Source of the DNA: Fluviicola chungangensis
Lineage (GTDB): Bacteria; Bacteroidota; Bacteroidia; Flavobacteriales_D; Crocinitomicaceae
Direction: 5' to 3'
Length of the DNA: 64,000 bases
Assembly: GCF_007558725.1 (NCBI RefSeq)
Contig: NZ_VLPL01000001.1
Coordinates: 187,984 to 251,983, forward strand
The notes beneath the pieces are model-generated. The model was not told the DNA's origin. It worked only from the letters and a program-made list of their open reading frames with translations, and did no database searches. The position numbers and the translations under genes are program-made. Shown here piece by piece: positions 1 to 64,000 of the stretch. How positions within the stretch are numbered: position 1 is the first letter of the stretch; every line of letters starts with the position of its first letter.

Positions 1-304
1 TATATTTGGCAAGAATTTGCTCACTTTCCCATGCAAGTTCATTCCAATTGTCTTTAAATTCGTTCCAGACTTCCTCCTCTCCTTTTGCTCCCTGACTCAA
101 ACCCGAAACATTTCTTGCTTTCAAGTCTGGATCAAGCCTTGCAAAATTGGCTAGTTTCATAGCAATCGATCCGTTACTTCTCCCCATAATTTGAGCTAAT
201 TCCTTCACAGGTGGATAATTTGCATTAATCTTAGTGAATGGAATCTTACAATAAAGGTTGAACGCAACGATATGTTCGTCTCTTGACCAATTATTTTTCG
301 CCAT
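1..304 (-). CDS. HNH-type restriction endonuclease, N-terminal part (cut by window edge)
   Basis: Translating the minus strand from the ATG at 304 gives an open frame of 101 codons running off the left edge. It begins MAKNNWSRDEHIVAFNLYC, contains KELAQIMGRSNGSIAMKL and then NFARLDPDLKARNVSG. This is the N-terminal signature I associate with COG3440-type predicted restriction endonucleases, which carry an HNH nuclease domain further downstream. That nuclease domain lies outside the window, so catalysis cannot be checked. The start codon lies inside the 3' end of the upstream receiver-like gene (14-bp overlap), so this is the sixth and last visible gene of the overlapping minus-strand operon. 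Inferred role: the DNA-cleaving component of the methylase operon. Family assignment is from memory of the N-terminal pattern only. Confidence 0.7.
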   Translation of the reverse strand, partial: MAKNNWSRDEHIVAFNLYCKIPFTKINANYPPVKELAQIMGRSNGSIAMKLANFARLDPDLKARNVSGLSQGAKGEEEVWNEFKDNWNELAWESEQILAKY

Positions 305-1439
305 TCGCTTCTTGAATTCTTATATGCTCAATTGTTTCTTCTTTGCTCCAAGGGTTGATACCTGTTCTGAAAAAATATGATCCGAATTTCCCAAGTATTT
401 CATTTGTAAGTTCATCACTTAATGAAATTATACGTTCGTAATCAGCTGTTAAACTTGTTTTTGGAACCATTTTGTATGCGGAAAGAATTACTTTCCCACC
501 TCCAAATAGAGCTGAAGGAGGTAAATAGCGATCATATCCTGCTATTTCTGGTTTATCTGTTAAAGCATAACCTATCTTGTCTTTTTCAGTTCTATTAGCA
601 ATTTCCTTAGGAAATTCGTTGGGCAAAATTTTACAAACTAATAATTCGTCTAATGATTTACTTGCAACATTGCAACGTGGAGTGAGAATCAATAACAACT
701 CAGATTTGTCTTTTTTTTCTAAAATGTCTCCTGTCCAGAATTCAAATGAATTGATACGCTGAATATAGTGCTCAATTGGATTCAGAAATTCAGGTTTTAT
801 TTTCCCATTTTCGTCGGTCTCAGGTTCTAATAAGGTTGAAAGAAGTGATCTGATCGCAATTCGCTTAAAAACCTTTTGAACACGGTCTATATTCGTTCCG
901 GTTGAATTAATACCCGAAATTAGTTGTCTAATTTGTTCACCGGTAAAAAATTGTTTTGTGAAAGCCAAGTTAAGATCCTTGTGTAATTCAGTTTCTAATA
1001 TTCCTTTTGGACAAAACACGTCAATGAACCCTGAACTTAATAGCATTTCGAACGGATCAATAACTTTTTCTTTAAAATCTTCAGCCTTGTCGATCTTATA
1101 GATTGTCCCACTGTTATTGAATCTATCTTCAATTAGATGAATGCTTGCACTGAAAATGAAAATTGGTATGTTGTAGGATTGAAATGCAACCTCAATTTCG
1201 TTTAAAAATTCAGCATCCCCCTCAACTAACTCCTGAGCACCTGCAGTTTTGCCAACTAAATCAAATATCACAGCTTTTAAACTGCCGTCATTGATTGCCT
1301 GTTCTATTTCAGACTTGAAACTGGTTTGATTATCAATTGTAATATAATTAATGTCCGATATTACTTGTTCAAAGAGTCTTTTGCTATCATCTAATATTTT
1401 TTGATCACTGTCAATGTGAATAATAGTCCCTCTATTCAT
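291..1439 (-). CDS. Response-regulator-like protein: receiver-like domain plus unknown C-terminal region
   Basis: 382 residues if started at the ATG at 1439, which overlaps the stop of the upstream ATPase gene (TATGAATAG). The longer open frame reaching 1580 would run deep into that gene and is less likely. Residues 1-125 look like a CheY-type receiver: beta-1 followed by acidic residues (HIDSD, D10/D12), a candidate phospho-acceptor D60 in VIFDLVG, a Ser pair at the Thr/Ser position (FIFSAS, 97-99) and a Lys at about 115 (IYKIDK). The remaining ~250 residues are not recognised; they are mixed alpha/beta and lack an obvious DNA-binding HTH. Because the upstream protein carries a histidine-kinase-like module, this is probably its phosphorylation or docking partner (inference). 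It could instead be a degenerate receiver that only senses the ATPase state. Confidence 0.65.
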   Translation of the reverse strand: MNRGTIIHIDSDQKILDDSKRLFEQVISDINYITIDNQTSFKSEIEQAINDGSLKAVIFDLVGKTAGAQELVEGDAEFLNEIEVAFQSYNIPIFIFSASIHLIEDRFNNSGTIYKIDKAEDFKEKVIDPFEMLLSSGFIDVFCPKGILETELHKDLNLAFTKQFFTGEQIRQLISGINSTGTNIDRVQKVFKRIAIRSLLSTLLEPETDENGKIKPEFLNPIEHYIQRINSFEFWTGDILEKKDKSELLLILTPRCNVASKSLDELLVCKILPNEFPKEIANRTEKDKIGYALTDKPEIAGYDRYLPPSALFGGGKVILSAYKMVPKTSLTADYERIISLSDELTNEILGKFGSYFFRTGINPWSKEETIEHIRIQEANGEK

Positions 1440-3849
1440 AGTTAGATTTTTTGATAATAAATGCTGGTCCGTCGGATCTGTTTTCCGCTTTAATTTTCCA
1501 ATTATTTCGACTAAGAATACTTTGCGTAAAGGCCAAACCAAGCCCCGTAGCATTTTTTTCAGAACGTGTCGTAACTCCATAATTGAAAATATGTTCGATT
1601 AAGTCTTCATTAATAAATGGTCCCGAGTTGCTAATTACAAAGGCGTTTTGCTCCATAAATAGTTTAATTTCGCCCGGTCTTTCTGATTTTTTAAGCCAGT
1701 AGACAGCGTTGTTTATGATATTCAGGAATGTAATCCAGAAAGCATATTCAAGATCATTAACAACATAATCCTTTAGTCGTTCATCTGCAGTAATCGAAAT
1801 CCTATGCTCTTCCATGTCTGATTTGTACAGGTTACAAACCTTTAAAAACGTATTATACGGAATGAAGTTCTTTTTTCTGGTTCTTCCAATTGCAGGTTGT
1901 AAAGAGCCACGTAATTCGACAAGAACATCAGTCGCTTGATGAAGTGAGTTTACGTCCGATATAAAAATGTCCCGTACTGCTTCATTTATTTTATCTTTTT
2001 TTAGATCAAGTGAGGATTTTGTGGTTCGAAGACGTGAGATAGGTTGAGCCATTTCATGATAAACTAGTTCAATACCACTTCCCAATGACGCTAATCGTTC
2101 CGAAAAAGAAAGGGATTCTTCAATGTTGTCCATCGCAGTCGTAACTTCCTTCATGAATTTTTCTGAATAACTAAGAAGTCTGCTGTCAGCGTTATATTCA
2201 TTAAGCATTCGAAGATATTCTTCAAAATCTGGTCTGTCGTGTTTACTAGTTGGAACTCGCCCTAGACCGTGTAGTAAACGATAATTATATCTTCTTTTTC
2301 CTAGAACGGAAAAAATATTTTTCAATGTTGATTTGACCTGGCTGAAAGCACTATTCTCCAGAAACCCTTCTCTATTTGTTTTCTCTTCTAAAGCATCATT
2401 TTCCGGGGAGTAAAAAAATACATATCCTAAGATTTGATTTGTATTCACATTCTGTCCGGGATTTTGAACTCTTGCTTTTGATAATTCAATCCAGTCTTCT
2501 ACTTCTTCACCATAAGGCTTTACACCAAAGCCGTTCTTTGAAATTCGGAGTCCCTGAAAATTCTTGAATACTCTTCGGAATTGTGAACCAGTTGAAAGAT
2601 TAATTTTTCCTGCAAGTTTTTCAAGATTATCCTTTTCACCTATATCATAAATCCGGATATCAAAATAATATTCTCCGGTCTTGGTTCTTTTATCGTCAAA
2701 TAGCTTCAGTTGAGGATCTTCATCGTTATCCAGATCTTTTTTTAGAATAGTGAATTCTGTTTCAAATGGATCATTATCGAGTCTGTTAAAAGCCATTAAT
2801 CCATTGACATCCCCTTCATTTGTCACTTTTCCGTAGACACGGTAGTCAAAGACTGATTGAACTGGAATCGGTTCAATTGGCAACCATTCGATTCCAGTTT
2901 GTTCAGGTATTAGGTTCGTTGCGAATTCAATAGCGAAATTGTTGGTTTTGGACGCAACAGCTTTTTTTTCTTTAATAATTCCCTTTTTGAAAAGCTCTTC
3001 CTGTATTTGATCATTAAGAGTTAAAGGGGTTATTAAGGTTGCAAGTGACTTATAAAATTCAGTGGTTTTATATGGTTCAATTGGAGTTTCAGAAGTTTCT
3101 GTTTGAGTAAACTCATCTCTTAAAATTTTCAGTATTGAATCGTCCAATGATTCGATGACAATAAGCGTACCCTTTGAAAACGATTCCAGTTCTGCTGATT
3201 GAAGAAATCGGATAACACCATTTTTGTTTCTATTCACAATGTGATTAAGAATTTCTTCTGTTTTCGATTCTTTATCCTTCGGCTGATATGCTCTCAGTTT
3301 TTTTTGTAATTCGAATTGATTTCTTTCTTGGAGAATATCGTTATCAATAAATAATGAGATGAAATTTGAAATCTGATCCCCTGGAAAATTTATTTCCGAT
3401 AGTAGTTTTTCTTCTCTAAATGCTTCACGATTAACTGTAATCCAGTTATAATCATCGGTGTCATTTTTTCGTGTAATTACATTGACACTTTCACCTAAGG
3501 CCATTGAAGCAAGACGTCCAATTCCTTTACTTCCTAAAAAATTCCGCTTAAACTTTTCACTTTTTGTATTTACTGATCTTTTAGAACTGACGGAAGGCTT
3601 TAACCAATCACCAAAAAGTGTAGGAGAATCCATTCCATTTCCATCGTCGAAAATTACAGCAAAAGCCTCTTCCGGAATATCTGAATAGTGAAAGTAAACT
3701 TTGCTTGAAAGCGCATCGGCATCATACCCGTTCTTTACCAATTCATTTATTGCGGTACTCGGGTGGCCAATTAACTCCTCGCCCATTTGAATAATGGACA
3801 TAGCACCTGGTTGGAAAGAATGTCGCTTTATCTTATTTTTTTCTCCCAT
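1432..3849 (-). CDS. Dual-ATPase protein: N-terminal HSP90/MORC-like GHKL ATPase and C-terminal histidine-kinase-like module
   Basis: 805 residues. The N-terminus carries the full GHKL (Bergerat) ATP-binding set of the HSP90/MutL/MORC branch: N-box NELVKNGYDAD (E36, N40), FDDGNGMD (residues 67-74) and the glycine lid GSKGIGR (106-112). A long middle region (about 130-560) is not recognised. The C-terminus (about 580-805) resembles a sensor kinase: an H-box YHEMAQP (candidate phospho-His near 598), an N-box NIINNA (about 711-716), a G1-like ISNSGPF, an F-box-like IFNYGVTT and a G2 box TGLGLA. The start overlaps the methylase 3' end by 17 bp and the stop overlaps the receiver-like gene by 8 bp, so translation is probably coupled. 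GHKL ATPases of the MutL/MORC type are known partners of restriction-modification systems; a fused kinase module plus a separate receiver is the odd part. Domain calls are by motif reading. Confidence 0.8.
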   Translation of the reverse strand: MGEKNKIKRHSFQPGAMSIIQMGEELIGHPSTAINELVKNGYDADALSSKVYFHYSDIPEEAFAVIFDDGNGMDSPTLFGDWLKPSVSSKRSVNTKSEKFKRNFLGSKGIGRLASMALGESVNVITRKNDTDDYNWITVNREAFREEKLLSEINFPGDQISNFISLFIDNDILQERNQFELQKKLRAYQPKDKESKTEEILNHIVNRNKNGVIRFLQSAELESFSKGTLIVIESLDDSILKILRDEFTQTETSETPIEPYKTTEFYKSLATLITPLTLNDQIQEELFKKGIIKEKKAVASKTNNFAIEFATNLIPEQTGIEWLPIEPIPVQSVFDYRVYGKVTNEGDVNGLMAFNRLDNDPFETEFTILKKDLDNDEDPQLKLFDDKRTKTGEYYFDIRIYDIGEKDNLEKLAGKINLSTGSQFRRVFKNFQGLRISKNGFGVKPYGEEVEDWIELSKARVQNPGQNVNTNQILGYVFFYSPENDALEEKTNREGFLENSAFSQVKSTLKNIFSVLGKRRYNYRLLHGLGRVPTSKHDRPDFEEYLRMLNEYNADSRLLSYSEKFMKEVTTAMDNIEESLSFSERLASLGSGIELVYHEMAQPISRLRTTKSSLDLKKDKINEAVRDIFISDVNSLHQATDVLVELRGSLQPAIGRTRKKNFIPYNTFLKVCNLYKSDMEEHRISITADERLKDYVVNDLEYAFWITFLNIINNAVYWLKKSERPGEIKLFMEQNAFVISNSGPFINEDLIEHIFNYGVTTRSEKNATGLGLAFTQSILSRNNWKIKAENRSDGPAFIIKKSNYE

Positions 3850-5074
3850 TTAAAGTTTTTTTGATCTTATCAGCAATTTTTTTTGCCATCAACGGAGGAA
3901 CCGCATTTCCGATTTGTTTGTACGCAGCAGTCCTCGGTTGATCTTCTTTAATGCCCTCGAAATAATAATTGTCCGGAAATGATTGTATTCTTGCCGCTTC
4001 CCTAACAGAAATAGACCTTAATTGCTTCACATCGGGGTGAATAAAGTGATGCCCGTCTTTTGCAATATGGGCAATCATGGTGTGAGGCTCCTCTCCTACT
4101 ACTTTGAATCTGTCAAGGAAGTCCGTAACGTTTTTTTGGGTTCTTAGATGTTCCGGTATCAGATTGTTTTTCAATCGTTCACCATTCTCCAGTTTATCAA
4201 TCGCTAGTTTGTAGATCTCAAGGTCCTTAACATTGTGAGGCCTCGTTATATGCTGTGTGACAATATCAAGACCATTTCTTATTTTGCTCTGAAATAGGTA
4301 ATCATTAGTCTCACTTTTATATGACTGAACCCTTTTTGTTTCTCCTGGGTGAATAGATGGCAGATCAGAAAATATAGTGTCTCTGAAATGCCTGATTTTT
4401 TCTTGGCTGAATTCAGGGTAAGAGAAGTTAAACTCTTTTTGCCATCCTATGATAATTATCCTCTGCCTGTTTTGGATCACTCCGAAATCATAGGCATTTA
4501 ATAACCTTGCTTCAAGTTCGTAGCCAAGACGTTTATAATAGCTTTTCAAGTTTGAAAAATACTGCCCGTTAGCGGCAGATAGCATTCCGGGAACGTTTTC
4601 AAAGACGAATAATTTTGGCTGATATTTTTTTAAAAAACGCCCGTACTGAACATACAATTTCGTCCGTTCGTCATTTTCTTTGTGCTTTAACGGGGCTCTT
4701 CCAACCACCGAATAAGCCTGACATGGAGGTCCACCAATAATGACATCGACTTTTTTTTCCTTCAGGATTTTATCAATGCTATCAAAAATCAATGAGTTGT
4801 CTCTCCCAATCTCTGCATTAATAACTGTGTTCAGTAATTCTTTCGGTATCGCATTATAAAGCTGTTCTCTTTTGATTTCACCTTTTAGATACGAATAGTA
4901 TATCTCCAAATTACCCGACTTTGCTAAGTAATGATATGCAACTCTTGTTTTTAAAGTATAGCAAGCCGCTTTATCATATTCGACATGAGCAACAGGTTCA
5001 TACCCTTGTTCATAAAACCCTTCTGATAAACCGCCGGCTCCTGCAAATAGATCGATATATCTAAGTTTACTCAT
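3833..5074 (-). CDS. DNA (cytosine-5-)-methyltransferase
   Basis: 413 residues, a usual length for a type II m5C methylase. Visible motifs in order: motif I DLFAGAGG (SAM binding, from D8), motif IV GGPPCQAYS with catalytic Cys118, motif VI FENVPG (about 158-163), motif VIII QNRQRIIIIG, motif IX SVREAARIQSFP and motif X QIGNAVPP. It therefore transfers a methyl group from SAM to C5 of cytosine in a DNA target that cannot be predicted here; the target recognition domain lies between motifs VIII and IX. It overlaps vsr upstream (8 bp) and the dual-ATPase gene downstream (17 bp). A methylase next to Vsr and nucleases is the classical layout of an m5C restriction-modification locus. Confidence 0.95.
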   Translation of the reverse strand: MSKLRYIDLFAGAGGLSEGFYEQGYEPVAHVEYDKAACYTLKTRVAYHYLAKSGNLEIYYSYLKGEIKREQLYNAIPKELLNTVINAEIGRDNSLIFDSIDKILKEKKVDVIIGGPPCQAYSVVGRAPLKHKENDERTKLYVQYGRFLKKYQPKLFVFENVPGMLSAANGQYFSNLKSYYKRLGYELEARLLNAYDFGVIQNRQRIIIIGWQKEFNFSYPEFSQEKIRHFRDTIFSDLPSIHPGETKRVQSYKSETNDYLFQSKIRNGLDIVTQHITRPHNVKDLEIYKLAIDKLENGERLKNNLIPEHLRTQKNVTDFLDRFKVVGEEPHTMIAHIAKDGHHFIHPDVKQLRSISVREAARIQSFPDNYYFEGIKEDQPRTAAYKQIGNAVPPLMAKKIADKIKKTLNGRKK

Positions 5075-5489
5075 TTATTTTTAACTTGTTAACCAATTGC
5101 TCCAAAGTGTGAATTCGTTTATCTGGCTTTAATTCACATTCCCAAACGACAATTGTATTCCATTGATTTTCATTTAGTTGAATAGTGTTTCTTTTGTCCC
5201 GCTCTTTATTTGCATTTATCTTATTCATCCACCACTCATTTCTGGTTTTGGGAGGAACAAAATATTTGCACCCTTCGTGACCGTGCCAATAGCAGCCATG
5301 TATGAAAATGACTGTTTTTAGCTTTGGAAAGATCAAATCAGGTTTTCCAGGCATTTTTTTATCGTGAAGCCTATATCGGAATCCTCTGCTAAACAAAAAC
5401 TTTCTCACCAACATTTCTGGTTTTGTGTCTTTGCTTCTGATTTGACTCATATTGTAACTCCGGGTTTCTTTGGAGTGAACATCTGACAT
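5067..5489 (-). CDS. vsr: Very short patch repair (Vsr-like) endonuclease
   Basis: 140 residues. It shows the family hallmarks: an N-terminal RSYNMSQIRSKDTKPE segment, GKPDLIFP, FIHGCYWHGHEGC and the NEWWMNKINAN helix with a following R-D pair. The key positions coincide in number with the E. coli enzyme as I recall it: E25, D51, H64 and H69 (catalysis, metal), and C66/H71/C74 as probable zinc ligands. Vsr nicks 5' of the T in T:G mismatches left by deamination of 5-methylcytosine, limiting mutation caused by the partner methylase just downstream. ATG at 5489 shares a base with the stop of the HTH gene, indicating coupled translation. Some relatives act as restriction nucleases, which cannot be excluded here. 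Confidence 0.95.
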   Translation of the reverse strand: MSDVHSKETRSYNMSQIRSKDTKPEMLVRKFLFSRGFRYRLHDKKMPGKPDLIFPKLKTVIFIHGCYWHGHEGCKYFVPPKTRNEWWMNKINANKERDKRNTIQLNENQWNTIVVWECELKPDKRIHTLEQLVNKLKINE

Positions 5490-5707
5490 TATTCCATTCG
5501 TATTTTCAAATTTTTACACACTTCTTTCAATACTTCACACGGTTCAACATCAATCGCCAAAGCAATCAAATACAATTCGTCTGCCCTCAATTTAGTGCTG
5601 GCATTGTTTGTTAATTCACTCAAACGTGTTTTACTAATTCCAGTCTTTCGGGAAACGTCTGAACGATTCACGGATTTTTTTGAAAGAAACAATCCTAATT
5701 CGGTCAT
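5489..5707 (-). CDS. XRE-family helix-turn-helix regulator
   Basis: 72 residues, essentially one HTH_XRE/Cro domain: SKKSVNRSDVSRKTGISKTRLSELTN is the helix-turn-helix, followed by LRADELYLIALAID and a short helical tail. It is the first gene of the overlapping operon and probably acts like the controller (C) proteins of restriction-modification systems, setting the timing of methylase and nuclease expression (inference). A 9-bp inverted repeat, TTTATCCGA/TCGGATAAA, in the divergent upstream region is a candidate operator. The stop codon overlaps the vsr start by one base. Confidence 0.85.
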   Translation of the reverse strand: MTELGLFLSKKSVNRSDVSRKTGISKTRLSELTNNASTKLRADELYLIALAIDVEPCEVLKEVCKNLKIRME

Positions 5708-5782
5708 TATTATCTGTTTTTCTGAACATAAATCTACTTAAACAGAACAAAATTTCCGAAAATCTGAAAAATCATTTGGAAT

Positions 5783-5824
5783 TTTATCCGAAATTCGATA
5801 CGTTTGTTTAGAAAATCGGATAAA
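5783..5824. promoter_or_regulatory. Inverted repeat in the divergent promoter region, candidate operator
   Basis: TTTATCCGA at 5783-5791 and TCGGATAAA at 5816-5824 form a perfect 9-bp inverted repeat with 24 bp between the arms. Related CCGA half-motifs occur nearby (TTTCCGA around 5753). It lies between the XRE-led operon and the plus-strand small gene at 5844. On the plus strand a TTTG precedes a TA-rich box by about 18 bp, so the right arm would overlap the core promoter of the small gene. Binding by the XRE protein is inferred. Confidence 0.4.
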
Positions 5825-5843
5825 TAGTATTAAAAATAAGAAT

Positions 5844-6053
5844 ATGTCAGCACGGACTTATACCAAAGCAGATTTAGAAGAACTGGTTTACTGCCAGTTG
5901 GAGAACCTAAATGCAATGAACGACCTAATCAGTATTATGCGGTTCCAAAATGAACTATTAGAGAACGCCAATAAAAAGTTGAAAGCCGAAATCTCGGACT
6001 TTAAAGAACGCCATGTAAAATATCCTACTCGAAGAAATCAGAGTAGTAAATAA
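5844..6053 (+). CDS. Small coiled-coil protein, unknown
   Basis: 69 residues starting MSARTYTKADLEELV. The middle is a continuous helix with coiled-coil spacing (LENLNAMNDLISIM, NELLENANKKLKAEI) and the tail is basic (RHVKYPTRRNQSSK). No recognised domain. It is transcribed divergently from the XRE-led methylase operon across about 135 bp that hold an inverted repeat, so it may be co-regulated or belong to the same accessory unit. It has an ATG start, an AT-rich leader and plausible codon use, but is short, so the call stays moderate. Confidence 0.5.
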   Translation: MSARTYTKADLEELVYCQLENLNAMNDLISIMRFQNELLENANKKLKAEISDFKERHVKYPTRRNQSSK

Positions 6054-6270
6054 GGTTTGGAAAAGAATAAAAGTTGGAGCCTTTTTTAAGATTGAGGTAA
6101 AACCCAAGACCTTCCCTCCTATTGAAATCTGTCGGTCTGAGTACCCAAGCTATATTAACATAACGCAATAACATTATAGGACACGAGAAGCATCGCTTCG
6201 AGAAAGCCAAAGCAGCTTGTCCCGAATTCATTTCGGGATTAGCGCAGCTTGATTGTAATCTGTTGTGGAT
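6054..6270. other. Intergenic stretch with hairpins at the right border of the methylase locus
   Basis: No convincing gene. It contains GAAGC-ATC-GCTTC (6187-6199) and TCCCGAA/TTCGGGA (6220-6226 and 6232-6238, 5-nt loop), terminator-like structures between convergent genes. A CAGCTTG motif is repeated on both sides of the second hairpin (about 6213 and 6244). No integrase, direct-repeat attachment site or tRNA was seen, so the border of the accessory locus is not defined by this stretch. Confidence 0.4.
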
Positions 6271-6639
6271 TCACCACAATGGTTCTGTGCTTACTGTATA
6301 TCCGGAAATTCCAATGAAATATGGAAATATGCAATCCTCAACGATAACTCCAATTTCTGCGCTGCATTTCGGGCAAACCTGGTTTAGAACAGATAGATTA
6401 CCCGGTCCGCAACAACCTGAAAAACGTTCTGGATCGTTGTGATCCTGAAGAACGACACTTTGTTTGTTCACAAGGAAATCGATTTGCTTTTCGAAGTAAA
6501 TTTCTGCTTCGCTGGCATTTACGTAAAGTCCCGGATCGATTAGACTTGCCTGTTTCTTCATATTTATCTGACGCGAAGAAACCTGCTGTAAATCCATCAC
6601 AGTCAGTTGTTGATTGCATTTTTTGCAGTAGAGTTGCAT
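6271..6639 (-). CDS. Zinc-ribbon-like hypothetical protein
   Basis: 122 residues starting MQLYCKKCNQQ. Two CxxC pairs, one at the N-terminus (CKKC) and one near residue 92 (CPKC), suggest a single zinc ribbon; a CCG pair lies between them. The middle has a short helix (ASEAEIYFEKQIDFL). No signal peptide. Function unknown; conserved small cytoplasmic proteins of this kind occur in Bacteroidetes. The start at 6639 is preferred because it places the CxxC at the N-terminus. An overlapping frame reaching 6664 is arginine/serine rich and judged a shadow. Confidence 0.7.
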   Translation of the reverse strand: MQLYCKKCNQQLTVMDLQQVSSRQINMKKQASLIDPGLYVNASEAEIYFEKQIDFLVNKQSVVLQDHNDPERFSGCCGPGNLSVLNQVCPKCSAEIGVIVEDCIFPYFIGISGYTVSTEPLW

Positions 6640-6737
6640 GATCGCTTAAAATTACAAGCTGCAAGATAAAGAATACTGGTTTACAGCCATGAATTTAAGT
6701 CCCCGATCTGCTTATTTTAAATTTCATCTCAAAAGAC

Positions 6738-6745
6738 TACTTTTG
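6738..6745 (+). promoter_or_regulatory. Bacteroidetes -7 box (TACTTTTG)
   Basis: TACTTTTG matches the TAnnTTTG consensus and lies 16 bp ahead of the ATG at 6762. No clear -33 TTTG is visible at the standard 19-21 bp spacing. Confidence 0.4.
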
Positions 6746-6761
6746 TCAAAACATTTTCCGG

Positions 6762-8372
6762 ATGAAAAACCATCTTTTTCTGCTCTTTTTGGCGTTTTAC
6801 TCGTTGAACTTTGCACAATCGGATTATTTCTTTGAAAAATATGTCAATGACTATCAGAAACAGGTGTTGAATGATGTCAACGCTTCTCATTTTGAATTAT
6901 TCATGATCTCGGATTCCGCCTGTTCCGGACAAAAAACAGCAGCCGCAAAGAAAGAGTTTGATGCATTTATCAGTGAATTAAAAGCGTCAAAAATACTGAA
7001 GCAATCCGAGGAAAAGACAATTCGTGCTTTACATAAGCAAGTGCATGAACGGTTTTTGACCCGGTACAGGGCATTGGTCGATTTTGACGAAATCTTTGTT
7101 ACCGGAGAGTACAATTGCGTGTCTTCAACAGCCCTTTTTGCGTTGGTTTTGGAAGAGTTGGGAATTCCGTATTATGTGCAGGAACAACCCGGGCATGTAT
7201 TAATCATGGCCTATCCGAATACGAGTAACATCACGGTGGAAATGACCACGGTGAAGAATGCGTTTGTGATTCCTCCGCGGAAAGATATTAACCGGGCCAT
7301 TGAAAATTTGTTGGAGTTGCAACTCGTGACACCCAAACAAGTCAATACCCTGGGAAGCGTTGCAGTTTATGACCTGTTTTTCAATGTACGGTCAAAATTG
7401 ACGATCGATCAACTCATCGGCATCCAATTATTCAACCATGCAATTACCGCAGTCAATAACGATCAAACGGAAAAGGCACTGAGTGATATCAGTAAAGCTG
7501 AACGGTTTTATGATGTATATCGGACTCAGATTCTTAAATCGGAGTTATTACTTGATTTGGTTGAAAAAAAAGATTTTAAGTCATTGGCCTCACTACCCTA
7601 TTTGTTTGAGTTCGGAAACAGGAATAAGTACAAAAATGAATACGTCATTTACAGCTATGCGAACTTCATCAATCAGCGGCTAATCGCAGATGGAAATCGT
7701 CCGATGGCAGATTCCAGTTTAGTCTTGGTAAACCGAATGGTGAAGGATACGAACCTGTTGAATGATTTAACCGGAATCTATTATTTGGGAATGGCTGATT
7801 ATTTTTCAAAAGCACGCAAAAATGAAAAGGCTTTGGAATATTCTGAAATGGCCTATCGCTCTTCCCCAAACAATTCCTTTGTTAAATCGGCTCTTTTAGA
7901 TCAGATTACTTATCATCTGAGTGTTAAATACTTGTATGATGAGGAATATTCGGAAGAAGACGAGGGACCCGACGAAGAAGAACTGGATGAAGAACTGGAA
8001 ACAGCTGAAAAGTTCTATTCGGAAATCAACAAATATTGTGTAAAATATCCTTATTTGGATTCGAACAACCGCTTTATTTTACTGAAATTGTATGCGAATA
8101 TCGACTTCTCTATGAATTACTATAAAGAGAATGACGGAGTAAATGGCAAGAAATATTTTGACTTGTCTGAGAGCCTGATCGATCGCATTACGGACAAAGA
8201 ATTGATAGATGAAGACTACCTGGGATGGCTTTATGCGGAATGTGCAACGTATTTATTCCGGCAGCATCAATACGAAGAGGCGGTACAAACCATTGAAAAA
8301 GGCCTGAAAATTGACCCGGAACATGAAAGGCTTCTGAAACGTTTGGAAATCATTAAGTCTAGAATGAAATAG
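6762..8372 (+). CDS. Secreted transglutaminase-like/TPR protein
   Basis: 536 residues. An N-terminal signal peptide (MKNHLFLLFLAFYSLNFAQ) is followed by a helical stretch and then a papain-like Cys/His pair: EYNCVSSTALFAL (Cys near 119) and QPGHVLIMAYP (His near 146), as in transglutaminase-like and SirB1-like folds. The C-terminal half is helical with TPR features, for example the pair ending YEEAVQTIEKGLKIDPEH, and there is an acidic stretch (EEDEGPDEEELDEE) near 400. Probably periplasmic or surface; the substrate is unknown. It stands alone downstream of a -7-like box at 6738. Confidence 0.7.
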   Translation: MKNHLFLLFLAFYSLNFAQSDYFFEKYVNDYQKQVLNDVNASHFELFMISDSACSGQKTAAAKKEFDAFISELKASKILKQSEEKTIRALHKQVHERFLTRYRALVDFDEIFVTGEYNCVSSTALFALVLEELGIPYYVQEQPGHVLIMAYPNTSNITVEMTTVKNAFVIPPRKDINRAIENLLELQLVTPKQVNTLGSVAVYDLFFNVRSKLTIDQLIGIQLFNHAITAVNNDQTEKALSDISKAERFYDVYRTQILKSELLLDLVEKKDFKSLASLPYLFEFGNRNKYKNEYVIYSYANFINQRLIADGNRPMADSSLVLVNRMVKDTNLLNDLTGIYYLGMADYFSKARKNEKALEYSEMAYRSSPNNSFVKSALLDQITYHLSVKYLYDEEYSEEDEGPDEEELDEELETAEKFYSEINKYCVKYPYLDSNNRFILLKLYANIDFSMNYYKENDGVNGKKYFDLSESLIDRITDKELIDEDYLGWLYAECATYLFRQHQYEEAVQTIEKGLKIDPEHERLLKRLEIIKSRMK

Positions 8373-8454
8373 TGTGCATACACTTTCACACCGCGTTCCC
8401 TTGTTCCCCACCCAAAACTTCCTTATCTTAGATTATTCGCAAAAACACGTTCTC

Positions 8455-8919
8455 ATGAAAAAACTCAGTTATACCCAAGAAATCTCCGCTGCGCCAGATC
8501 GCGTGTACGACGTGATGCTCGGTCTCAGTGATAAGCGCACCTACGAACAATGGTGCGCGGCTTTCAATCCGACTTCTTCCTGGGAAGGTGGCTGGAACAA
8601 AGGCGACAAAATCCGGTTCACCGGGATTTCGGAAGATGGCAGCAAAGAAGGAATGGTTGCTCGTATTCTCGAAAATGATCCGGGGAAATACGTGTCCATC
8701 GAACATCTTGGCATGTTGGAAAAAGGCGTGGAAGTCACGGAAGGTGAAAAAGTGGATGGCTGGAAAGGAGCACATGAAAATTACCGCTTTGAAGCGATTG
8801 CCAATGGAACGCGTTTAACCGTTGAGGTGGATACCCAGGATGAGTATGTTTCCTGGTTCAACGAAACCTGGCTAAAGGCACTGGATAGCTTGAAGAAGAT
8901 TTGTGAAGGGAACGAATAA
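8455..8919 (+). CDS. SRPBCC (START/AHSA1-like) domain protein
   Basis: 154 residues from the ATG at 8455 (MKKLSYTQEISAAP). The open frame extends upstream to 8374, but the extra 27 residues (MHTLSHRVPLF...) have no family look, so the internal ATG is chosen. The pattern EISAAPDRVYDVML, W...PTSSWEGGWNKGDKIRF and the C-terminal TWLKALDSLKKICEG helix fit the helix-grip fold of the polyketide-cyclase/AHSA1 superfamily. Such proteins bind hydrophobic ligands; the ligand is unknown. Confidence 0.8.
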   Translation: MKKLSYTQEISAAPDRVYDVMLGLSDKRTYEQWCAAFNPTSSWEGGWNKGDKIRFTGISEDGSKEGMVARILENDPGKYVSIEHLGMLEKGVEVTEGEKVDGWKGAHENYRFEAIANGTRLTVEVDTQDEYVSWFNETWLKALDSLKKICEGNE

Positions 8920-9054
8920 AACTTTTCTTTTGAAATAAAGATTTAATCTTTTTGGAGGATTGATACTAGTTGCCAAAAGCACAATTATACGACCTGTAGG
9001 AATATTACAGATTTTTCAAATTATTACCCGTCCTTCAAATCTTTTTGAAGAAAC

Positions 9055-9183
9055 GACAACCGACCTATTCGGCTATCAATCCCGAAAAGTGCTAATCCTG
9101 TAGCGTTTGCAAAACGGCTACAGGATTGCATTTTGGATCCTGATCCCTCCTTTTTGAGGATTGATCCGGATAGGTCGGTTGTC
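9055..9183. repeat. Long nested palindrome
   Basis: GACAACCGACCTATTCGG (9055-9072) and CCGGATAGGTCGGTTGTC (9166-9183) are complementary at 17 of 18 positions. Inside lies a second stem, AATCCTGTAGC (9094-9104) against GCTACAGGATT (9116-9126). The 129-bp unit can fold as a branched hairpin on either strand. It lies in the 478-bp gap 8920-9397, which holds no convincing gene. Candidates are a small mobile repeat (MITE/REP-like) or a structured RNA. Confidence 0.6.
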
Positions 9184-9214
9184 TGAAGGTAGTAATTGTG
9201 CAAAGGCATTTTTG

Positions 9215-9244
9215 CCTACTTTTTTTGCCTTGGAAAAAAGTAGG
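9215..9244. terminator. Perfect hairpin with T/A-rich stem
   Basis: CCTACTTTTTT (9215-9225) and AAAAAAGTAGG (9234-9244) form an 11-bp perfect stem around an 8-nt loop. It may act as a bidirectional terminator or be part of the neighbouring dispersed repeat. Confidence 0.4.
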
Positions 9245-9295
9245 AGATAAAGAGATTACTGAGAGTGTTGAAAATTTAGCCCGACAACAATGATT
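9239..9295 (+). repeat. Dispersed intergenic repeat, copy 1
   Basis: This ~57-bp stretch (AGTAGGAGATAAAGAG ... GACAACAATGATT) matches 33348-33407. In the last 29 positions 25 are identical, and the upstream half is also clearly similar with small gaps. Both copies lie between genes and are not coding. Copy 2 is described separately. Confidence 0.6.
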
Positions 9296-9323
9296 GAGCA
9301 ATTAGGCTGTTTTATAAGTGAAA

Positions 9324-9348
9324 AACCCTGACGATAAATGTCAGGGTT
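9324..9348 (-). terminator. Rho-independent terminator of the blaI-blaR1 operon
   Basis: AACCCTGAC (9324-9332) and GTCAGGGTT (9340-9348) form a perfect 9-bp stem with a 7-nt loop. On the minus strand it is followed by a short T run. It lies 50 bp downstream of the blaR1-like stop codon. Confidence 0.75.
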
Positions 9349-9397
9349 CCCATCTTTAACTGTACTGATGTCTACTTAGGCTTTGTTTAGACATGCA

Positions 9398-11266
9398 TTA
9401 ATGCGTATCAATATGGTACAAGATGCGCATGCCGGGTTTGAGGTGCTTTTTTACTTCTTTGAAAAGTGATTCGGATTGGGTTTTTCCGTTAATGATTAAG
9501 ACTTTCTCGTTCAGTTCGAAAGAACGGATCTGCTCATTGTATCCTGCTTTTTTCAGATCATCTATTACTGTTTGGGTGATCTCTTTGTAAACCGACTCCT
9601 GGCGTTGTGCTTCTTTCTCCTGTAGTTTCAACTTGGTTTCGATCTTGCGCGACTGTTCATCGATCTTTCGGGATTGCTCGTCAATTTTGCGGGATTCCCG
9701 GTCAATCTTTTCGGATTCAATTTGGATCTTAGCTTGCTCTTCTTCGATACGGCGCTGCGCTTCATCGTGTTTTTTCCAGTCAATTTCGGCTTCTTTCTTA
9801 CGGGTTTCCGCTTCAATGATCCGGACCTGTTTGTCGATAATCGCCACATGCTGATCAATCACTGCCGCATGCTTGTCAATGATTGCAGAGTGCGTATCTA
9901 TGATCCGGGATGCTTCATTCATGATCCGTTCTTCTTCTGAAATGTCGGTCGCAATGGCCGTTTTATACCCGTCAATCAATGCGTTGATTTGCGGAAGGTA
10001 ATTCTCCCGGTCTTTACCAGTGATCAGTTTTCCGTCCACCTTGAAATTCTCCAAACTTTCCGGAACCTGGTACAACACTCCCCCGCTCTTGAAAATGTAC
10101 ACATGAAACTCCTTCCCTTTCGCGTCGTTTTCCACATAGCGGATGGAAGTTCCTTCCGGAATTTCTTTCGGAGGGTATTTTTCCTTCTGTGGAAGATCCG
10201 GCGCTGCTTGTTTAAGTTCTTGCGCGGTAGAAGAATTCACGTTCAAAACTACCAGGAAAAGAATGACACTCAATCCCGCACAAACAGACAGAAAGTACTT
10301 TTCACGGATGCTAAGCATCTTGTTCGTGTTGAAAAGAATTCGCTTCGCACGGTCTGCCAGTTTCATTTTCTGGTCACCGAACTGCAGGGCGAAACGCTGG
10401 GAATGCATGTTGTATTCCTGGAAGGAAATCAGGGCATTGACAAATTCTTTTTTATTGTTGGTCACACCGATTGCCAGATCGTCGCAGCAATGTTCCCGTT
10501 CGTCTCTCAATAAGGAGGAAATCCACAAAATCCCGGGATTAAAGAAAAACAGGATCTCCAGGAAAGTCTGCATTAAATTAACCGCATAATCACTGCGGCG
10601 AATGTGCGCCAATTCGTGCAGTAAAATAGCTTCTACCTGGTCCTGGGGAAGGTTGTTCAGCAATCCGACCGGCACTAAAATAACGGGCTTGAAGAATCCT
10701 GTTACCGAAGGAATAGTTACGAATCGGGATTCAAGCAATTGAACGCTGCGTTTGATGCAGAGCGAAATCTGGAGTTCCGACAAGCGGTTTTGCCATAGTT
10801 CGGGTGGAGTAATCGTTTGGTAATTTCGGGCACGATAAACCTGCCGGAGATCTCCTGTTATCCGGATGCATTTGAATAGGAAGACAACAAACCAGGTCAA
10901 TACGATCCATGAACCATAATTACTGATGAATCCCGTGATGATGGAAAGTGGTCCGCCCGCTTCTTCCTGGATGACCGCGGGAGAGGCTGAAACAAGCTGT
11001 TCCGGCTGAAGGGTGCTCTTTACCAATTTATCAAGGGATAAAACGGTTGGCTGCGTTTCGAGTTCGTTATAGAAAACAAAACCGGTTGCGATCAAAAACA
11101 CGATACTCAATCCTGCAAGCAGGTTATAACGCGTTGCCGAAGCAGATTTTTTGGTCACCAAAAGGGTAAGTGCTGCCAGAACCGCCGCTGCTAGTCCCAG
11201 CCAAAGCGAATGGATCAATGTCCAGCTGATTGCTTTGATAATCGAGTCGTTCACTAAAATGTTCAT
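9398..11266 (-). CDS. BlaR1/MecR1-family M56 membrane metallopeptidase with tandem coiled coil
   Basis: 622 residues. N-terminal membrane helices (about 10-55 and 120-140) lead to the M56 zinc motif HELAH (around 220), the downstream ligand region DEREHCCDDLA and a further membrane helix (LSVCAGLSVILFLVVL, about 325-340). The C-terminal, presumably periplasmic, part is a long tandem coiled coil: IIDxH-type repeats (SAIIDKHAAVIDQHVAIID), then a charged helix and KIDEQSR heptads in tandem, ending in a small globular domain (to LYHIDTH). In the family the peptidase senses an envelope signal and causes cleavage of the BlaI repressor. No penicillin-binding sensor domain is seen, so the ligand need not be a beta-lactam. 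It lies 21 bp downstream of the BlaI-like gene. Confidence 0.85.
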   Translation of the reverse strand: MNILVNDSIIKAISWTLIHSLWLGLAAAVLAALTLLVTKKSASATRYNLLAGLSIVFLIATGFVFYNELETQPTVLSLDKLVKSTLQPEQLVSASPAVIQEEAGGPLSIITGFISNYGSWIVLTWFVVFLFKCIRITGDLRQVYRARNYQTITPPELWQNRLSELQISLCIKRSVQLLESRFVTIPSVTGFFKPVILVPVGLLNNLPQDQVEAILLHELAHIRRSDYAVNLMQTFLEILFFFNPGILWISSLLRDEREHCCDDLAIGVTNNKKEFVNALISFQEYNMHSQRFALQFGDQKMKLADRAKRILFNTNKMLSIREKYFLSVCAGLSVILFLVVLNVNSSTAQELKQAAPDLPQKEKYPPKEIPEGTSIRYVENDAKGKEFHVYIFKSGGVLYQVPESLENFKVDGKLITGKDRENYLPQINALIDGYKTAIATDISEEERIMNEASRIIDTHSAIIDKHAAVIDQHVAIIDKQVRIIEAETRKKEAEIDWKKHDEAQRRIEEEQAKIQIESEKIDRESRKIDEQSRKIDEQSRKIETKLKLQEKEAQRQESVYKEITQTVIDDLKKAGYNEQIRSFELNEKVLIINGKTQSESLFKEVKKHLKPGMRILYHIDTH

Positions 11267-11287
11267 AGTATTGGGTTTTAGAAGTTA

Positions 11288-11689
11288 TTATTTTTTGTCC
11301 AACTGGTCCAGCATAGCACGAATTGCGTCCAATTCTTCGGGCGAGGTCTTTTTGTTGCCCAGCAACTGCATCATCAGGTTGGTACTTGAACCGTTGAACA
11401 TCGTATCGATAAACTTGTCCAGCAGAACGGTTTTGGTTTGGTTTTCTTCGATTGCCGGACTGTAAAGATGTTTCATGCTCGAAGTGTCGCGTACCAGCAT
11501 TTCTTTCTCTGCCATGATCTGCATGAGCTTCAGTGTAGAAGTATATTGTACGGCACGTTTCTGCTCGTTCAGGTAATCATTCACAAAGCGAACCGTTGAA
11601 GGACCGTTTTCCCAAAGCACCTGCAGAATTTCCAGTTCTGATTTGGTTGGTTCCGATTGCGGATTATTTTCAGTGTTTTTTGCTTTCAT
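11288..11689 (-). CDS. BlaI/MecI/CopY-family transcriptional repressor
   Basis: 133 residues. The winged-helix pattern is clear: PTKSELEILQVLWENGPSTV, then VQYTSTLKLMQIMAEKEMLVRD and LLDKFIDTMFNGSS. A Cys-free C-terminal helix serves dimerisation. The family represses its own operon and is inactivated by the co-transcribed M56 peptidase, encoded just downstream. A palindrome (TTTCGTACGAAA) inside its own promoter is the probable operator. A 15-residue hydrophilic extension rich in N, S, P and E precedes the usual N-terminus. Confidence 0.9.
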   Translation of the reverse strand: MKAKNTENNPQSEPTKSELEILQVLWENGPSTVRFVNDYLNEQKRAVQYTSTLKLMQIMAEKEMLVRDTSSMKHLYSPAIEENQTKTVLLDKFIDTMFNGSSTNLMMQLLGNKKTSPEELDAIRAMLDQLDKK

Positions 11690-11693
11690 GTTT

Positions 11694-11724
11694 CAAAGGT
11701 AGGAAATTTTTCGTACGAAACAAG
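11694..11724 (-). promoter_or_regulatory. Promoter and palindromic operator of blaI-blaR1
   Basis: On the minus strand CTTG (11724-11721) is followed after 19 bp by TACCTTTG (11701-11694), matching the Bacteroidetes TTTG-N19-21-TAnnTTTG promoter. The 12-bp perfect palindrome TTTCGTACGAAA (11709-11720) sits between the two boxes, where a bound repressor would block sigma-factor contact. The ATG of the BlaI-like gene begins only 5 bases after the -7 box, so the mRNA may be leaderless or nearly so. Confidence 0.65.
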
Positions 11725-11955
11725 TTGTAGGTGTATTTTAACAAAAAATATTTCTTAACTGAAAAAACAGTTACTTCTTATATTGTTGAATATCAGTGTC
11801 TTTTAATTCGGTTTCCCCCACCTTTTTACGGCAATGGTAAGAGCCGGCTATAGCTGGTGAAGACAAAGCTTTTGCCTAAACTGTGTTAAAATACGTCGTT
11901 TGCCTTATTGAAATAGCCCTGCCACTACCCTTACTTTGCTCTAAAGATTTAGAAC

Positions 11956-12378
11956 ATGAAACATATTTTGTATTTATTCCTTGCAGTTGGTTTGATAACA
12001 AGTTGCAGCAAAGAAAAGAAAGCCTTGAAGAGTTTGGGTGGAGAAACCTGGGTAATGACCAAATCTACTTATGAAGACACCGGTAATGAAGATTTGTCGG
12101 GAATTCGCAGAGCGTTTACGTTTGACAAGTGTAAACCCAAGGATCAACCGTGTTCAGGAACGTTTGTATACCAGATTCCGGAATTCAACCAGGATTTGCA
12201 ATGGACAATCACCTATACACTATCAGACGACGCAGATCACCTGACCATTGTGCGCACGCCCTCTAATTTCCAGGGTACTGTCCAAACAGATGAATACGAT
12301 GTGCTGCAATTAAAAAAGACGTTCATGGAATTGAAGAACCTGGCGAACAATCACGTTTCGGAATGGAATGTGGAGTAA
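11956..12378 (+). CDS. Small lipoprotein, lipocalin-like hypothetical
   Basis: 140 residues with a lipoprotein signal peptide and lipobox (LITSC, Cys17), followed by SKEKKAL. The mature part has alternating strands (GETWVMTKSTYED, GTFVYQIPEF, WTITYTLSDD, LTIVRTPS), typical of the short lipocalin-like lipoproteins of Bacteroidetes. Function unknown. It lies alone, 266 bp from the divergent blaI promoter. Confidence 0.7.
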   Translation: MKHILYLFLAVGLITSCSKEKKALKSLGGETWVMTKSTYEDTGNEDLSGIRRAFTFDKCKPKDQPCSGTFVYQIPEFNQDLQWTITYTLSDDADHLTIVRTPSNFQGTVQTDEYDVLQLKKTFMELKNLANNHVSEWNVE

Positions 12379-12404
12379 CGATTGGCTCATTATTTTTTAT
12401 AAGT

Positions 12405-12554
12405 AGTGTCCCAGAATATAGGTGATAAACAATTTTTCACGCAGATGTCGCGGATTACGCAGATAATATATAATCAAAATCTGCGCTCCGACCATGTCGG
12501 AGTCCATATAATCTGCGTGCTTTAAAAAAAAATTACCTAAACTTTAGGACAATG
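12405..12554. repeat. MITE-like element with imperfect terminal inverted repeats
   Basis: The ends AGTGTCCCAGAATATAGGTG (from 12405) and TTACCTAAACTTTAGGACAA (to 12552, read in reverse complement) resemble each other as imperfect terminal inverted repeats. Inside, CACGCAGAT (12439-12447) faces ATCTGCGTG (12511-12519), and a hairpin TCCGACATGGTCGGA sits in the centre on the minus strand. No open frame. It may be a miniature transposable element or an intergenic repeat; the rest of 12379-12646 holds nothing else recognisable. Confidence 0.45.
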
Positions 12555-12646
12555 CATTTTTATATACTGTTTAAAGAAGCTGCATGAGATGGCTTCTTTT
12601 TTTGTTGCAAGGAATATTTTTTTCCTTATTTTGTCCAAATCAGTCT

Positions 12647-12851
12647 ATGAAAAAAAATAATCATCTGATCTCTTCTGGCAATATCATTCACGGCATGTAA
12701 CGAAGGACTGTTCTTATATACCGATAAAATGTACAAAAAAGAAACTGCGAAACACAGTTTTAAAATTGTAGACCAAACCGGTTATGTCTTTTGGCATGGA
12801 ACTATTACGACTCAAGCAGGTGCCTGCCACATCGCTCAATTGAGTTTCTAG
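12647..12851 (+). pseudogene. Broken small lipoprotein gene
   Basis: A frame ending in TAG at 12849-12851 reads SLLAISFTACNEG, a lipoprotein signal peptide with lipobox, then about 45 mature residues (LYTDKMYKKETAKHSFKI ... AGACHIAQLSF). The only sensible ATG (12647) is in another frame: one extra base in the following A-run plus an in-frame TGA at 12666 interrupt what would read MKKIII[*]SLLAISF. Both lesions must be repaired to give an intact 68-residue lipoprotein, so this is probably a pseudogene. Confidence 0.5.
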
Positions 12852-12866
12852 CTTATTTTCACATGA

Positions 12867-13727
12867 TTAGTTCACCAAGGCCGATTTTACCTCTTGCGGA
12901 CTTTTCCCTTGTGACGGACTCTTTGACTGGTTTTTAATTCGGTTTGTCGGCTGATTTTTCGGGTTGTAAAATCCATCCAGCATCCGGTAAAGCTCCGGGT
13001 GTTCACGCTCGAGTTTATCCGGGTTTTCAAAAAAGAATTCGCTTACCACAGCCAAAAATTCGGCATTGCTGGTAGACGCGTAATCACGGATACTCGAATT
13101 CCCGGTTTGAATGGTTTTCATTTTGGTATGGATGATTTGCAGCCAGGGATTAAGATCGATTTCCCGTATGATTTTTGCCATTTTCCCGTCTATTTTTCCA
13201 TCCTGCATATCCAGGACATGAACGAATTCGTGGATGGCTACATTTTTTTGATCGTTGTTATTATAAAAACCTTCAACCAGGGCCTTTCGCGACAGTTTGA
13301 CTTTGCCCTCCATTTTTCCCCAGCCAACCAACCCATTGGCGTATTGTGTGGTATTGGGTATCAGGAATTTGTCGGGGTGAACTTCTACCGTCTGCAGATT
13401 CGAATAATGCCAGGCATCAAAACCAAAGATGGGAATGACTGCTCCGGAAGCAATTAAGATCCGGTCCAAATGCGTCACTTCAGTGTCTACCCCAACGATT
13501 TGTACATTCAAAAGAAAGGTGTGGACCCGTTCTTCAAATCGATTTCTTTGAGGTGGGTTTAAGCGATTGTAAAAGGCCACATATTGGACCAAAAGTGCTC
13601 TCCATTGGTGCGGGAAAGGACGGATAGGCTCCCTTTTTTGCCGGTTCACCTTCAAACTATACCGGGAATAGCCGATCAGGATACTGATCCCAACTCCGAT
13701 TGCAATATAAATATAGGTCGAGTTCAT
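12867..13727 (-). CDS. MtfA-like (M90) zinc peptidase
   Basis: 286 residues. One N-terminal membrane helix (TYIYIAIGVGISILIGYS) is followed by the M90/MtfA pattern: RFEERVHTFL, VTHLDRILIASGAVIPIF, the zinc motif HEFVHVLDMQDG (about 167-178) and a third-ligand region NAEFLAVVSEFFFENP. The C-terminus is a Ser/Lys/Gln-rich tail. E. coli MtfA is cytosolic and binds the repressor Mlc; the Bacteroidetes forms with a membrane anchor are only related, so the target is unknown. Start ATG at 13727. Confidence 0.85.
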   Translation of the reverse strand: MNSTYIYIAIGVGISILIGYSRYSLKVNRQKREPIRPFPHQWRALLVQYVAFYNRLNPPQRNRFEERVHTFLLNVQIVGVDTEVTHLDRILIASGAVIPIFGFDAWHYSNLQTVEVHPDKFLIPNTTQYANGLVGWGKMEGKVKLSRKALVEGFYNNNDQKNVAIHEFVHVLDMQDGKIDGKMAKIIREIDLNPWLQIIHTKMKTIQTGNSSIRDYASTSNAEFLAVVSEFFFENPDKLEREHPELYRMLDGFYNPKNQPTNRIKNQSKSPSQGKSPQEVKSALVN

Positions 13728-13838
13728 GGGGCTTAAAGATAATTCAAATGATCGTTAGATGCATAAAAATGCAGCAATTCTGAAGGGAGGAATTCAAAAA
13801 AATGGGGAAATGGTTCTGTTCCCTCACTCCTATTCATT

Positions 13839-16455
<2,617 letters not shown>

Positions 16456-16459
<4 letters not shown>

Positions 16460-16914
16460 CTGTTATTGCTTAATTCTTCTGTGGTTTCACTCATGATCTC
16501 AATTGCCGAGGAAAAATACCGCTGGATAGTCTCCAGTTCTTCCGTTGAGAAGGATGCGATCAATGTTTCTGTTTTACTTCGGAAATGTTGATAAAGTGGA
16601 GCCAGTAAGCCCAGGATAATTTCCGTATCGGGAACGATGTATACCTTCCTGCGATCGTCCTCATCAAACTGCCTTTCCACCAGTTTTTTCTTCTCAAAGC
16701 GGTCAATCAAACCTGTTACAGCTCCGGTAGTCAATCCGGTCAGTGCCGATAATTCTCCGGCAGTCATCTTCCCTTTTTCGATCAGGAACCCCAAATATTT
16801 GTGATCTGTTCCCGAAAGTCCTGCTTTGCGGGCTACCGCTTCATGCATTTGAAGGGAATTGTAGGCATAGTGCTGACTGAGTTTTCTTACTCGTGTAGCT
16901 AATTCTGAGCTCAT
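16456..16914 (-). CDS. MarR-family transcriptional regulator
   Basis: 152 residues with the MarR winged helix: KAGLSGTDHKYLGFLIEKG, MTAGELSALTGLTTGAVTGLIDRFEKKKLVERQFDEDDRRK (the DxRxxxv-type wing) and a C-terminal dimerisation helix. MarR proteins repress resistance genes and respond to aromatic ligands. Here it lies between an MFS exporter gene and the rifampicin-phosphotransferase-like gene, overlapping the latter by ATGA. TTAGTTGC half-sites flank its promoter. Confidence 0.92.
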
Positions 16915-16934
16915 TATCTTATGTTCTAAATGTC

Positions 16935-16976
16935 TTAGTTGCGAAGATAATTTAAGTGAATATAAAATGCAACTAA
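16935..16976 (-). promoter_or_regulatory. marR-rph promoter with MarR-type half-sites
   Basis: On the minus strand TTAGTTG is followed after 20 bp by TATCTTCG, close to the Bacteroidetes TTTG-N19-21-TAnnTTTG promoter. TTAGTTGC (plus 16935-16942) and GCAACTAA (16969-16976) are exact inverted copies and cover the -7 and -33 boxes respectively. A further CTAA/TTAG pair lies at 16926-16938. The layout suggests autorepression by the MarR protein. Confidence 0.5.
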
Positions 16977-17011
16977 ATCAAGGAAATGCTTCTAAAAAAC
17001 TGGAAAGCCTT

Positions 17012-18559
17012 TTATACCAAGGATTGGACGCGCTTTTTCTGTACTGTCAGAAAGGCAGTCAAGGAAGCAACAAAGCACATCAACGCACAAATCACTAATA
17101 TGCACTGATACGATTCAAGAAACGATCGGTGATACAATTGCCGGATTTGGGTACGCTGGTTCGCATCGTATACATCGGTCGGTACTTTGGCATTGCCCAG
17201 GTTAACTGTTTCGGCAGTGATGTGCTTCTTTTGGGATTCATCCAATCGGGACTGTTCGAGACCCGCAATGACCGCATGGGTGAAAAGGAATAAAGCCAGG
17301 GCTCCGAATGCAGCATTGGCGAAAATACCCGCCATGCGGGAAACGGCATTATTGACTCCGGAAGAAATTCCCGCCTGGTTCTGGCTAATCGAGTTCATAA
17401 CAGCGGTTGTCAGAGGTACCACAGTCAGCAGCATCCCGATACTTACCAGGATCATCCCGGGAAAAAAGGAGGTCCAATAATCTGATGCGCCGTGTGTTTG
17501 TTTGATAAATGACATCCATAAGAATCCCAGTCCTGTTGTAAACGGACCGGCAATCAGAAAGGGTTTGGTTCCGAGCCGGTCGGAAAGCGTGCCGATATAC
17601 CGGGAGAACAATCCTAAAACAAAAGTAAACGGCAGGAATGTCAATCCCGATTCTGTTTGGGTATATCCCTGCACCTGGACGTAGTTCAGGCTCAGAAATA
17701 AAAATCCGCCGCCAAGGGCACCGTAAAGGAAAAAGGTGAGCAGATTCAATCCGGTAAAATTCGTGTTGAGGAATAATGTAAGATCGATCATGGGGTTCTT
17801 CCGTCTCTTTTCAACAAACAGGAATAAGATCAGGTTTAACATTCCAAAGATCAGGATACCGTTGACTTTCCAATCGTTGAATCCGCTTATGGGAAACTTT
17901 AAAAAACTATAGGTAATGGCAGCCAAACCGGCTACCAGTAAAAAAGCTCCCGGAAAATCTACTTTACTTTGATCTTCTTCGTTGGAGGTTTCCGGGACTT
18001 TTAGCCAAAGTGCGATGAGTGACACCACCCCGATCGGGATATTGATAAAAAAGATGTAACGCCACAGGCCGTGATCACCAAGAACGCCTCCCAATATCGG
18101 TCCGCCGATACTCACAATGGTCGTAACCGCCGACCATGTACCGATCGCTTTTCCCCGCTCCTGCTCCCGGATCAGTGAAGTAATGAGTGATAAACTTCCC
18201 GGAACCATCAAAGCGCCTCCCAAACCCTGAATCGATCGGGATACAATTAAAAAAATGATCGAGGGAGAAATGCCGCAAAGCAATGATCCGACGCTAAAAA
18301 GGACAATCCCGATCCCGAAAATTTTCTTCCGTCCGAATCGGTCTCCCAGTGATCCACCCGGTAACATCATGGCTGCCAGGACAAGTAAATAGGCATTCAA
18401 TACCCAAAAAACGTCAGCACCCGTAGCTTTCAGATCTTTTTGTAAGGATGGAAGAACCACATTGAGCGCACTGCCGTCGATGAAAACCATAGAGGTAGCC
18501 AGTATTGTTGAAAATAAAATCCACCTGCCGGTTGCGCTTTTAAAAGGTATTTCCAACAT
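17012..18559 (-). CDS. MFS transporter, DHA2 (14-TM drug:H+ antiporter) family
   Basis: 515 residues, the length and hydrophobic pattern of the 14-helix EmrB/QacA type. The family signatures are visible: SMVFIDGSALNVVLP in helix 1, GGSLGDRFGRKK between helices 2 and 3 (motif A), SRSIQGLGGALM in helix 4 and GPILGGVLGD in helix 5 (motif C of antiporters). It would export hydrophobic drugs or dyes using the proton gradient. It is the first gene in line with marR and rph on the minus strand, 97 bp upstream of marR, consistent with a resistance cluster. Confidence 0.92.
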   Translation of the reverse strand: MLEIPFKSATGRWILFSTILATSMVFIDGSALNVVLPSLQKDLKATGADVFWVLNAYLLVLAAMMLPGGSLGDRFGRKKIFGIGIVLFSVGSLLCGISPSIIFLIVSRSIQGLGGALMVPGSLSLITSLIREQERGKAIGTWSAVTTIVSIGGPILGGVLGDHGLWRYIFFINIPIGVVSLIALWLKVPETSNEEDQSKVDFPGAFLLVAGLAAITYSFLKFPISGFNDWKVNGILIFGMLNLILFLFVEKRRKNPMIDLTLFLNTNFTGLNLLTFFLYGALGGGFLFLSLNYVQVQGYTQTESGLTFLPFTFVLGLFSRYIGTLSDRLGTKPFLIAGPFTTGLGFLWMSFIKQTHGASDYWTSFFPGMILVSIGMLLTVVPLTTAVMNSISQNQAGISSGVNNAVSRMAGIFANAAFGALALFLFTHAVIAGLEQSRLDESQKKHITAETVNLGNAKVPTDVYDANQRTQIRQLYHRSFLESYQCILVICALMCFVASLTAFLTVQKKRVQSLV

Positions 18560-18614
18560 AATGATATCGTATTTAAGGTTATACGGATTTTTTTACCACC
18601 GAATCGGGTAAGTT

Positions 18615-18646
18615 AATGTACTCATTTTCCCGATGTATTGTACATT
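18615..18646. promoter_or_regulatory. Inverted repeat ahead of the DUF5655-like gene
   Basis: AATGTAC (18615-18621) and GTACATT (18640-18646) form a 7-bp inverted repeat in the 93-bp divergent gap between the MFS gene and the DUF5655-like gene. TACATTCG (18641-18648) resembles a -7 box for the plus-strand gene. No matching -33 element is clear. Confidence 0.35.
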
Positions 18647-18652
18647 CGTGTT

Positions 18653-19042
18653 ATGAGTACTTCCGAAAATTCTTCCATTGCCCGCTTTCTATCCGGGAAG
18701 TCGGAGCATACACTGAGTTTGTTCGAACACTTTGTATCCGGGTTTGAGGACCTTGGAAACATTCGTTTGGAAGCGACTAAAACAATGATTGCTGTCGATA
18801 ACGGAGAAAAACGCATAGCCTGGATCACACAGCTGGGAAAGAATTTTATTCATGTGGTGTTTCCTTTCAATGAGCCTTTTTACGACAACCTCTGTTTCCA
18901 AAAAGTAGGGCAAGTCCCCGGTAGCAACCAGTTTAATCACCATTTCCGGATGCTGCACAAAGAAGATCTGAATGAAGAGGTAAAACGGTTTATGAAAATG
19001 GCACTTGGAGGAAATGATTCACAAACCGCTTTTATGCGTTGA
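18653..19042 (+). CDS. DUF5655-like domain protein
   Basis: 129 residues from the ATG at 18653 (MSTSENSS); an upstream in-frame alternative start adds five residues and lies over the -7-like box, so it is not preferred. The pattern FLSGKSEHTLSLFEHFV, GNIRLEATKTMIAVDNGEKRIAWI fits the DUF5655 fold, a small domain of unknown function often fused to DNA-binding or transport proteins. It diverges from the MFS gene. Confidence 0.65.
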   Translation: MSTSENSSIARFLSGKSEHTLSLFEHFVSGFEDLGNIRLEATKTMIAVDNGEKRIAWITQLGKNFIHVVFPFNEPFYDNLCFQKVGQVPGSNQFNHHFRMLHKEDLNEEVKRFMKMALGGNDSQTAFMR

Positions 19043-19084
19043 TGTTAAAAGAGTGTACAAATCAGTAGACTGAGGAACAAAAAA

Positions 19085-19105
19085 AACGGCTTTCGCCGTT
19101 CTTTA
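19085..19105. terminator. Intrinsic terminator between convergent genes
   Basis: AACGGC-TTTC-GCCGTT (19085-19100) with A-run before and T-rich sequence after; it can serve both the DUF5655-like gene and the minus-strand gene at 19155. Confidence 0.7.
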
Positions 19106-19154
19106 TCCTTCATCTTTTCAGTGGTTTGTCCCGATAGTTATCGGGAATAGTTGA

Positions 19155-19481
19155 CTATTTCTGTACCTGAAATTTATAGGTGTATGTGAAGGTGTTTCCG
19201 ACCAGGTTTTGGGGCACACTGATCTTGATTTGCTGCACTTGTTTTTCGACTGCTGCTTTCATTTCTTCGGAATCCGAAGCGATTTCTATGATTTCGATTT
19301 GATTTTCTGCTACTACATACACCTTCACACGTACCGTTGTCTCAATTCCTTTCTCTCGTAAAGATTCAGGATAAGAAATTTTGCGGTGCATGATGCGGTC
19401 TAGTAAGTTTTCTCCGTTTCCGGCCAAAACAACAGGGCCTGTGGTGATGAATAGTGCGATAAATAGGATAACTGCTTTCAT
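19155..19481 (-). CDS. Secreted TonB C-terminal-like protein
   Basis: 108 residues from the ATG at 19481 (MKAVILFIALFITTG). The longer frame to 19520 would add a hydrophilic stretch before the signal peptide and is rejected. After signal cleavage (near LAGNG) the sequence KISYPESLREKGIETTVRVKVYVV and the final YTYKFQVQ resemble the beta-alpha-beta TonB C-terminal fold found in many small exported Bacteroidetes proteins. No own membrane anchor apart from the signal; role unknown. Confidence 0.6.
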   Translation of the reverse strand: MKAVILFIALFITTGPVVLAGNGENLLDRIMHRKISYPESLREKGIETTVRVKVYVVAENQIEIIEIASDSEEMKAAVEKQVQQIKISVPQNLVGNTFTYTYKFQVQK

Positions 19482-19601
19482 AGCTAAAAATTTGATTGGT
19501 TTGTCGTAAGACCAATTCATTGCTGATATGTTACAGCACCCTCGAATTTTTAGTTGTTAAAGAATGTGAAAGTCTTTATTTGACAGATAGACTAAACGAA
19601 T

Positions 19602-20231
19602 TTATTTCAAAAATCCTTGTTTCTTCAATGCATCCTGCCGTTCCTTGATATTCTCCGGAATTTCGCCTGAAAGTAACCAATCCAACTCCAACCCGTGCTG
19701 ATTGGCAGTTCTGTTCAGCAAATCGTTTTGGGACATCAATTTTCCCAGCTTCTCCAGGTCTTCCCTGAAATCAACCAGGTAATCCTCGTGCATTGCCCGG
19801 ATCAGCACCAGGAGTTTAAAGGCTCTCGCAACGACATAAATAGCGAATTTCTGGACTTTTCCCCTTTGAAAAAAAGAAGACTGCGGCTTTACCGCTTCCA
19901 AAATGTTGTTGAGCATCAGTAAGTTCAGGCTGATCTCACCGAATTTATCTTTGGTAATCTTCACTTGTTCCGTAATATCACCGCTCAAAGAACGCATCTG
20001 GAGCAACAAATGCTGAATGGATTTACTGCGTTTCGCACTGTTTAAAGCGCGTTCGCTCACCATCTCCTCCAGTTCGGCGCGACGTTCTTCCACTGTTTGT
20101 GTACTCACTAATTCGAAATACAACTGGTTTGCAAGCGGAACATCGCGCTTCAGTAAGCGCAAAAGCAGCCGGTCTTTTTCCTTGATCGGCAGATGGAGGA
20201 TTGCTTCCTTGAATTCTTTTTCAAACACCAT
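19602..20231 (-). CDS. Helical protein of unknown function
   Basis: 209 residues from the ATG at 20231 (MVFEKEFKEAILHLPIKEKD); the open frame extends further, but this start best fits the amphipathic opening. Almost entirely helical and charged, with no signal peptide and no membrane helix. KEKDRLLLRLLKRDVPLANQLYFEL and DWLLSGEIPENIKERQ are recurrent patterns in uncharacterised Flavobacteriales proteins (from memory). No function can be given. Confidence 0.7.
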   Translation of the reverse strand: MVFEKEFKEAILHLPIKEKDRLLLRLLKRDVPLANQLYFELVSTQTVEERRAELEEMVSERALNSAKRSKSIQHLLLQMRSLSGDITEQVKITKDKFGEISLNLLMLNNILEAVKPQSSFFQRGKVQKFAIYVVARAFKLLVLIRAMHEDYLVDFREDLEKLGKLMSQNDLLNRTANQHGLELDWLLSGEIPENIKERQDALKKQGFLK

Positions 20232-20485
20232 AATGATCAGTGAAATTAACTTAAAATGAATCAAAAAACGTTATCGAACTTTGAGATTTTGGGTAACCTG
20301 GTCTTTTTAAGGTTCAAACTTCGTAAGGAATGCTATCGGAATCCAACAGTTTTCACTTGTTTTGTTTCTGTTTCATGCGGCTGAATAACCGGGAAACTGC
20401 GTATAATTCGCAATTACCTATACTTTCCATAATACGATCCAAATCTTTAAAAAGGCGGTTTAAGCAATCAGATCGTCTTTTCCAA

Positions 20486-20959
20486 CTAAAAATCCAAAAT
20501 ATCCGAATCCCGCCGCTGATCTTTCGGCGCTTCGGTAATCGCTTTTGTGAAGGATTGGGCGATCAGGATGACTTGTGAAACAAGCATCAGGTAAAAACCG
20601 GAAAGCATCTCATCCGGGAGCGGACCGCTCTGCTCTTCTGAAGTACTGTAAATAAGTGCAACTAGTGAAACTGCGAAAACAAACGTGGTCAGGATTGCTG
20701 TGGGAAGCGATTTGGGGAAAAAGAACCGGGAAACTACCAAAATCAGTGCAATTGCCAGGTTGGTCAGTGCAAAAAAAGATCCGAAACCATTGAAAATCCA
20801 CATACGCAAACCGAATTCTGGCGAATCATACACTTCCACAACAGAGAAACCGCCCGAAAGCATGAGCTCCTTTCTCGGCCCTTCAAAAAACGGCAGGAAC
20901 ATGGAAACGAGAATCACGCCGAAGCAAATAAGAGTCAATATCCTGGAGCGGTCTTTCAT
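20486..20959 (-). CDS. Four-helix membrane protein of unknown function
   Basis: 157 residues from the ATG at 20959 (MKDRSRILTLICFG); a TTG start two codons upstream is possible. Four hydrophobic segments: about 8-25, 55-75, 85-110 and 120-140. An extracytoplasmic loop lies between helices 1 and 2 (GPRKELMLSGGFS) and the cytoplasmic tail is charged (PKDQRRDSD). No known domain. The 250-bp region upstream towards 21238 holds no gene. Confidence 0.65.
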   Translation of the reverse strand: MKDRSRILTLICFGVILVSMFLPFFEGPRKELMLSGGFSVVEVYDSPEFGLRMWIFNGFGSFFALTNLAIALILVVSRFFFPKSLPTAILTTFVFAVSLVALIYSTSEEQSGPLPDEMLSGFYLMLVSQVILIAQSFTKAITEAPKDQRRDSDILDF

Positions 20960-21238
20960 GATCAATACAAGCCCGTTGATTTAACAAAACCGATCAACCG
21001 TTCATTGTCGTTGAAAAATACCGGGTCCGGAAAAAGTAGTAAGATTTGAATGTTTGAACACATCATGCGGTTCGTTTGGTTCTGCGAATGTAAGATTTTA
21101 AGCCGATATGGGGTAACCCGCAATCAATCAGGAGACAACAGGATTTACTCAATTCGAAGGGTGAATTCTTCATTCAAAGGACAAAATAGGCTCATTTTGA
21201 GAACTTTTTGTTTAATTTGCACAAAAAATTTCTACAAC

Positions 21239-21610
21239 ATGAAAAAACTAATTATCCTGTCTGCGTGTATGATTTCTGTATTTGCGTGTACGAAAGAGAA
21301 ATATGCAGTCAATCACTCATTTTGGTATAAAACTGCTACTGCAGATGATTTAACGGCATACGGTATAACCGAATTGACATTGTATGTCGACGGGAATGAA
21401 ATTTCCACCAATGATGCCTACAAGCATTATACTTCGGATCCCGGGTGTGGCACAGGTAATTTCGTTTATACGGATAACATGTTTAAAAGAGAAAATAAGA
21501 CGCATTCATACAAGTTGCTGGATGAGGGAGATAGTTTGATTTTTGAAGGAACTTTCCAGATGAAACAAAAAACCGGTTGCGAATCCACTGAGTTGGTCTT
21601 CGGCTTCTGA
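21239..21610 (+). CDS. Small lipoprotein
   Basis: 123 residues from the ATG at 21239 (MKKLIILSACMISVFACTKEK), with a lipobox ending FAC at Cys17. The frame is open from 21050, but those 63 extra residues hide the signal peptide and are rejected. The mature part looks like a small beta-rich domain (ELTLYVDGNEIS, HSYKLLDEGDSLIFEG, GCESTELVFG). The stop at 21608-21610 is only 2 bp from the TTG proposed as start of the next gene. Confidence 0.75.
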   Translation: MKKLIILSACMISVFACTKEKYAVNHSFWYKTATADDLTAYGITELTLYVDGNEISTNDAYKHYTSDPGCGTGNFVYTDNMFKRENKTHSYKLLDEGDSLIFEGTFQMKQKTGCESTELVFGF

Positions 21611-21612
21611 TT

Positions 21613-22311
21613 TTGCCTCCCGGACTGTTAATATCTCTTGTTTTTGTTCCCGATCACGGTCCGGTGTACCGTGAAACGACCGATTTAAACCTGTTCATTG
21701 TTGAACCCTGGAATGCCTGGTCTTCACTAACTTTTTTGATACCGGTCCTGATCTTTTTGTGGCAGCTTCGCGGAAAACACAGCAGCTACGCATTTATTGT
21801 GTGGTTCTGTTGCCCCTTACTTGTCATCGGCGGATTGGGAAGTACTTTTTTTCATGCTTTTCGCACTTCTACCCTGCTTCTGTTAATGGATGCAATTCCC
21901 ATCATCATCCTGGTCATTGGGATCAGTATCTGGATGTGGTTGAAAGTATTGCCTAAAAAGGTCCAATTGCTTTGGGTTCTGGTAATTTTCTTCGGACTAA
22001 CCTTTTTATCCGCTTTCTTCCTGGACGGACAAAACCAGATTTCTGCAGGCTATTTCATCCGCGGATGGATGCTCTTACTTCCCTGCTACTTGTTTTTGCG
22101 TCAAACCAGGTTCCAAAATTCCAGGCGTTTATTTACAGCCATCGCCTTCTTTTCCCTTGCCCTGCTCTTCCGTTTTTTGGATGAAAAGATTGAAATCAGT
22201 TTCATGCCCTGGGGAACTCATTGGTTATGGCACATTTCCACCGCTTTTGGTGCTTATTTCTTAGGGGAATACCTGATTAAAAACGCCTATACTGGCGAAA
22301 ATAAGCGGTAA
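21613..22311 (+). CDS. Ceramidase-like (CREST superfamily) seven-helix membrane protein
   Basis: 232 residues with about seven membrane helices. Conserved polar motifs of the alkaline ceramidase/CREST superfamily are visible: GSTFFHAF (near 76-83), LMDAIPII (near 92-99), and LDEKIEISF plus THWLWHIST close to the C-terminus, giving the Ser, Asp and His residues that bind zinc in the family. It would hydrolyse an amide lipid in the membrane. No ATG exists between the last in-frame stop (21589) and the coding start; the likely start is TTG at 21613, two bases after the upstream lipoprotein stop, pointing to translational coupling. Confidence 0.75.
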   Translation: MPPGLLISLVFVPDHGPVYRETTDLNLFIVEPWNAWSSLTFLIPVLIFLWQLRGKHSSYAFIVWFCCPLLVIGGLGSTFFHAFRTSTLLLLMDAIPIIILVIGISIWMWLKVLPKKVQLLWVLVIFFGLTFLSAFFLDGQNQISAGYFIRGWMLLLPCYLFLRQTRFQNSRRLFTAIAFFSLALLFRFLDEKIEISFMPWGTHWLWHISTAFGAYFLGEYLIKNAYTGENKR

Positions 22312-22416
22312 TTTATGCGTTCGCTGACCGGTGTAATTAGAATGCGCATACCTGTGAATTTTTACCAGGGCAATGACAACTCAAAAACGACTCAAAATAG
22401 CTCCTGGATACCTTAA

Positions 22417-22471
22417 GTATAGATATAGCATAGGTAGAGTATGGATAGAGCATAGGTAGAGTATGGATAGA
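22417..22471 (+). repeat. 11-bp tandem repeat array (five units)
   Basis: Five 11-bp units follow each other: GTATAGATATA, GCATAGGTAGA, GTATGGATAGA, GCATAGGTAGA, GTATGGATAGA. Units 2-3 and 4-5 form a perfect 22-bp direct duplication. The array lies in the 454-bp gap 22312-22765, which holds no gene that I can support. Confidence 0.75.
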
Positions 22472-22765
22472 GTACGAAAATGTTATGGATTTAACACACG
22501 GTTTTACTGGATTTCAGCAATAATTTCCCCCAATTACAACAGCTTGAGGTTAGGATATCGGGACAGTTGGACTTCAATTTTTTTTCTCACAATTGTAACG
22601 TTTTGAATCCCGTTTGGGGGCTGTATCGCGAAATTGCAGCTTTCCAATCCATTTACAAGTCATTTCGCACAAAATAGTTTATAAACGCACGTCGCCCCAG
22701 TCCCGGTAGCAAACAAAAACCAAGTCAACGCAGTCGAAGCCGGCATAATTCGTAATTTTAAGCCC

Positions 22766-23314
22766 ATGAAATTCTCACCACGAAAAGTTCGCCTGAAAGA
22801 CGAACGTGAAGTCCTGCTCCGCCACGTAGCCGTTTCCGATGCTCCGCGCATAATTGAGTTCGTACAGGGATTCGTCTACGAAGAAGAATTCGTACCCTTG
22901 AGTGAAGGAGAATTTAATCCGTCAATAGACGAAGAAGAACACATCCTGTCCAATTACATCGAACGCTCCAATTCCCTGTTTTTGGTTGCCGAATACGAAG
23001 GAAAACTGGTCGCAAATATCAACGTAGATGGAAATCAGCGCAAAATCCTGCGCCATACAGCCGTTTTCGGTATGGGTATGCACAAAGACTGGCAGGGATG
23101 CGGCTTGGGAACAGCCATTTTGCAGGCTGCAATTGATTGGGGACGTGCGAACCCCGAATTGGAACTCCTGTTTTTACAAGTGTATGCTGAAAACCTGGCA
23201 GGCTTAACATTATACCGGAAAATGGGGTTTGCGGAACACGGAAGAATTCCCGGCTTCTTCAAACAAAACGGTCGCTACCACGATGAGATTTCCATGCATC
23301 TGCGCCTGAAGTAA
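22766..23314 (+). CDS. GNAT-family N-acetyltransferase
   Basis: 182 residues. The GNAT fold is clear: VRLKDEREVLLRHVAVSDAPRIIEF at the N-terminus, then motif A GMGMHKDWQGCGLGTAILQA (acetyl-CoA pyrophosphate loop QGCGLG, near 113) and motif B LFLQVYAENLAGLTLYRKMGF. The acceptor is unknown; the closing pattern (GRIPGFFKQNGRYHDEISM) is common in RimI/RimJ-like and small-molecule acetyltransferases. Start ATG 22766, preceded by a TAATTTTA box. Confidence 0.88.
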   Translation: MKFSPRKVRLKDEREVLLRHVAVSDAPRIIEFVQGFVYEEEFVPLSEGEFNPSIDEEEHILSNYIERSNSLFLVAEYEGKLVANINVDGNQRKILRHTAVFGMGMHKDWQGCGLGTAILQAAIDWGRANPELELLFLQVYAENLAGLTLYRKMGFAEHGRIPGFFKQNGRYHDEISMHLRLK

Positions 23315-23425
23315 ACAAATTGATACGTCCTTTTTAAGTACTTTTAACGCTATCCGGCTCACTTTTACTCTTTTAAGATTCGCTTCCCCGAATAATCTTC
23401 TTAATATTGTCTGAAAGGTCATTTT

Positions 23426-24589
23426 ATGGAAAACGTACACGTGAATTACCAGAAACGCATCTTCACTATTCTGCTGCTGGTAGTGATTGCTGCAATTATT
23501 TATCTGGGAAATGACATTTTGTTTCCCATCATCCTTGCTTTTATTTTCGGAGTTCTGATCCGGCCTATCGATGCATTTTTTCAGCACAAATGGCACTTTC
23601 CGAAGCTTTTATCGGTCATTATTACCGTTGCGATTGCCATCATCATTTTTGCAGCGATCCTGTTGCTTCTCGGGTTCCAATTGAAAGATTTTTTCAGCGA
23701 TCTCCCTACCCTGGAAAAAAACATGATGAAAGTGATTCACGATCTGGGAGATTGGATCAATAAAACGTTTGGAGTGACAAATTTCCAGCAGGAAAAAATC
23801 GTTAAGGAAAATTTCATGAAAGGTGGGAAATTCCTGTCCATGAAAAATTTTGGGTCTTTTACCGGCGCCCTGGTGAATTTTATTTTGGTCCCTTTGTATT
23901 TGTTTCTCTTCCTGTTCTACCGCGAATTATTACTTGGGTTCTTAAATAAACTTGTTCCGCCGAAAAGCTCTGAACGCATGCAGATCATCGTAAATGACAT
24001 CAAAGTGATCATCCGCATGTATATTTTAGGTTTATTGCTGGAGATTGCCATTGTTGCTACTCTGACGACACTCGGCTTGTGGTTGATTGGTGTCAAATAC
24101 GCTCTTTTTCTGGGCTTGCTGGTTTCCCTGCTGAACCTGATTCCTTACGTGGGAATCCTCGTTGCGAACTTTTTAAGTTGCCTGATCTCGCTTTCCAATA
24201 ATCCGAGCCTGGAACAATCTGTTTTGGGAGTAATTGCTGTTATCGGCGCGGTTCAGCTCATTGATAACAATATCCTCTTACCGCGGGTTGTCGGTTCCAA
24301 AGTGCGGATCAATGCCCTGGCTTCGATCATTTGCGTTATTGTAGGAGGTTCACTTGCCGGCGTTCCCGGGATGTTCCTGGCAATTCCGATTACCGCGATC
24401 ATTAAAGTCGTTTTTGATGCTGTTCCGAACCTTGAGCCATACGGTTATTTATTGGGCGATGAAATGCCGAAAGCCTTGTTCTGGACGAAGAAGAAAGAAG
24501 TTGCCAAGCAGATTGTAAAAGAACAAATCAGGAATCCTCATCCCGATAAACCGAAAGCGAAACCAAAACCAAAACCTAAGACGGAATAA
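23426..24589 (+). CDS. AI-2E family transporter (PF01594)
   Basis: 387 residues with about eight membrane helices in the order of the family: two N-terminal helices (IFTILLLVVIAAIIYLG, LFPIILAFIFGVLIRPID), a soluble segment (about 100-150), then the conserved core FRFYREL-like FLFYRELLLGFL, LVSLLNLIPYVGILVA and GGSLAGVPGMFLAIPITAI. Members include TqsA (quorum signal AI-2 export) and Na+(Li+)/H+ antiporter-like proteins; the substrate here is unknown. The tail is a Lys/Pro repeat (KAKPKPKPKT). Confidence 0.88.
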   Translation: MENVHVNYQKRIFTILLLVVIAAIIYLGNDILFPIILAFIFGVLIRPIDAFFQHKWHFPKLLSVIITVAIAIIIFAAILLLLGFQLKDFFSDLPTLEKNMMKVIHDLGDWINKTFGVTNFQQEKIVKENFMKGGKFLSMKNFGSFTGALVNFILVPLYLFLFLFYRELLLGFLNKLVPPKSSERMQIIVNDIKVIIRMYILGLLLEIAIVATLTTLGLWLIGVKYALFLGLLVSLLNLIPYVGILVANFLSCLISLSNNPSLEQSVLGVIAVIGAVQLIDNNILLPRVVGSKVRINALASIICVIVGGSLAGVPGMFLAIPITAIIKVVFDAVPNLEPYGYLLGDEMPKALFWTKKKEVAKQIVKEQIRNPHPDKPKAKPKPKPKTE

Positions 24590-24674
24590 GGCTCTGGACC
24601 CTGAACCAAAAGCTTGTATTACAAGTTCGTTATTTTTTTGTTTTTTTGCAGGAAACATGATGATAGCGTGATCT

Positions 24675-25838
24675 ATGAATACTAGCCCAAAATATAAAAC
24701 GGTAATTCTGCTCTTGTCATTGGCGATTTTCCAAAGTTGCAGCTATGGCAGTCCAGGCAACAAAAACAGAGAGTTTATTCACGAATCGGAACAGGAATAC
24801 GACAGCCTCCGTCCTTTGGCATCCTACCAATATGTGTATTCTTTTCAGGAAGGATATGCTATCGTGGTGGCAAATAAAAAATATGGTTTCATTGATAAAA
24901 AAGGAAAAAATATCATACCGTGCCGATACGACTATGCACAAGATTTTACTAATGGGTTTGCAGTTGTAAGACAGGATGAACAATACGGATTTATTGATGT
25001 TACAGGTAAGGAAATTACCCCGTTAAAATACGATTTTGCAATCGATTTTGAAAATGGTCGGGCAAAGGTGAAGTTGGATAATAAATGGGGTTTTATTGAT
25101 GAAAAAGGAACCGAAATCATCCCGGTCATATACGATGATGCCAATGATTTTTCAGAGGAAATAACGACGGTGAAAGAAAACGGCCAATGGTTCTTTATGG
25201 ATAAAATGAATAACAGAAAGCCGGTACCTCATAACACCAAAGGGATCTCTTCATTTAATGAAGGCCTGGCATCCATTGAGATCGGAGGAAAAAGAGGCTG
25301 TATGGATAAGCAGGGAAATATTGTCATTCAACCAAAATATGATCTCATATTTTATTTCAGAGATGGATTGGCGTTGGTTGAATTGGACGGAAAACATGGA
25401 TTCATAAACAAAAAGGGACAGGAAGTTGTTCCGTTAGTGTATGGTGGCTTTCCGAGTTTTAGAGAAGGATTGTCTGCTGTAAGTATCAATGGATATTATG
25501 GTTTTATTGATAAAACCGGGAAGATGATTGTTCAACCGAAATATAAGGATGTCTATGAATTTTATGATGGCCTGGCACGGGTCTGGATCGATAAAAAAAT
25601 AGGTTGTATCAATCCGAAAGGTGAACTGGTAATTCCAGCGGTTTATGATGAAATACAGGTTGGTGAAGGAATCCTTGGAGTAATTAGTGACGGGAATGGG
25701 CAATTTTTAGATTTAAAAGGAAAAGAATTGTTTCCTGAAGTGTATGAGAACTTATATGGTTTTAGTGACGGAGCAGCTTTGGTGCTGAAAAACGGGAATT
25801 GGTTTTTCATCGATAAGCAGGGACATCGATTGTTTTAA
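24675..25838 (+). CDS. WG-repeat lipoprotein
   Basis: 387 residues. Lipoprotein signal with Cys near 22 (IFQSCSYG). The rest is built from about ten WG-like repeats of some 30 residues with the core pattern YGFIDKKGKNIIPCRYD; recognisable copies are QYGFIDVTGKEITPLKYD, KWGFIDEKGTEIIPVIYD, KHGFINKKGQEVVPLVY and YYGFIDKTGKMIVQPKY. Such KWG/WG proteins form beta-propeller-like surfaces and are common on Bacteroidetes envelopes; binding partner unknown. Monocistronic. Confidence 0.88.
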   Translation: MNTSPKYKTVILLLSLAIFQSCSYGSPGNKNREFIHESEQEYDSLRPLASYQYVYSFQEGYAIVVANKKYGFIDKKGKNIIPCRYDYAQDFTNGFAVVRQDEQYGFIDVTGKEITPLKYDFAIDFENGRAKVKLDNKWGFIDEKGTEIIPVIYDDANDFSEEITTVKENGQWFFMDKMNNRKPVPHNTKGISSFNEGLASIEIGGKRGCMDKQGNIVIQPKYDLIFYFRDGLALVELDGKHGFINKKGQEVVPLVYGGFPSFREGLSAVSINGYYGFIDKTGKMIVQPKYKDVYEFYDGLARVWIDKKIGCINPKGELVIPAVYDEIQVGEGILGVISDGNGQFLDLKGKELFPEVYENLYGFSDGAALVLKNGNWFFIDKQGHRLF

Positions 25839-25891
25839 AAACTTGAACGGGTGGAAAAGAACCGTGGTTTTGTAACGGAGAAATTCAAAGA

Positions 25892-26602
25892 CTAAAGAGG
25901 AATAAGATCCTGGAACCAGAATCCATACTCTATAGTTTCTCCTTGCTGGTTCTGAGCAGTATACGTTTTGAGCACCTGCTCCCCAACTTGAAATGGAATG
26001 GGATCTTTAAAAATCGGTCCGTCAAAAACAAAGGTGTGGAATTCGCCGTTCTCGCCGCAAGGATCTACATTATCAGGTAAATCTGCCAGGAACTGATGAT
26101 CGATAACTCTTCCTGCAAATGATTCGTCCAGTTTGGAGGAATCTACACAAACCACGATGGTTTTGAATCCCAGGTCGATAAATTCCCTGATCAATTCTTT
26201 TGTATCTTGTTTCCACAAAGGAAAATGCGCAGAAATGGAAACTTCATGCAGTTTTTGCTCCCGATAAATTCTCAGATCCTCCAGGAAAATATCACCGAAA
26301 ATACAGTCTTGGATCCCTTCCGATTTCAATTCCTGAATAGCTTTGTTCATAACTGATTCATACGCCTGCATGTCTGAGCTGGCGGGCAGTTGAACTTGTT
26401 TTACGGAAATTCCCAACGATTCCGCTTGTGCCAAAAGCAATTCACTGCGTACTCCGTGCATCGAAATGCGATCGGCTTCTTCATTGAATGTGGTCAGCAA
26501 ATACCGGATATCAAATTGCTTGTTTTGAAGGACTTCATAGAGCGCCAGGGTACTGTCTTTTCCTCCGCTCCAATTAAAATAGGCCGGAATCAAACGTCCC
26601 AT
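25892..26602 (-). CDS. Diphthine-ammonia ligase (DPH6)-family ATP pyrophosphatase
   Basis: 236 residues. PP-loop SGGKDS at residues 13-18 binds ATP. The MHGVRSELLLAQAESLGI stretch and CGENGEFHTFVFDGP near the C-terminus are the hallmarks of the DPH6/COG2102 branch. In eukaryotes DPH6 amidates diphthine on EF2; bacteria lack diphthamide, so the bacterial substrate is unknown. The start overlaps the upstream class-IV aminotransferase by 13 bp, the last gene of a three-gene operon with rhomboid. Confidence 0.88.
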   Translation of the reverse strand: MGRLIPAYFNWSGGKDSTLALYEVLQNKQFDIRYLLTTFNEEADRISMHGVRSELLLAQAESLGISVKQVQLPASSDMQAYESVMNKAIQELKSEGIQDCIFGDIFLEDLRIYREQKLHEVSISAHFPLWKQDTKELIREFIDLGFKTIVVCVDSSKLDESFAGRVIDHQFLADLPDNVDPCGENGEFHTFVFDGPIFKDPIPFQVGEQVLKTYTAQNQQGETIEYGFWFQDLIPL

Positions 26603-27444
26603 TCTTCATTCAGGAAAGCAACAATTTTACGCGCTGTGGTGTTAAAATACCGTTTTGTCCGGTATCCCCCGACCCAGGTAATGCCGCGTACTGCGTTCGT
26701 TAAGAATACTTCATCTGCTACCAGAAGATTGGAAGGCAGGATCGGACATTCGTAAACTTTCAGTCCGTTCTTCAGTGCCAGGTTAATCACTTGCATGCGC
26801 ATGGTTCCTGCCAGGCAGCCATCCGAAAGGCTCGGTGTGTATAGAACGCCGTTGCTGACTACGAAAATATTGCTGTGTGAACTTTCCAGGATCTGTCCGT
26901 TGTCATTGGTGATAAGCATGTCGTCCAGGCCCTTTTCTTTCGCGGAAATTGCAGCTAAAACATACAGAATCCCGTTTTTGGTTTTGTAGTTCGACAGAAT
27001 GTTTTTGGTTTTCCGGATTTCCTGATAAAGATCTACTTCCAGCCCTTTTGAGTTCAAACTGAACAAATTGTTTTCAATGGGATAGATTTCAATAAAATAA
27101 CTAACCTCATTAGTATCAGGTAAATAAGTTCCTCCGCCTAAACGATCAATTGAAAGTCTAATCCGTGCACCTTCCGTAATCTTGCACAATTGAATCAGTT
27201 CATCCACTTGCTGCTGGAAGAATTCAGTGGTGTAAAAAGCCGGCAGACGCATTTTTAAAACTTTTGCCCCTTCACTCAAACGTGAAAAATGATGCGAAAG
27301 GTTTATAGCCTTTCCGTTCATAACCCGGATACTTTCAAAAAGTCCGTCCCCGTAAGTGTAACCCCTGTTTCCGGCAGTAATGGAAGGTCCTGTGTTACTG
27401 ATGATTTTACCGTTGTTGTTTACGAATAATTCCTGATCGCTCAT
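26590..27444 (-). CDS. PLP-dependent class-IV aminotransferase (PabC/IlvE-like)
   Basis: 284 residues. Fold-type IV signatures: TAGNRGYTYGDGLFESIRV at the N-terminus, LSIDRLGGGTYLP, the catalytic-Lys region NYKTKNGILYVLA (Lys in YKTKN, near 155), ILESSHSNIFVV and LAGTMRMQVI. This size and pattern suits 4-amino-4-deoxychorismate lyase (folate), D-amino-acid or branched-chain aminotransferases; the exact substrate cannot be told. The start abuts the rhomboid stop without a gap. Confidence 0.88.
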   Translation of the reverse strand: MSDQELFVNNNGKIISNTGPSITAGNRGYTYGDGLFESIRVMNGKAINLSHHFSRLSEGAKVLKMRLPAFYTTEFFQQQVDELIQLCKITEGARIRLSIDRLGGGTYLPDTNEVSYFIEIYPIENNLFSLNSKGLEVDLYQEIRKTKNILSNYKTKNGILYVLAAISAKEKGLDDMLITNDNGQILESSHSNIFVVSNGVLYTPSLSDGCLAGTMRMQVINLALKNGLKVYECPILPSNLLVADEVFLTNAVRGITWVGGYRTKRYFNTTARKIVAFLNEEWDV

Positions 27445-28071
27445 TTAAAGTAGGTTTTGAAATGCCTGAATCACTTTCTCAATATTAGTAATTAAAATGA
27501 AAACAATCCCGAAAACTGCACCGGATATATGCGCATCATGTGCAATATTTGTTTTAGGGTTGCGGCTGGAGTAGATTTCAAAACCCAGGTAAAGAATCCC
27601 ATACATCCAGGCTTTAATGGGAATCGGGAGGAATAAATTCCGGATTTCCATGGTCGGTTCAAGTGTAAACATAGCAAAGAGCACCGCACTGGCAACACCC
27701 GACAAGCCGAGGGAACGATAGGAATAATTGAACCGGTGACGGTAATAAGAAAAAATACTCGAAGTGATCATCGAACCGAAAATCAGTGTCCAAAAAACAA
27801 CCTGGGTCATAATCACATCGTGGTAAATGACCATTAATTTCCGTTCCAGGTACGGTCCGAATATAAAAAAGGTAAAGCTGTTGAAAAGCAGGTGCTGCAT
27901 GTCTCCGTGAAGGAATACGTTGGTCACGAACCGGTAGTATTGTTTCTTCTCTCTTACTTTGTAAGGCCAGAACAGGAACCGGTCGAGGAAACGCGGATTA
28001 TTAAACCCGATCAGGGAAACGAGTACCGTGATGGCAAGAATGATGTATGTGGAATAAATTTGAGGTTCCAT
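27445..28071 (-). CDS. Rhomboid-family intramembrane serine protease
   Basis: 208 residues with six membrane helices. Key elements: HLLFNSFTFFIFG (conserved His/Asn of helix 2), the catalytic Ser motif GLSGVASAVLFAMF (GxSG) and catalytic His in HDAHISGAVFGIVF. These enzymes cut transmembrane segments. It heads an operon with the aminotransferase and DPH6-like genes; the grouping gives no clear functional clue. Confidence 0.92.
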   Translation of the reverse strand: MEPQIYSTYIILAITVLVSLIGFNNPRFLDRFLFWPYKVREKKQYYRFVTNVFLHGDMQHLLFNSFTFFIFGPYLERKLMVIYHDVIMTQVVFWTLIFGSMITSSIFSYYRHRFNYSYRSLGLSGVASAVLFAMFTLEPTMEIRNLFLPIPIKAWMYGILYLGFEIYSSRNPKTNIAHDAHISGAVFGIVFILITNIEKVIQAFQNLL

Positions 28072-28109
28072 GTTCTGGGGAATAAGTATCTTGCGTTAAA
28101 ATTGCTCAT

Positions 28110-28117
28110 TATTTTTG
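28110..28117 (+). promoter_or_regulatory. -7 box (TATTTTTG) for the L,D-transpeptidase gene
   Basis: TATTTTTG matches TAnnTTTG and lies 9 bp before the ATG at 28127. No -33 element at the proper spacing is obvious. This supports ATG 28127 rather than the upstream TTG at 28115, which would lie within the promoter. Confidence 0.4.
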
Positions 28118-28126
28118 AATCCGTAT

Positions 28127-29737
28127 ATGAAATTTAGCAGAGTTCTATTACTATTTCTCACAGCCACCCTCACACTTATTCTCATAAGATGTAATTCTGA
28201 AATTGATAAAACAGATCCTGTTTTTGACCGAAAAGTATCATTGAAAAAACGCATTTCCCTGGCAATCGAGTCGGATTTATTAACAAAACTGAATTTTCCG
28301 GACGGGATCAGAGATTCTGTTTACGCATTCTACGAATCCCGTGATTTCAGACCGGTCTGGGCAAATGATTCGATGCTCCTGGAAAAAGGGACCAAATGGA
28401 AGGCGTTGCTGGATTTTCCGTGTGCACTTGGCTTGCCGGACAATCGTTTTTTTGAATTTAAGGAGGACTCCCTGACAAGCTCTTCGATCATTCAGGAATT
28501 TTTACTGACTGCCCGTTTGGCGCAATTACAGCAGGATTTGAAGGTTGGTTTCCTCGATACGGCTGTCAATGCATACAGACCGATTGTTTCTATCGATCTG
28601 AAATCATTGGGGAAATCCATCAGGCAAATGGACACTGTAAAGAATTGGGGGAACTGGCTGGCTAAAATGGGGCCTTCCAGGCCGGAATACCAGGCTTTGG
28701 CTAAAGGATTGTTCCGCTATGCATCCAAAAAAGAACTTTCGGACATTCATTTTGAAATTCCTGCGTTAGTGGAAGATTCGTTGCGTTGTATTGCGCTTTC
28801 CACAGAATCATTGATTGATAAAGATTACCTGGATTCGAAGAAAACAGACGATGCGTCTTTCTGGGATGCAATGGGACGATTTCAGGCAGACAACGGATTG
28901 AAGGCAGATGGAGTTATCGGGGTTTACACCCGTAAAGCATTGGACGAATCAGAGCGGTACAAATGCCACCGAGCCATTTTATCCATGGAAAGGTGGAGAT
29001 GGCGCGAACCTTTTCCGCTTGACAGATACCTGTGGGTAAATATTCCGGAATACAAATTGCGGTTGTTTTACAATGACAGTTTACTTTCGGAGCACCGTAT
29101 CGTTGTTGGTAAACCGGAAAATCAAACCCCGCAGCTGAGCTCAAAATTGCGGGCCATTGTTTCGTTACCTTATTGGACGCAGCCGCAATCCATTGCCAGC
29201 AAGGAATTCTTGCCTGCTATTCAACGCAATTCAAATTATGCAGCAAAAAATCATTACAAAGTGTACCGCGGTGAAACGGAAGTGGACCCTACCACCATTA
29301 ACTGGAAACGGTATAAAGAAAAGAACTTTCCGTTCAGAGTAAGACAAGAACCCGGGGAAGACAATGCTTTGGGATTGGTGAAATTCGAATTCAACAACAA
29401 ATATGGAGTATATATTCACGACACACCTGCCAAAGGCTTTTTCAATAAGGATATTCGCGCGTATTCTCACGGTTGCATGCGGTGCGACCTGCCGGATTCA
29501 TTGGCACGCTTTATACTCACCCGCGACGACAAACAGAAAATGACACGCGATTCACTCGATACACTTATTGCAAGGAAGGAACACTTTACCATTTCCCTCA
29601 GAAAACCTATTCCAATGCAGGTAGATTACATAACAGTAACCGTAAATGAAAGAGGGAACCTGGTGTTCTTCCCGGATGTGTACGACCGCGATGAGAAATA
29701 CCTGAAAATGATGAAGATTTACCCGAAAGTCAATTAA
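28127..29737 (+). CDS. L,D-transpeptidase (YkuD family, YcbB-like) lipoprotein
   Basis: 536 residues. Lipoprotein signal (LILIRCNS). A helical region up to about 240 is followed by a peptidoglycan-binding segment (MGRFQADNGLKADGVIG) and the YkuD catalytic domain with VNIPEYKLRLFY, YIHDTPAKGFF and the active-site motif SHGCMRC (Cys near 450). This is the layout of the large YcbB/LdtD class, which makes 3-3 crosslinks in peptidoglycan in the periplasm. It starts divergently from the rhomboid operon. Confidence 0.92.
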   Translation: MKFSRVLLLFLTATLTLILIRCNSEIDKTDPVFDRKVSLKKRISLAIESDLLTKLNFPDGIRDSVYAFYESRDFRPVWANDSMLLEKGTKWKALLDFPCALGLPDNRFFEFKEDSLTSSSIIQEFLLTARLAQLQQDLKVGFLDTAVNAYRPIVSIDLKSLGKSIRQMDTVKNWGNWLAKMGPSRPEYQALAKGLFRYASKKELSDIHFEIPALVEDSLRCIALSTESLIDKDYLDSKKTDDASFWDAMGRFQADNGLKADGVIGVYTRKALDESERYKCHRAILSMERWRWREPFPLDRYLWVNIPEYKLRLFYNDSLLSEHRIVVGKPENQTPQLSSKLRAIVSLPYWTQPQSIASKEFLPAIQRNSNYAAKNHYKVYRGETEVDPTTINWKRYKEKNFPFRVRQEPGEDNALGLVKFEFNNKYGVYIHDTPAKGFFNKDIRAYSHGCMRCDLPDSLARFILTRDDKQKMTRDSLDTLIARKEHFTISLRKPIPMQVDYITVTVNERGNLVFFPDVYDRDEKYLKMMKIYPKVN

Positions 29738-29811
29738 CAATTATCAACGATTCAATTATCAAGTGTTTTTCACTTAATAATTGATAGTTATTTAATTCAT
29801 AATTTTAAAAT

Positions 29812-29819
29812 TACTTTTG
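29812..29819 (+). promoter_or_regulatory. -7 box (TACTTTTG) for rpe
   Basis: TACTTTTG matches TAnnTTTG, 16 bp before the rpe ATG. The upstream region is very AT-rich and includes a TTG at 29781 at a longer than usual distance. Confidence 0.4.
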
Positions 29820-29835
29820 TAAAAAATTAAAAAAC

Positions 29836-30486
29836 ATGTCGATTATCATTGCCCCTTCCATTCTATCCTGCGATTTTGGAAACCTCGAACGCGATTTTGA
29901 ATTAATCAATCAAAGTGAGGCGGATTGGTTTCATGTTGACGTAATGGACGGAGTATTCGTTCCCAATATTTCTTTCGGTTTTCCGATCATTTCGGCATTA
30001 AAAAAAGTAGCGAAAAAGACCATCGACTGCCACATTATGATTGTGAATCCGGATCAGTATGTAGCTGATTTTGCAAAAGCCGGCGTAGATATTCTGACCG
30101 TTCATTACGAAGCGTGTACCCACCTGCACCGTACGATCGGAGCAATCCATGAAGCGGGAATGAAAGCCGGAGTAGCATTGAATCCGCATACACCGGTTTC
30201 GGTGCTGGAAAATGTAATTGCAGATCTGGACCTGGTATTGATCATGTCCGTAAACCCGGGATTCGGCGGACAAAAATTTATTCACCAGGCCATTGAAAAA
30301 GTGAAGCAGACCAAAGAATTAATCGCGAAATCAGGATCTAAAGCAATCATTGAAGTGGACGGCGGGGTGAATACCGAAACCGGAAAATTACTCGTTGAAG
30401 CTGGAGCTCAGGCCCTGGTTGCCGGAAGTTTTGTGTTTAACAGCGCAGATCCGAAGGCAACAATTTCCTCTTTGAAACAACTCTGA
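29836..30486 (+). CDS. rpe: Ribulose-phosphate 3-epimerase
   Basis: 216 residues with every family motif: APSILSCDFGNL, HVDVMDGVFVPN, CHIMIVNP, MSVNPGFGGQKFI and EVDGGVN, giving the metal ligands and the catalytic Asp pair of the TIM barrel. It interconverts ribulose-5-phosphate and xylulose-5-phosphate in the pentose phosphate pathway. The next gene starts directly after its stop codon. Transaldolase, another enzyme of the pathway, lies 3 kb downstream. Confidence 0.97.
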   Translation: MSIIIAPSILSCDFGNLERDFELINQSEADWFHVDVMDGVFVPNISFGFPIISALKKVAKKTIDCHIMIVNPDQYVADFAKAGVDILTVHYEACTHLHRTIGAIHEAGMKAGVALNPHTPVSVLENVIADLDLVLIMSVNPGFGGQKFIHQAIEKVKQTKELIAKSGSKAIIEVDGGVNTETGKLLVEAGAQALVAGSFVFNSADPKATISSLKQL

Positions 30487-30900
30487 ATGCTTGATTTTTT
30501 CCAGCAGCGATTTGCGTACATCCATCAATTGAATTTGAGTTGGATGGTGCATTTAACGCAAGACGATCAGGATATTCCCTGGGATATGAAGCTTGCTGTT
30601 TCCCAGCTGATCAATTCACAACACATCGCAGTTGCGGGGATATTGGATTTGGAAATAGAATCGGATTTGAACGATGTGCTTCCTGAAATGTATTGGGAAT
30701 CGTTGGAGCGCGACAATTACAAGCAATGGATGAACGTCTTCCTGCAATTCAACCAAGGGCTTCAGGATAATGTGGAATGGCTCACCCCACTCCTGTTCAA
30801 ATCATTGCACGAAACAGCCCAATACATCGGACAGTTGAAGTTATTGGTCGCACAACACGGTTTGGAAGCTTTGGATGAAACGCTCTTAAAAGTGGAATGA
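30487..30900 (+). CDS. DinB-like four-helix protein
   Basis: 137 residues, ATG immediately after the rpe stop, so translation is coupled. All helical: FFQQRFAYIHQLN, MKLAVSQLINSQHIAVAGIL (a His in the usual DinB metal-site helix), and SLHETAQYIGQLKLLVAQHG (second His). This fits the DinB/YfiT-like metal-binding four-helix bundle. Role unknown; family members include thiol-dependent transferases. Assignment is by pattern only. Confidence 0.65.
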   Translation: MLDFFQQRFAYIHQLNLSWMVHLTQDDQDIPWDMKLAVSQLINSQHIAVAGILDLEIESDLNDVLPEMYWESLERDNYKQWMNVFLQFNQGLQDNVEWLTPLLFKSLHETAQYIGQLKLLVAQHGLEALDETLLKVE

Positions 30901-30961
30901 CAGTAATAGTAGATTTTGTGCTTAGTTATTTTGAAGCATTCGAATTATTTTTAGATAAAAA

Positions 30962-31471
30962 ATGAACCTCCCCCCATATGCTGTTTTTCCGGAATTGAGA
31001 TCCGCAGAGCTGCTTCTACGTGAAATCCGTATGGAAGATGTTTCTTCTTTGCTGGAAGCTCTCACCTACGACGGTAAAACAGCAGCAACCCTGGAAGAAG
31101 GAATTCAAATCGTAGAAAAAACGAATCAAAATTACTTGGACGGAAATTCCGTTAATTGGGTTATCGAAAACAATGAGACCAATGAATTGATGGGGTTTAT
31201 CGGATATTATCGTGGGTTTGAAAACGGTGTTGGAGAGGTTGGATTTGTTCTGAAAGCTGCATTTCGTGGTTTGGGCTTCATGTCAACTTCCCTTCAAATG
31301 GTGGTCGATTTCGGATTGAATAACATGGTGTTAAATGGAGTTGTTGCTTTCACAAAACCAGACAATGAAAAAGCAATCACAGTATTGAGCCGGAACGGAT
31401 TTCACGAGAATAAACCGGAAGGAGCTTATTTGAAGTTTGTTTATTCGGCGGCAAGTAAACCATTTAGTTAA
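30962..31471 (+). CDS. GNAT-family N-acetyltransferase (RimJ-like)
   Basis: 169 residues. LRSAELLLREIRMEDVSSLLEAL at the start, GFIGYYRGFENGVGEVGFVLKAAFRGLGFMSTSLQMVVDFG (motif A, R/Q-x-x-G-x-G/A variant FRGLGFM) and FTKPDNEKAITVLSRNGF (motif B) give a typical ribosomal-protein-acetyltransferase-like GNAT. Acceptor unknown. Confidence 0.85.
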   Translation: MNLPPYAVFPELRSAELLLREIRMEDVSSLLEALTYDGKTAATLEEGIQIVEKTNQNYLDGNSVNWVIENNETNELMGFIGYYRGFENGVGEVGFVLKAAFRGLGFMSTSLQMVVDFGLNNMVLNGVVAFTKPDNEKAITVLSRNGFHENKPEGAYLKFVYSAASKPFS

Positions 31472-31634
31472 TTCGTTTACAAAAAAAGCGATGGTAATTA
31501 CAAGTATTGTAATCCCAATTCGTACCTCTTTGTTGTTCATCCACAACATCGCCTGAAAAAGAAACGGTTACGTCTTTGTTAAACCGATATTTCGAAAAAA
31601 ACATTTTTTCTATCTCAATTCTCCAATAAATGAC

Positions 31635-31642
31635 TAATTTTG
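31635..31642 (+). promoter_or_regulatory. -7 box (TAATTTTG) of the SRP RNA gene
   Basis: TAATTTTG matches TAnnTTTG and ends 4 bases before the predicted 5' end of the SRP RNA at 31647, a normal distance to the transcription start. The -33 region is T-rich but not a clear TTTG. Confidence 0.55.
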
Positions 31643-31646
31643 CGGC

Positions 31647-31744
31647 GGGGTAAGTCTTTTACGACCAGCTCCCTCTAATTCCTCCAGGACGGGAACGTAG
31701 CAAAGGTAAGAGGTTGTAGCGGTGCGATAAGAGTAGCTTACCCC
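31647..31744 (+). ncRNA. ffs: Signal recognition particle RNA, small bacterial type (4.5S)
   Basis: A 98-nt stretch whose ends pair perfectly (GGGGTAAG at 31647, CTTACCCC at 31744). Its apical region reads CCAGGACGGGAACGTAGCAAAGG, broken here as CCAGGACGGGAA and CGTAGCAAAGG, which matches the universal SRP domain IV with its asymmetric and symmetric internal loops and GNRA-like tetraloop. It binds Ffh and guides membrane proteins to FtsY/SecYEG. A T-run (31746-31752) directly downstream serves as terminator. Confidence 0.88.
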
Positions 31745-32028
31745 TCTTTTTTTGCCCATATTTTGGCTTCTAAAATAATTCCTCCTCACACTCTTGCTCA
31801 AACTCACACTTCTCCGACCTCGGCTTTTTCGTCAAACTCCTAGGAATTTTTAAACAGTGTGCTGGCTTTCAGAATTATTGTGTAGTATTGAAGCAATAAC
31901 GTGACCCATACTTTTTGTAACTATTCTGAGATTCTGTTTGAAAATCGATTTTAAGTGGCTGTAAGCGGTTGTAAGTATTTGGAGTTGCGCATATATACAA
32001 GTTATAAGCAACTGTAGCACAATTTAAC

Positions 32029-32433
32029 ATGAAATATAGCATACCTTTTATTTTATTTTTAATTGCAGCATGTAGCAATGTGAATGATAAACAATCAAAC
32101 CCTAATAATGAATTTCGAAACATTAAAGTATTTAAGAACAAATCAGCTTATTCCATAAATATCGGTGACACGATTGAAATTTATCACACCACAAACTCTT
32201 GTTGTAAATATTGTCAACCAAACGCAGATAAATTGCGACATTTGGATTTTATAGGCAGCAAAATTGTGATTCCTTCAAAAAAAGGATGCGATGGTTGTAA
32301 TTGGACATCTGCATTAATGTTTGTAGCAAAAAGTCAAGGAGTTGATACTATAAAAGATGCAATTATTCCACCTATGTCAATATGTAAAGACACAATAAAA
32401 GGTTTGACAAATTACATCGTACGAATAAAATAA
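32029..32433 (+). CDS. Cys-rich small lipoprotein, unknown
   Basis: 134 residues with a lipoprotein signal (MKYSIPFILFLIAACSN). The mature part contains CCKYCQPN and GCDGCNW pairs plus another Cys near the end (MSICKDT), which could form disulfides or bind metal. AT-rich codon use differs from the flanking genes. It shares this compositional patch with the leucine-rich-repeat gene 84 bp downstream. No known domain. Confidence 0.65.
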   Translation: MKYSIPFILFLIAACSNVNDKQSNPNNEFRNIKVFKNKSAYSINIGDTIEIYHTTNSCCKYCQPNADKLRHLDFIGSKIVIPSKKGCDGCNWTSALMFVAKSQGVDTIKDAIIPPMSICKDTIKGLTNYIVRIK

Positions 32434-32516
32434 ATACTTATAACACCAAATAAGCAAAAGCGCAAAAATGCATATATTCGAGAAGGCGCCTTTGCCTATT
32501 TGGAAAACGTAATGAA

Positions 32517-33278
32517 ATGCTAGTACGATTAACCTATATATTATTGTTTCTTGTATTCATTGGTTGTACTTCAGCGAATGAAAATGACGTTCAACGAGAA
32601 GATTATCGGGATACCATCATAGAGATGGATCTCGGTAAAAAGTTAAATGATAAAATTCCAGATTCGCTGTTTCTATATCGGAACCTCAAATATTTAAACA
32701 TCTGTTGTAACGAATTGTCAAATTTTGATCCCAGAATTGTAGAACTCTCTAAACTGAGGAAATTGGATTTATATCATACTGACATCAAAAACTTTCCTGA
32801 TGAATTCTATACTCTTACAAACATAGAAGAACTTGATTTAACCAGTATGTATAAATTGGATTACCAATCAGTTTTGCCTAAGCTTCATAAATTTCCAAAA
32901 TTGGCAAAATTACACCTTGGGTGTAACCAGATGAAATCTCCAAAAATCAACTTTTCAAGAATGAGTAACTTAGAGGAATTTGGCTTCATAAATCAAGAAG
33001 AATTAGATATTAAACATCTCTTAATAGATATCTCAAAAGCGAAAAAAATACGTGTCATTCATTTAAGCGGAAATAACATCGAGACATTGCCCTTAGAAAT
33101 TAAACTGCTAAGTAATTTGGAAGAATTAAACTTATACAATAACAAATTAACCACCTTACCTGAGGATTTAATCGAGCTCAAGAATTTGAAAGAGGTAACA
33201 TTAATTGACAATCCTGTTAACAAGGAAAAAATAAAGAAATTGGAGCGTCTAATGCCAAAAGCAAAATTCATTTATTAA
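32517..33278 (+). CDS. Leucine-rich-repeat lipoprotein
   Basis: 253 residues. Lipoprotein signal (LFLVFIGCTS). From about residue 55 several leucine-rich repeats of 22-24 residues are seen: LKYLNICCNELSNF, LRKLDLYHTDIKNFPDEF, IEELDLTSMYKLDY, LAKLHLGCNQMKS, IRVIHLSGNNIETLPLEI, LEELNLYNNKLTTLPEDL and LKEVTLIDNPVN. Such proteins bind other proteins at the cell surface. The gene is AT-rich like its neighbour, suggesting recent acquisition. Confidence 0.85.
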   Translation: MLVRLTYILLFLVFIGCTSANENDVQREDYRDTIIEMDLGKKLNDKIPDSLFLYRNLKYLNICCNELSNFDPRIVELSKLRKLDLYHTDIKNFPDEFYTLTNIEELDLTSMYKLDYQSVLPKLHKFPKLAKLHLGCNQMKSPKINFSRMSNLEEFGFINQEELDIKHLLIDISKAKKIRVIHLSGNNIETLPLEIKLLSNLEELNLYNNKLTTLPEDLIELKNLKEVTLIDNPVNKEKIKKLERLMPKAKFIY

Positions 33279-33347
33279 TAATACCTATACTCGAAAAACA
33301 AGTGAAGACGAAACATCGACAAACGTTAGAGCGAAAGCTGTAAGGTA

Positions 33348-33407
33348 AGTAGGGGTACAAAGAGGATTATTAGATGGGGTTGGAAATTTAACCGGACAAC
33401 AAAGATT
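33348..33407 (+). repeat. Dispersed intergenic repeat, copy 2
   Basis: Begins AGTAGGGGTACAAAGAG and ends GACAACAAAGATT. It matches the copy at 9239-9295, including 25 of 29 identical positions at the 3' end. Just upstream a stretch (GTGAAGACGAAACATCGAC ... GCGAAAGCTGTAAG, about 33303-33344) resembles 45980-46030, so several repeat modules are shared among intergenic regions. Confidence 0.6.
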
Positions 33408-33443
33408 CGCAATTGTAATTCGCAATTACTTACTAAATGGGTT

Positions 33444-33451
33444 TATCTTTG
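33444..33451 (+). promoter_or_regulatory. -7 box (TATCTTTG) for the transaldolase gene
   Basis: TATCTTTG matches TAnnTTTG, 19 bp before the ATG at 33471. No convincing -33 TTTG at 19-21 bp spacing. Confidence 0.4.
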
Positions 33452-33470
33452 TTCCCCAAATAGATAAAAC

Positions 33471-34136
33471 ATGAAATTTTTCATTGATACAGCAAACCTG
33501 AACGACATTCGTGAGGCAAATGATTTAGGGATTTTGGACGGAGTAACAACCAATCCGTCTTTAATGGCCAAAGAAGGAATTACAGGTCAGAACAATATTT
33601 TAAAACATTATGTGGATATCTGCAACATTGTAGATGGTCCGGTTAGTGCGGAAGTGATTGCAACGGATTTTGAAGGAATGATCCGTGAAGGAGAAACCTT
33701 GGCTGAATTACATAAGAATATCGTGGTGAAAATCCCGATGATCCCGGAAGGAATCAAAGCTATCAAGTATTTCTCATCCAAGGGAATCAGAACGAATTGT
33801 ACCCTGATCTTCAGCGCAGGACAAGCTTTGTTGGCTGCAAAAGCCGGTGCTAGTTACGTTTCTCCGTTTGTCGGACGTTTGGATGATGTGTCCACAAACG
33901 GTTTAGACCTGATCCAGCAAATACGTGTCATTTATGACAATTACGGATTTGAAACGGAAATCCTCGCTGCTTCGATCCGTCACCCGATGCATATTATTCA
34001 ATGCGCGGAAATCGGTTCGGACGTTATGACAGGACCGTTAAGCGCTATCCTGGCATTGGCAAAACACCCGCTTACAGATAACGGATTGGCACAATTCCTG
34101 GCTGATCACGCAAAAGGTAATAAGAGCCCGCAATAG
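33471..34136 (+). CDS. tal: Transaldolase, short form (TalC/fructose-6-phosphate aldolase family)
   Basis: 221 residues, the length of the compact transaldolase/Fsa subfamily. [29 protein letters not shown], the Schiff-base lysine in [13 protein letters not shown] (near 86), [17 protein letters not shown] and [20 protein letters not shown] are typical. It moves a dihydroxyacetone unit between sugar phosphates in the pentose phosphate pathway; distinguishing it from fructose-6-phosphate aldolase needs the residue pattern in the active site, which I cannot settle. Confidence 0.92.
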
Positions 34137-34194
34137 CGGGTGAAGACTGAGCTGAGCAATCGTAAATTGCTCAAAGCGAGGGAAAAGTTCAATA

Positions 34195-34234
34195 GTTCAA
34201 AAAGTTCAATGTGTCAGATTTGAACTTTTTGAAC
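34195..34234. terminator. Perfect 15-bp inverted repeat downstream of transaldolase
   Basis: GTTCAAAAAGTTCAA (34195-34209) and TTGAACTTTTTGAAC (34220-34234) are fully complementary around a 10-nt loop. A smaller hairpin, GAGCAAT-CGTAA-ATTGCTC, lies at 34154-34172. Together they probably end transcription of the transaldolase gene. Confidence 0.5.
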
Positions 34235-34388
34235 ATTTTGATTTCCTTGAACCAACAGAGTTAAGCAAGAAACCTAAATCTTCGCTCATCAGAAAAATCA
34301 ATCCCTTCAACCGGATTATTCTTCCTTTAGTCCAAAATCGGTTGTGTGCTATGACCATTCTGTTATTTTTGTGCTAACATTCTACTTT

Positions 34389-34889
34389 ATGAAGAAACTC
34401 ATTGCAGTCTTTGCATTTTTTTTCGTTCTGTTTTCAGTAAATGCTCACGAGTATTATTTTGCCTTTGGTGAAGTGGAATACAATGCGTCGACCAAAAAGC
34501 TGGAGATTACGCTGGAAATGAGTGCTCACGATGTGGAATTCGATATGAAACGATCCGGAACCAACCTGGACAAACACATCGAGGATCAGGTAAAGAACCA
34601 GGCTTTTAAAAAAAACTTGGAAACTTACCTGGCTCAAGGCTTTAAAATAAGCAATGGCGACCTGGCGCTTTCATTGACATTGATCGGATTCGATGTCTCA
34701 CCCAATGGAATGCTGTATGCTTACTTGGAAAGTGCCCCGGTGAAATTAGATACCAAATTGACGTTCTGCTTCAATCTCCTGATGGAATCCTTCCCGGATC
34801 AACAAAACAAAATCACCTTTATTCGAAATAACGAAAAACAAACAGCTGTATTTTTGCCCGCTAAACCTACAGAAGTCATAACCCTGTAA
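34389..34889 (+). CDS. DUF6702-family secreted protein
   Basis: 166 residues from the ATG at 34389 (MKKLIAVFAFFFVLFSVNAHEYYFA); upstream in-frame codons are ignored because the signal peptide starts here. HEYYFAFGEVEYN and LEITLEMSAHDVEFDM begin a beta-rich domain, matching the DUF6702 family that I recall next to M1 peptidases in Bacteroidetes. The M1 gene follows after 2 bp, so the pair is co-transcribed and probably works in the same exported proteolysis process. Confidence 0.75.
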   Translation: MKKLIAVFAFFFVLFSVNAHEYYFAFGEVEYNASTKKLEITLEMSAHDVEFDMKRSGTNLDKHIEDQVKNQAFKKNLETYLAQGFKISNGDLALSLTLIGFDVSPNGMLYAYLESAPVKLDTKLTFCFNLLMESFPDQQNKITFIRNNEKQTAVFLPAKPTEVITL

Positions 34890-34891
34890 TT

Positions 34892-37180
34892 ATGAAGAAA
34901 ACACTCTCTTTCTCACTTGTCCTTGCAGCGCTGAATGTTTCGGCACAAACGAAATTTGCTCAATTGGACGTGGAGCTTCCGACTCCGAATGAATACCGCA
35001 CGGCAGCCGGAGCACCCGGTCATGGATATTACCAGCAAAAAGCAGATTACAAAATGAACCTGACGCTGGATGATTCCAAACAAATGATTCGTGGAGAAGA
35101 AGTCATCACATACACCAATAATTCACCGGATGTACTGGAATATTTGTGGCTGCAGCTCGACCAGAATATTTTCAAACCGGATTCCGACAGCAAACTGATT
35201 GCGGTGGAGAAAATGGAAGATTTCCAGTCAATCAGGGATGTAGAACGAAAATTGATGACCTTTGAAGGTGGATTTAACATCGAAATGGTGACAACTGTAA
35301 ACGGAGAAAAAATGCATTATGCCATCAATAAAACCATGATGCGCATTGATCCGGCAAAACCTTTGGGACCGAAACAAAGTATTTCATTCCGGATCAAATG
35401 GTGGTACAATATCAATGATCGGATGAAATTCGGCGGAAGATCCGGGTATGAATATTTCGAAAAGGACAATAATTACCTGTATACGATCGCACAGTTCTTT
35501 CCTAGAATGTGCGTGTACAATGATGTGGAAGGCTGGCAGAACAAACAGTTTTTGGGGAAAGGAGAATTTACGCTTCCATTCGGGGATTACGAAGTTTCGA
35601 TCACTGTTCCGTCGGATCACATTGTTGCGGGGACCGGCGAATTGCAAAACGGATCCGCTGTTATGACAGCTGAACAAAAACAGCGCATGGAGAAAGCAAA
35701 GTCTTCAAATACTCCTGTTTTGATCGTAACACAGGCCGAAGCTGAAAATGCGGAAAAGAACAAAGCCACAACCACCAAAACATGGACGTTCAAAGCGAAG
35801 AATGTGCGTGATTTTGCATTCGCTACTTCCCGCAAATTCATGTGGGACGCGCAGAATACGGTCGTAAAAGGAAAGAATATCCTGTGTATGTCGTTTTACC
35901 CGAAAGAAGGAAACCCGCTTTGGGAGCGCTACTCCACTAAATTGGTTGCTCATACGATCCAAACCTATTCCAAATACACGATCGACTATCCGTATCCGGT
36001 TGCGATTTCTGTTCACTCCAATCAAATCGGTATGGAATACCCGATGATCTGTTTCAATGGAGGAAGACCAAATGAGGACGGAACGTATTCGGAACAAACC
36101 AAATATGGGATGTGGGGCGTGATTATTCACGAAGTCGGACACAACTTCTTCCCGATGATCATTAATTCCGATGAGCGTCAGTGGTCGTGGATGGATGAAG
36201 GCTTGAATACGTTTGTACAATACCTGACAGAACAGGAATGGGAACGCGGATATCCTTCCCGAAGAGGTCCGGCATACCTGATTACGGATTACATGCGTGG
36301 AGACAAGAAATACATTTCCCCGATCATGACCAATTCAGAATCCATCTGGCAATTTGGAAATAATGCTTACGGAAAACCGGCTACGGCTTTGAATATTCTG
36401 CGCGAAACGGTTATGGGAAGAGAATTGTTCGATTTTGCATTCAAAACGTATTGTGAGCGCTGGAAATTCAAACACCCTACTCCGGCAGATTTGTTCCGTA
36501 CCATGGAAGATGCATCCGGAGTGGACCTGGACTGGTTCTGGAGAGGCTGGTTCTACTCCACCGAATACGTGGACGTTTCATTGGATTATGTGAAGCATTT
36601 TGAGTTGAATTCGAACAATCCGGAAATAGAGAAAGCTGCAAATAAGCAAGCAGCTGATTCAAAACCGGAATTTATCGGCGATATCCGCAACCGCGAATCG
36701 ATCAAACAAACCGTAAATGAAAGAGATACCTTGATTGATGATTTCTATGCCAAGCGCAATGTATATGAAGTGGATCGTTTGGATAAGAAGGAATACGAAG
36801 AATTCCAGTCGAAACTAACCCCGGAACAAAAGAAATTACTGGATTCCAAAAAGCAATTCTATGAATTGTCCTTTACCAACAAAGGTGGTTTGGTGACTCC
36901 ATTAATTGTCCAGGCTAAGTTTGAAGACGGTTCAACACAAGAAATTCGTATTCCGGCTGAAATCTGGAAGATGGATGACATCACGGTTACCAAAGTCCTG
37001 ATCTTTGATAAACCGGTTGCTTCTTTCCAATTGGACCCATTCCTGGAAACAGCGGATTGTGATGTGAATAACAACTCCTTTCCTCCTGCTTCCAAACCAA
37101 CACGTTTCCAGTTGTTCCAGCAAAAACAAAGCAACGAAAACCCGATGCAGCGCCAGAAGCGTTTGGAGAGCGGAAATTAA
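34892..37180 (+). CDS. M1-family metallopeptidase (aminopeptidase N-like), secreted
   Basis: 762 residues with a signal peptide (LSFSLVLAALNVSAQ). N-terminal beta domain (VITYTNNSPDVLEYLWLQLDQN), substrate-anchoring motif variant IGMEYPMIC where aminopeptidases have GAMEN, and the zinc motif HEVGHNFFPMIINSDERQWSWMDEGL (HExxH near 412, third ligand Glu 19 residues on). The C-terminal third includes a long charged helix and a beta domain. It is a periplasmic or surface peptidase. Starts 2 bp after the DUF6702 gene. Confidence 0.92.
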   Translation: MKKTLSFSLVLAALNVSAQTKFAQLDVELPTPNEYRTAAGAPGHGYYQQKADYKMNLTLDDSKQMIRGEEVITYTNNSPDVLEYLWLQLDQNIFKPDSDSKLIAVEKMEDFQSIRDVERKLMTFEGGFNIEMVTTVNGEKMHYAINKTMMRIDPAKPLGPKQSISFRIKWWYNINDRMKFGGRSGYEYFEKDNNYLYTIAQFFPRMCVYNDVEGWQNKQFLGKGEFTLPFGDYEVSITVPSDHIVAGTGELQNGSAVMTAEQKQRMEKAKSSNTPVLIVTQAEAENAEKNKATTTKTWTFKAKNVRDFAFATSRKFMWDAQNTVVKGKNILCMSFYPKEGNPLWERYSTKLVAHTIQTYSKYTIDYPYPVAISVHSNQIGMEYPMICFNGGRPNEDGTYSEQTKYGMWGVIIHEVGHNFFPMIINSDERQWSWMDEGLNTFVQYLTEQEWERGYPSRRGPAYLITDYMRGDKKYISPIMTNSESIWQFGNNAYGKPATALNILRETVMGRELFDFAFKTYCERWKFKHPTPADLFRTMEDASGVDLDWFWRGWFYSTEYVDVSLDYVKHFELNSNNPEIEKAANKQAADSKPEFIGDIRNRESIKQTVNERDTLIDDFYAKRNVYEVDRLDKKEYEEFQSKLTPEQKKLLDSKKQFYELSFTNKGGLVTPLIVQAKFEDGSTQEIRIPAEIWKMDDITVTKVLIFDKPVASFQLDPFLETADCDVNNNSFPPASKPTRFQLFQQKQSNENPMQRQKRLESGN

Positions 37181-37240
37181 TTTAAACTGGAGGCGACTGA
37201 GCTGGTAACTGAGCGAAATCACCATTTTAACTCTTAACTT

Positions 37241-37411
37241 TTGAGCGTTTTAAACCTTTCAAATTCCTCGGCTTGGCCCAAAGACGAAGAAACTTACAAC
37301 GTTACTCCGTCTTTCATTTCAAGTGTTCCGCTTCCCATACTCATCTTGATGGGATTAGTATTAATTGGAATGCTGCTTGTTTGGTGGAAATCGAAAAGGG
37401 ATAAGAAGTAA
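37241..37411 (+). CDS. Possible small single-span membrane protein (TTG start)
   Basis: An open frame of 56 codons between an in-frame stop at 37235 and TAA at 37409. With the TTG at 37241 as start it reads (M)SVLNLSNSSAWPKDEETYNV, then a membrane helix LPILILMGLVLIGMLLVWW and a basic tail KSKRDKK, the normal positive-inside end of a single-span protein. The stop is 4 bp from the ATG of the FMN reductase gene, so it could be the first gene of that unit. Not provable without conservation; there is no ATG. Confidence 0.4.
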   Translation: MSVLNLSNSSAWPKDEETYNVTPSFISSVPLPILILMGLVLIGMLLVWWKSKRDKK

Positions 37412-37415
37412 GCTT

Positions 37416-37958
37416 ATGAAAACAATTCTCGCCATCATCGGTAGCGCAAGCGAGAGTTCTTCCAATAGGCAGTTGGTTGAATTCCTTGCAGCTTCCACTA
37501 AGATCGAATTCAACTGGATTGTTTTTAACGAATTAAAATCCCTTCCGCATTTTGATCCCGAACTATCTGTGAATAATACACCGCAGGAAATAGTAGCTTT
37601 TCGGGCATTGATCGACCAGGCAGACGGAGTCATTATCTGCACTCCCGAATACGTCTTCAGCATTCCGTCCGGTTTAAAGAATGCGATTGAATGGTGCGTT
37701 TCCACAACCATTTTCTCCAATAAACCTTGTGGTTTAATTACAGCTTCTGCTCAGGGAGAAAAAGGGCACGAAGAGTTGCAGTTATTGATGAAGACCTTAA
37801 TGGCCCAATTTACGGATGAAACTGCCTTGTTGATTTCCGGAATTAAAGGGAAAATTCAGCAGGACAATATCAACCCCCAAACCCGTTACGAACTCGAGCG
37901 GTTTCTCACCTCTTTTACTTCATTGTTGGCTTTATCCGATAATTTAGGTGACTTTTAA
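37416..37958 (+). CDS. NADPH-dependent FMN reductase family protein
   Basis: 180 residues from the ATG at 37416 (MKTILAIIGSASESSSNRQLV). The flavodoxin-like fold is shown by IIGSASESSSNRQL (phosphate loop) and VIICTPEYVFSIPSGLKNAIEWC, the FMN-binding loop with the usual PEY pattern. It reduces flavin or quinones/azo dyes with NAD(P)H in the cytosol. It follows the possible small membrane protein by 4 bp. Confidence 0.9.
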   Translation: MKTILAIIGSASESSSNRQLVEFLAASTKIEFNWIVFNELKSLPHFDPELSVNNTPQEIVAFRALIDQADGVIICTPEYVFSIPSGLKNAIEWCVSTTIFSNKPCGLITASAQGEKGHEELQLLMKTLMAQFTDETALLISGIKGKIQQDNINPQTRYELERFLTSFTSLLALSDNLGDF

Positions 37959-38407
37959 GTATTGGCTGATTCTTGACGGAACCGCTTCTTCTATTAAAAA
38001 AAGCACCCCGAATTTAAGTTGGTTAAGCAAATTGTGAAATGCATGTTATGCAAGTATTTGCTTTCTGAAAAAAGGTTGAGAATCTGTGTTTTAATATCTG
38101 TTTTAACGAAAAAAATAACAACCGGTAAACAGGCACTGATTTCTTTTTTATCACCTTATTTAAATCAAAAATCAGTCCAGAATTTTTAAGTTCAACACAT
38201 TTTAAACGGAATACCCCCCTACTACTTCAATTTTCATAAGTCTAAATCGATTTTTTCGTTTTTGTTAAATCATTGAAAATTAATATTGATTGGAAGCTTT
38301 GAGAAAACTTAAAGCACTGTTATTGTTGGCTTTAAACCTTTAAAATCAGTTGGTTGTAACTTTACTTCGGTTTCGAAACCATCTATTCACTTTAATAAAT
38401 TTCAATT
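37959..38407. other. Long intergenic/leader region before a T9SS cargo gene
   Basis: 449 bp without a supported gene. It is AT-rich, contains a C-run (about 38213-38219) and, close to the downstream gene, a perfect 12-bp palindrome GGTTTCGAAACC (38369-38380) and a TAACTTTA box (38357-38364) that may be the -7 element. Long leaders are usual for highly expressed secreted proteins; nothing else recognisable. Confidence 0.4.
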
Positions 38408-40354
38408 ATGAAGAAGAGAAACACAGTAGTAAGATCACTATTTACAATGAGTGTACTGGCACTCACAGGATTTGTCGCTAACGGACAATTATTGGAAACT
38501 ATGGGGACTGCAGGAAGCGGTACTCAGACAATCAGCGCAAGAGAAGCGGCGGGAAATTTCGATTTGACAGCACTTACATACACAGGTACTGCAGATATGA
38601 GAACAACCACTCCTTCTACCGGTTACACAGGAGCATCCGGAAGTTATAATTCCCTGATACAAGCGCAGGAGATTTTTGAAATGCAGGGAGTGAATGCAGC
38701 AGGTTGCCAGGCAAAAGATTCGATTTTCTTCGGATTATACAAAAACACGAACGCTTCTACCGGGATCGATTTCCTGGTACTGGAATACAGTGTTGACAAC
38801 GGGGCAAACTGGACAGGAATTACATTCCCGGCTTTACCAACGGGAACAGGAACATCCAAGTGGTATCGGGTTGGAGCGGAATTGCCTGCAGCAACTTATG
38901 CAGCGAACTTACGCATTCGTTTCAGAAGCACATTGGTTGGTACTTCGTCTTCCAACCCACAGTTCAGAATCGATGACATCGCATTTACCTGCGGATCAAC
39001 AACTTCCTGTGGAGAACCGACTGTATCCATCAATACTTCGGGAGCGACTGTGTTGTGTGCCGGAGCGACTATGCCGCAATTGACTTCAACAACGGGAATC
39101 ATCGATCCGTTCTACCAATGGTATAATCAGGATGGGGCAATCGCAGGAGCTGACCTGGATGTTTACACACCGGCAAGTTCAGGAACTTACCATGTAGTAG
39201 TGAGCAGCGAAGACGGATGTGAAGCTGTTTCTGAAGATGTGTATGTATTAGTTTACCCGCAGGTAGAATATTGCCCGATCACGCTGGAAGGATGTGAAGG
39301 AAAAGAAGTAGAGGCTTGCGCGAAGGTAAAAGCTCCCGATTTATTTTTCTCTCAATACTTAGAAGGAAGCGGATTCAACAAATACGTAGAGATTTACAAC
39401 GGAACATGTGCTGACATCAATTTAGCAGGGTATGAATTACAGGCGTTCCACAATGGAGCATCATTTGCCGGAGCACCAACTTTCACTATTGCACTTTCAG
39501 GAACTATTACTGCAGGAGGAACAATTGTAATTGCGCACCCGTCTGCAACGGCTTGGGGTGGTACACCGAACATTTTCTCTGCAAACCTGCAGTTTAACGG
39601 TGACGATGCGTTGGTATTGTACAACGGAAATACTTCTTCTGTAGCAGACATCTTTGGTTCTGTAGGAAACGATCCGGGATCAAACTGGAGAGACAGCGAT
39701 TCCACAAGCGCTACTTTCGGATGGTCTACTGAAAACAAAACATTGGTGCGTAAAGCATGTGTTTACTCTGGTATTACTGTAAATCCGGCTTTACCTGGAT
39801 TCGAAGGTTTCCCTACGTTGATTACTGAATGGGATACACTTTCTCAGGATGATGTTACAGGTTTGGGAACGCATGTTTTCGGAGCTTCTTCTTACAGCTA
39901 CAGTGTTGCTTCCGGTGATGCATTTATAACAGGTACAGGCGATAATTGCGCTACCGTTGAAATCGGATCTGTTAATTCTGTGATTAACGTTATCGGAACG
40001 TTCTGTACGTTCAACAACTGTAACGCAACTCCTGGGCAGATCAATGTAAACGTAAATTGTGCTGAAGGTCGTGCACTAAAAACAAGTTCCACCACTCCTG
40101 CAGCTGATTTGTATCCGAACCCAACTACAGGTTCAGTAATGATCAATTTCAACACAACTTCTGAGGAAGAAGTTTCCATCGTATTGTTTGATCTTTCAGG
40201 AAAAGAGCAACTAACTATCCAAAACGGATTGTTGAAAAAAGGAATTCACAGAATGCAGGCTGACTTGTCAGCACTTGCTCCTGGAACATACCTTATCCGA
40301 ATTGCTTCTGCTTCTGAAAACCAAACACTTCGTGTGGTTAAATCAGAAAAATAA
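38408..40354 (+). CDS. T9SS cargo protein with lamin-tail domain
   Basis: 648 residues. Signal peptide (LALTGFVANGQ), then a jelly-roll-like N-terminal domain (to about 195), an Ig/PKD-like segment with Cys pairs (QWYNQDGAIAGADLD), a lamin-tail domain (SQYLEGSGFNKYVEIYNG through LVLYNGNTSSVADIFGSVG, about 318-430) and a C-terminal type A sorting domain (DLYPNPTTGSVMI ... GTYLIRI, about 570-648). The protein is exported by the type IX system and fixed to or released from the surface. Rich in Thr, Ser and Gly. Related by layout to the following gene. Confidence 0.9.
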   Translation: MKKRNTVVRSLFTMSVLALTGFVANGQLLETMGTAGSGTQTISAREAAGNFDLTALTYTGTADMRTTTPSTGYTGASGSYNSLIQAQEIFEMQGVNAAGCQAKDSIFFGLYKNTNASTGIDFLVLEYSVDNGANWTGITFPALPTGTGTSKWYRVGAELPAATYAANLRIRFRSTLVGTSSSNPQFRIDDIAFTCGSTTSCGEPTVSINTSGATVLCAGATMPQLTSTTGIIDPFYQWYNQDGAIAGADLDVYTPASSGTYHVVVSSEDGCEAVSEDVYVLVYPQVEYCPITLEGCEGKEVEACAKVKAPDLFFSQYLEGSGFNKYVEIYNGTCADINLAGYELQAFHNGASFAGAPTFTIALSGTITAGGTIVIAHPSATAWGGTPNIFSANLQFNGDDALVLYNGNTSSVADIFGSVGNDPGSNWRDSDSTSATFGWSTENKTLVRKACVYSGITVNPALPGFEGFPTLITEWDTLSQDDVTGLGTHVFGASSYSYSVASGDAFITGTGDNCATVEIGSVNSVINVIGTFCTFNNCNATPGQINVNVNCAEGRALKTSSTTPAADLYPNPTTGSVMINFNTTSEEEVSIVLFDLSGKEQLTIQNGLLKKGIHRMQADLSALAPGTYLIRIASASENQTLRVVKSEK

Positions 40355-40373
40355 GAATTTCAATTCTTACAGG

Positions 40374-40408
40374 AAGAGTCCTTCTGTTTCGGCAGAAGGG
40401 CTCTTTTA
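40374..40408 (+). terminator. Intrinsic terminator
   Basis: AAGAGTCCTTCTG (40374-40386) pairs with CAGAAGGGCTCTT (40393-40405) apart from one G-U, with a TTTCGG loop and T-run following. It ends the T9SS cargo gene. Confidence 0.8.
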
Positions 40409-40426
40409 AACATTTATAACGTAAAC

Positions 40427-42304
40427 ATGAAAAAAAAATCAGTACTTATTTTAGCAGCTGCTTTTAGCCTGGGATTAAATACCGCAAAAGCGCAAACACC
40501 TTTCAATCCGACAATTTATTCGGGATGGCTAACCACTCCGGATAATTATTTTGCAAACCTTCCGGCTGGATCCGGGGTTACTTTCGATCAGCCCCGAAGA
40601 GGTTCAGGAAACCAGTTTTCCACTTCTGCGGACGGGATTAATTCCGGTCAATGGCAGAATACTTCTGCTGCAGATGCAATTGCGGCGAATCGCTATTTCG
40701 CATTCTCGGTCATAGCAAATTCAACAACTTCGTTCCAGGTCGACAGTCTTTTGTTGATCCTTGGAAGAACAGGTGCAGGTCCCGATTCATGCATCCTTCA
40801 ATATAAATCTCCCGCTACCGGCTACGCATTTGTGCCTGTTGCTCCAAATACTTATACAATTTTAAATCCCACAACCGCCCCTACTACTTCTATTACAATT
40901 ACTCCTGCTTCACCGTTAATGGTTTCGGCTTCTGACAGCATTGTTTTCCGCTTGGTAGCATGGCATGCCAGCAGTTCATTGGGGAAAATGAGAATCGTCA
41001 ATGGCACGGAAATTTACGGCAGCTCGCTCACAGCGCCAATTAATACGATTGAGGCCCCGGTTGTGCAAACAACAAATGCACTGTGTGTTTCAGCTATTAA
41101 AGGTGACAGTGTAGAGATAACGTTTAATGCTGTTGGGACATTTAATCCCGGTAATACTTATTCACTTGAGTTATCAGATGCAGCGGGCTCATTTGCTGCA
41201 CCTGTAACAATTGGCTCATTGAACAGTCAGTTGAATGGCGGTACGATTTACGGATTCATTCCTGCCGGAACTTTAAATGCCTCTTATCGCTTACGTGTAA
41301 GATCGAGTAATCCTCCGGTAAATGGCCTGGACACAACGAATCTGCTTGTGAATCCGGGGATCAGTTTAAGTGCTTCAATCCTTCAACCTGATTGTCCTGA
41401 CAGCCTTGGAGCAATTGATCTGACTATTTCCGGTGGGTCGGGAACGCTTCAATACAATTGGTCAGGCGGACAAACGACAGAAGACGTTACTGACCTTTCA
41501 GCCGGAAATGTGGATGTTTTGGTAACGGATGCAATTGGCTGTTCGGCGGATTCTTCCTTCCAGGTGGTTTCAGTTCCGGCATTTAGTATCGTTGAGTCCA
41601 TTACAAATGCGCTTTGTCATTCCGGAAATGAAGGAGAAATCACTGTTGCTGTAACCGGTGCAACTGCTCCGTATACGATTTCCTGGACCGGAAATGGAAT
41701 CAATCAAACCGGTCTGACAGCTTCGGGTCTTACGGCTGGAAACTATAATCTTTTTATTTCTGATGCGAACAACTGTCATTATAGCGATACTTACACAGTT
41801 TCTGAGCCTTCCTCAATAATGGTTGCTGCGGTCATTACAAATGCCACGTGTGCTTCCTGCAACGGAACAATCAGTTTAACTGTTAGCGGTGGAAATGCTC
41901 CTTACGCATACGAATGGGCAAATAATACGACTTTGAGCCAAATCACAGCAGTTCCGGGAACCTATTGTGTGGATATTTCAGATGCAAACAGTTGTATAAT
42001 AGATAGTTGTTTTGTTATCTCTTCTGCGGCAGGCATCGAAACTTCCGATCAACTGATGTTGAGTGTTTTCCCTAATCCGGCTTCAGAATTCGTTCAAATT
42101 CAGTTTTCAGACGGTCTAAACGGTGTTTCGAAGAATGTTTCAATTGCAGATTTAAGCGGCAAAATCATTTACAGTGCTGATCTTCCGGGGGAAATGAATC
42201 TTTTGGAGATTCCTGTAAATCATTGGTCAAACGGAACATATACTTATCGGATCAACGCAGAAAACAACCTTCCTGTATCAGGAAGAATGGTTATTTCTCA
42301 TTGA
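40427..42304 (+). CDS. T9SS cargo protein with SprB-like repeats
   Basis: 625 residues. Signal peptide (ILAAAFSLGLNTAKAQ), an N-terminal beta domain similar in layout to the preceding cargo protein, and from about 315 three SprB-type repeats recognised by ISGGSGTLQYNWSGG, VTGATAPYTISWTGNG and VSGGNAPYAYEWANN, each ending in a D-x-x-G/N-C pattern (DAIGCSADSSF). The C-terminal type A sorting domain starts at LSVFPNPASEFVQIQF. SprB-like proteins act in surface adhesion or gliding; this short one could be an adhesin. Confidence 0.88.
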   Translation: MKKKSVLILAAAFSLGLNTAKAQTPFNPTIYSGWLTTPDNYFANLPAGSGVTFDQPRRGSGNQFSTSADGINSGQWQNTSAADAIAANRYFAFSVIANSTTSFQVDSLLLILGRTGAGPDSCILQYKSPATGYAFVPVAPNTYTILNPTTAPTTSITITPASPLMVSASDSIVFRLVAWHASSSLGKMRIVNGTEIYGSSLTAPINTIEAPVVQTTNALCVSAIKGDSVEITFNAVGTFNPGNTYSLELSDAAGSFAAPVTIGSLNSQLNGGTIYGFIPAGTLNASYRLRVRSSNPPVNGLDTTNLLVNPGISLSASILQPDCPDSLGAIDLTISGGSGTLQYNWSGGQTTEDVTDLSAGNVDVLVTDAIGCSADSSFQVVSVPAFSIVESITNALCHSGNEGEITVAVTGATAPYTISWTGNGINQTGLTASGLTAGNYNLFISDANNCHYSDTYTVSEPSSIMVAAVITNATCASCNGTISLTVSGGNAPYAYEWANNTTLSQITAVPGTYCVDISDANSCIIDSCFVISSAAGIETSDQLMLSVFPNPASEFVQIQFSDGLNGVSKNVSIADLSGKIIYSADLPGEMNLLEIPVNHWSNGTYTYRINAENNLPVSGRMVISH

Positions 42305-42328
42305 TTATAAATCTGTTAGGTGCGACTT

Positions 42329-42359
42329 GGGCGTTCCACTTATGTGGAACGCCCTTTTT
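42329..42359 (+). terminator. Intrinsic terminator
   Basis: GGGCGTTCCAC-TTAT-GTGGAACGCCC (42329-42354), a perfect 11-bp stem followed by TTTTTA. Ends the SprB-repeat gene. Confidence 0.9.
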
Positions 42360-42428
42360 ATTTTATTAAAATGCGTTAATTTCGTTCTCAATAGAATGGA
42401 GTTTCGTTGAAATAGATATATTCGTCCA

Positions 42429-43211
42429 ATGAAACCTTTTTGCCTGGTCATAACCTGTTTACTTATGAGCGTGTTTTCTTTTGGAAGAGACATTATTTAC
42501 CTGCAATCCGGATCACAGCCTAAAAGTGAGCGTGAAGCAATTGTTATTCTAGCAGGATTGGGATCCAAAGTACATAATGAACGTAAAATAGCTCAATATT
42601 TCAAACACAAGGGATACGATATTTATCAGCCATCTTACATCTATCGAAAAGGCATTGATAAAGGTGTTGATAAATTGGAGCGTTTTTCCGAAGATCACGA
42701 CCTGAATTCCTACAAAAAAGTCCATTTTTTCTGTTATATCATCGGTAGCTGGACATTTAACCGTTGGTTTCAAAGAATGAATTTAACAAACATTGAAACA
42801 GTTGTTTACGATAGAAGCCCCTTGCAGGAGCGTGCACCTTATGTCTTGATGAAAGACAGTAAATTCATTGCTCAATTGGTAATTGGCGATGTCAATCACG
42901 AACTGGCAACCACTCCTTATCCGCCGATAACAAATTTTAAAGGAAAAATCGGATTGCTTATTGAAACAGTTCCGACGAAATTAATCCTGAGGCATCAAAA
43001 AACAGCAAGTTCCCTGGGCCCGGTCAAGTGGTCTGTGGATTCCCTGGGCCAGGAATACTCCGATTACTTCTATGCTCCGGTAAACCACGATGAAATGTAT
43101 ACAAACATCGAAAAAGTCGGTACTGAAGTGTTGAATTTTATCAAAACCGGCAATTTTGGAACGAAGGTAAACCGGATTGCTCCGGACCATGATCCTTTAA
43201 CAAAGAATTAG
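42429..43211 (+). CDS. Alpha/beta-hydrolase-like protein lacking a recognisable GxSxG
   Basis: 260 residues. An N-terminal signal-like segment (CLVITCLLMSVFSFG) is followed by EAIVILAGLGSKVHNERKIAQYFKHKGYDIYQPSY, the usual opening of an alpha/beta hydrolase. Where the nucleophile elbow is expected after VHFF the sequence reads CYIIGSW instead of GxSxG, and a late His (VNHDEMY) is present. It may be a non-catalytic or atypical member. The next gene, a YnbA-like CDP-alcohol phosphatidyltransferase, starts 4 bp downstream. The comparable E. coli ynb locus also carries a hydrolase gene, as I recall. Confidence 0.65.
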   Translation: MKPFCLVITCLLMSVFSFGRDIIYLQSGSQPKSEREAIVILAGLGSKVHNERKIAQYFKHKGYDIYQPSYIYRKGIDKGVDKLERFSEDHDLNSYKKVHFFCYIIGSWTFNRWFQRMNLTNIETVVYDRSPLQERAPYVLMKDSKFIAQLVIGDVNHELATTPYPPITNFKGKIGLLIETVPTKLILRHQKTASSLGPVKWSVDSLGQEYSDYFYAPVNHDEMYTNIEKVGTEVLNFIKTGNFGTKVNRIAPDHDPLTKN

Positions 43212-43214
43212 CGC

Positions 43215-43808
43215 ATGATCTCGATCTACAACATAAAGCCCAAATTCCAGCAGCTTCTGCGTCCGGTACTAACCAATTTATACAAAATGGGTGTTACTGC
43301 CAACGGAATTACCTGGTCGGCAATTGTCCTTTCTTTTGTTGTAGGTGGATTGTTCTATTGGAAACCATCCGGGTTTATGCTGATTGTTCTGCCTGCTTCA
43401 TTACTGGTAAGAATGGCTCTAAACGCTTTGGATGGCATGATGGCACGCGAATACAACATGCAGAGCAAAAAAGGAGAATTACTGAACGAATTGGGAGATA
43501 TCCTGGCTGATATCGCAATGTTTCTGCCATTGGTATTGCTTCCCGGATTACATCCTTTGGTTTTGTTTGGATTTGTGATCCTGGGAGTCGTGAATGAATT
43601 TACGGGAGTTTTGGCAAAGGCAATAAATGGCGAGCGTCGTTACGACGGTCCGATGGGAAAAAGCGACCGGGCTTTGTTGGTCGGATTAACACTCCTCCTG
43701 CTCTATTTCTTCCCTGAAATAAAAACAGCATTGAATTATATTTTCGGTGCAGGTAGTTTGTTGTTGCTTATAAGTACAGCCGTTCGAATTAAAAAGACAC
43801 TTCCATGA
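43215..43808 (+). CDS. ynbA: CDP-alcohol phosphatidyltransferase, YnbA-like
   Basis: 197 residues with several membrane helices. The start ISIYNIKPKFQQLLRPVLTNLY and VTANGIT resemble E. coli YnbA as I remember it. The CDP-alcohol signature is present but modified: NALDGMMAREY ... KKGELLNELGDILAD, with Asn at the first and third Asp positions of the D-x2-D-G-x2-A-R-x8-G-x3-D-x3-D pattern. The first departure is shared by YnbA in my recollection. The enzyme would transfer a phosphatidyl group from CDP-diacylglycerol to an unknown alcohol in the inner membrane. It overlaps the CdsA/YnbB-like gene by 4 bp. Confidence 0.85.
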   Translation: MISIYNIKPKFQQLLRPVLTNLYKMGVTANGITWSAIVLSFVVGGLFYWKPSGFMLIVLPASLLVRMALNALDGMMAREYNMQSKKGELLNELGDILADIAMFLPLVLLPGLHPLVLFGFVILGVVNEFTGVLAKAINGERRYDGPMGKSDRALLVGLTLLLLYFFPEIKTALNYIFGAGSLLLLISTAVRIKKTLP

Positions 43809-44770
43809 TTTTAAAATTTGATTTAATCGCCTTCGTTGAGAATAAAGAAACATTGATCGTAATCGGTTTGATCTTTGGTATTCTGGTTTTTGCCACGCTC
43901 CTGTTCTGGATTATGGGATTAGTAAAACCCAATGCGAATATTGCAGAATTAAAAATGCGCACGAAATCCTGGTGGATGATGGCAACGATCTTTGTAGTGG
44001 CGACTGTTTTGGATCCTGCTATTTCTTTTGTGGCGATCGGAGCGCTTTCGTTTATGGCACTTCGGGAAATTGCCTCTATCAGTAAAAATGTAAGGGAGGA
44101 AGACCGGAAGATCCTCATTTGGTGCTATCTGGCAATCCCGGTCCAATATTTATTCGCTTATTACAAACAATACGGTTTGTTCCTGACGTTCATTCCGATC
44201 TTCATGCATTTGTGGATTCCGTTTATGCTTGTTTTACGCGGTGTAACGGAAAATATCGGTCGCTCCATGTCAGTGCTCCCAATGCAGCTGATGCTGACAG
44301 TTTTTGGAGTGAGCCATTTGGCTTTCCTGCTGAGTTTACCGGAATTGCAGGGATTCAAAGCAGGTGGTCGTGGGTTGCTGTTGTTTGTGGTCTTTATCAC
44401 CGAAATGAACGATGTTTTTCAATTTACCTGGGGAAAAATGTTTGGCCGTTACAAGATCATTCCAAAGATCAGCCCGAACAAAACCTGGGAAGGATTCATC
44501 GGTGGAATCATAACAACTACTGTTGTCGGGTATTTCCTGCGATTTTTGACACCGTTTTCAGGAATGGAAGCCATTTTAATCTGTTTGTCGGTAGCTGTTA
44601 CCGGATTCATCGGTGACGTGGTTGTTTCCGCGGTTAAGCGTGATATCGGGATGAAAGATACAGGGAATACCATTCCGGGACACGGAGGTATTTTGGACAG
44701 GATCGATTCTTTAGCCTTGACGGCTCCCGTGTTTTTTCATATTGTCTATAATTTGTATTACCTGAAGTGA
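43805..44770 (+). CDS. ynbB: Phosphatidate cytidylyltransferase, YnbB/CdsA-like
   Basis: 321 residues with about eight membrane helices. The C-terminal CdsA signature is clear: FGRYKIIPKISPNKTWEGFIGG, TGFIGDVVVSAVKRDIGMKDTGNTIPGHGGILDRIDSL, with the conserved Asp, Lys and GHGG metal-binding residues. It makes CDP-diacylglycerol from CTP and phosphatidic acid, feeding the neighbouring CDP-alcohol transferase. The order YnbA-like then YnbB-like matches E. coli ynbAB; a separate housekeeping cdsA is expected elsewhere in the genome. Overlaps the PlsC gene by 4 bp (GTGA). Confidence 0.9.
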   Translation: MILKFDLIAFVENKETLIVIGLIFGILVFATLLFWIMGLVKPNANIAELKMRTKSWWMMATIFVVATVLDPAISFVAIGALSFMALREIASISKNVREEDRKILIWCYLAIPVQYLFAYYKQYGLFLTFIPIFMHLWIPFMLVLRGVTENIGRSMSVLPMQLMLTVFGVSHLAFLLSLPELQGFKAGGRGLLLFVVFITEMNDVFQFTWGKMFGRYKIIPKISPNKTWEGFIGGIITTTVVGYFLRFLTPFSGMEAILICLSVAVTGFIGDVVVSAVKRDIGMKDTGNTIPGHGGILDRIDSLALTAPVFFHIVYNLYYLK

Positions 44771-45405
44771 AAAAAGTTACGCTATTTATCGTTTATTCCG
44801 TGATCATGCGGACTGTACTCCGGCTTTTTTCGGGGACGAAGCTAATTCATAAGGAAAATTTGGTTTACACCGGTCCTTGCATTATAGTTGGGAACCATAA
44901 TTCCCATTTGGATACCATTTCGATTATGTCGCATCTGCCCTTGAGGCAATTGACTAAAACCCATCCGATTGCTGCGGGAGATTACTTTGGAAAATCACCT
45001 TTTAAAGCCGCGTTGACACGGTTTTTTGTCAATGCTATTCTCATTCCGCGTTCCCGCCCTAAAGAAGGTGAAACCGGTCCGGATCCGATCCAAATGATGA
45101 TTGAGGTGTTACAGAAAGGAGAATCCTTATTGCTGTTCCCCGAAGGATCAAGAGGTGAGCCGGAAAAGTTCCAGAAATTCAAACGAGGTGTAGGATTGGT
45201 AATGGAACAATGCCCGGATATTCCTTTCATTCCCATTTATATGAAAGGATTAGGTAAAATTCTGCCTAAAGGAGATCCTGTTCCGGTGCCGTTTGACAGT
45301 TATATGTATATCGGATCACCGGTATTCCCAAAAGGAACAACAGCAGAAGAAATCGTGAGCGAAGTAGAATTGCAGATCCACAAGCTGAAAGCGGAGTTTG
45401 AGTAA
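44767..45405 (+). CDS. Lysophospholipid acyltransferase (PlsC-like)
   Basis: 212 residues, GTG start overlapping the stop of the YnbB-like gene. The acyltransferase motifs are NHNSHLDT (HxxxxD), FPEGSRGEPEKFQKFKRG (PEGSR) and PFIPIYMKGLG (P-box). It would make phosphatidic acid from lysophosphatidic acid, the substrate of the upstream cytidylyltransferase, so the three genes form a short phospholipid route: acylation, CDP activation, head-group transfer. Confidence 0.9.
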   Translation: MKKVTLFIVYSVIMRTVLRLFSGTKLIHKENLVYTGPCIIVGNHNSHLDTISIMSHLPLRQLTKTHPIAAGDYFGKSPFKAALTRFFVNAILIPRSRPKEGETGPDPIQMMIEVLQKGESLLLFPEGSRGEPEKFQKFKRGVGLVMEQCPDIPFIPIYMKGLGKILPKGDPVPVPFDSYMYIGSPVFPKGTTAEEIVSEVELQIHKLKAEFE

Positions 45406-45517
45406 TGTCTTCAATGCCATCCCCCTCGATCCCCCCTTCAAAGGGGATTTATGTATTAAACGCACCCAAACCTACTTCAAACATAACCACCCGCAGTTAT
45501 ACTTGGTGTAACATGGG

Positions 45518-45907
45518 TTTCCCACAGATGCACAGATGTTTGGAGGCGCTTACCAGTGGGAATTATGTACTTTAAACAGGTAGTGCCAAAATATCCTAGG
45601 TGTTTCAGCATTTCAGTGCCTGCCAGCAGGCACTCTTTATCTTTCCCACAGATGCACAGATTAACTGCTCGGCTACCGCACTCGCCTAAGTGGCGACTGG
45701 TAAGCGCCACAAATAATCAGCGCATCTGTGGGAAATTATCACTTAGATTCTTGGAGAATATTTTTCAAAAAGAACCTATTTCATAAGTTACCTGTGTTAA
45801 GTACATAACTCCCCTTACCAGTCGCCTCTTAGTACATTATTCATATGTTAACAAGTGTTGATAGAGCGAGTGCGGTAGCCGAGCCATAATCTGTGCATCT
45901 GTGGGAG
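45518..45907. repeat. Modular inverted intergenic repeat cluster
   Basis: In the 657-bp gap 45406-46062 a module CCCACAGATGCACAGAT appears at 45521 (copy A) and 45645 (copy B), and inverted as ATCTGTGCATCTGTGGG at 45889-45905 (copy C). Copy B (45642-45735) is itself closed by GCATCTGTGGG. Copies B and C share further blocks in reverse order and orientation: CTCGGCTACCGCACTCG and GGCGACTGGTAAG. A separate hairpin AGTGCCTGC-CA-GCAGGCACT lies at 45615-45634. TACATAACTCCCCTT occurs twice (45802, 45930). No gene is supported here. Confidence 0.7.
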
Positions 45908-46062
45908 TAAAATAGAAATGGGTGTTTATTGTACATAACTCCCCTTCAAAGGGGGAAGTTTCGATCAGTTTCCTCCCTTGAGAAGAGCATACGCAGTATG
46001 TGAAGACGAACAACGACAAGCGTCAGTGCGAAAGTTGTGAGGAGTATTAAGGAGGGTGGCAA

Positions 46063-47202
46063 TTAATTACTACGCCGCAGCTTAATCAATGTAATCTCCG
46101 GGTAGATCCCTACTCTTCCCGGAAAACCCAGGTAACCGAACCCTCGGTTTACGTAAAGAAATTGTTTTCCGACCTGGTACAAACCAGCCCATTTCTTGTA
46201 GCGAAAAGATACTGGACTCCACTTGATTCCGAAGCGCTCAATCCCGAATTGCATGCCGTGTGTATGTCCGGATAAGGTCAGGTCGATGTCGGTTTTTTGA
46301 ACGACCTGTTCGTCAAAATGGCTCGGATCGTGAGAAAGCAGCAATTTAAAGGAGTCAGAAGGAACATTTTCAAGCGTTTCATCCAATTTTCCGCTTTGTC
46401 TGAATGGTGCGGTTCCCCAATTTTCGACCCCAAGTAACCAAAATCCGGGTTTTAGTTCCACAGCTTCATTTAATAAGGGAGTAAAACCGATTTCTTTGTG
46501 TATCGCGATGAGTTTGGTTAAATTGGCATCCTTGGTTTCTTCCCTTTCCCATGGAACGTAATCTCCGTAATCGTGGTTTCCCAGGATGCTGTACTTTCCT
46601 TTTTTAGCCTGAATTTGCGAAAAAATTGGTTCCCAACCCAGCATCTCTTCAGCGATATTATTTACCAAATCTCCGGTAAAGAATACAAAATCGGCTTCCA
46701 ATTGATTGATTTGACGAATTGCTTTCTCAACTTTCCCGTATTTATTGAAGAAACTTCCAACATGAATGTCACTGATTTGAACGATCCGCAATCCGTCGGA
46801 ATCTTCCGGGAGATTTTCAAACGGCAGTTCAATGGTATGCGTTTTCCAGTTCCATCTTCCCCAAATGATCCCGGCCAGGATAGCAAAAAACATGCAAATG
46901 GTAACCCCGAAACCGATGTATTCGATAAAAGCAATTCCGGTAATGAGGTAGATAATCCCGAACAAAAAGAATCCGAGCGCAGGAACACCCGATGCAATCA
47001 TCACCCCGAAAGCATTGAACCCTCTTCTGTAATCGGTTGTTTTCCGGTTACGGATGGCGCGCATCATGATCATCATGCTTCCGAAGAACAGAACGAGCTG
47101 GATGATTCCCAGAACAATAAGAAGTGGGTTTTGAAATTCAAAAAGTGCGTATGAAAGTGTAGCCTGGGCTAAAAGAATGAGTAAAAGAATAATTCCAAAC
47201 AT
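46063..47202 (-). CDS. Membrane-anchored metallophosphoesterase
   Basis: 379 residues. About four membrane helices fill the first 120 residues; then the calcineurin-like domain has all motifs in order: IVQISDIHVGSF, FFTGDLVNN, LGNHDYGDY, LLSHDPSHF and LSGHTHGMQ. The end pattern FLYVNRGFGYLGFPGRVGIYPEITLIKL is usual for the YkoQ/YaeI-type phosphodiesterases. Substrate unknown; YaeI-type enzymes act on membrane-related substrates. Divergent from the universal stress protein gene. Confidence 0.92.
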   Translation of the reverse strand: MFGIILLLILLAQATLSYALFEFQNPLLIVLGIIQLVLFFGSMMIMMRAIRNRKTTDYRRGFNAFGVMIASGVPALGFFLFGIIYLITGIAFIEYIGFGVTICMFFAILAGIIWGRWNWKTHTIELPFENLPEDSDGLRIVQISDIHVGSFFNKYGKVEKAIRQINQLEADFVFFTGDLVNNIAEEMLGWEPIFSQIQAKKGKYSILGNHDYGDYVPWEREETKDANLTKLIAIHKEIGFTPLLNEAVELKPGFWLLGVENWGTAPFRQSGKLDETLENVPSDSFKLLLSHDPSHFDEQVVQKTDIDLTLSGHTHGMQFGIERFGIKWSPVSFRYKKWAGLYQVGKQFLYVNRGFGYLGFPGRVGIYPEITLIKLRRSN

Positions 47203-47372
47203 GCGGATATTTTTAAGAAATGATAAAATTAGACAGCAACGACCGACTCTTTAGCCAATCTTCGTTAAAATCGGTGAAATGATCGGCGAAATATTTGATC
47301 AACATGTAGTTGTTAAAAATTAATATAGGTATCGAAACGACTTTTTTCCTACTTTGGTGAAAAATAATCGCT

Positions 47373-48179
47373 ATGAGTCGAAATTTGTACATCGTCCCGC
47401 ATGATTTAACTGAGGTTGGAAACACTGCTTTGGACTATGCCTTATTCCTTGGGACGCACGTTAGGACGGATATTATGTTGTTGCATTTGGTTGACAATAA
47501 ATCCAAAATTGCAGCGGTTGAAGCAAAATTATGGGATATTATAAAATCCAAAGTTGTTTCTCCAAGTGTTGAAATGTTTGTCATGGTGACGGTCGGCGAT
47601 ATTTTTACCGATATCAGTAAAATAGCAAACAGGGAACATGCTCAGCTGATTCTAATGGGGACGCATGGTGCAAAAGGATTCCAAAAATTAACCGGAAGTT
47701 TCGCTATGAAGGTGATTACCAGCTGCGATGTTCCGTTTATTGTCGTACAAAAAGAGACCAAACACGTAGAGATTAAAAACATTGTCGTTCCGATTGATTT
47801 AACGAAGGAAAGCCTTCAGATCGTAAGCCCTGCTGGAGATTTGGCGCGTATTTTTGATGCAACGGTTCACGTAATCGGGGAAAAACATACAGACGAAGGC
47901 TTGTCACAGCAGACCAAGAACCGGGTTTTGTTAATTCGCAATAAATACGATGAAAAAGGTGCGAAATGTGAAGTAAACCTCCTTCCTTCAAGTGGAAGTT
48001 ACTCGAAGAAAGTAATGGGATATGTAAAAGAAAAGAACATTGATTTGATCGCATTGGCTTATCACTCAGAGAGCTTACTTCCTCAATTCGATAACTTTGC
48101 TCAGTCTTTGATCACCAACGATTTGAAGCTGCCTTGTATGATTATTGCCGCGAAACAGTCCGGGAATTTGTACTTCTAA
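47373..48179 (+). CDS. Universal stress protein, tandem UspA domains
   Basis: 268 residues. Two Usp-like halves: residues 1-130 (YIVPHDLTEVGNTALDYALFL ... ILMGTHGAKGFQKLTGSFAMKVI with a GxxGx8-10GS-like ATP loop) and 135-268 (IVVPIDLTKESLQIVSPAGDLARIF), the second half lacking the full ATP loop. Such tandem proteins are cytosolic stress or redox sensors. Monocistronic and divergent from the metallophosphoesterase gene. Confidence 0.88.
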   Translation: MSRNLYIVPHDLTEVGNTALDYALFLGTHVRTDIMLLHLVDNKSKIAAVEAKLWDIIKSKVVSPSVEMFVMVTVGDIFTDISKIANREHAQLILMGTHGAKGFQKLTGSFAMKVITSCDVPFIVVQKETKHVEIKNIVVPIDLTKESLQIVSPAGDLARIFDATVHVIGEKHTDEGLSQQTKNRVLLIRNKYDEKGAKCEVNLLPSSGSYSKKVMGYVKEKNIDLIALAYHSESLLPQFDNFAQSLITNDLKLPCMIIAAKQSGNLYF

Positions 48180-48362
48180 GAAATCCGGGATAAGGGTTTG
48201 TGATTTCGATAATTAAAGATGTGTATTCGTAATATAACGAAAACATGATACCTGTTTTTAAGTTCGGATAGCTTTAACTACACTATTTCGCAGTATTCCT
48301 TCGAATTCCGGCTTAATTTCCTTTTACATTTTCAATTGTCAATTTTAAATTAACTTTGTTTC

Positions 48363-49196
48363 GTGGAATTAGGAGTTTATAACGAATTGCGCCTCGACCG
48401 TTTTACGAGTCCGGGAGCGTATCTGGAAGATGAAGAAGGGAACGATGTGTTGTTACCTACCAAATATGTGGATCCGTCTTTTCAGGTAGATGATATGGTA
48501 AAAGTGTTTTTGTACAAGGATTCCGAAGGAAGAATCATTGCTACAACACTCACTCCGAAAGTCCTTGTCAATCAATTTGCTTTTCTGAAAATCGTGGAAG
48601 TGAACCAATACGGTGCTTTTGCAGAATGGGGTGTTGAGAAACACTTGCTTATCCCCTTCCGGGAGCAGCCGAAACCTTTGGAAGAAGGAAAGCATTATTT
48701 CATCTACATGTATATTGATGAAGCGACTCAGCGTTTGGTGGGTACGTCCCGAATCGGAATGTACATTGAACCGGTTTCGAACGAAGTTCAGGAAAACGAC
48801 CAAGTAGACCTGATGGTTTGGGAATTCACGGATCTGGGATTGAAAGTGTTGGTAAACAATAAATTTCAGGGATTGATTTTCAAAAACGAATTGCATCGCA
48901 GGGTACGCATGGGTGAAAACCTGAAGGGATATGTGAAGAAGGTCAGACAAGACGGTAAGTTAGACATCGTTCTTGAAAAACCGGGTTACGACAAAATAGA
49001 CATGCATTCCCGGAAATTGCTTGCCATGCTTCACGACAATGAAGGATTCCTGGATTTAACAGATAAATCAGATCCGGAGGAAATTCAGTACCGTACCGGC
49101 TGGTCGAAGAAAGTTTTCAAACAAGTAGTTGGAAACCTCTATAAACAGCGATTAATCAGTTTGCACGAAAATGGAATCACATTAATTGAAAATTGA
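48363..49196 (+). CDS. CvfB/YitL-like S1-domain RNA-binding protein
   Basis: 277 residues with a GTG start at 48363 (the open frame has no earlier start fitting the family). The CvfB order is visible: N-terminal S1-like repeats (YNELRLDRFTSPGAYLED, FLKIVEVNQYGAFAEWG), a middle S1 segment (GLKVLVNNKFQGLIFKNE, GYVKKVRQDGKLDIVLEKPG) and a C-terminal winged helix (RTGWSKKVFKQVVGNLYKQRLISL). CvfB in Staphylococcus binds RNA and affects virulence gene expression; role here is general RNA binding. Confidence 0.85.
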   Translation: MELGVYNELRLDRFTSPGAYLEDEEGNDVLLPTKYVDPSFQVDDMVKVFLYKDSEGRIIATTLTPKVLVNQFAFLKIVEVNQYGAFAEWGVEKHLLIPFREQPKPLEEGKHYFIYMYIDEATQRLVGTSRIGMYIEPVSNEVQENDQVDLMVWEFTDLGLKVLVNNKFQGLIFKNELHRRVRMGENLKGYVKKVRQDGKLDIVLEKPGYDKIDMHSRKLLAMLHDNEGFLDLTDKSDPEEIQYRTGWSKKVFKQVVGNLYKQRLISLHENGITLIEN

Positions 49197-49282
49197 AAAT
49201 GGTATAATTGAAAAGGAGAGAAAGCATTGCTTTGATGACCCAACAAGCTTTCTCTGTTATAATTTTATCTAAATCTTTTCAA

Positions 49283-50062
49283 TTAGATAGAAAACAATTC
49301 CTTAAACTTGATTGCTTGGCGTCTGGAAATCTCTATCTTCTCACCTTCACGAATCTCTTCCCCGGTAGCAGTTTTAATGATTAACGGTTTTAATTCTACT
49401 TGTAACCCTCCGTTAAACCAGTTCTCTACTTTTTGGATCCAGTTCAGATTGATGATGTATTTTCGATTGGCACGGAAAAAATGCTGTGGTTCGAGACGTT
49501 CTTCCAGGCTGTTTAATGATCTGAGAATCAAAGGCCTGCTTTTTTCAAAGTAAACCTTGACATAATTTCCGTCGCTTTCAAACATGCGCACTTTTTCAAG
49601 CGAGACATAAAAGCATTTTTCACCGTCCTTGATAAAAATGGAATCCGAGATAGTCAAAGGACGGGATGAACGATCAATTTTCGGGGCTTTGGCTGTTGAT
49701 TGGAAATCAGCTTCCGAATTATTCAACAATTTTTTGACTGTTTCATCTAAACGCGCGGGATCTACCGGTTTTAAAACGTAATCCAATGCATTGACTTCGA
49801 AAGCCTTTAGTGCGAAATCATCAAATGCTGTAACAAATACAACTTGTGGAATTTCGTCCAGCTTCTTCAACATATCAAAACCGGTCATTCCGGGCATTTG
49901 AATATCCAGGAAGATTAAGTCCGGTTTCAGAGCCTTGATTTTTTCAATTCCTTCTTCCGGATTTTTAGCCTCGTCAATGATTTCGATTTCGTGATAGTCC
50001 TTCAAGAGTTTTTTTAACTCTTCACGTGCAAGTCTCTCGTCGTCAATGATAATAGTTCTCAT
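49283..50062 (-). CDS. LytTR-family response regulator
   Basis: 259 residues. N-terminal receiver with IIDDERLAREEL, phospho-acceptor Asp in LIFLDIQMPGMTG (near 55) and FVTAFDDFALKAFEVNALDYVLKP. The C-terminal LytTR DNA-binding domain shows SIFIKDGEKCFYVSLEKVRMFES, NSLEERLEPQHFFRANRKYIINL, the usual order of the family. It overlaps the kinase gene by 4 bp (minus strand) and forms a LytS/LytT-type two-component pair with it. Confidence 0.95.
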   Translation of the reverse strand: MRTIIIDDERLAREELKKLLKDYHEIEIIDEAKNPEEGIEKIKALKPDLIFLDIQMPGMTGFDMLKKLDEIPQVVFVTAFDDFALKAFEVNALDYVLKPVDPARLDETVKKLLNNSEADFQSTAKAPKIDRSSRPLTISDSIFIKDGEKCFYVSLEKVRMFESDGNYVKVYFEKSRPLILRSLNSLEERLEPQHFFRANRKYIINLNWIQKVENWFNGGLQVELKPLIIKTATGEEIREGEKIEISRRQAIKFKELFSI

Positions 50063-51096
50063 GATTCTTTAATTTCTATGATTGCAATAACCGTATTTTG
50101 GGTGTTCTGTTTCAATTGAAAATGGGCCTTTCCTTTGTATTGAAGTTCAAGTCTTCGAAGGGTGTTCGAAATCCCGATCCCTATTGAGTCTCTGCGTGTC
50201 GAACGCAAATTTCCATTGTTCTCAACTTCCAGGACAATCGATTCGCCCCGCTTTTTTACGCGGATCCAAACAGTTCCTCCTTCAATCAATTGCGAAATAC
50301 CGTGTTTTAGCGAGTTTTCTACCAATGTTTGAAGAATAAACGGTGGAATCAGGAAATGCATGACTTGTGGGTCCAGCTCCTGTCTGATCTCCAAACGTTC
50401 CTCAAAACGCACTTTTTCGAGGTCCAGGTAATCTTGAACAATAGACAACTCTTCTTCCAAAGGAACCAATTGTTCGCTTCCGATAATCAATGACTTTCTC
50501 AATAGATTGGAAAGTTTCGTAATGTTCTCCTGAGCGCGGTAAGGTTCAATATCAATCAATGCCCGAATAGAATTCAGTGAATTGAACAAAAAGTGCGGGT
50601 TGAGCTGCGAACGCAGATTTTTCAATTCAATTTCGTTGTGACTGGCGGTTAATTGAAGGTTGCTTACTTCCTGCTCCCTGGAGCGCTGAAAAAAATGGAA
50701 TGTAAAATACACACTGTTCCACAATACAAAGAAAATCAAAGTTGCTGAAACGTCCAGGGAGAATTCGACAATCGAGAATTTGAACGGGGTCTTCGAAACA
50801 AGATGTGAAACCATCATGTTTAAAAGTGACATAATTGCCGCAACGACGATGGAAGTGATCAAAACGCGTGGGATCAGGTTGGTCAAACGCATATTCAGCC
50901 AGCCCATGACGATGAAAAAATAACGCATAAAATGTGTCAGCATGATTCCCAATACAAAGAAACAGCTGGTCGAAATGACAATTGTTTTCAGGTCAATGCT
51001 TTGGTTGGAGAAGGTGGATGCAGAAAAGATCAACAGGGAAAGTAATGCCCACCCTCCTATCTGCGCCATCCAATACGTCCTTCTTGCTTTAAACAT
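50059..51096 (-). CDS. LytS/YehU-type sensor histidine kinase
   Basis: 345 residues. Four membrane helices (about 10-150) with no clear extracytoplasmic sensor domain, then the His_kinase domain LRSQLNPHFLFNSLNSIRALI (phospho-His in NPHFLFN) and the HATPase with LPPFILQTLVENSLKHG, LEVENNG and GIGISNTLRRL. It phosphorylates the LytTR regulator encoded directly downstream. The signal is unknown; small membrane changes are usual inputs. Confidence 0.93.
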   Translation of the reverse strand: MFKARRTYWMAQIGGWALLSLLIFSASTFSNQSIDLKTIVISTSCFFVLGIMLTHFMRYFFIVMGWLNMRLTNLIPRVLITSIVVAAIMSLLNMMVSHLVSKTPFKFSIVEFSLDVSATLIFFVLWNSVYFTFHFFQRSREQEVSNLQLTASHNEIELKNLRSQLNPHFLFNSLNSIRALIDIEPYRAQENITKLSNLLRKSLIIGSEQLVPLEEELSIVQDYLDLEKVRFEERLEIRQELDPQVMHFLIPPFILQTLVENSLKHGISQLIEGGTVWIRVKKRGESIVLEVENNGNLRSTRRDSIGIGISNTLRRLELQYKGKAHFQLKQNTQNTVIAIIEIKES

Positions 51097-51223
51097 AAAC
51101 CAAAGTTAAATGAATTCTCCTGCGAAATACATGAGTTTGAAATAAACGGCATTTTATCCTGTTAATTGGATGTATTTCGTGAAGACGGACGATTTCGGTC
51201 TGAAAATTGTAAATTCGTCTTCC

Positions 51224-52132
51224 ATGAACCGTCTCCTGTTTCTGTTCTTCCTTTTGTCGCCGGTAGTGGTTTTTTGCCAAAATCGCTGGAAACCTAATGC
51301 AGGAATAAAGGCAACTTTACTGGTAACTTTTGGTTCCCATCAAAATTCATTGGGAATCAAACTCGATTCGTATGTGGGAAATGATTTTGTGCAGTTGAAT
51401 GCCGGTATTACAACCCGTTATTTTTTAACAAACCTGGGGAATCGTTCCGATTTCGGGGAACTTCGATTGAGTGCAGGAGGAGTTCTGATGTTCGGAAAAG
51501 GAAAAAATTCCGTAAACATGGATTGGGATGGAGCTTTGCATCAGTCCAAATCCGAATATTCGATTGGGTATGCACATTATTGGTACCTTGACCGGTTGGG
51601 AACTTCTCAGCGTTCCGGGGCTTGGAACCTGGGAATTCAGCGCATTGATATCTTAATGGAAAACGATGTGTTCGGAGGTCAGGCAAAAGATCGTTTCCGA
51701 ACAGGAGGTCTGATTGTGTCTTATCGGGACAGTCTTTACAAAGCAAGTGTCGGCTTGATGATCTGGACAGGGGAAACAGGTGAGACGACCTGGGACAGAA
51801 CAGCGATTCCGGGCGCTCCGAATGGTTACCGGGATTTGACATCCCGGCCTTTCGGCAAATTGAATCACGGAATACTTTACGGCGAATTAAAACACCGCTT
51901 TGTGGGAGTTCAGACAGCCGGAGCTCGCCTTGGATGGGACAGTGAACAAATCAGGCATATCTTCCAGAACAAACTCAGTCACGATTTGGTCCTGTTTCCA
52001 AAGAAAATGGTCCGCAGAACACCCCATTATCCGCGTTTGGATGAGTCGGGAAATAACGTTTTCTCAAAGAAAGAAGCCCGGAAACCCCGATTTTATTTTT
52101 CGACGTTCCTGAATGATGGATTGCCATATTAG
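51224..52132 (+). CDS. Secreted beta-barrel-like protein, possibly polymorphic-toxin-23-like
   Basis: 302 residues from the ATG at 51224 (MNRLLFLFFLLSPVVVFCQ, signal peptide); in-frame upstream codons are not used. The body alternates short strands (IKATLLVTFGSHQNSLGIKLD, EYSIGYAHYWYLD) as outer-membrane barrels or the Bacteroidetes 'polymorphic toxin type 23' domains do; the segment ENDVFGGQAKDRFRTGGL and the sequence LNHGILYGELKHRF recall that family. No repeat stalk or toxin delivery domain is present, so a toxin role is not supported on its own. Divergent from the kinase gene. Confidence 0.45.
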   Translation: MNRLLFLFFLLSPVVVFCQNRWKPNAGIKATLLVTFGSHQNSLGIKLDSYVGNDFVQLNAGITTRYFLTNLGNRSDFGELRLSAGGVLMFGKGKNSVNMDWDGALHQSKSEYSIGYAHYWYLDRLGTSQRSGAWNLGIQRIDILMENDVFGGQAKDRFRTGGLIVSYRDSLYKASVGLMIWTGETGETTWDRTAIPGAPNGYRDLTSRPFGKLNHGILYGELKHRFVGVQTAGARLGWDSEQIRHIFQNKLSHDLVLFPKKMVRRTPHYPRLDESGNNVFSKKEARKPRFYFSTFLNDGLPY

Positions 52133-52136
52133 ATTT

Positions 52137-52176
52137 CCCGTAGGTACGCGATTAATCACGTACCTACGGGATTTTT
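52137..52176 (+). terminator. Intrinsic terminator
   Basis: CCCGTAGGTACG (52137-52148) and CGTACCTACGGG (52159-52170), perfect 12-bp stem, followed by ATTTTT. Starts 5 bp after the stop of the barrel-like gene. Confidence 0.85.
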
Positions 52177-52266
52177 CACGTTTCGGTACTGTTCACCGAT
52201 GTTTTCCTTACTTCCAAATAAATAAAACCACCCTTCGCCTTTATTTCTGAAAAAGCATTCCAAACA

Positions 52267-52299
52267 TTCGTGTTTATTCATTTATTTGATGTAATTTTG
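52267..52299 (+). promoter_or_regulatory. pyrG promoter (TTCG-N21-TAATTTTG)
   Basis: TAATTTTG at 52292-52299 matches the -7 consensus TAnnTTTG; TTCG at 52267-52270 sits 21 bp upstream where a TTTG -33 element is expected. About 25 bp separate the -7 box from the ATG. Confidence 0.5.
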
Positions 52300-52309
52300 C
52301 GCCCCGTAG

Positions 52310-53935
<1,626 letters not shown>

Positions 53936-53950
53936 AAATAATAAATACGA

Positions 53951-55906
53951 ATGGATAGGAATACAGTTATTGGTCTTACACTTATCGGAGCCTTATTGGT
54001 AGTGTTCACTTACATGAGCCAACCCAGTGAAAAAGAGGTTAAAGCTAAGCAGAAAGAGCAAAGAGAATTAGCAGAACAAGCAAAGAAAGATGCCGATTCA
54101 ACAGAGAAAGCAAATAAGAACAAACCGGTTCTTGTAGCCAAAAAAGACAAAGACGGAAATCAACTGAAGGATGAAAAAGGCGGATTGGTGTATTTTAATG
54201 AAAAAACAAAGAAAGACACCATCATTACACCTAAAGCAAAAGTTCCTTCCAATGTGCTGGTAAAGGGAGAAATTGTTCGGCTGGAATCAGAGAAGTTAAT
54301 CATTGACCTTTCTACTAAAGGTGGGATTGTTTCTGCCGTTCGGTTGAAACAATATGAATCCTATGTCGATTTTGCAAAAAAAGACGGTAAAATTACACCG
54401 CTTTATCTCTTTAAGGACGGGGATCATACAAACCAGCTGATCTTCAATATTGCTGGTAAAAAATATGTGACGGGGAATAAAGAATTCGAAATTGTTTCGA
54501 AATCCAAACACAAAGTCGTATTCAAACACGATGTAGCAGACGGATCGATTATTTATACGTACAACCTGAAAGGAGGATATGACCTGGGGTATACGATCGA
54601 AATGAAAGACCTGAACGGAAAGGTATTGCCGAATTCGGTGATGCTTGACTGGCAGATGGAAATGCTTCGCTCGGAGCGCTTGCTTTCGGAACAACGCAAA
54701 GTATCTACCATTTGCTACGAATCCGCAGAAGGAAAATTGGATTGGAACAGCGAAGTTGCTGAAAGCTATAAAGTGGCAGAAACCGATATGAAATGGGTTG
54801 CTTACAAACAAAGCTACTTCTCCTCTATTCTGGATGCTGACAACGGGTTCAAGGTAAAAGGGACTAAGTTTACGTCCACTAATTACAAACCTGGATCGAA
54901 GCAATTCTTTACACATATCCGAAAATACCGTTCACGTTTGAACTTGGGAATGCAATCGGTAAAGGATGGTAAAGCAAGTTTTTCCTGGTATTTCGGGCCG
55001 AATGATTACCATACTTTGGCTGCTTATGATAAGGATTACGACGATATCCTGAACTTGGGATGGGGAATTTTCCGTTGGATTAACCTGTATGCGGTTCAAC
55101 CTGTATTTACGTTCTTCCTGAATTTGGGTGTAAACGCCGGTCTTGCGATCTTGCTGTTAACGATCATCCTGAAATTGGTTTTAATGCCTGTTCAATGGAA
55201 AATGTTCGTTTCATCTGCTAAAATGAAGATCCTGAAACCGCAAATTGATGAAATCAATGCGAAGTATCCGAATAAAGAAGATGCGATGAAAAAGCAAATG
55301 GATATGATGGCACTTTATCGGGCCTCGGGAGCTTCCCCTTTGGCGGGCTGTGTCCCAATGCTGTTCCAGATGCCGATTCTCCTGGCGGTTTTCCGTTTCT
55401 TCCCTGCAACCTTCGATTTAAGACAACGCGGATTCCTTTGGGCAGAAGATTTGTCTTCATTCGACTCCATCTGGGATTTCGGAACATATATTCCGTTGTA
55501 TGGTAATCACGTTTCCTTGTTTACGCTTTTAATGGCGGTGACTACTTTGGCGTATACCCATTTGAATTCGTCAAACATGACGCAGCAACAACAACCCGGA
55601 ATGCCGAACATGAAAATCATTATGTACATGTTCCCGATCATGATGATCTTCTTCTTCAATAATTATTCTTCAGGTTTGAGTTATTATTATTTCATCTCAA
55701 CCCTGATGACAATTATCCTGATGTTTGTTATTAAGCGTTTCTTTGTAGATGAAGAAAAACTAAAAGCAAAAATGGCGGAAGCTCAAACAAATTCTGCCAA
55801 GAAAGGTGCAACAGCTGCTCCGAAAAAGAAATCCAGTTTCATGCAGCGTTTGGAAGATGCTCAAAAAGCTCAGCAGGAACAGGCAAAGAATCGGAAAAAG
55901 AAATAA
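53951..55906 (+). CDS. yidC: Membrane protein insertase YidC
   Basis: 651 residues, the long Gram-negative form. One N-terminal membrane helix (TVIGLTLIGALLVVFTYM), a charged linker, a large periplasmic beta domain (about 90-350), then the conserved core of five helices: INLYAVQPVFTFFLNLG, LAILLLTIILKLVLMPVQWKMF, GCVPMLFQMPILLAVFRFFP and a C-terminal pair with MYMFPIMMIFFFNNYSSGLSYYYF. The end is rich in Lys (KNRKKK). It inserts and folds inner-membrane proteins, with SecYEG and alone. Co-directional with pyrG. Confidence 0.97.
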   Translation: MDRNTVIGLTLIGALLVVFTYMSQPSEKEVKAKQKEQRELAEQAKKDADSTEKANKNKPVLVAKKDKDGNQLKDEKGGLVYFNEKTKKDTIITPKAKVPSNVLVKGEIVRLESEKLIIDLSTKGGIVSAVRLKQYESYVDFAKKDGKITPLYLFKDGDHTNQLIFNIAGKKYVTGNKEFEIVSKSKHKVVFKHDVADGSIIYTYNLKGGYDLGYTIEMKDLNGKVLPNSVMLDWQMEMLRSERLLSEQRKVSTICYESAEGKLDWNSEVAESYKVAETDMKWVAYKQSYFSSILDADNGFKVKGTKFTSTNYKPGSKQFFTHIRKYRSRLNLGMQSVKDGKASFSWYFGPNDYHTLAAYDKDYDDILNLGWGIFRWINLYAVQPVFTFFLNLGVNAGLAILLLTIILKLVLMPVQWKMFVSSAKMKILKPQIDEINAKYPNKEDAMKKQMDMMALYRASGASPLAGCVPMLFQMPILLAVFRFFPATFDLRQRGFLWAEDLSSFDSIWDFGTYIPLYGNHVSLFTLLMAVTTLAYTHLNSSNMTQQQQPGMPNMKIIMYMFPIMMIFFFNNYSSGLSYYYFISTLMTIILMFVIKRFFVDEEKLKAKMAEAQTNSAKKGATAAPKKKSSFMQRLEDAQKAQQEQAKNRKKK

Positions 55907-55930
55907 ATCAAACTAATTTTCAAGATAACA

Positions 55931-55959
55931 GGGGCGTTTCGGTTAAACCGGGACGCCCC
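55931..55959. terminator. Terminator between convergent genes
   Basis: GGGGCGT (55931-55937) pairs with ACGCCCC (55953-55959); the inner segment TTCGGTTAAACCGGG adds a second stem. Ends yidC and can also serve the minus-strand gene at 55988. Confidence 0.75.
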
Positions 55960-55987
55960 TGCTGTTTTATTTCGTTCTACTGTTTTT

Positions 55988-57154
55988 TCAATGTCCTCTT
56001 CCCCCGCCATTTGAAGGCCGGATAACCGGTCTGTTGACAGGAGCCCGACGTACAGGCTGTGTTTGCCTTTGCGGTTGTGGGGTTACACGTTGCGGTCTCT
56101 CAACAGGTCGTGGCTGTGGAGTAACCCGTTGTGGTCTTTCTACTGGCCGTGGAGTTGTAGGATTCCTTCTCGCCGGCTCAACGGTTCGCGTGTTTCCATG
56201 GTTATCTCGAATTGTCCCCCCATTTTCGCGGACCGGTCGGGGAACTTCCCTCTTCACTGCTTTCCGGTCCGGACCTGTTATCGGGCGGGCAGGTTCATTT
56301 TTTGTGCCGTCTGTTCTTCCTTTGACCGTTTGAGGAGTGGTTGTCTCAATCCGACCCTTAGAACCGTTTGCAGACTGGTTGTTGTAACTCGATCTTCCTT
56401 TGTAAGCTGAGCGTTGCGTCTCGTATCGTTTGCGCACCGTGTTGCTGTTGGAGTGATTCGTAACATAAATGGCATGTGCGTGAGGTACCTGGTAATAAGG
56501 AGTATAATGACACCAACCATGATAAGGCGACATACGCTGATAATAAACAACATAATAAACCGGTCTCCAGGGATACCACCACGAAGGATAATAATCCCAG
56601 TAATAAGGAGAATACCACGGGTCATAAAACGGATCGTATATGTACTGTACACAAGGCCAGTACCAAACATTTACAAATACAAGAACTGTTGGTGATGAGA
56701 CAAGACTAGCCGGACCAGTCGATTTTTTAATCGCTTTTTCATCAACCGGTTCCATGATTGTTTCTTCCCCATAAATGGTTTCATTCCCGATTATTTGAAG
56801 TTGAGCTTCTTTATCGGAGCGTTTCTCGATGCCTATTGCAGCAATATCCTGGTTTTCTTTTTTATTGATCGGTACCTGGAGTAAAATAGCGTGATTATCG
56901 CCGTCTTTTTTATCAATTACACGGATATAATCGATCTTGTTGTCCCCGTTCAAATCCAGGTTGTTCACCTTGCTGGACTCCGAATTTAGTTTCTTTTCAA
57001 AGTCTTCCAGGTTTTTAGATTCCTTAAAGAGGTTCAGTGCTCCCTGTAAATCGAAATTATCTCCCGGCATACCGGTACTGTCACTTTCTTGAGCGAATGT
57101 GTTGAATGTTGAACCCGCCAACATGATCAACCCCAAATAAACTAATCGTTTCAT
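55988..57154 (-). CDS. Secreted Tyr/Trp-rich protein with Pro/Arg repeat tail
   Basis: 388 residues from the ATG at 57154 (MKRLVYLGLIMLAGSTFNTFAQ); a start 11 codons upstream is possible. After the signal come an EF-hand-like loop (LNGDNKIDYIRV), a hydrophobic segment and a very unusual aromatic stretch of about 60 residues (190-260) dominated by Tyr, Trp and Pro, e.g. YDPWYSPYYWDYYPSWWY. The C-terminal third is Thr/Arg/Pro rich with a tandem RPVERPQRVTPQP repeat. Looks like an envelope or matrix protein; no enzyme motif. Confidence 0.7.
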   Translation of the reverse strand: MKRLVYLGLIMLAGSTFNTFAQESDSTGMPGDNFDLQGALNLFKESKNLEDFEKKLNSESSKVNNLDLNGDNKIDYIRVIDKKDGDNHAILLQVPINKKENQDIAAIGIEKRSDKEAQLQIIGNETIYGEETIMEPVDEKAIKKSTGPASLVSSPTVLVFVNVWYWPCVQYIYDPFYDPWYSPYYWDYYPSWWYPWRPVYYVVYYQRMSPYHGWCHYTPYYQVPHAHAIYVTNHSNSNTVRKRYETQRSAYKGRSSYNNQSANGSKGRIETTTPQTVKGRTDGTKNEPARPITGPDRKAVKREVPRPVRENGGTIRDNHGNTRTVEPARRNPTTPRPVERPQRVTPQPRPVERPQRVTPQPQRQTQPVRRAPVNRPVIRPSNGGGRGH

Positions 57155-57290
57155 GACTTTGGTTTTCTTTAAGTTACCAAAAACCATACAAGGATTTGTT
57201 TTATTGGAGCTAAAAAAAGTTAATGCTTCGGGTGAGCTTTTTTTCGTAAGTGAGAATTATTTTCACGAACGTTATTCGGTCCGTTGATCC

Positions 57291-57761
57291 TTATTCGCGT
57301 AAACGAATGAATTCCTGGATTTTGTCGTTTTCAATCAGAACTGCCAAATTGTACTGACTTAATTTCCAGTTTTTTCCCACTTTCACCAATACACCACTTC
57401 CCCTGCAATCCTTCATCCATGTATTGATTTTTTCATCAAACCAAGCCACTTTTCCGTCTTTGGAAATTTCGATGTGCCGTTCAATTTTTCGGAAGTCCCA
57501 TCCTTTTCCCTGGTCAAAATAAGGTTTACAAAATGCCCCGAACTCCTCTTTGTTCCAGCGTTCTGACGGATCTGTCCCCAAGAAAATGAAATGATCGCTC
57601 ATGAAAGCGAAGTAATTGGCGTAATTCGCTTCGGAAGCTGCTTTGTGCCAGTTATCGATTAATTGGTCGATTTGTTCTGTTTCGCTGGGCTTCGGATTCG
57701 TGAATCCGGTAATGAAGTAAAATCCGATGAACAGGATCGGAATAAATTTGAATGTTCTCAT
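57291..57761 (-). CDS. Secreted SnoaL-like (NTF2 fold) protein
   Basis: 156 residues. Signal peptide (IPILFIGFYFITGFTN), then the NTF2/SnoaL pattern: IDQLIDNWHKAASEANYANYFAFMSDHFIFLGTDPSERW, and KVAWFDEKINTWMKDCRGSGVLVKVGKNWKLSQYNLAVLI. The fold binds small ligands or acts as an accessory domain; no catalytic residues can be assigned. It lies downstream of the subtilase gene on the same strand boundary and has its own terminator region. Confidence 0.8.
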   Translation of the reverse strand: MRTFKFIPILFIGFYFITGFTNPKPSETEQIDQLIDNWHKAASEANYANYFAFMSDHFIFLGTDPSERWNKEEFGAFCKPYFDQGKGWDFRKIERHIEISKDGKVAWFDEKINTWMKDCRGSGVLVKVGKNWKLSQYNLAVLIENDKIQEFIRLRE

Positions 57762-57768
57762 ACGCGAT

Positions 57769-57803
57769 AAAAAAAATACCGTCCAAACAAACGCTTAGAC
57801 GGC
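57769..57803 (-). terminator. Terminator of the subtilase gene
   Basis: On the minus strand CCGTCTAA and TTTGGACGG form an 8-9 bp stem (one G-U) around a 7-nt loop, followed by eight T. It lies 24 bp after the subtilase stop. Confidence 0.75.
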
Positions 57804-57826
57804 ATTACAATAAAAGGTGTAATCAA

Positions 57827-59401
57827 TTACTTTTTAACTTTTGCCTGGCACATTTTTACTGCAGCCGAGATATCAATTACTCCACCGGTCGTAGAAAGTG
57901 TACCGAAGTCTACAGATGAACCTGTTCCCGGAGAAGGGATCATAGTTCCTTTGTATTGTTTTGCGGAAGCCAGCATGATATCTTTAATTTCTTTCATAGA
58001 TAATGAAGGGAAATAAGATTTCAACAAAGCTGCAACACCTGACACCATCGGAGCGGCCATGGAAGTTCCCTGAAGAATCTTGTAATCACTTTGAGGAATG
58101 GTATTGTAGATCTCAAATCCCGGAGCAAAGATATTTACCTGGCGGGAACTGTAATTAGAGAAATCGGCAGCCAGGTGTTTTTTATCCCTGGTTGAGGCTC
58201 CAACACACACGTACATATCCAGCGGTTTGGATTGGAATGAATATTCATTCGTAGGGAAATTCGGGTTTTCATCTAAGTTTACTCCGTCGTTTCCTGCTGC
58301 ATGAACCAATAAAACTCCTTTGGAGTCGGCATAAGCCATGGCGTCATATACTTCTTTCTGATGTTTGGAATAAGCCTTACCGAAAGACATATTGATCACA
58401 GAAGCTCCGTTGTCTACAGCATACCGGATTGCCAAAGCAACATCTTTATCCTGCTCGTCTCCGTCAGGTACTGCACGTACAGACATCAAACGAATGTTTT
58501 CAGCGACTCCGTCACCCCCCAATTCATTGTGTCTTGTAGCTCCGATGATACCGCCGACATGTGTCCCGTGCAATGCATCCGGTCCTTCCACATCATTGTT
58601 TCCGTAACGTACATCATTGAAATCATCCGGATCATCCCCAATGAACTGGCGGTCGTTGTAATCCATGTTCAACTGGTAATTTGCACTTGCATTCAAATGC
58701 TGAAGCCCTTCTTTAATAGCGTCTTCAGAAAGCTGACCATTTGCAATGTATTTTCCGATTTGCTTTAATTGCAGATCTTGCGGTGATTCTGCTTTCCACG
58801 CATCTACGTCTTTTTCCGTGAAGTTCTCACCCAGTTTTTCCACCAATTTTGCTTTAAGCATCGGGAACATTTGCTGCAATTGGGTGTATTGTTCCAAAGC
58901 ACCCAGATTTTCCTGGCGTTCAGCTTCGATGGATTTCAGAAGTTCTTTGTATTTTGCATAATCTGCCTGTTCTGCGGCTGTAATACCCGACTCATCTCTG
59001 TCTTTGAATTTTGCATGCAATTCCGCACAGATGCGTGTTTTCTCCAAGCGAGCATAATCCTGATTCTGTCCATTCGGGTTCCCCAGGAAATTCCATCCAT
59101 GTACATCATCTATATACCCGTTTTTATCATCATCAATTCCGTTGTTCGGAATTTCATCTTCATTTGTCCAGATCTTCCCTTGCAGGTCCTTGTGCTCAAT
59201 ATCAATTCCTGAATCGATCACTGCTACAATAACGGTTGTAGATTGCTGCTTCTTCAACGAAGAATACGCTTTTTCAGTATTCATCCCGGGAGTTGGGCCA
59301 TTATACCAGTTTTTGATTTCTTCTGTTTTCTGACCATAAATAAAGTTCATTACGCCTACAGAAAAAAGGGCAAATGACAGTGTGAGAATTCTTTTCTTCA
59401 T
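57827..59401 (-). CDS. Subtilisin-family (S8) serine protease, secreted
   Basis: 524 residues from the ATG at 59401 (MKKRILTLSFALFSVGVMNFIYGQ). Catalytic triad in order: IVAVIDSGIDIEHKDL (Asp), DALHGTHVGGIIGA (His) and GTSMAAPMVSGVAALLKS (Ser); oxyanion Asn in HAAGNDG. A large insert (about 130-250, helical, EADxAKYKELLKSIEAERQ-like) lies between the Asp and His regions. There is no type IX sorting domain, so it is probably periplasmic. Divergent from the T9SS subtilase at 59505. Confidence 0.93.
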   Translation of the reverse strand: MKKRILTLSFALFSVGVMNFIYGQKTEEIKNWYNGPTPGMNTEKAYSSLKKQQSTTVIVAVIDSGIDIEHKDLQGKIWTNEDEIPNNGIDDDKNGYIDDVHGWNFLGNPNGQNQDYARLEKTRICAELHAKFKDRDESGITAAEQADYAKYKELLKSIEAERQENLGALEQYTQLQQMFPMLKAKLVEKLGENFTEKDVDAWKAESPQDLQLKQIGKYIANGQLSEDAIKEGLQHLNASANYQLNMDYNDRQFIGDDPDDFNDVRYGNNDVEGPDALHGTHVGGIIGATRHNELGGDGVAENIRLMSVRAVPDGDEQDKDVALAIRYAVDNGASVINMSFGKAYSKHQKEVYDAMAYADSKGVLLVHAAGNDGVNLDENPNFPTNEYSFQSKPLDMYVCVGASTRDKKHLAADFSNYSSRQVNIFAPGFEIYNTIPQSDYKILQGTSMAAPMVSGVAALLKSYFPSLSMKEIKDIMLASAKQYKGTMIPSPGTGSSVDFGTLSTTGGVIDISAAVKMCQAKVKK

Positions 59402-59504
59402 GACTATATAATTCTTTTTTTTGACGGGAATACAATTCCTTTTAAACAAATATCTTAATTTGCAGAAAGATATTGCGAGTATTCTATATTAAAGGTTAAA
59501 AAAG

Positions 59505-62090
59505 ATGTTCATAGGAAAACTACTACAACAAGCGGTGAAAATAAATAAAATATTATTTATAGCAGGATTAATTTTAATTAATTCACTATCGGGCTTTGCA
59601 CAAACGGATAATTTCCGGTTCAGGAAATTATTGGCAGAGCAACCGGGTATTCCTGCAGCTTTTGCAGTGGCTAATTCAGGGAATTTGGATGCCTTATTGG
59701 CTGATAAACAAATTTCGGTGAAACAGGTGACGCGTGAATGGATCTATATTCAGGCAAAACCAAGCTGGATCAAAGAAGCTATGGATTCCAAACGGATCAA
59801 ATCCTTTTACCTGGAGTTTTCGATGCCAAAAGCATTAAACGATTCTACCCTGGTAAAGCATTTCGTGAAGCCGGTTCATCAGGGATTGGGCGGATTACAA
59901 ACACCGTTTAAGGGAAAGGATGTCATTGTTGCTTTTGTCGATCAGGGATTGGATTACAACCATCCGGACTTTAAGGATGCCAATGGAAATACCCGTGTTC
60001 TTTATTATTGGGATCACACACTTCCGGTTGCTGCCAATACACCACAGCCCTATGGTTACGGTCAGTTATGGACTGCCGCGGATATCCAGGGAGGTACATG
60101 CGGAAGTATGGAAGAATCTTCTGCGCACGGAACTTCTGTTGCAGGTGCAGGCGTTTCAAACGGATTGGCTAACGGACAGGAAACAGGAATGGCTCCCGAA
60201 GCTAAAATTATCATTATCGAAACCAATTTTAATTTACCGAACTGGACGATGACTGTCGCCGATGCCTGTGACTTTGTTTTTAAGAAAGCCGATGAATTGG
60301 GACTTCCTGCAGTTGTTAACTTATCGGTCGGAACGTATTTGGGAAGCCACGATGCAACAGATCCTGCGGCGGTTTTAATGGATAATTTACTGGATGAAAA
60401 AAACGGACGGATCATCGTGTGCGCTGCCGGAAATTCCGGTTCCTGGGGGAAATACCATGTTCATGGTGAGGTGAATGCGGATACATCATTTGTTTGGGTA
60501 CAACCGAATCCGGGAAGCCAGTTGGGACCGAATACCGTTTATTTGGACTTGTGGACAGATCTTTCGGATGCAGGATGGAGTTATTCCTGGGCAGCTAATT
60601 TGTCGTCCGGAAGCTTTGAAGAGCGTGCGGAACTGATTTATCGGGCAGCAAATACAGGGGTTGGATCGACCATTAAAGATACTTTATGGAACGGTTCGAA
60701 TCGTATTGCTACTTTGGAGATCTATCCCGAAATTGTTGGTCCGAATCTGCATTTGGAATTTTATTTTACCAATGTGGATTCTACCGCTTACCTGTACGCT
60801 TTTAAAACGAAAGGATTGGGTAATTATGATGCCTGGAGCGGTTCTGCTGCAATTGCTTTGAACGACATGCTATCGACCGGGCTTCCTTCAGCAGGTGTTT
60901 ACCCGAATATTCAATATTACAATATGCCGGATACTTTGCAGACGATCGTTTCATCCTGGAACTGTTCCCCGAAGGTCGTGACAGTTGGAAACATACGGAA
61001 CCGATGGAGCCATATTGACAACAACGGAAATACTTATTTGCCCAATCCTCCGAATTACACAGCGGTAGGACAGTTAACACCTGCTTCATCAAAAGGGCCT
61101 ACCAGAACTGGACATATCAAACCGGACGTAGTTGCTTGCGGGGATATTTCTTTGAGTGCAGGTCCGTTTTGGTTATTGAACGATCCCGGATTTAATTCAG
61201 CGATATCCAATGACGGGTTGCATGTCCGGAACGGGGGAACTTCAATGGCCTCACCTGTTGTTGCCGGAATTGCGGCGCTTTACCTGGAAAAATGTTCCGA
61301 GGGAAATTATCAAAGCTTCCTGGATGCGGTGCATTCTACTGCTTTTACGGATATGTTCACGGGAACTGTTCCGAATAATGCGTATGGTTACGGTAAAATC
61401 CACGCACTGAACCTGATGCTGCAATCCAATTTTACTAATACGCTTACAGCTGATTCACCTTTTTGTCCGGGAGACAGTGCTATTTCAACCGCCTCTATTC
61501 CCGGGTATTCTATTCAATGGATGAACGGCGATACTACATGGAATTCCGCGTTAACTGCTTCCGGGGATGTTTATTTTGCGGCGTACGACCAAAACGGGTG
61601 CGTTTCCTATTCGGATACCTTGACTGTTGTTGCGTACTCTGCCCCACCGGCTCCGGTAATTTATGTTAGCGGTACTTTACTTTCTACCGATCCGTATCCT
61701 AATTTGCAGTGGTATGAGAATGGAGTTGCCATTCCTGGAGCTACCGGAACCAGTTACACGATTACTTTACCATCTTCTTCGTTTTTTACTGTTTCACGAA
61801 CCAGCACCGATGGATGTGAAGTTTTTTCACAACCTTACAATCCTTCGTTAGGAATTGATGAGTTGACCAATCAAATTCATGTTTATCCGAATCCGACCCG
61901 GGATAAGCTGACAATAGATGCTTCAGTTCCGTTAACGGATATTCAAGTGGTTGATGTTCAGGGAAGAATGGTGAAGTCGGTTGCGGACAGCAAACACGAA
62001 ATTTCCATTTCAGAATTGGAAAACGGTACATATTATTTAATTATTCACACAGATGTTCAATACTTTCAGGTGAAAATTGTGAAGAATTAA
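59505..62090 (+). CDS. Subtilisin-family (S8) protease with T9SS sorting domain
   Basis: 861 residues. N-terminal membrane signal (KILFIAGLILINSLSGFAQ), a propeptide-like region, then the S8 domain: VAFVDQGLDYNHPDF (Asp, with DQG instead of the more usual D-S/T-G), SAHGTSVAGAGVSNG (His), CAAGNSGSWG (oxyanion Asn) and GGTSMASPVVAGIAALYLE (Ser, near 580). Between His and Ser is a large beta-sandwich insert. The C-terminus has Ig-like segments (WMNGDTTWNSALTASG) and a type A sorting domain (IHVYPNPTRDKLTIDA), so it is exported through the outer membrane to the surface. Confidence 0.92.
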   Translation: MFIGKLLQQAVKINKILFIAGLILINSLSGFAQTDNFRFRKLLAEQPGIPAAFAVANSGNLDALLADKQISVKQVTREWIYIQAKPSWIKEAMDSKRIKSFYLEFSMPKALNDSTLVKHFVKPVHQGLGGLQTPFKGKDVIVAFVDQGLDYNHPDFKDANGNTRVLYYWDHTLPVAANTPQPYGYGQLWTAADIQGGTCGSMEESSAHGTSVAGAGVSNGLANGQETGMAPEAKIIIIETNFNLPNWTMTVADACDFVFKKADELGLPAVVNLSVGTYLGSHDATDPAAVLMDNLLDEKNGRIIVCAAGNSGSWGKYHVHGEVNADTSFVWVQPNPGSQLGPNTVYLDLWTDLSDAGWSYSWAANLSSGSFEERAELIYRAANTGVGSTIKDTLWNGSNRIATLEIYPEIVGPNLHLEFYFTNVDSTAYLYAFKTKGLGNYDAWSGSAAIALNDMLSTGLPSAGVYPNIQYYNMPDTLQTIVSSWNCSPKVVTVGNIRNRWSHIDNNGNTYLPNPPNYTAVGQLTPASSKGPTRTGHIKPDVVACGDISLSAGPFWLLNDPGFNSAISNDGLHVRNGGTSMASPVVAGIAALYLEKCSEGNYQSFLDAVHSTAFTDMFTGTVPNNAYGYGKIHALNLMLQSNFTNTLTADSPFCPGDSAISTASIPGYSIQWMNGDTTWNSALTASGDVYFAAYDQNGCVSYSDTLTVVAYSAPPAPVIYVSGTLLSTDPYPNLQWYENGVAIPGATGTSYTITLPSSSFFTVSRTSTDGCEVFSQPYNPSLGIDELTNQIHVYPNPTRDKLTIDASVPLTDIQVVDVQGRMVKSVADSKHEISISELENGTYYLIIHTDVQYFQVKIVKN

Positions 62091-62127
62091 AAAGAAGCAG
62101 TATTTTTGGCTCAAATAAATTAATCGA

Positions 62128-62769
62128 ATGAATTTAACAGGTATAATTGCTATTTCAGGAAAACCAGGACTATATAAAGTATTGGCACAAGGTAAAAACA
62201 ACATCATCGTAGAATCGTTGGAAGACAAAAAACGCGTTCCCGCTTATGCTTCTGACCGAATTTCTGCCTTGGATGATATTTCTATCTATACCTACGACGA
62301 TGACAAACCGTTAAAAGAGATCTTCATTTCGATTTTTGAAAAAGAAAAAGGAAAGGAAACGATTTCTCATAAGGAAGATCAAAATAAACTGAAAGCTTAC
62401 TTGGTTGAAGTGTTGCCTAATTTTGATCAAGAGCGTGTATATGCATCTGATATCAAGAAAATTTTCCAGTGGTATAACTTACTATTGAAAGCAGGTGCAT
62501 TAATCCCGGAGGAAACGGAAAAAGAAGAAGCTGCACCAGCAAAAGAGAAAAAAGCACCGAAAGCAGCTGCTAAGAAAGAATCTGCAGAAGCTTCCGAAGA
62601 AGCTCCAAAAGAGAAAAAAGCACCTGCTAAAAAGGCTGCAACTCCTAAAGCTGCTGTTAAAACAACGGCAAAAGCTCCAGCTGCAAAGGCTCCAGTGAAA
62701 GCATCTGCTAAAACGACGAGCGCGAAAAAAGTGGCTGCACCAAAAACAGGTTCTTCCAGAGGGAAGTAA
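62128..62769 (+). CDS. DUF5606-like protein with Lys/Ala-rich tail
   Basis: 213 residues. Residues 1-130 form a conserved domain: MNLTGIIAISGKPGLYKVLAQGKNNIIVESLEDKKR and RISALDDISIYTYDDDKPLKEIF, then YASDIKKIFQWYNLLLKAGAL. From about 135 the sequence is almost only Lys, Ala, Pro and Glu/Thr in histone-H1-like style (KKAPAKKAATPKAAVK). Such tails bind nucleic acids or acidic polymers. No signal peptide; function unknown. Confidence 0.75.
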   Translation: MNLTGIIAISGKPGLYKVLAQGKNNIIVESLEDKKRVPAYASDRISALDDISIYTYDDDKPLKEIFISIFEKEKGKETISHKEDQNKLKAYLVEVLPNFDQERVYASDIKKIFQWYNLLLKAGALIPEETEKEEAAPAKEKKAPKAAAKKESAEASEEAPKEKKAPAKKAATPKAAVKTTAKAPAAKAPVKASAKTTSAKKVAAPKTGSSRGK

Positions 62770-62791
62770 GATTCCAAAATATTTAAAAAAA

Positions 62792-62828
62792 AGTAGGGGT
62801 GGAAAATTTTCCGCCCCTACTTTTTTTA
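62792..62828 (+). terminator. Intrinsic terminator
   Basis: AGTAGGGGTGGAAAA pairs perfectly with TTTTCCGCCCCTACT, followed by a T-run of about seven. Ends the DUF5606-like gene, 20 bp past its stop. Confidence 0.9.
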
Positions 62829-62838
62829 TTTTTGTGAT

Positions 62839-64000
62839 ATGAGAAAATTTGTTTCAGCCGACTTCACCTGTGACAGTTGGGAATCCGTAGAATTCTATCT
62901 GTTAGATTTAAAAAACAGGGATATTTCTTCGAAAGAATCATTTAAAAAATGGTTGTTTGATAAAAGTGAACTGGAAGCCGTATTGGAAGAAAATATGGCC
63001 TGGCGCTATATCCGGATGACGATCAATACGCTGGATGAAAAGTTGACGGAGTCCTATCAATTCTTTGTGACTGAAATTCAGCCGAATCTGGCTCCTTTTG
63101 AGGATGCATTGAACCAAAAGATGATGGCTTCTCCATTTGTAAAAGAATTGGCTGAAGATAAGGCCTACGCAATCTATTTCAGAGGAGTGCAATCTGCACT
63201 GGAATTGTTTCGCGAAGAGAACATTGCACTCGAAACCGAATTAAGCACGCTGAGTCAGCAATTTGGAGCAATTTCCGGGAAACAGATGATCATTTATAAG
63301 GGAAAAGAACTGACTATGCCACAGGCGGCTAACTTTCTCAAAGACCCGGATGAAACAGTGCGCAAAGAAGTGTATGATCTGATTACTACCCGTAGGTTAC
63401 AAGATCGGGATGCATTGGATGATTTGTTTAATCAATTGATCCAATTGAGAAACCAGGTGGCAAAGAATGCAGATTGCGCAGATTACCGGGATTACAAATT
63501 CAAATCATTGGGCAGATTCGATTACACTGTGGAAGATTGCCTGGCTTTTCATAATGCGATTGAGAAGCTGATTGTACCGATCGTGAAACAATTGAACCTG
63601 AAAAAATTAGAGAAATTAGGAAAGTCTAAATTAAAGCCCTGGGATACTGAGGTTGATCCGGACGGATTGGCTCCATTGAAACCTTTCGAAAGTGGTGAGG
63701 AACTGCTGGATAAATCGATTGCTGTTTTTCAAAAATTGGATGCTTATTTCGGGGATTGCCTGAAGACAATGAAAAGCGGTGGATTCCTGGACCTCGATTC
63801 AAAAGCAGGAAAAGCTCCTGGAGGATACAACTATCCGCTTTATGAATCCGGGATTCCATTCATATTTATGAATGCTGCCGGAGCGCAACGGGATTTAACC
63901 ACTATGGTACACGAAGGCGGACACGCTGTTCATTCCTTCTTGAGCCGCGATCTGGAATTAACCGGATTTAAATCCTTACCCTCAGAGGTGGCTGAATTGG
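62839..64000 (+). CDS. M3-family oligoendopeptidase (PepF-like), cut by window edge
   Basis: About 387 residues visible from the ATG at 62839 (MRKFVSADFTCDSWESVEFYL). The PepF/M3 layout is seen: N-terminal helical domain, ELSTLSQQFGAISGKQMI, TMPQAANFLKDPDETVRKEVYDL, and near the right edge the zinc motif HEGGHAVHSF preceded by DLTTMV. These cytosolic peptidases degrade short peptides. The C-terminal part with the third zinc ligand lies beyond position 64000. Confidence 0.92.
   Translation, partial: MRKFVSADFTCDSWESVEFYLLDLKNRDISSKESFKKWLFDKSELEAVLEENMAWRYIRMTINTLDEKLTESYQFFVTEIQPNLAPFEDALNQKMMASPFVKELAEDKAYAIYFRGVQSALELFREENIALETELSTLSQQFGAISGKQMIIYKGKELTMPQAANFLKDPDETVRKEVYDLITTRRLQDRDALDDLFNQLIQLRNQVAKNADCADYRDYKFKSLGRFDYTVEDCLAFHNAIEKLIVPIVKQLNLKKLEKLGKSKLKPWDTEVDPDGLAPLKPFESGEELLDKSIAVFQKLDAYFGDCLKTMKSGGFLDLDSKAGKAPGGYNYPLYESGIPFIFMNAAGAQRDLTTMVHEGGHAVHSFLSRDLELTGFKSLPSEVAEL

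What the first reader, a model, noticed from the sequence alone, without database searches (positions are those of the whole stretch)
1..5707. Overlapping m5C methylase operon with a built-in ATPase/receiver signalling pair: candidate novel defence system
Six minus-strand genes overlap at every junction seen (1 to 17 bp): XRE regulator, Vsr, C5-cytosine methylase, dual GHKL protein, receiver-like protein, HNH-type endonuclease. MutL/MORC-like GHKL ATPases beside methylases and Vsr are known restriction-modification partners (for example the mza-type MutL systems). I do not know of a described system that pairs such an ATPase with a histidine-kinase module and a separate receiver protein. The arrangement suggests that target sensing could be relayed by phosphorylation to license the nuclease.
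Basis: partly seen in the sequence, partly recalled or inferred. Interest (0 to 1): 0.85.

Follow-up and report, generated by a model that had tools for sequence, protein, structure and literature searches.

The report
Restriction operon with a built-in phosphorelay
A bacterial gene cluster that marks its own DNA with a methyl group also carries a matched sensor kinase and switch protein that may decide when its DNA-cutting enzyme acts; the general arrangement was described from genomes in 2021, and this cluster belongs to a different, deep branch of it.

Summary
Six minus-strand genes overlap by 1-17 bp: XRE regulator, Vsr, C5-cytosine methylase, an 805-aa protein with two GHKL domains, a receiver protein and an HNH_2 nuclease that continues past the window edge. 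Modelled structures make the 805-aa protein a MORC-type ATPase (Z 21) joined to a histidine-kinase core, with His598 at the place of the HK853 phosphoacceptor. Of 82 non-redundant relatives, 76 have a methylase candidate within five genes (38 C5, 38 N6/N4-type by motif); Vsr occurs only with C5 (15 of 38 against 0 of 38). In the 38 C5 loci, kinase and receiver distances correlate at 0.89, kinase and methylase at 0.31. One HNH family directly follows the short receiver in 15 of 19 loci. The closest relative has phosphorothioation-type genes directly upstream and no C5 methylase in the stretch held. So kinase and receiver look like a stable restriction half with exchangeable modification halves. 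The kind is not new: Bellieny-Rabelo et al. 2021 (PMC8011034) described such pairs linked to C5 and N6/N4 methylases, Vsr and HNH_2. The window proteins match neither of their Pfam models and lie outside the clade that does. Phosphotransfer, restriction and phage defence are untested.

The parts
5489..5707 (-). XRE/Cro-type regulator, 72 aa, first gene of the operon
   Evidence: HTH_26 E 7e-9; 1 bp overlap with vsr
5067..5489 (-). Vsr mismatch endonuclease, 140 aa
   Evidence: PF03852 1.6e-34; TIGR00632 148.7 bits over cut-off 97.85
3833..5074 (-). C5-cytosine DNA methyltransferase, 413 aa; motifs PPCQ 116, ENV 159, QNRQR 201, GNAVPP 389 present
   Evidence: PF00145 1.5e-66; TIGR00675 193 bits over cut-off 100.65; motifs
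1432..3849 (-). MORC-type GHKL ATPase (about residues 8-530) joined to a histidine-kinase core (about 556-805), 805 aa, presumed phosphoacceptor His598
   Evidence: Pfam; AlphaFold2 model pLDDT 80.2; MORC3 5ix2 Z 21.1, ThkA and HK853 Z about 18-20; H598 conserved
291..1439 (-). Receiver (REC) domain, residues 1-136 with Asp60, plus C-terminal domain with Cys256; 382 aa from the inner Met (longest ORF 291-1580)
   Evidence: model, VIA-align Z about 13 to response-regulator receivers; conservation
2..304 (-). N-terminal 101 aa of the HNH_2 endonuclease; the complete gene is 257 aa and continues beyond the window (L003:11515-12288)
   Evidence: PF13391 4.4e-13 on the full protein; PADLOC HNH PDLC04132 6e-29 on the window part

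Best explanation
The operon is a C5 restriction-modification system whose cutting half is controlled by its own phosphorelay. The methylase marks host DNA with 5-methylcytosine and Vsr repairs the T:G mismatches that deaminated 5mC leaves (both from family knowledge). The 805-aa protein is proposed to clamp or scan DNA with its N-terminal MORC-type ATPase and, on finding unmodified target DNA, to autophosphorylate His598 through its second GHKL domain. The phosphate passes to Asp60 of the receiver, and the phosphorylated receiver activates or recruits the HNH_2 nuclease encoded by the next, overlapping gene. Shown here: gene set, overlaps, modelled folds, intact key residues, kinase-receiver co-divergence, recurrent linkage to modification genes. 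Inferred: DNA sensing, phosphotransfer, direction of the switch, nuclease activation, and defence.
For: Modification linkage: 76 of 82 loci with a methylase candidate within 5 genes, 38 C5 and 38 N6/N4-type by motif; C5 rate 36 of 385 genes within 3 genes of the kinase against 4 of 679 further out, N-type motif 44 of 385 against 8 of 679; PF00145 matches 38 of the 76 candidates. Vsr only with C5, 15 of 38 against 0 of 38 and 0 of 6 without methylase. Kinase core: rows start 593, 594, 596, 597 on HK853 255, 256, 258, 259, a constant offset that puts H598 on residue 260; H in 92 of 95. Receiver fold Z 13, D60 67 of 68. Distance correlation in 38 C5 loci 0.89 kinase-receiver against 0.31 kinase-methylase. 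Nuclease coupling: one HNH family directly after the short receiver in 15 of 17 loci (two of these gave the profile), within five genes in 0 of the other 67; in the window an HNH_2 gene overlaps the receiver gene by 14 bp. N-terminal GHKL has a weak match to the BbrUII/HgiDII restriction-enzyme family (4.8e-15, 55 bits against a cut-off of 550) and to PADLOC REase_II (PDLC03419 in 42 of 53). The locus is variable cargo: a sibling genome holds about 31 kb of other genes between the same two flanking genes.
Against: None of the 67 other loci has the short-receiver HNH family within five genes, and some show no nuclease by annotation, e.g. Campylobacter plasmids, so a separate nuclease is not universal. 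Four short-receiver loci lack that HNH gene: L069 and L086 and L133 and L134, which have a C5 methylase. The receiver acid pair is D10-S11 rather than two acids. His598 is not aligned as His in 3 of 95 (two gaps, one Leu). The C-terminal half of the receiver model is of low confidence and its function is unknown. The kinase-methylase correlation, though weaker, also exceeds all permutations. No phosphotransfer, cleavage or phage data exist here.
Confidence: 0.52

Rival explanations
1. The receiver's own C-terminal domain (Gly237, Cys256, Gly360 invariant) is the effector, or an adaptor for DNA or protein, and phosphorylation switches it; the HNH gene is an accessory in this lineage.
For: The C-terminal domain is conserved in long receivers (Gly237, Cys256, Gly360 in 25 of 25 of A3; E19, Y21, G33, P50, C52, Y151, R154, G156 in 11 of 11 of A8), while a nuclease gene is often not apparent; 15 of 19 short receivers come with an HNH gene instead.
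Against: No known family for that domain: no Pfam hit to it in the tally, single PDB profile hit at E 1.1; a Cys motif of this kind was found by regex in 42 of 81 receivers only; the window has Cys-Asn where most of those have Cys-Asp.
Confidence: 0.3
2. The kinase and receiver regulate expression or stability of the methylase and nuclease in response to a cellular signal, in the direction the 2021 authors speculate, and do not take part in cutting.
For: Two-component anatomy is intact in the models; the operon also has an XRE regulator; PMC8011034 proposes signalling cascades controlling R-M.
Against: No known DNA-binding output domain was found in the receiver (structure comparison covers residues 1-141 only); the N-terminal module is a MORC-type ATPase instead of a usual sensor domain; short receivers of 260 aa or less leave little room for an output domain and mostly sit beside an HNH gene.
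Confidence: 0.15
3. The histidine-kinase core is used as a second ATPase or dimerisation module and the receiver as a structural partner, without phosphotransfer.
For: Receiver acid pair altered in the window; three of 95 relatives lack an aligned His.
Against: H598 in 92 of 95 and D60 in 67 of 68, in kinases 18-27% identical to the window's; N710, N714, G769 and G771 in 95 of 95.
Confidence: 0.1

Closest known systems
HEF_HK / Response_reg_2 two-component-like pairs (PF19191, PF19192; Bellieny-Rabelo et al. 2021, PMC8011034)
   Same: HATPase_c_3 + DHp + HATPase_c kinase next to a receiver-like protein; linked to C5 methylases, Vsr and HNH_2, with N6/N4 methylases also in the neighbour network (abstract, introduction, results and discussion read).
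   Different: Window proteins give no PF19191 or PF19192 hit at E 1 or better; the kinase lies outside the clade that holds the PF19191-positive proteins tested, L029, L030 and L070. Phosphorothioation terms do not occur in that paper's main text.
MORC and paraMORC ATPases in restriction-modification systems (Iyer et al. 2008, PMC2292703)
   Same: GHKL+S5 ATPase in operons with C5 methylase, Vsr and HNH genes (passages read); model matches MORC3 and SMCHD1.
   Different: The words receiver, response regulator and two-component do not occur in that paper's main text; here a histidine-kinase core and a receiver are added.
Shedu with GHKL domain (VcSduA, PMC12137116)
   Same: N-terminal GHKL ATPase that is needed for phage defence (passages read).
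   Different: VcSduA carries a DUF4263 nuclease in the same chain; the window protein has no DUF4263 hit.
Detocs (recalled; only a table entry seen)
   Same: Recalled as a phage-defence system built on a two-component relay.
   Different: Recalled as having a PNP effector and no DNA methylase; not compared by sequence here.
DefensePredictor candidate with HATPase and REC (PMC13092281, Fig. 6F legend)
   Same: The legend lists HATPase and REC among predicted, unvalidated defence systems.
   Different: Only legends are held; whether the two belong to one candidate, or a methylase with them, could not be seen.

Membership tests
HEF_HK / Response_reg_2 pair | PF19191 match in the kinase | tested here: not met
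   hmmscan of the window kinase, none at E 1 or better; 3 of 53 proteins scanned match
HEF_HK / Response_reg_2 pair | PF19192 match in the receiver | tested here: not met
   none at E 1 or better, no match in the own genome; 5 of 68 proteins scanned match
HEF_HK / Response_reg_2 pair | HATPase_c_3 + DHp with His + HATPase_c architecture and adjacent receiver-like gene | tested here: met
HEF_HK / Response_reg_2 pair | neighbouring C5 methylase, Vsr, HNH_2 | tested here: met
Type II restriction-modification | DNA methyltransferase with its catalytic motifs | tested here: met
   PF00145 1.5e-66, motifs
Type II restriction-modification | endonuclease that cuts the same sequence when unmethylated | not testable with these tools
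   HNH_2 gene present; specificity unknown
Two-component system | kinase core with phosphoacceptor His, N and G boxes | tested here: met
Two-component system | receiver fold with phosphoacceptor Asp | tested here: met
Two-component system | paired acidic residues after beta 1 of the receiver | tested here: inconclusive
   D10-S11-D12 in the window
Two-component system | His to Asp phosphotransfer | not testable with these tools
   needs biochemistry
MORC/paraMORC ATPase | GHKL plus S5 module | tested here: met
   fold of the model: residues 8-526 on MORC3 5ix2, Z 21.1, rmsd 3.6 over 323 residues
MORC/paraMORC ATPase | assignment to MORC or paraMORC1-5 by their family motifs | not tested
   profiles of those families not at hand
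Shedu (VcSduA type) | DUF4263 nuclease domain | tested here: not met
   no such Pfam hit in the window proteins or the full nuclease
mza-type MutL system (recalled gene set) | Z1 and AIPR partner genes | tested here: not met
   no such Pfam hit in the operon
Detocs | its kinase, transfer and effector proteins | not tested
   no sequence comparison made

The most novel reading that the evidence does not exclude
A chemistry-independent restriction half: a co-diverging MORC-kinase and receiver pair that senses the absence of a self mark and switches on a nuclease, combined in different lineages with 5mC, N6/N4-methyl or phosphorothioate marking. The window and its sister L112 would be one such exchange, between C5 methylation and phosphorothioation (or N6 methylation, since L112 has both kinds of gene nearby).
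Probability: 0.33. Interest if true: 0.8.

Novelty: new variant of a known kind. Interest (0 to 1): 0.55.

Why it matters
If right, His-Asp phosphotransfer would be a licensing step for DNA cleavage by a restriction system, and one sensing and cutting module would serve several kinds of DNA mark. That gives direct, cheap tests (H598 and D60 mutants) for a kind of gene pair described from genomes in 2021, for which our searches listed no experimental study.

Tried and rejected
Membership in the published Pfam families was tested and not met. The idea of a one-off gene jumble was rejected because the order recurs. A search of 395 phylum genomes with the window receiver alone found only the own genome, so the receiver sequence itself is rare; the linkage evidence comes from the wider kinase family. 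The viral scan with the single kinase confirmed no relative; the alignment scan confirmed 97, of which 80 were kept.

The receiver's C-terminal domain could not be identified: no Pfam family, one PDB profile hit at E 1.1, low-confidence model; the structure comparison spans residues 1-141 only. PADLOC PDC-M60B matched 2 of 68 receivers weakly (best 8.4e-4) and was not followed. A regex for HNH motifs found 1 of 78 and was replaced by a profile iterated from L131 and L132. In the first tally L133 and L134, both with a short receiver, were left out; they lack that HNH gene, so the full count is 15 of 19. Pfam on the second gene downstream gave HNH in 12 and HNH_2 in 2 of 78. A strict C5 regex under-counted and was replaced by phmmer with the window methylase. 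The N6/N4 calls rest on a motif; Pfam matched Eco57I in 21, N6_Mtase in 21 and N6_N4_Mtase in 12 of 76, overlapping, the union is not known.

Rows dropped before counts: four truncated viral loci (L090, L099, L105, L106), L031 (no kinase), and L004-L006 and L009-L012 (same places as longer stretches) before the 95; copies at 70% identity or more before the 82. Six near-copies were left out of the 68 receivers (67 of 73 viral ones plus the window), and 53 kinases (52 of 76 viral ones plus the window) were scanned. Three of the 95 kinases had no same-strand next gene: two at a contig end (L037, L092), one (L035) without. In the tree 5 of 93 rows had no class label; the class of L131, L132 and L140 was set by hand and then borne out by motif and similarity; L112 was labelled phosphorothioation-type although N6-type methylases lie within five genes. 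Counting L112 as N-type gives 8 changes, three phosphorothioation rows 9.

In this mended version Best explanation went from 0.55 to 0.52 and the section on the most novel reading from 0.35 to 0.33 because of the short receivers without HNH and the N6-type genes at L112.
Full report
What is there. Six minus-strand genes run from 5707 to beyond the left edge of the window. The junctions overlap by 1, 8, 17, 8 and 14 bp when the receiver is read from its inner Met at 1439, near where most related receivers begin. The nuclease continues outside the window and is 257 aa long in the genome stretch L003. Families: HTH_26, Vsr, PF00145 methylase, HATPase_c_3 plus HATPase_c in one 805-aa protein, and HNH_2. 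The receiver has no Pfam hit over a cut-off and no NCBIfam hit.

What the two unusual proteins are. The 805-aa model (53-row alignment, mean pLDDT 80.2) has an N-terminal part, residues 8-526, that matches the MORC3 ATPase module (Z 21.1, rmsd 3.6, 323 residues); SMCHD1 (Z 20.2) and Hsp90 chains (Z up to about 20) are about tied with it. Its C-terminal part matches histidine kinases such as ThkA and HK853 (Z about 18-20). HK853 rows start at model residues 593, 594, 596 and 597 on HK853 residues 255, 256, 258 and 259; this constant offset puts His598 on residue 260, and titles name H260A as an HK853 mutant (that His260 is the phosphoacceptor is recalled). His598 is His in 92 of 95 relatives by profile alignment (two gaps, one Leu) and in 53 of 53 by MAFFT. 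The receiver model (25-row alignment, mean pLDDT 66.8) has a five-strand receiver fold in residues 1-136 that matches response-regulator receivers at Z about 13. Asp60 is Asp in 67 of 68. The acid pair reads D10-S11, with D12 next to it. The C-terminal domain of long receivers has an invariant Cys in the 25 aligned, though a Cys motif was found by regex in 42 of 81 receivers; the domain is unidentified.

Is the set conserved? Of 95 near-complete kinases, 92 are followed by a same-strand gene taken as the receiver. In 82 non-redundant loci, 38 have a C5 methylase within five genes, 38 a candidate N6/N4 methylase by motif, and 6 none; PF00145 matches 38 of the 76 candidates. The C5 rate is 36 of 385 genes within three genes of the kinase and 4 of 679 beyond; for the N-type motif 44 of 385 and 8 of 679. 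Vsr occurs within five genes in 15 loci, all of them C5 loci. The window order Vsr-methylase-kinase-receiver recurs in L138 and in Hymenobacter L016.

Which parts belong together. In 38 C5 loci, pairwise distances of kinase and receiver correlate at 0.89 and those of kinase and methylase at 0.31; none of 1000 permutations reached either value. Distances this large are near saturation, so the contrast counts more than the numbers. On a quick tree of 93 kinases (SH-aLRT support only), the class changes at least 7 times between C5 and N-type, 8 if L112 is counted as N-type and 9 with phosphorothioation-type rows as a third class; the shuffled mean is about 30, and well-supported branches force at least 5. 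A short receiver (260 aa or less) is directly followed by one HNH family in 15 of 17 loci of the first tally, two of which gave the profile; the other 67 loci of that tally (66 with a longer next gene, one without a receiver) do not have it within five genes. Two more short-receiver loci from the same genus, L133 and L134, lack it, which makes 15 of 19. The own genome carries a second system of the short kind on contig 5: methylase (48% identical to the candidate of L023), HNH, short receiver, kinase.

The nearest relative. The one genome-contig scan, with the receiver, found L112, a Bacteroidales metagenome-assembled genome. Its kinase is 47% identical over 661 columns and pairs with the window's on a long branch (SH-aLRT 100). 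Upstream on the same strand are DUF4007 (5.6e-71), a 1075-aa protein with a KAP NTPase match just under its cut-off, and a PAPS-reductase domain protein (8.5e-7) whose gene ends 6 bp before the kinase gene; two Eco57I-type N6 methylases lie on the other strand within five genes, so the modifying partner is not certain. DUF4007 and PAPS reductase are parts of phosphorothioation-dependent systems (Type-4 BREX and Ssp; passages of PMC12839542). Ensifer L021 and viral L110 also have a PAPS-reductase gene beside the pair, on the opposite strand. Whether any of these makes phosphorothioate DNA is not known.

Where it sits. In the sibling genome G009 the same two flanking genes (77% and 85% identical proteins) enclose about 31 kb of other genes; in the own genome they are 8.7 kb apart with the operon between. 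In G007 gene order differs, and the stretch between two homologues of flanking genes holds two C5-methylase-like genes and a gene with partial similarity to the window nuclease (25% over 106 residues), among others. The site is variable, as expected for exchangeable cargo; this is context, not proof of defence.

What is known. Bellieny-Rabelo et al. 2021 (PMC8011034; [quoted passage not shown] Iyer et al. 2008 (PMC2292703; passages) described MORC and paraMORC ATPases in R-M operons with Vsr and HNH. A title search listed two later papers that hold the 2021 title (listing only), and searches for its terms, for kinase plus regulator plus phage-defence terms, and for defence-island terms listed no experimental study of the pair (listings, with passages of some papers). 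The held library lacks most subscription papers and bioRxiv preprints. The DefensePredictor paper names HATPase and REC in a figure legend of unvalidated candidates.

Verdict. It is a new variant of a published kind: the window proteins do not match the two published profiles, and the kinase lies outside the clade that holds the PF19191-positive proteins L029, L030 and L070. The most likely mechanism is a phosphorelay that licenses the nuclease half of a C5 restriction system; the relay, the trigger and the defence role are inferred.

Noticed in passing
L131 (G000:C5), 314-5617: The same genome carries a second kinase/receiver system with an N6-type methylase candidate, a 209-aa HNH-family gene and a short 219-aa receiver.
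   Followed up: partly
L032:6828-10238 (also L034, L037): Kinases with long N-terminal extensions; that of L032 has a weak EcoRII-N match (3.3e-4, below Pfam's cut-off), hinting at a fused restriction-enzyme module.
   Followed up: partly
alignment A5: One of 53 kinases matches PADLOC Avs2 models (best 6.9e-26); which member and why was not traced.
   Followed up: no
L112:1454-10149: Kinase and receiver directly downstream of DUF4007, a large ATPase-like protein and a PAPS-reductase protein.
   Followed up: partly
L142-L143 (G009:C9, about 108-139 kb): Orthologous site in a sibling genome filled with about 31 kb of other genes, including a recombinase-like protein by eye.
   Followed up: partly
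L133:5939-10472 and L134:6570-11680: Two same-genus loci with C5 methylase, kinase and short receiver whose next gene (217 and 221 aa) is not of the HNH family and was not identified.
   Followed up: no
L002:1477-1698: A second XRE regulator similar to the operon's first gene (71% DNA identity over 146 bp) elsewhere in the genome; no methylase noticed by eye in the 3.1 kb read.
   Followed up: partly
receiver C-terminal domain, window 294-827: Conserved domain with motif PxExYI, TGDI, TPxC[DN], RxG; found in 10 of 395 phylum genomes and without a known family.
   Followed up: partly
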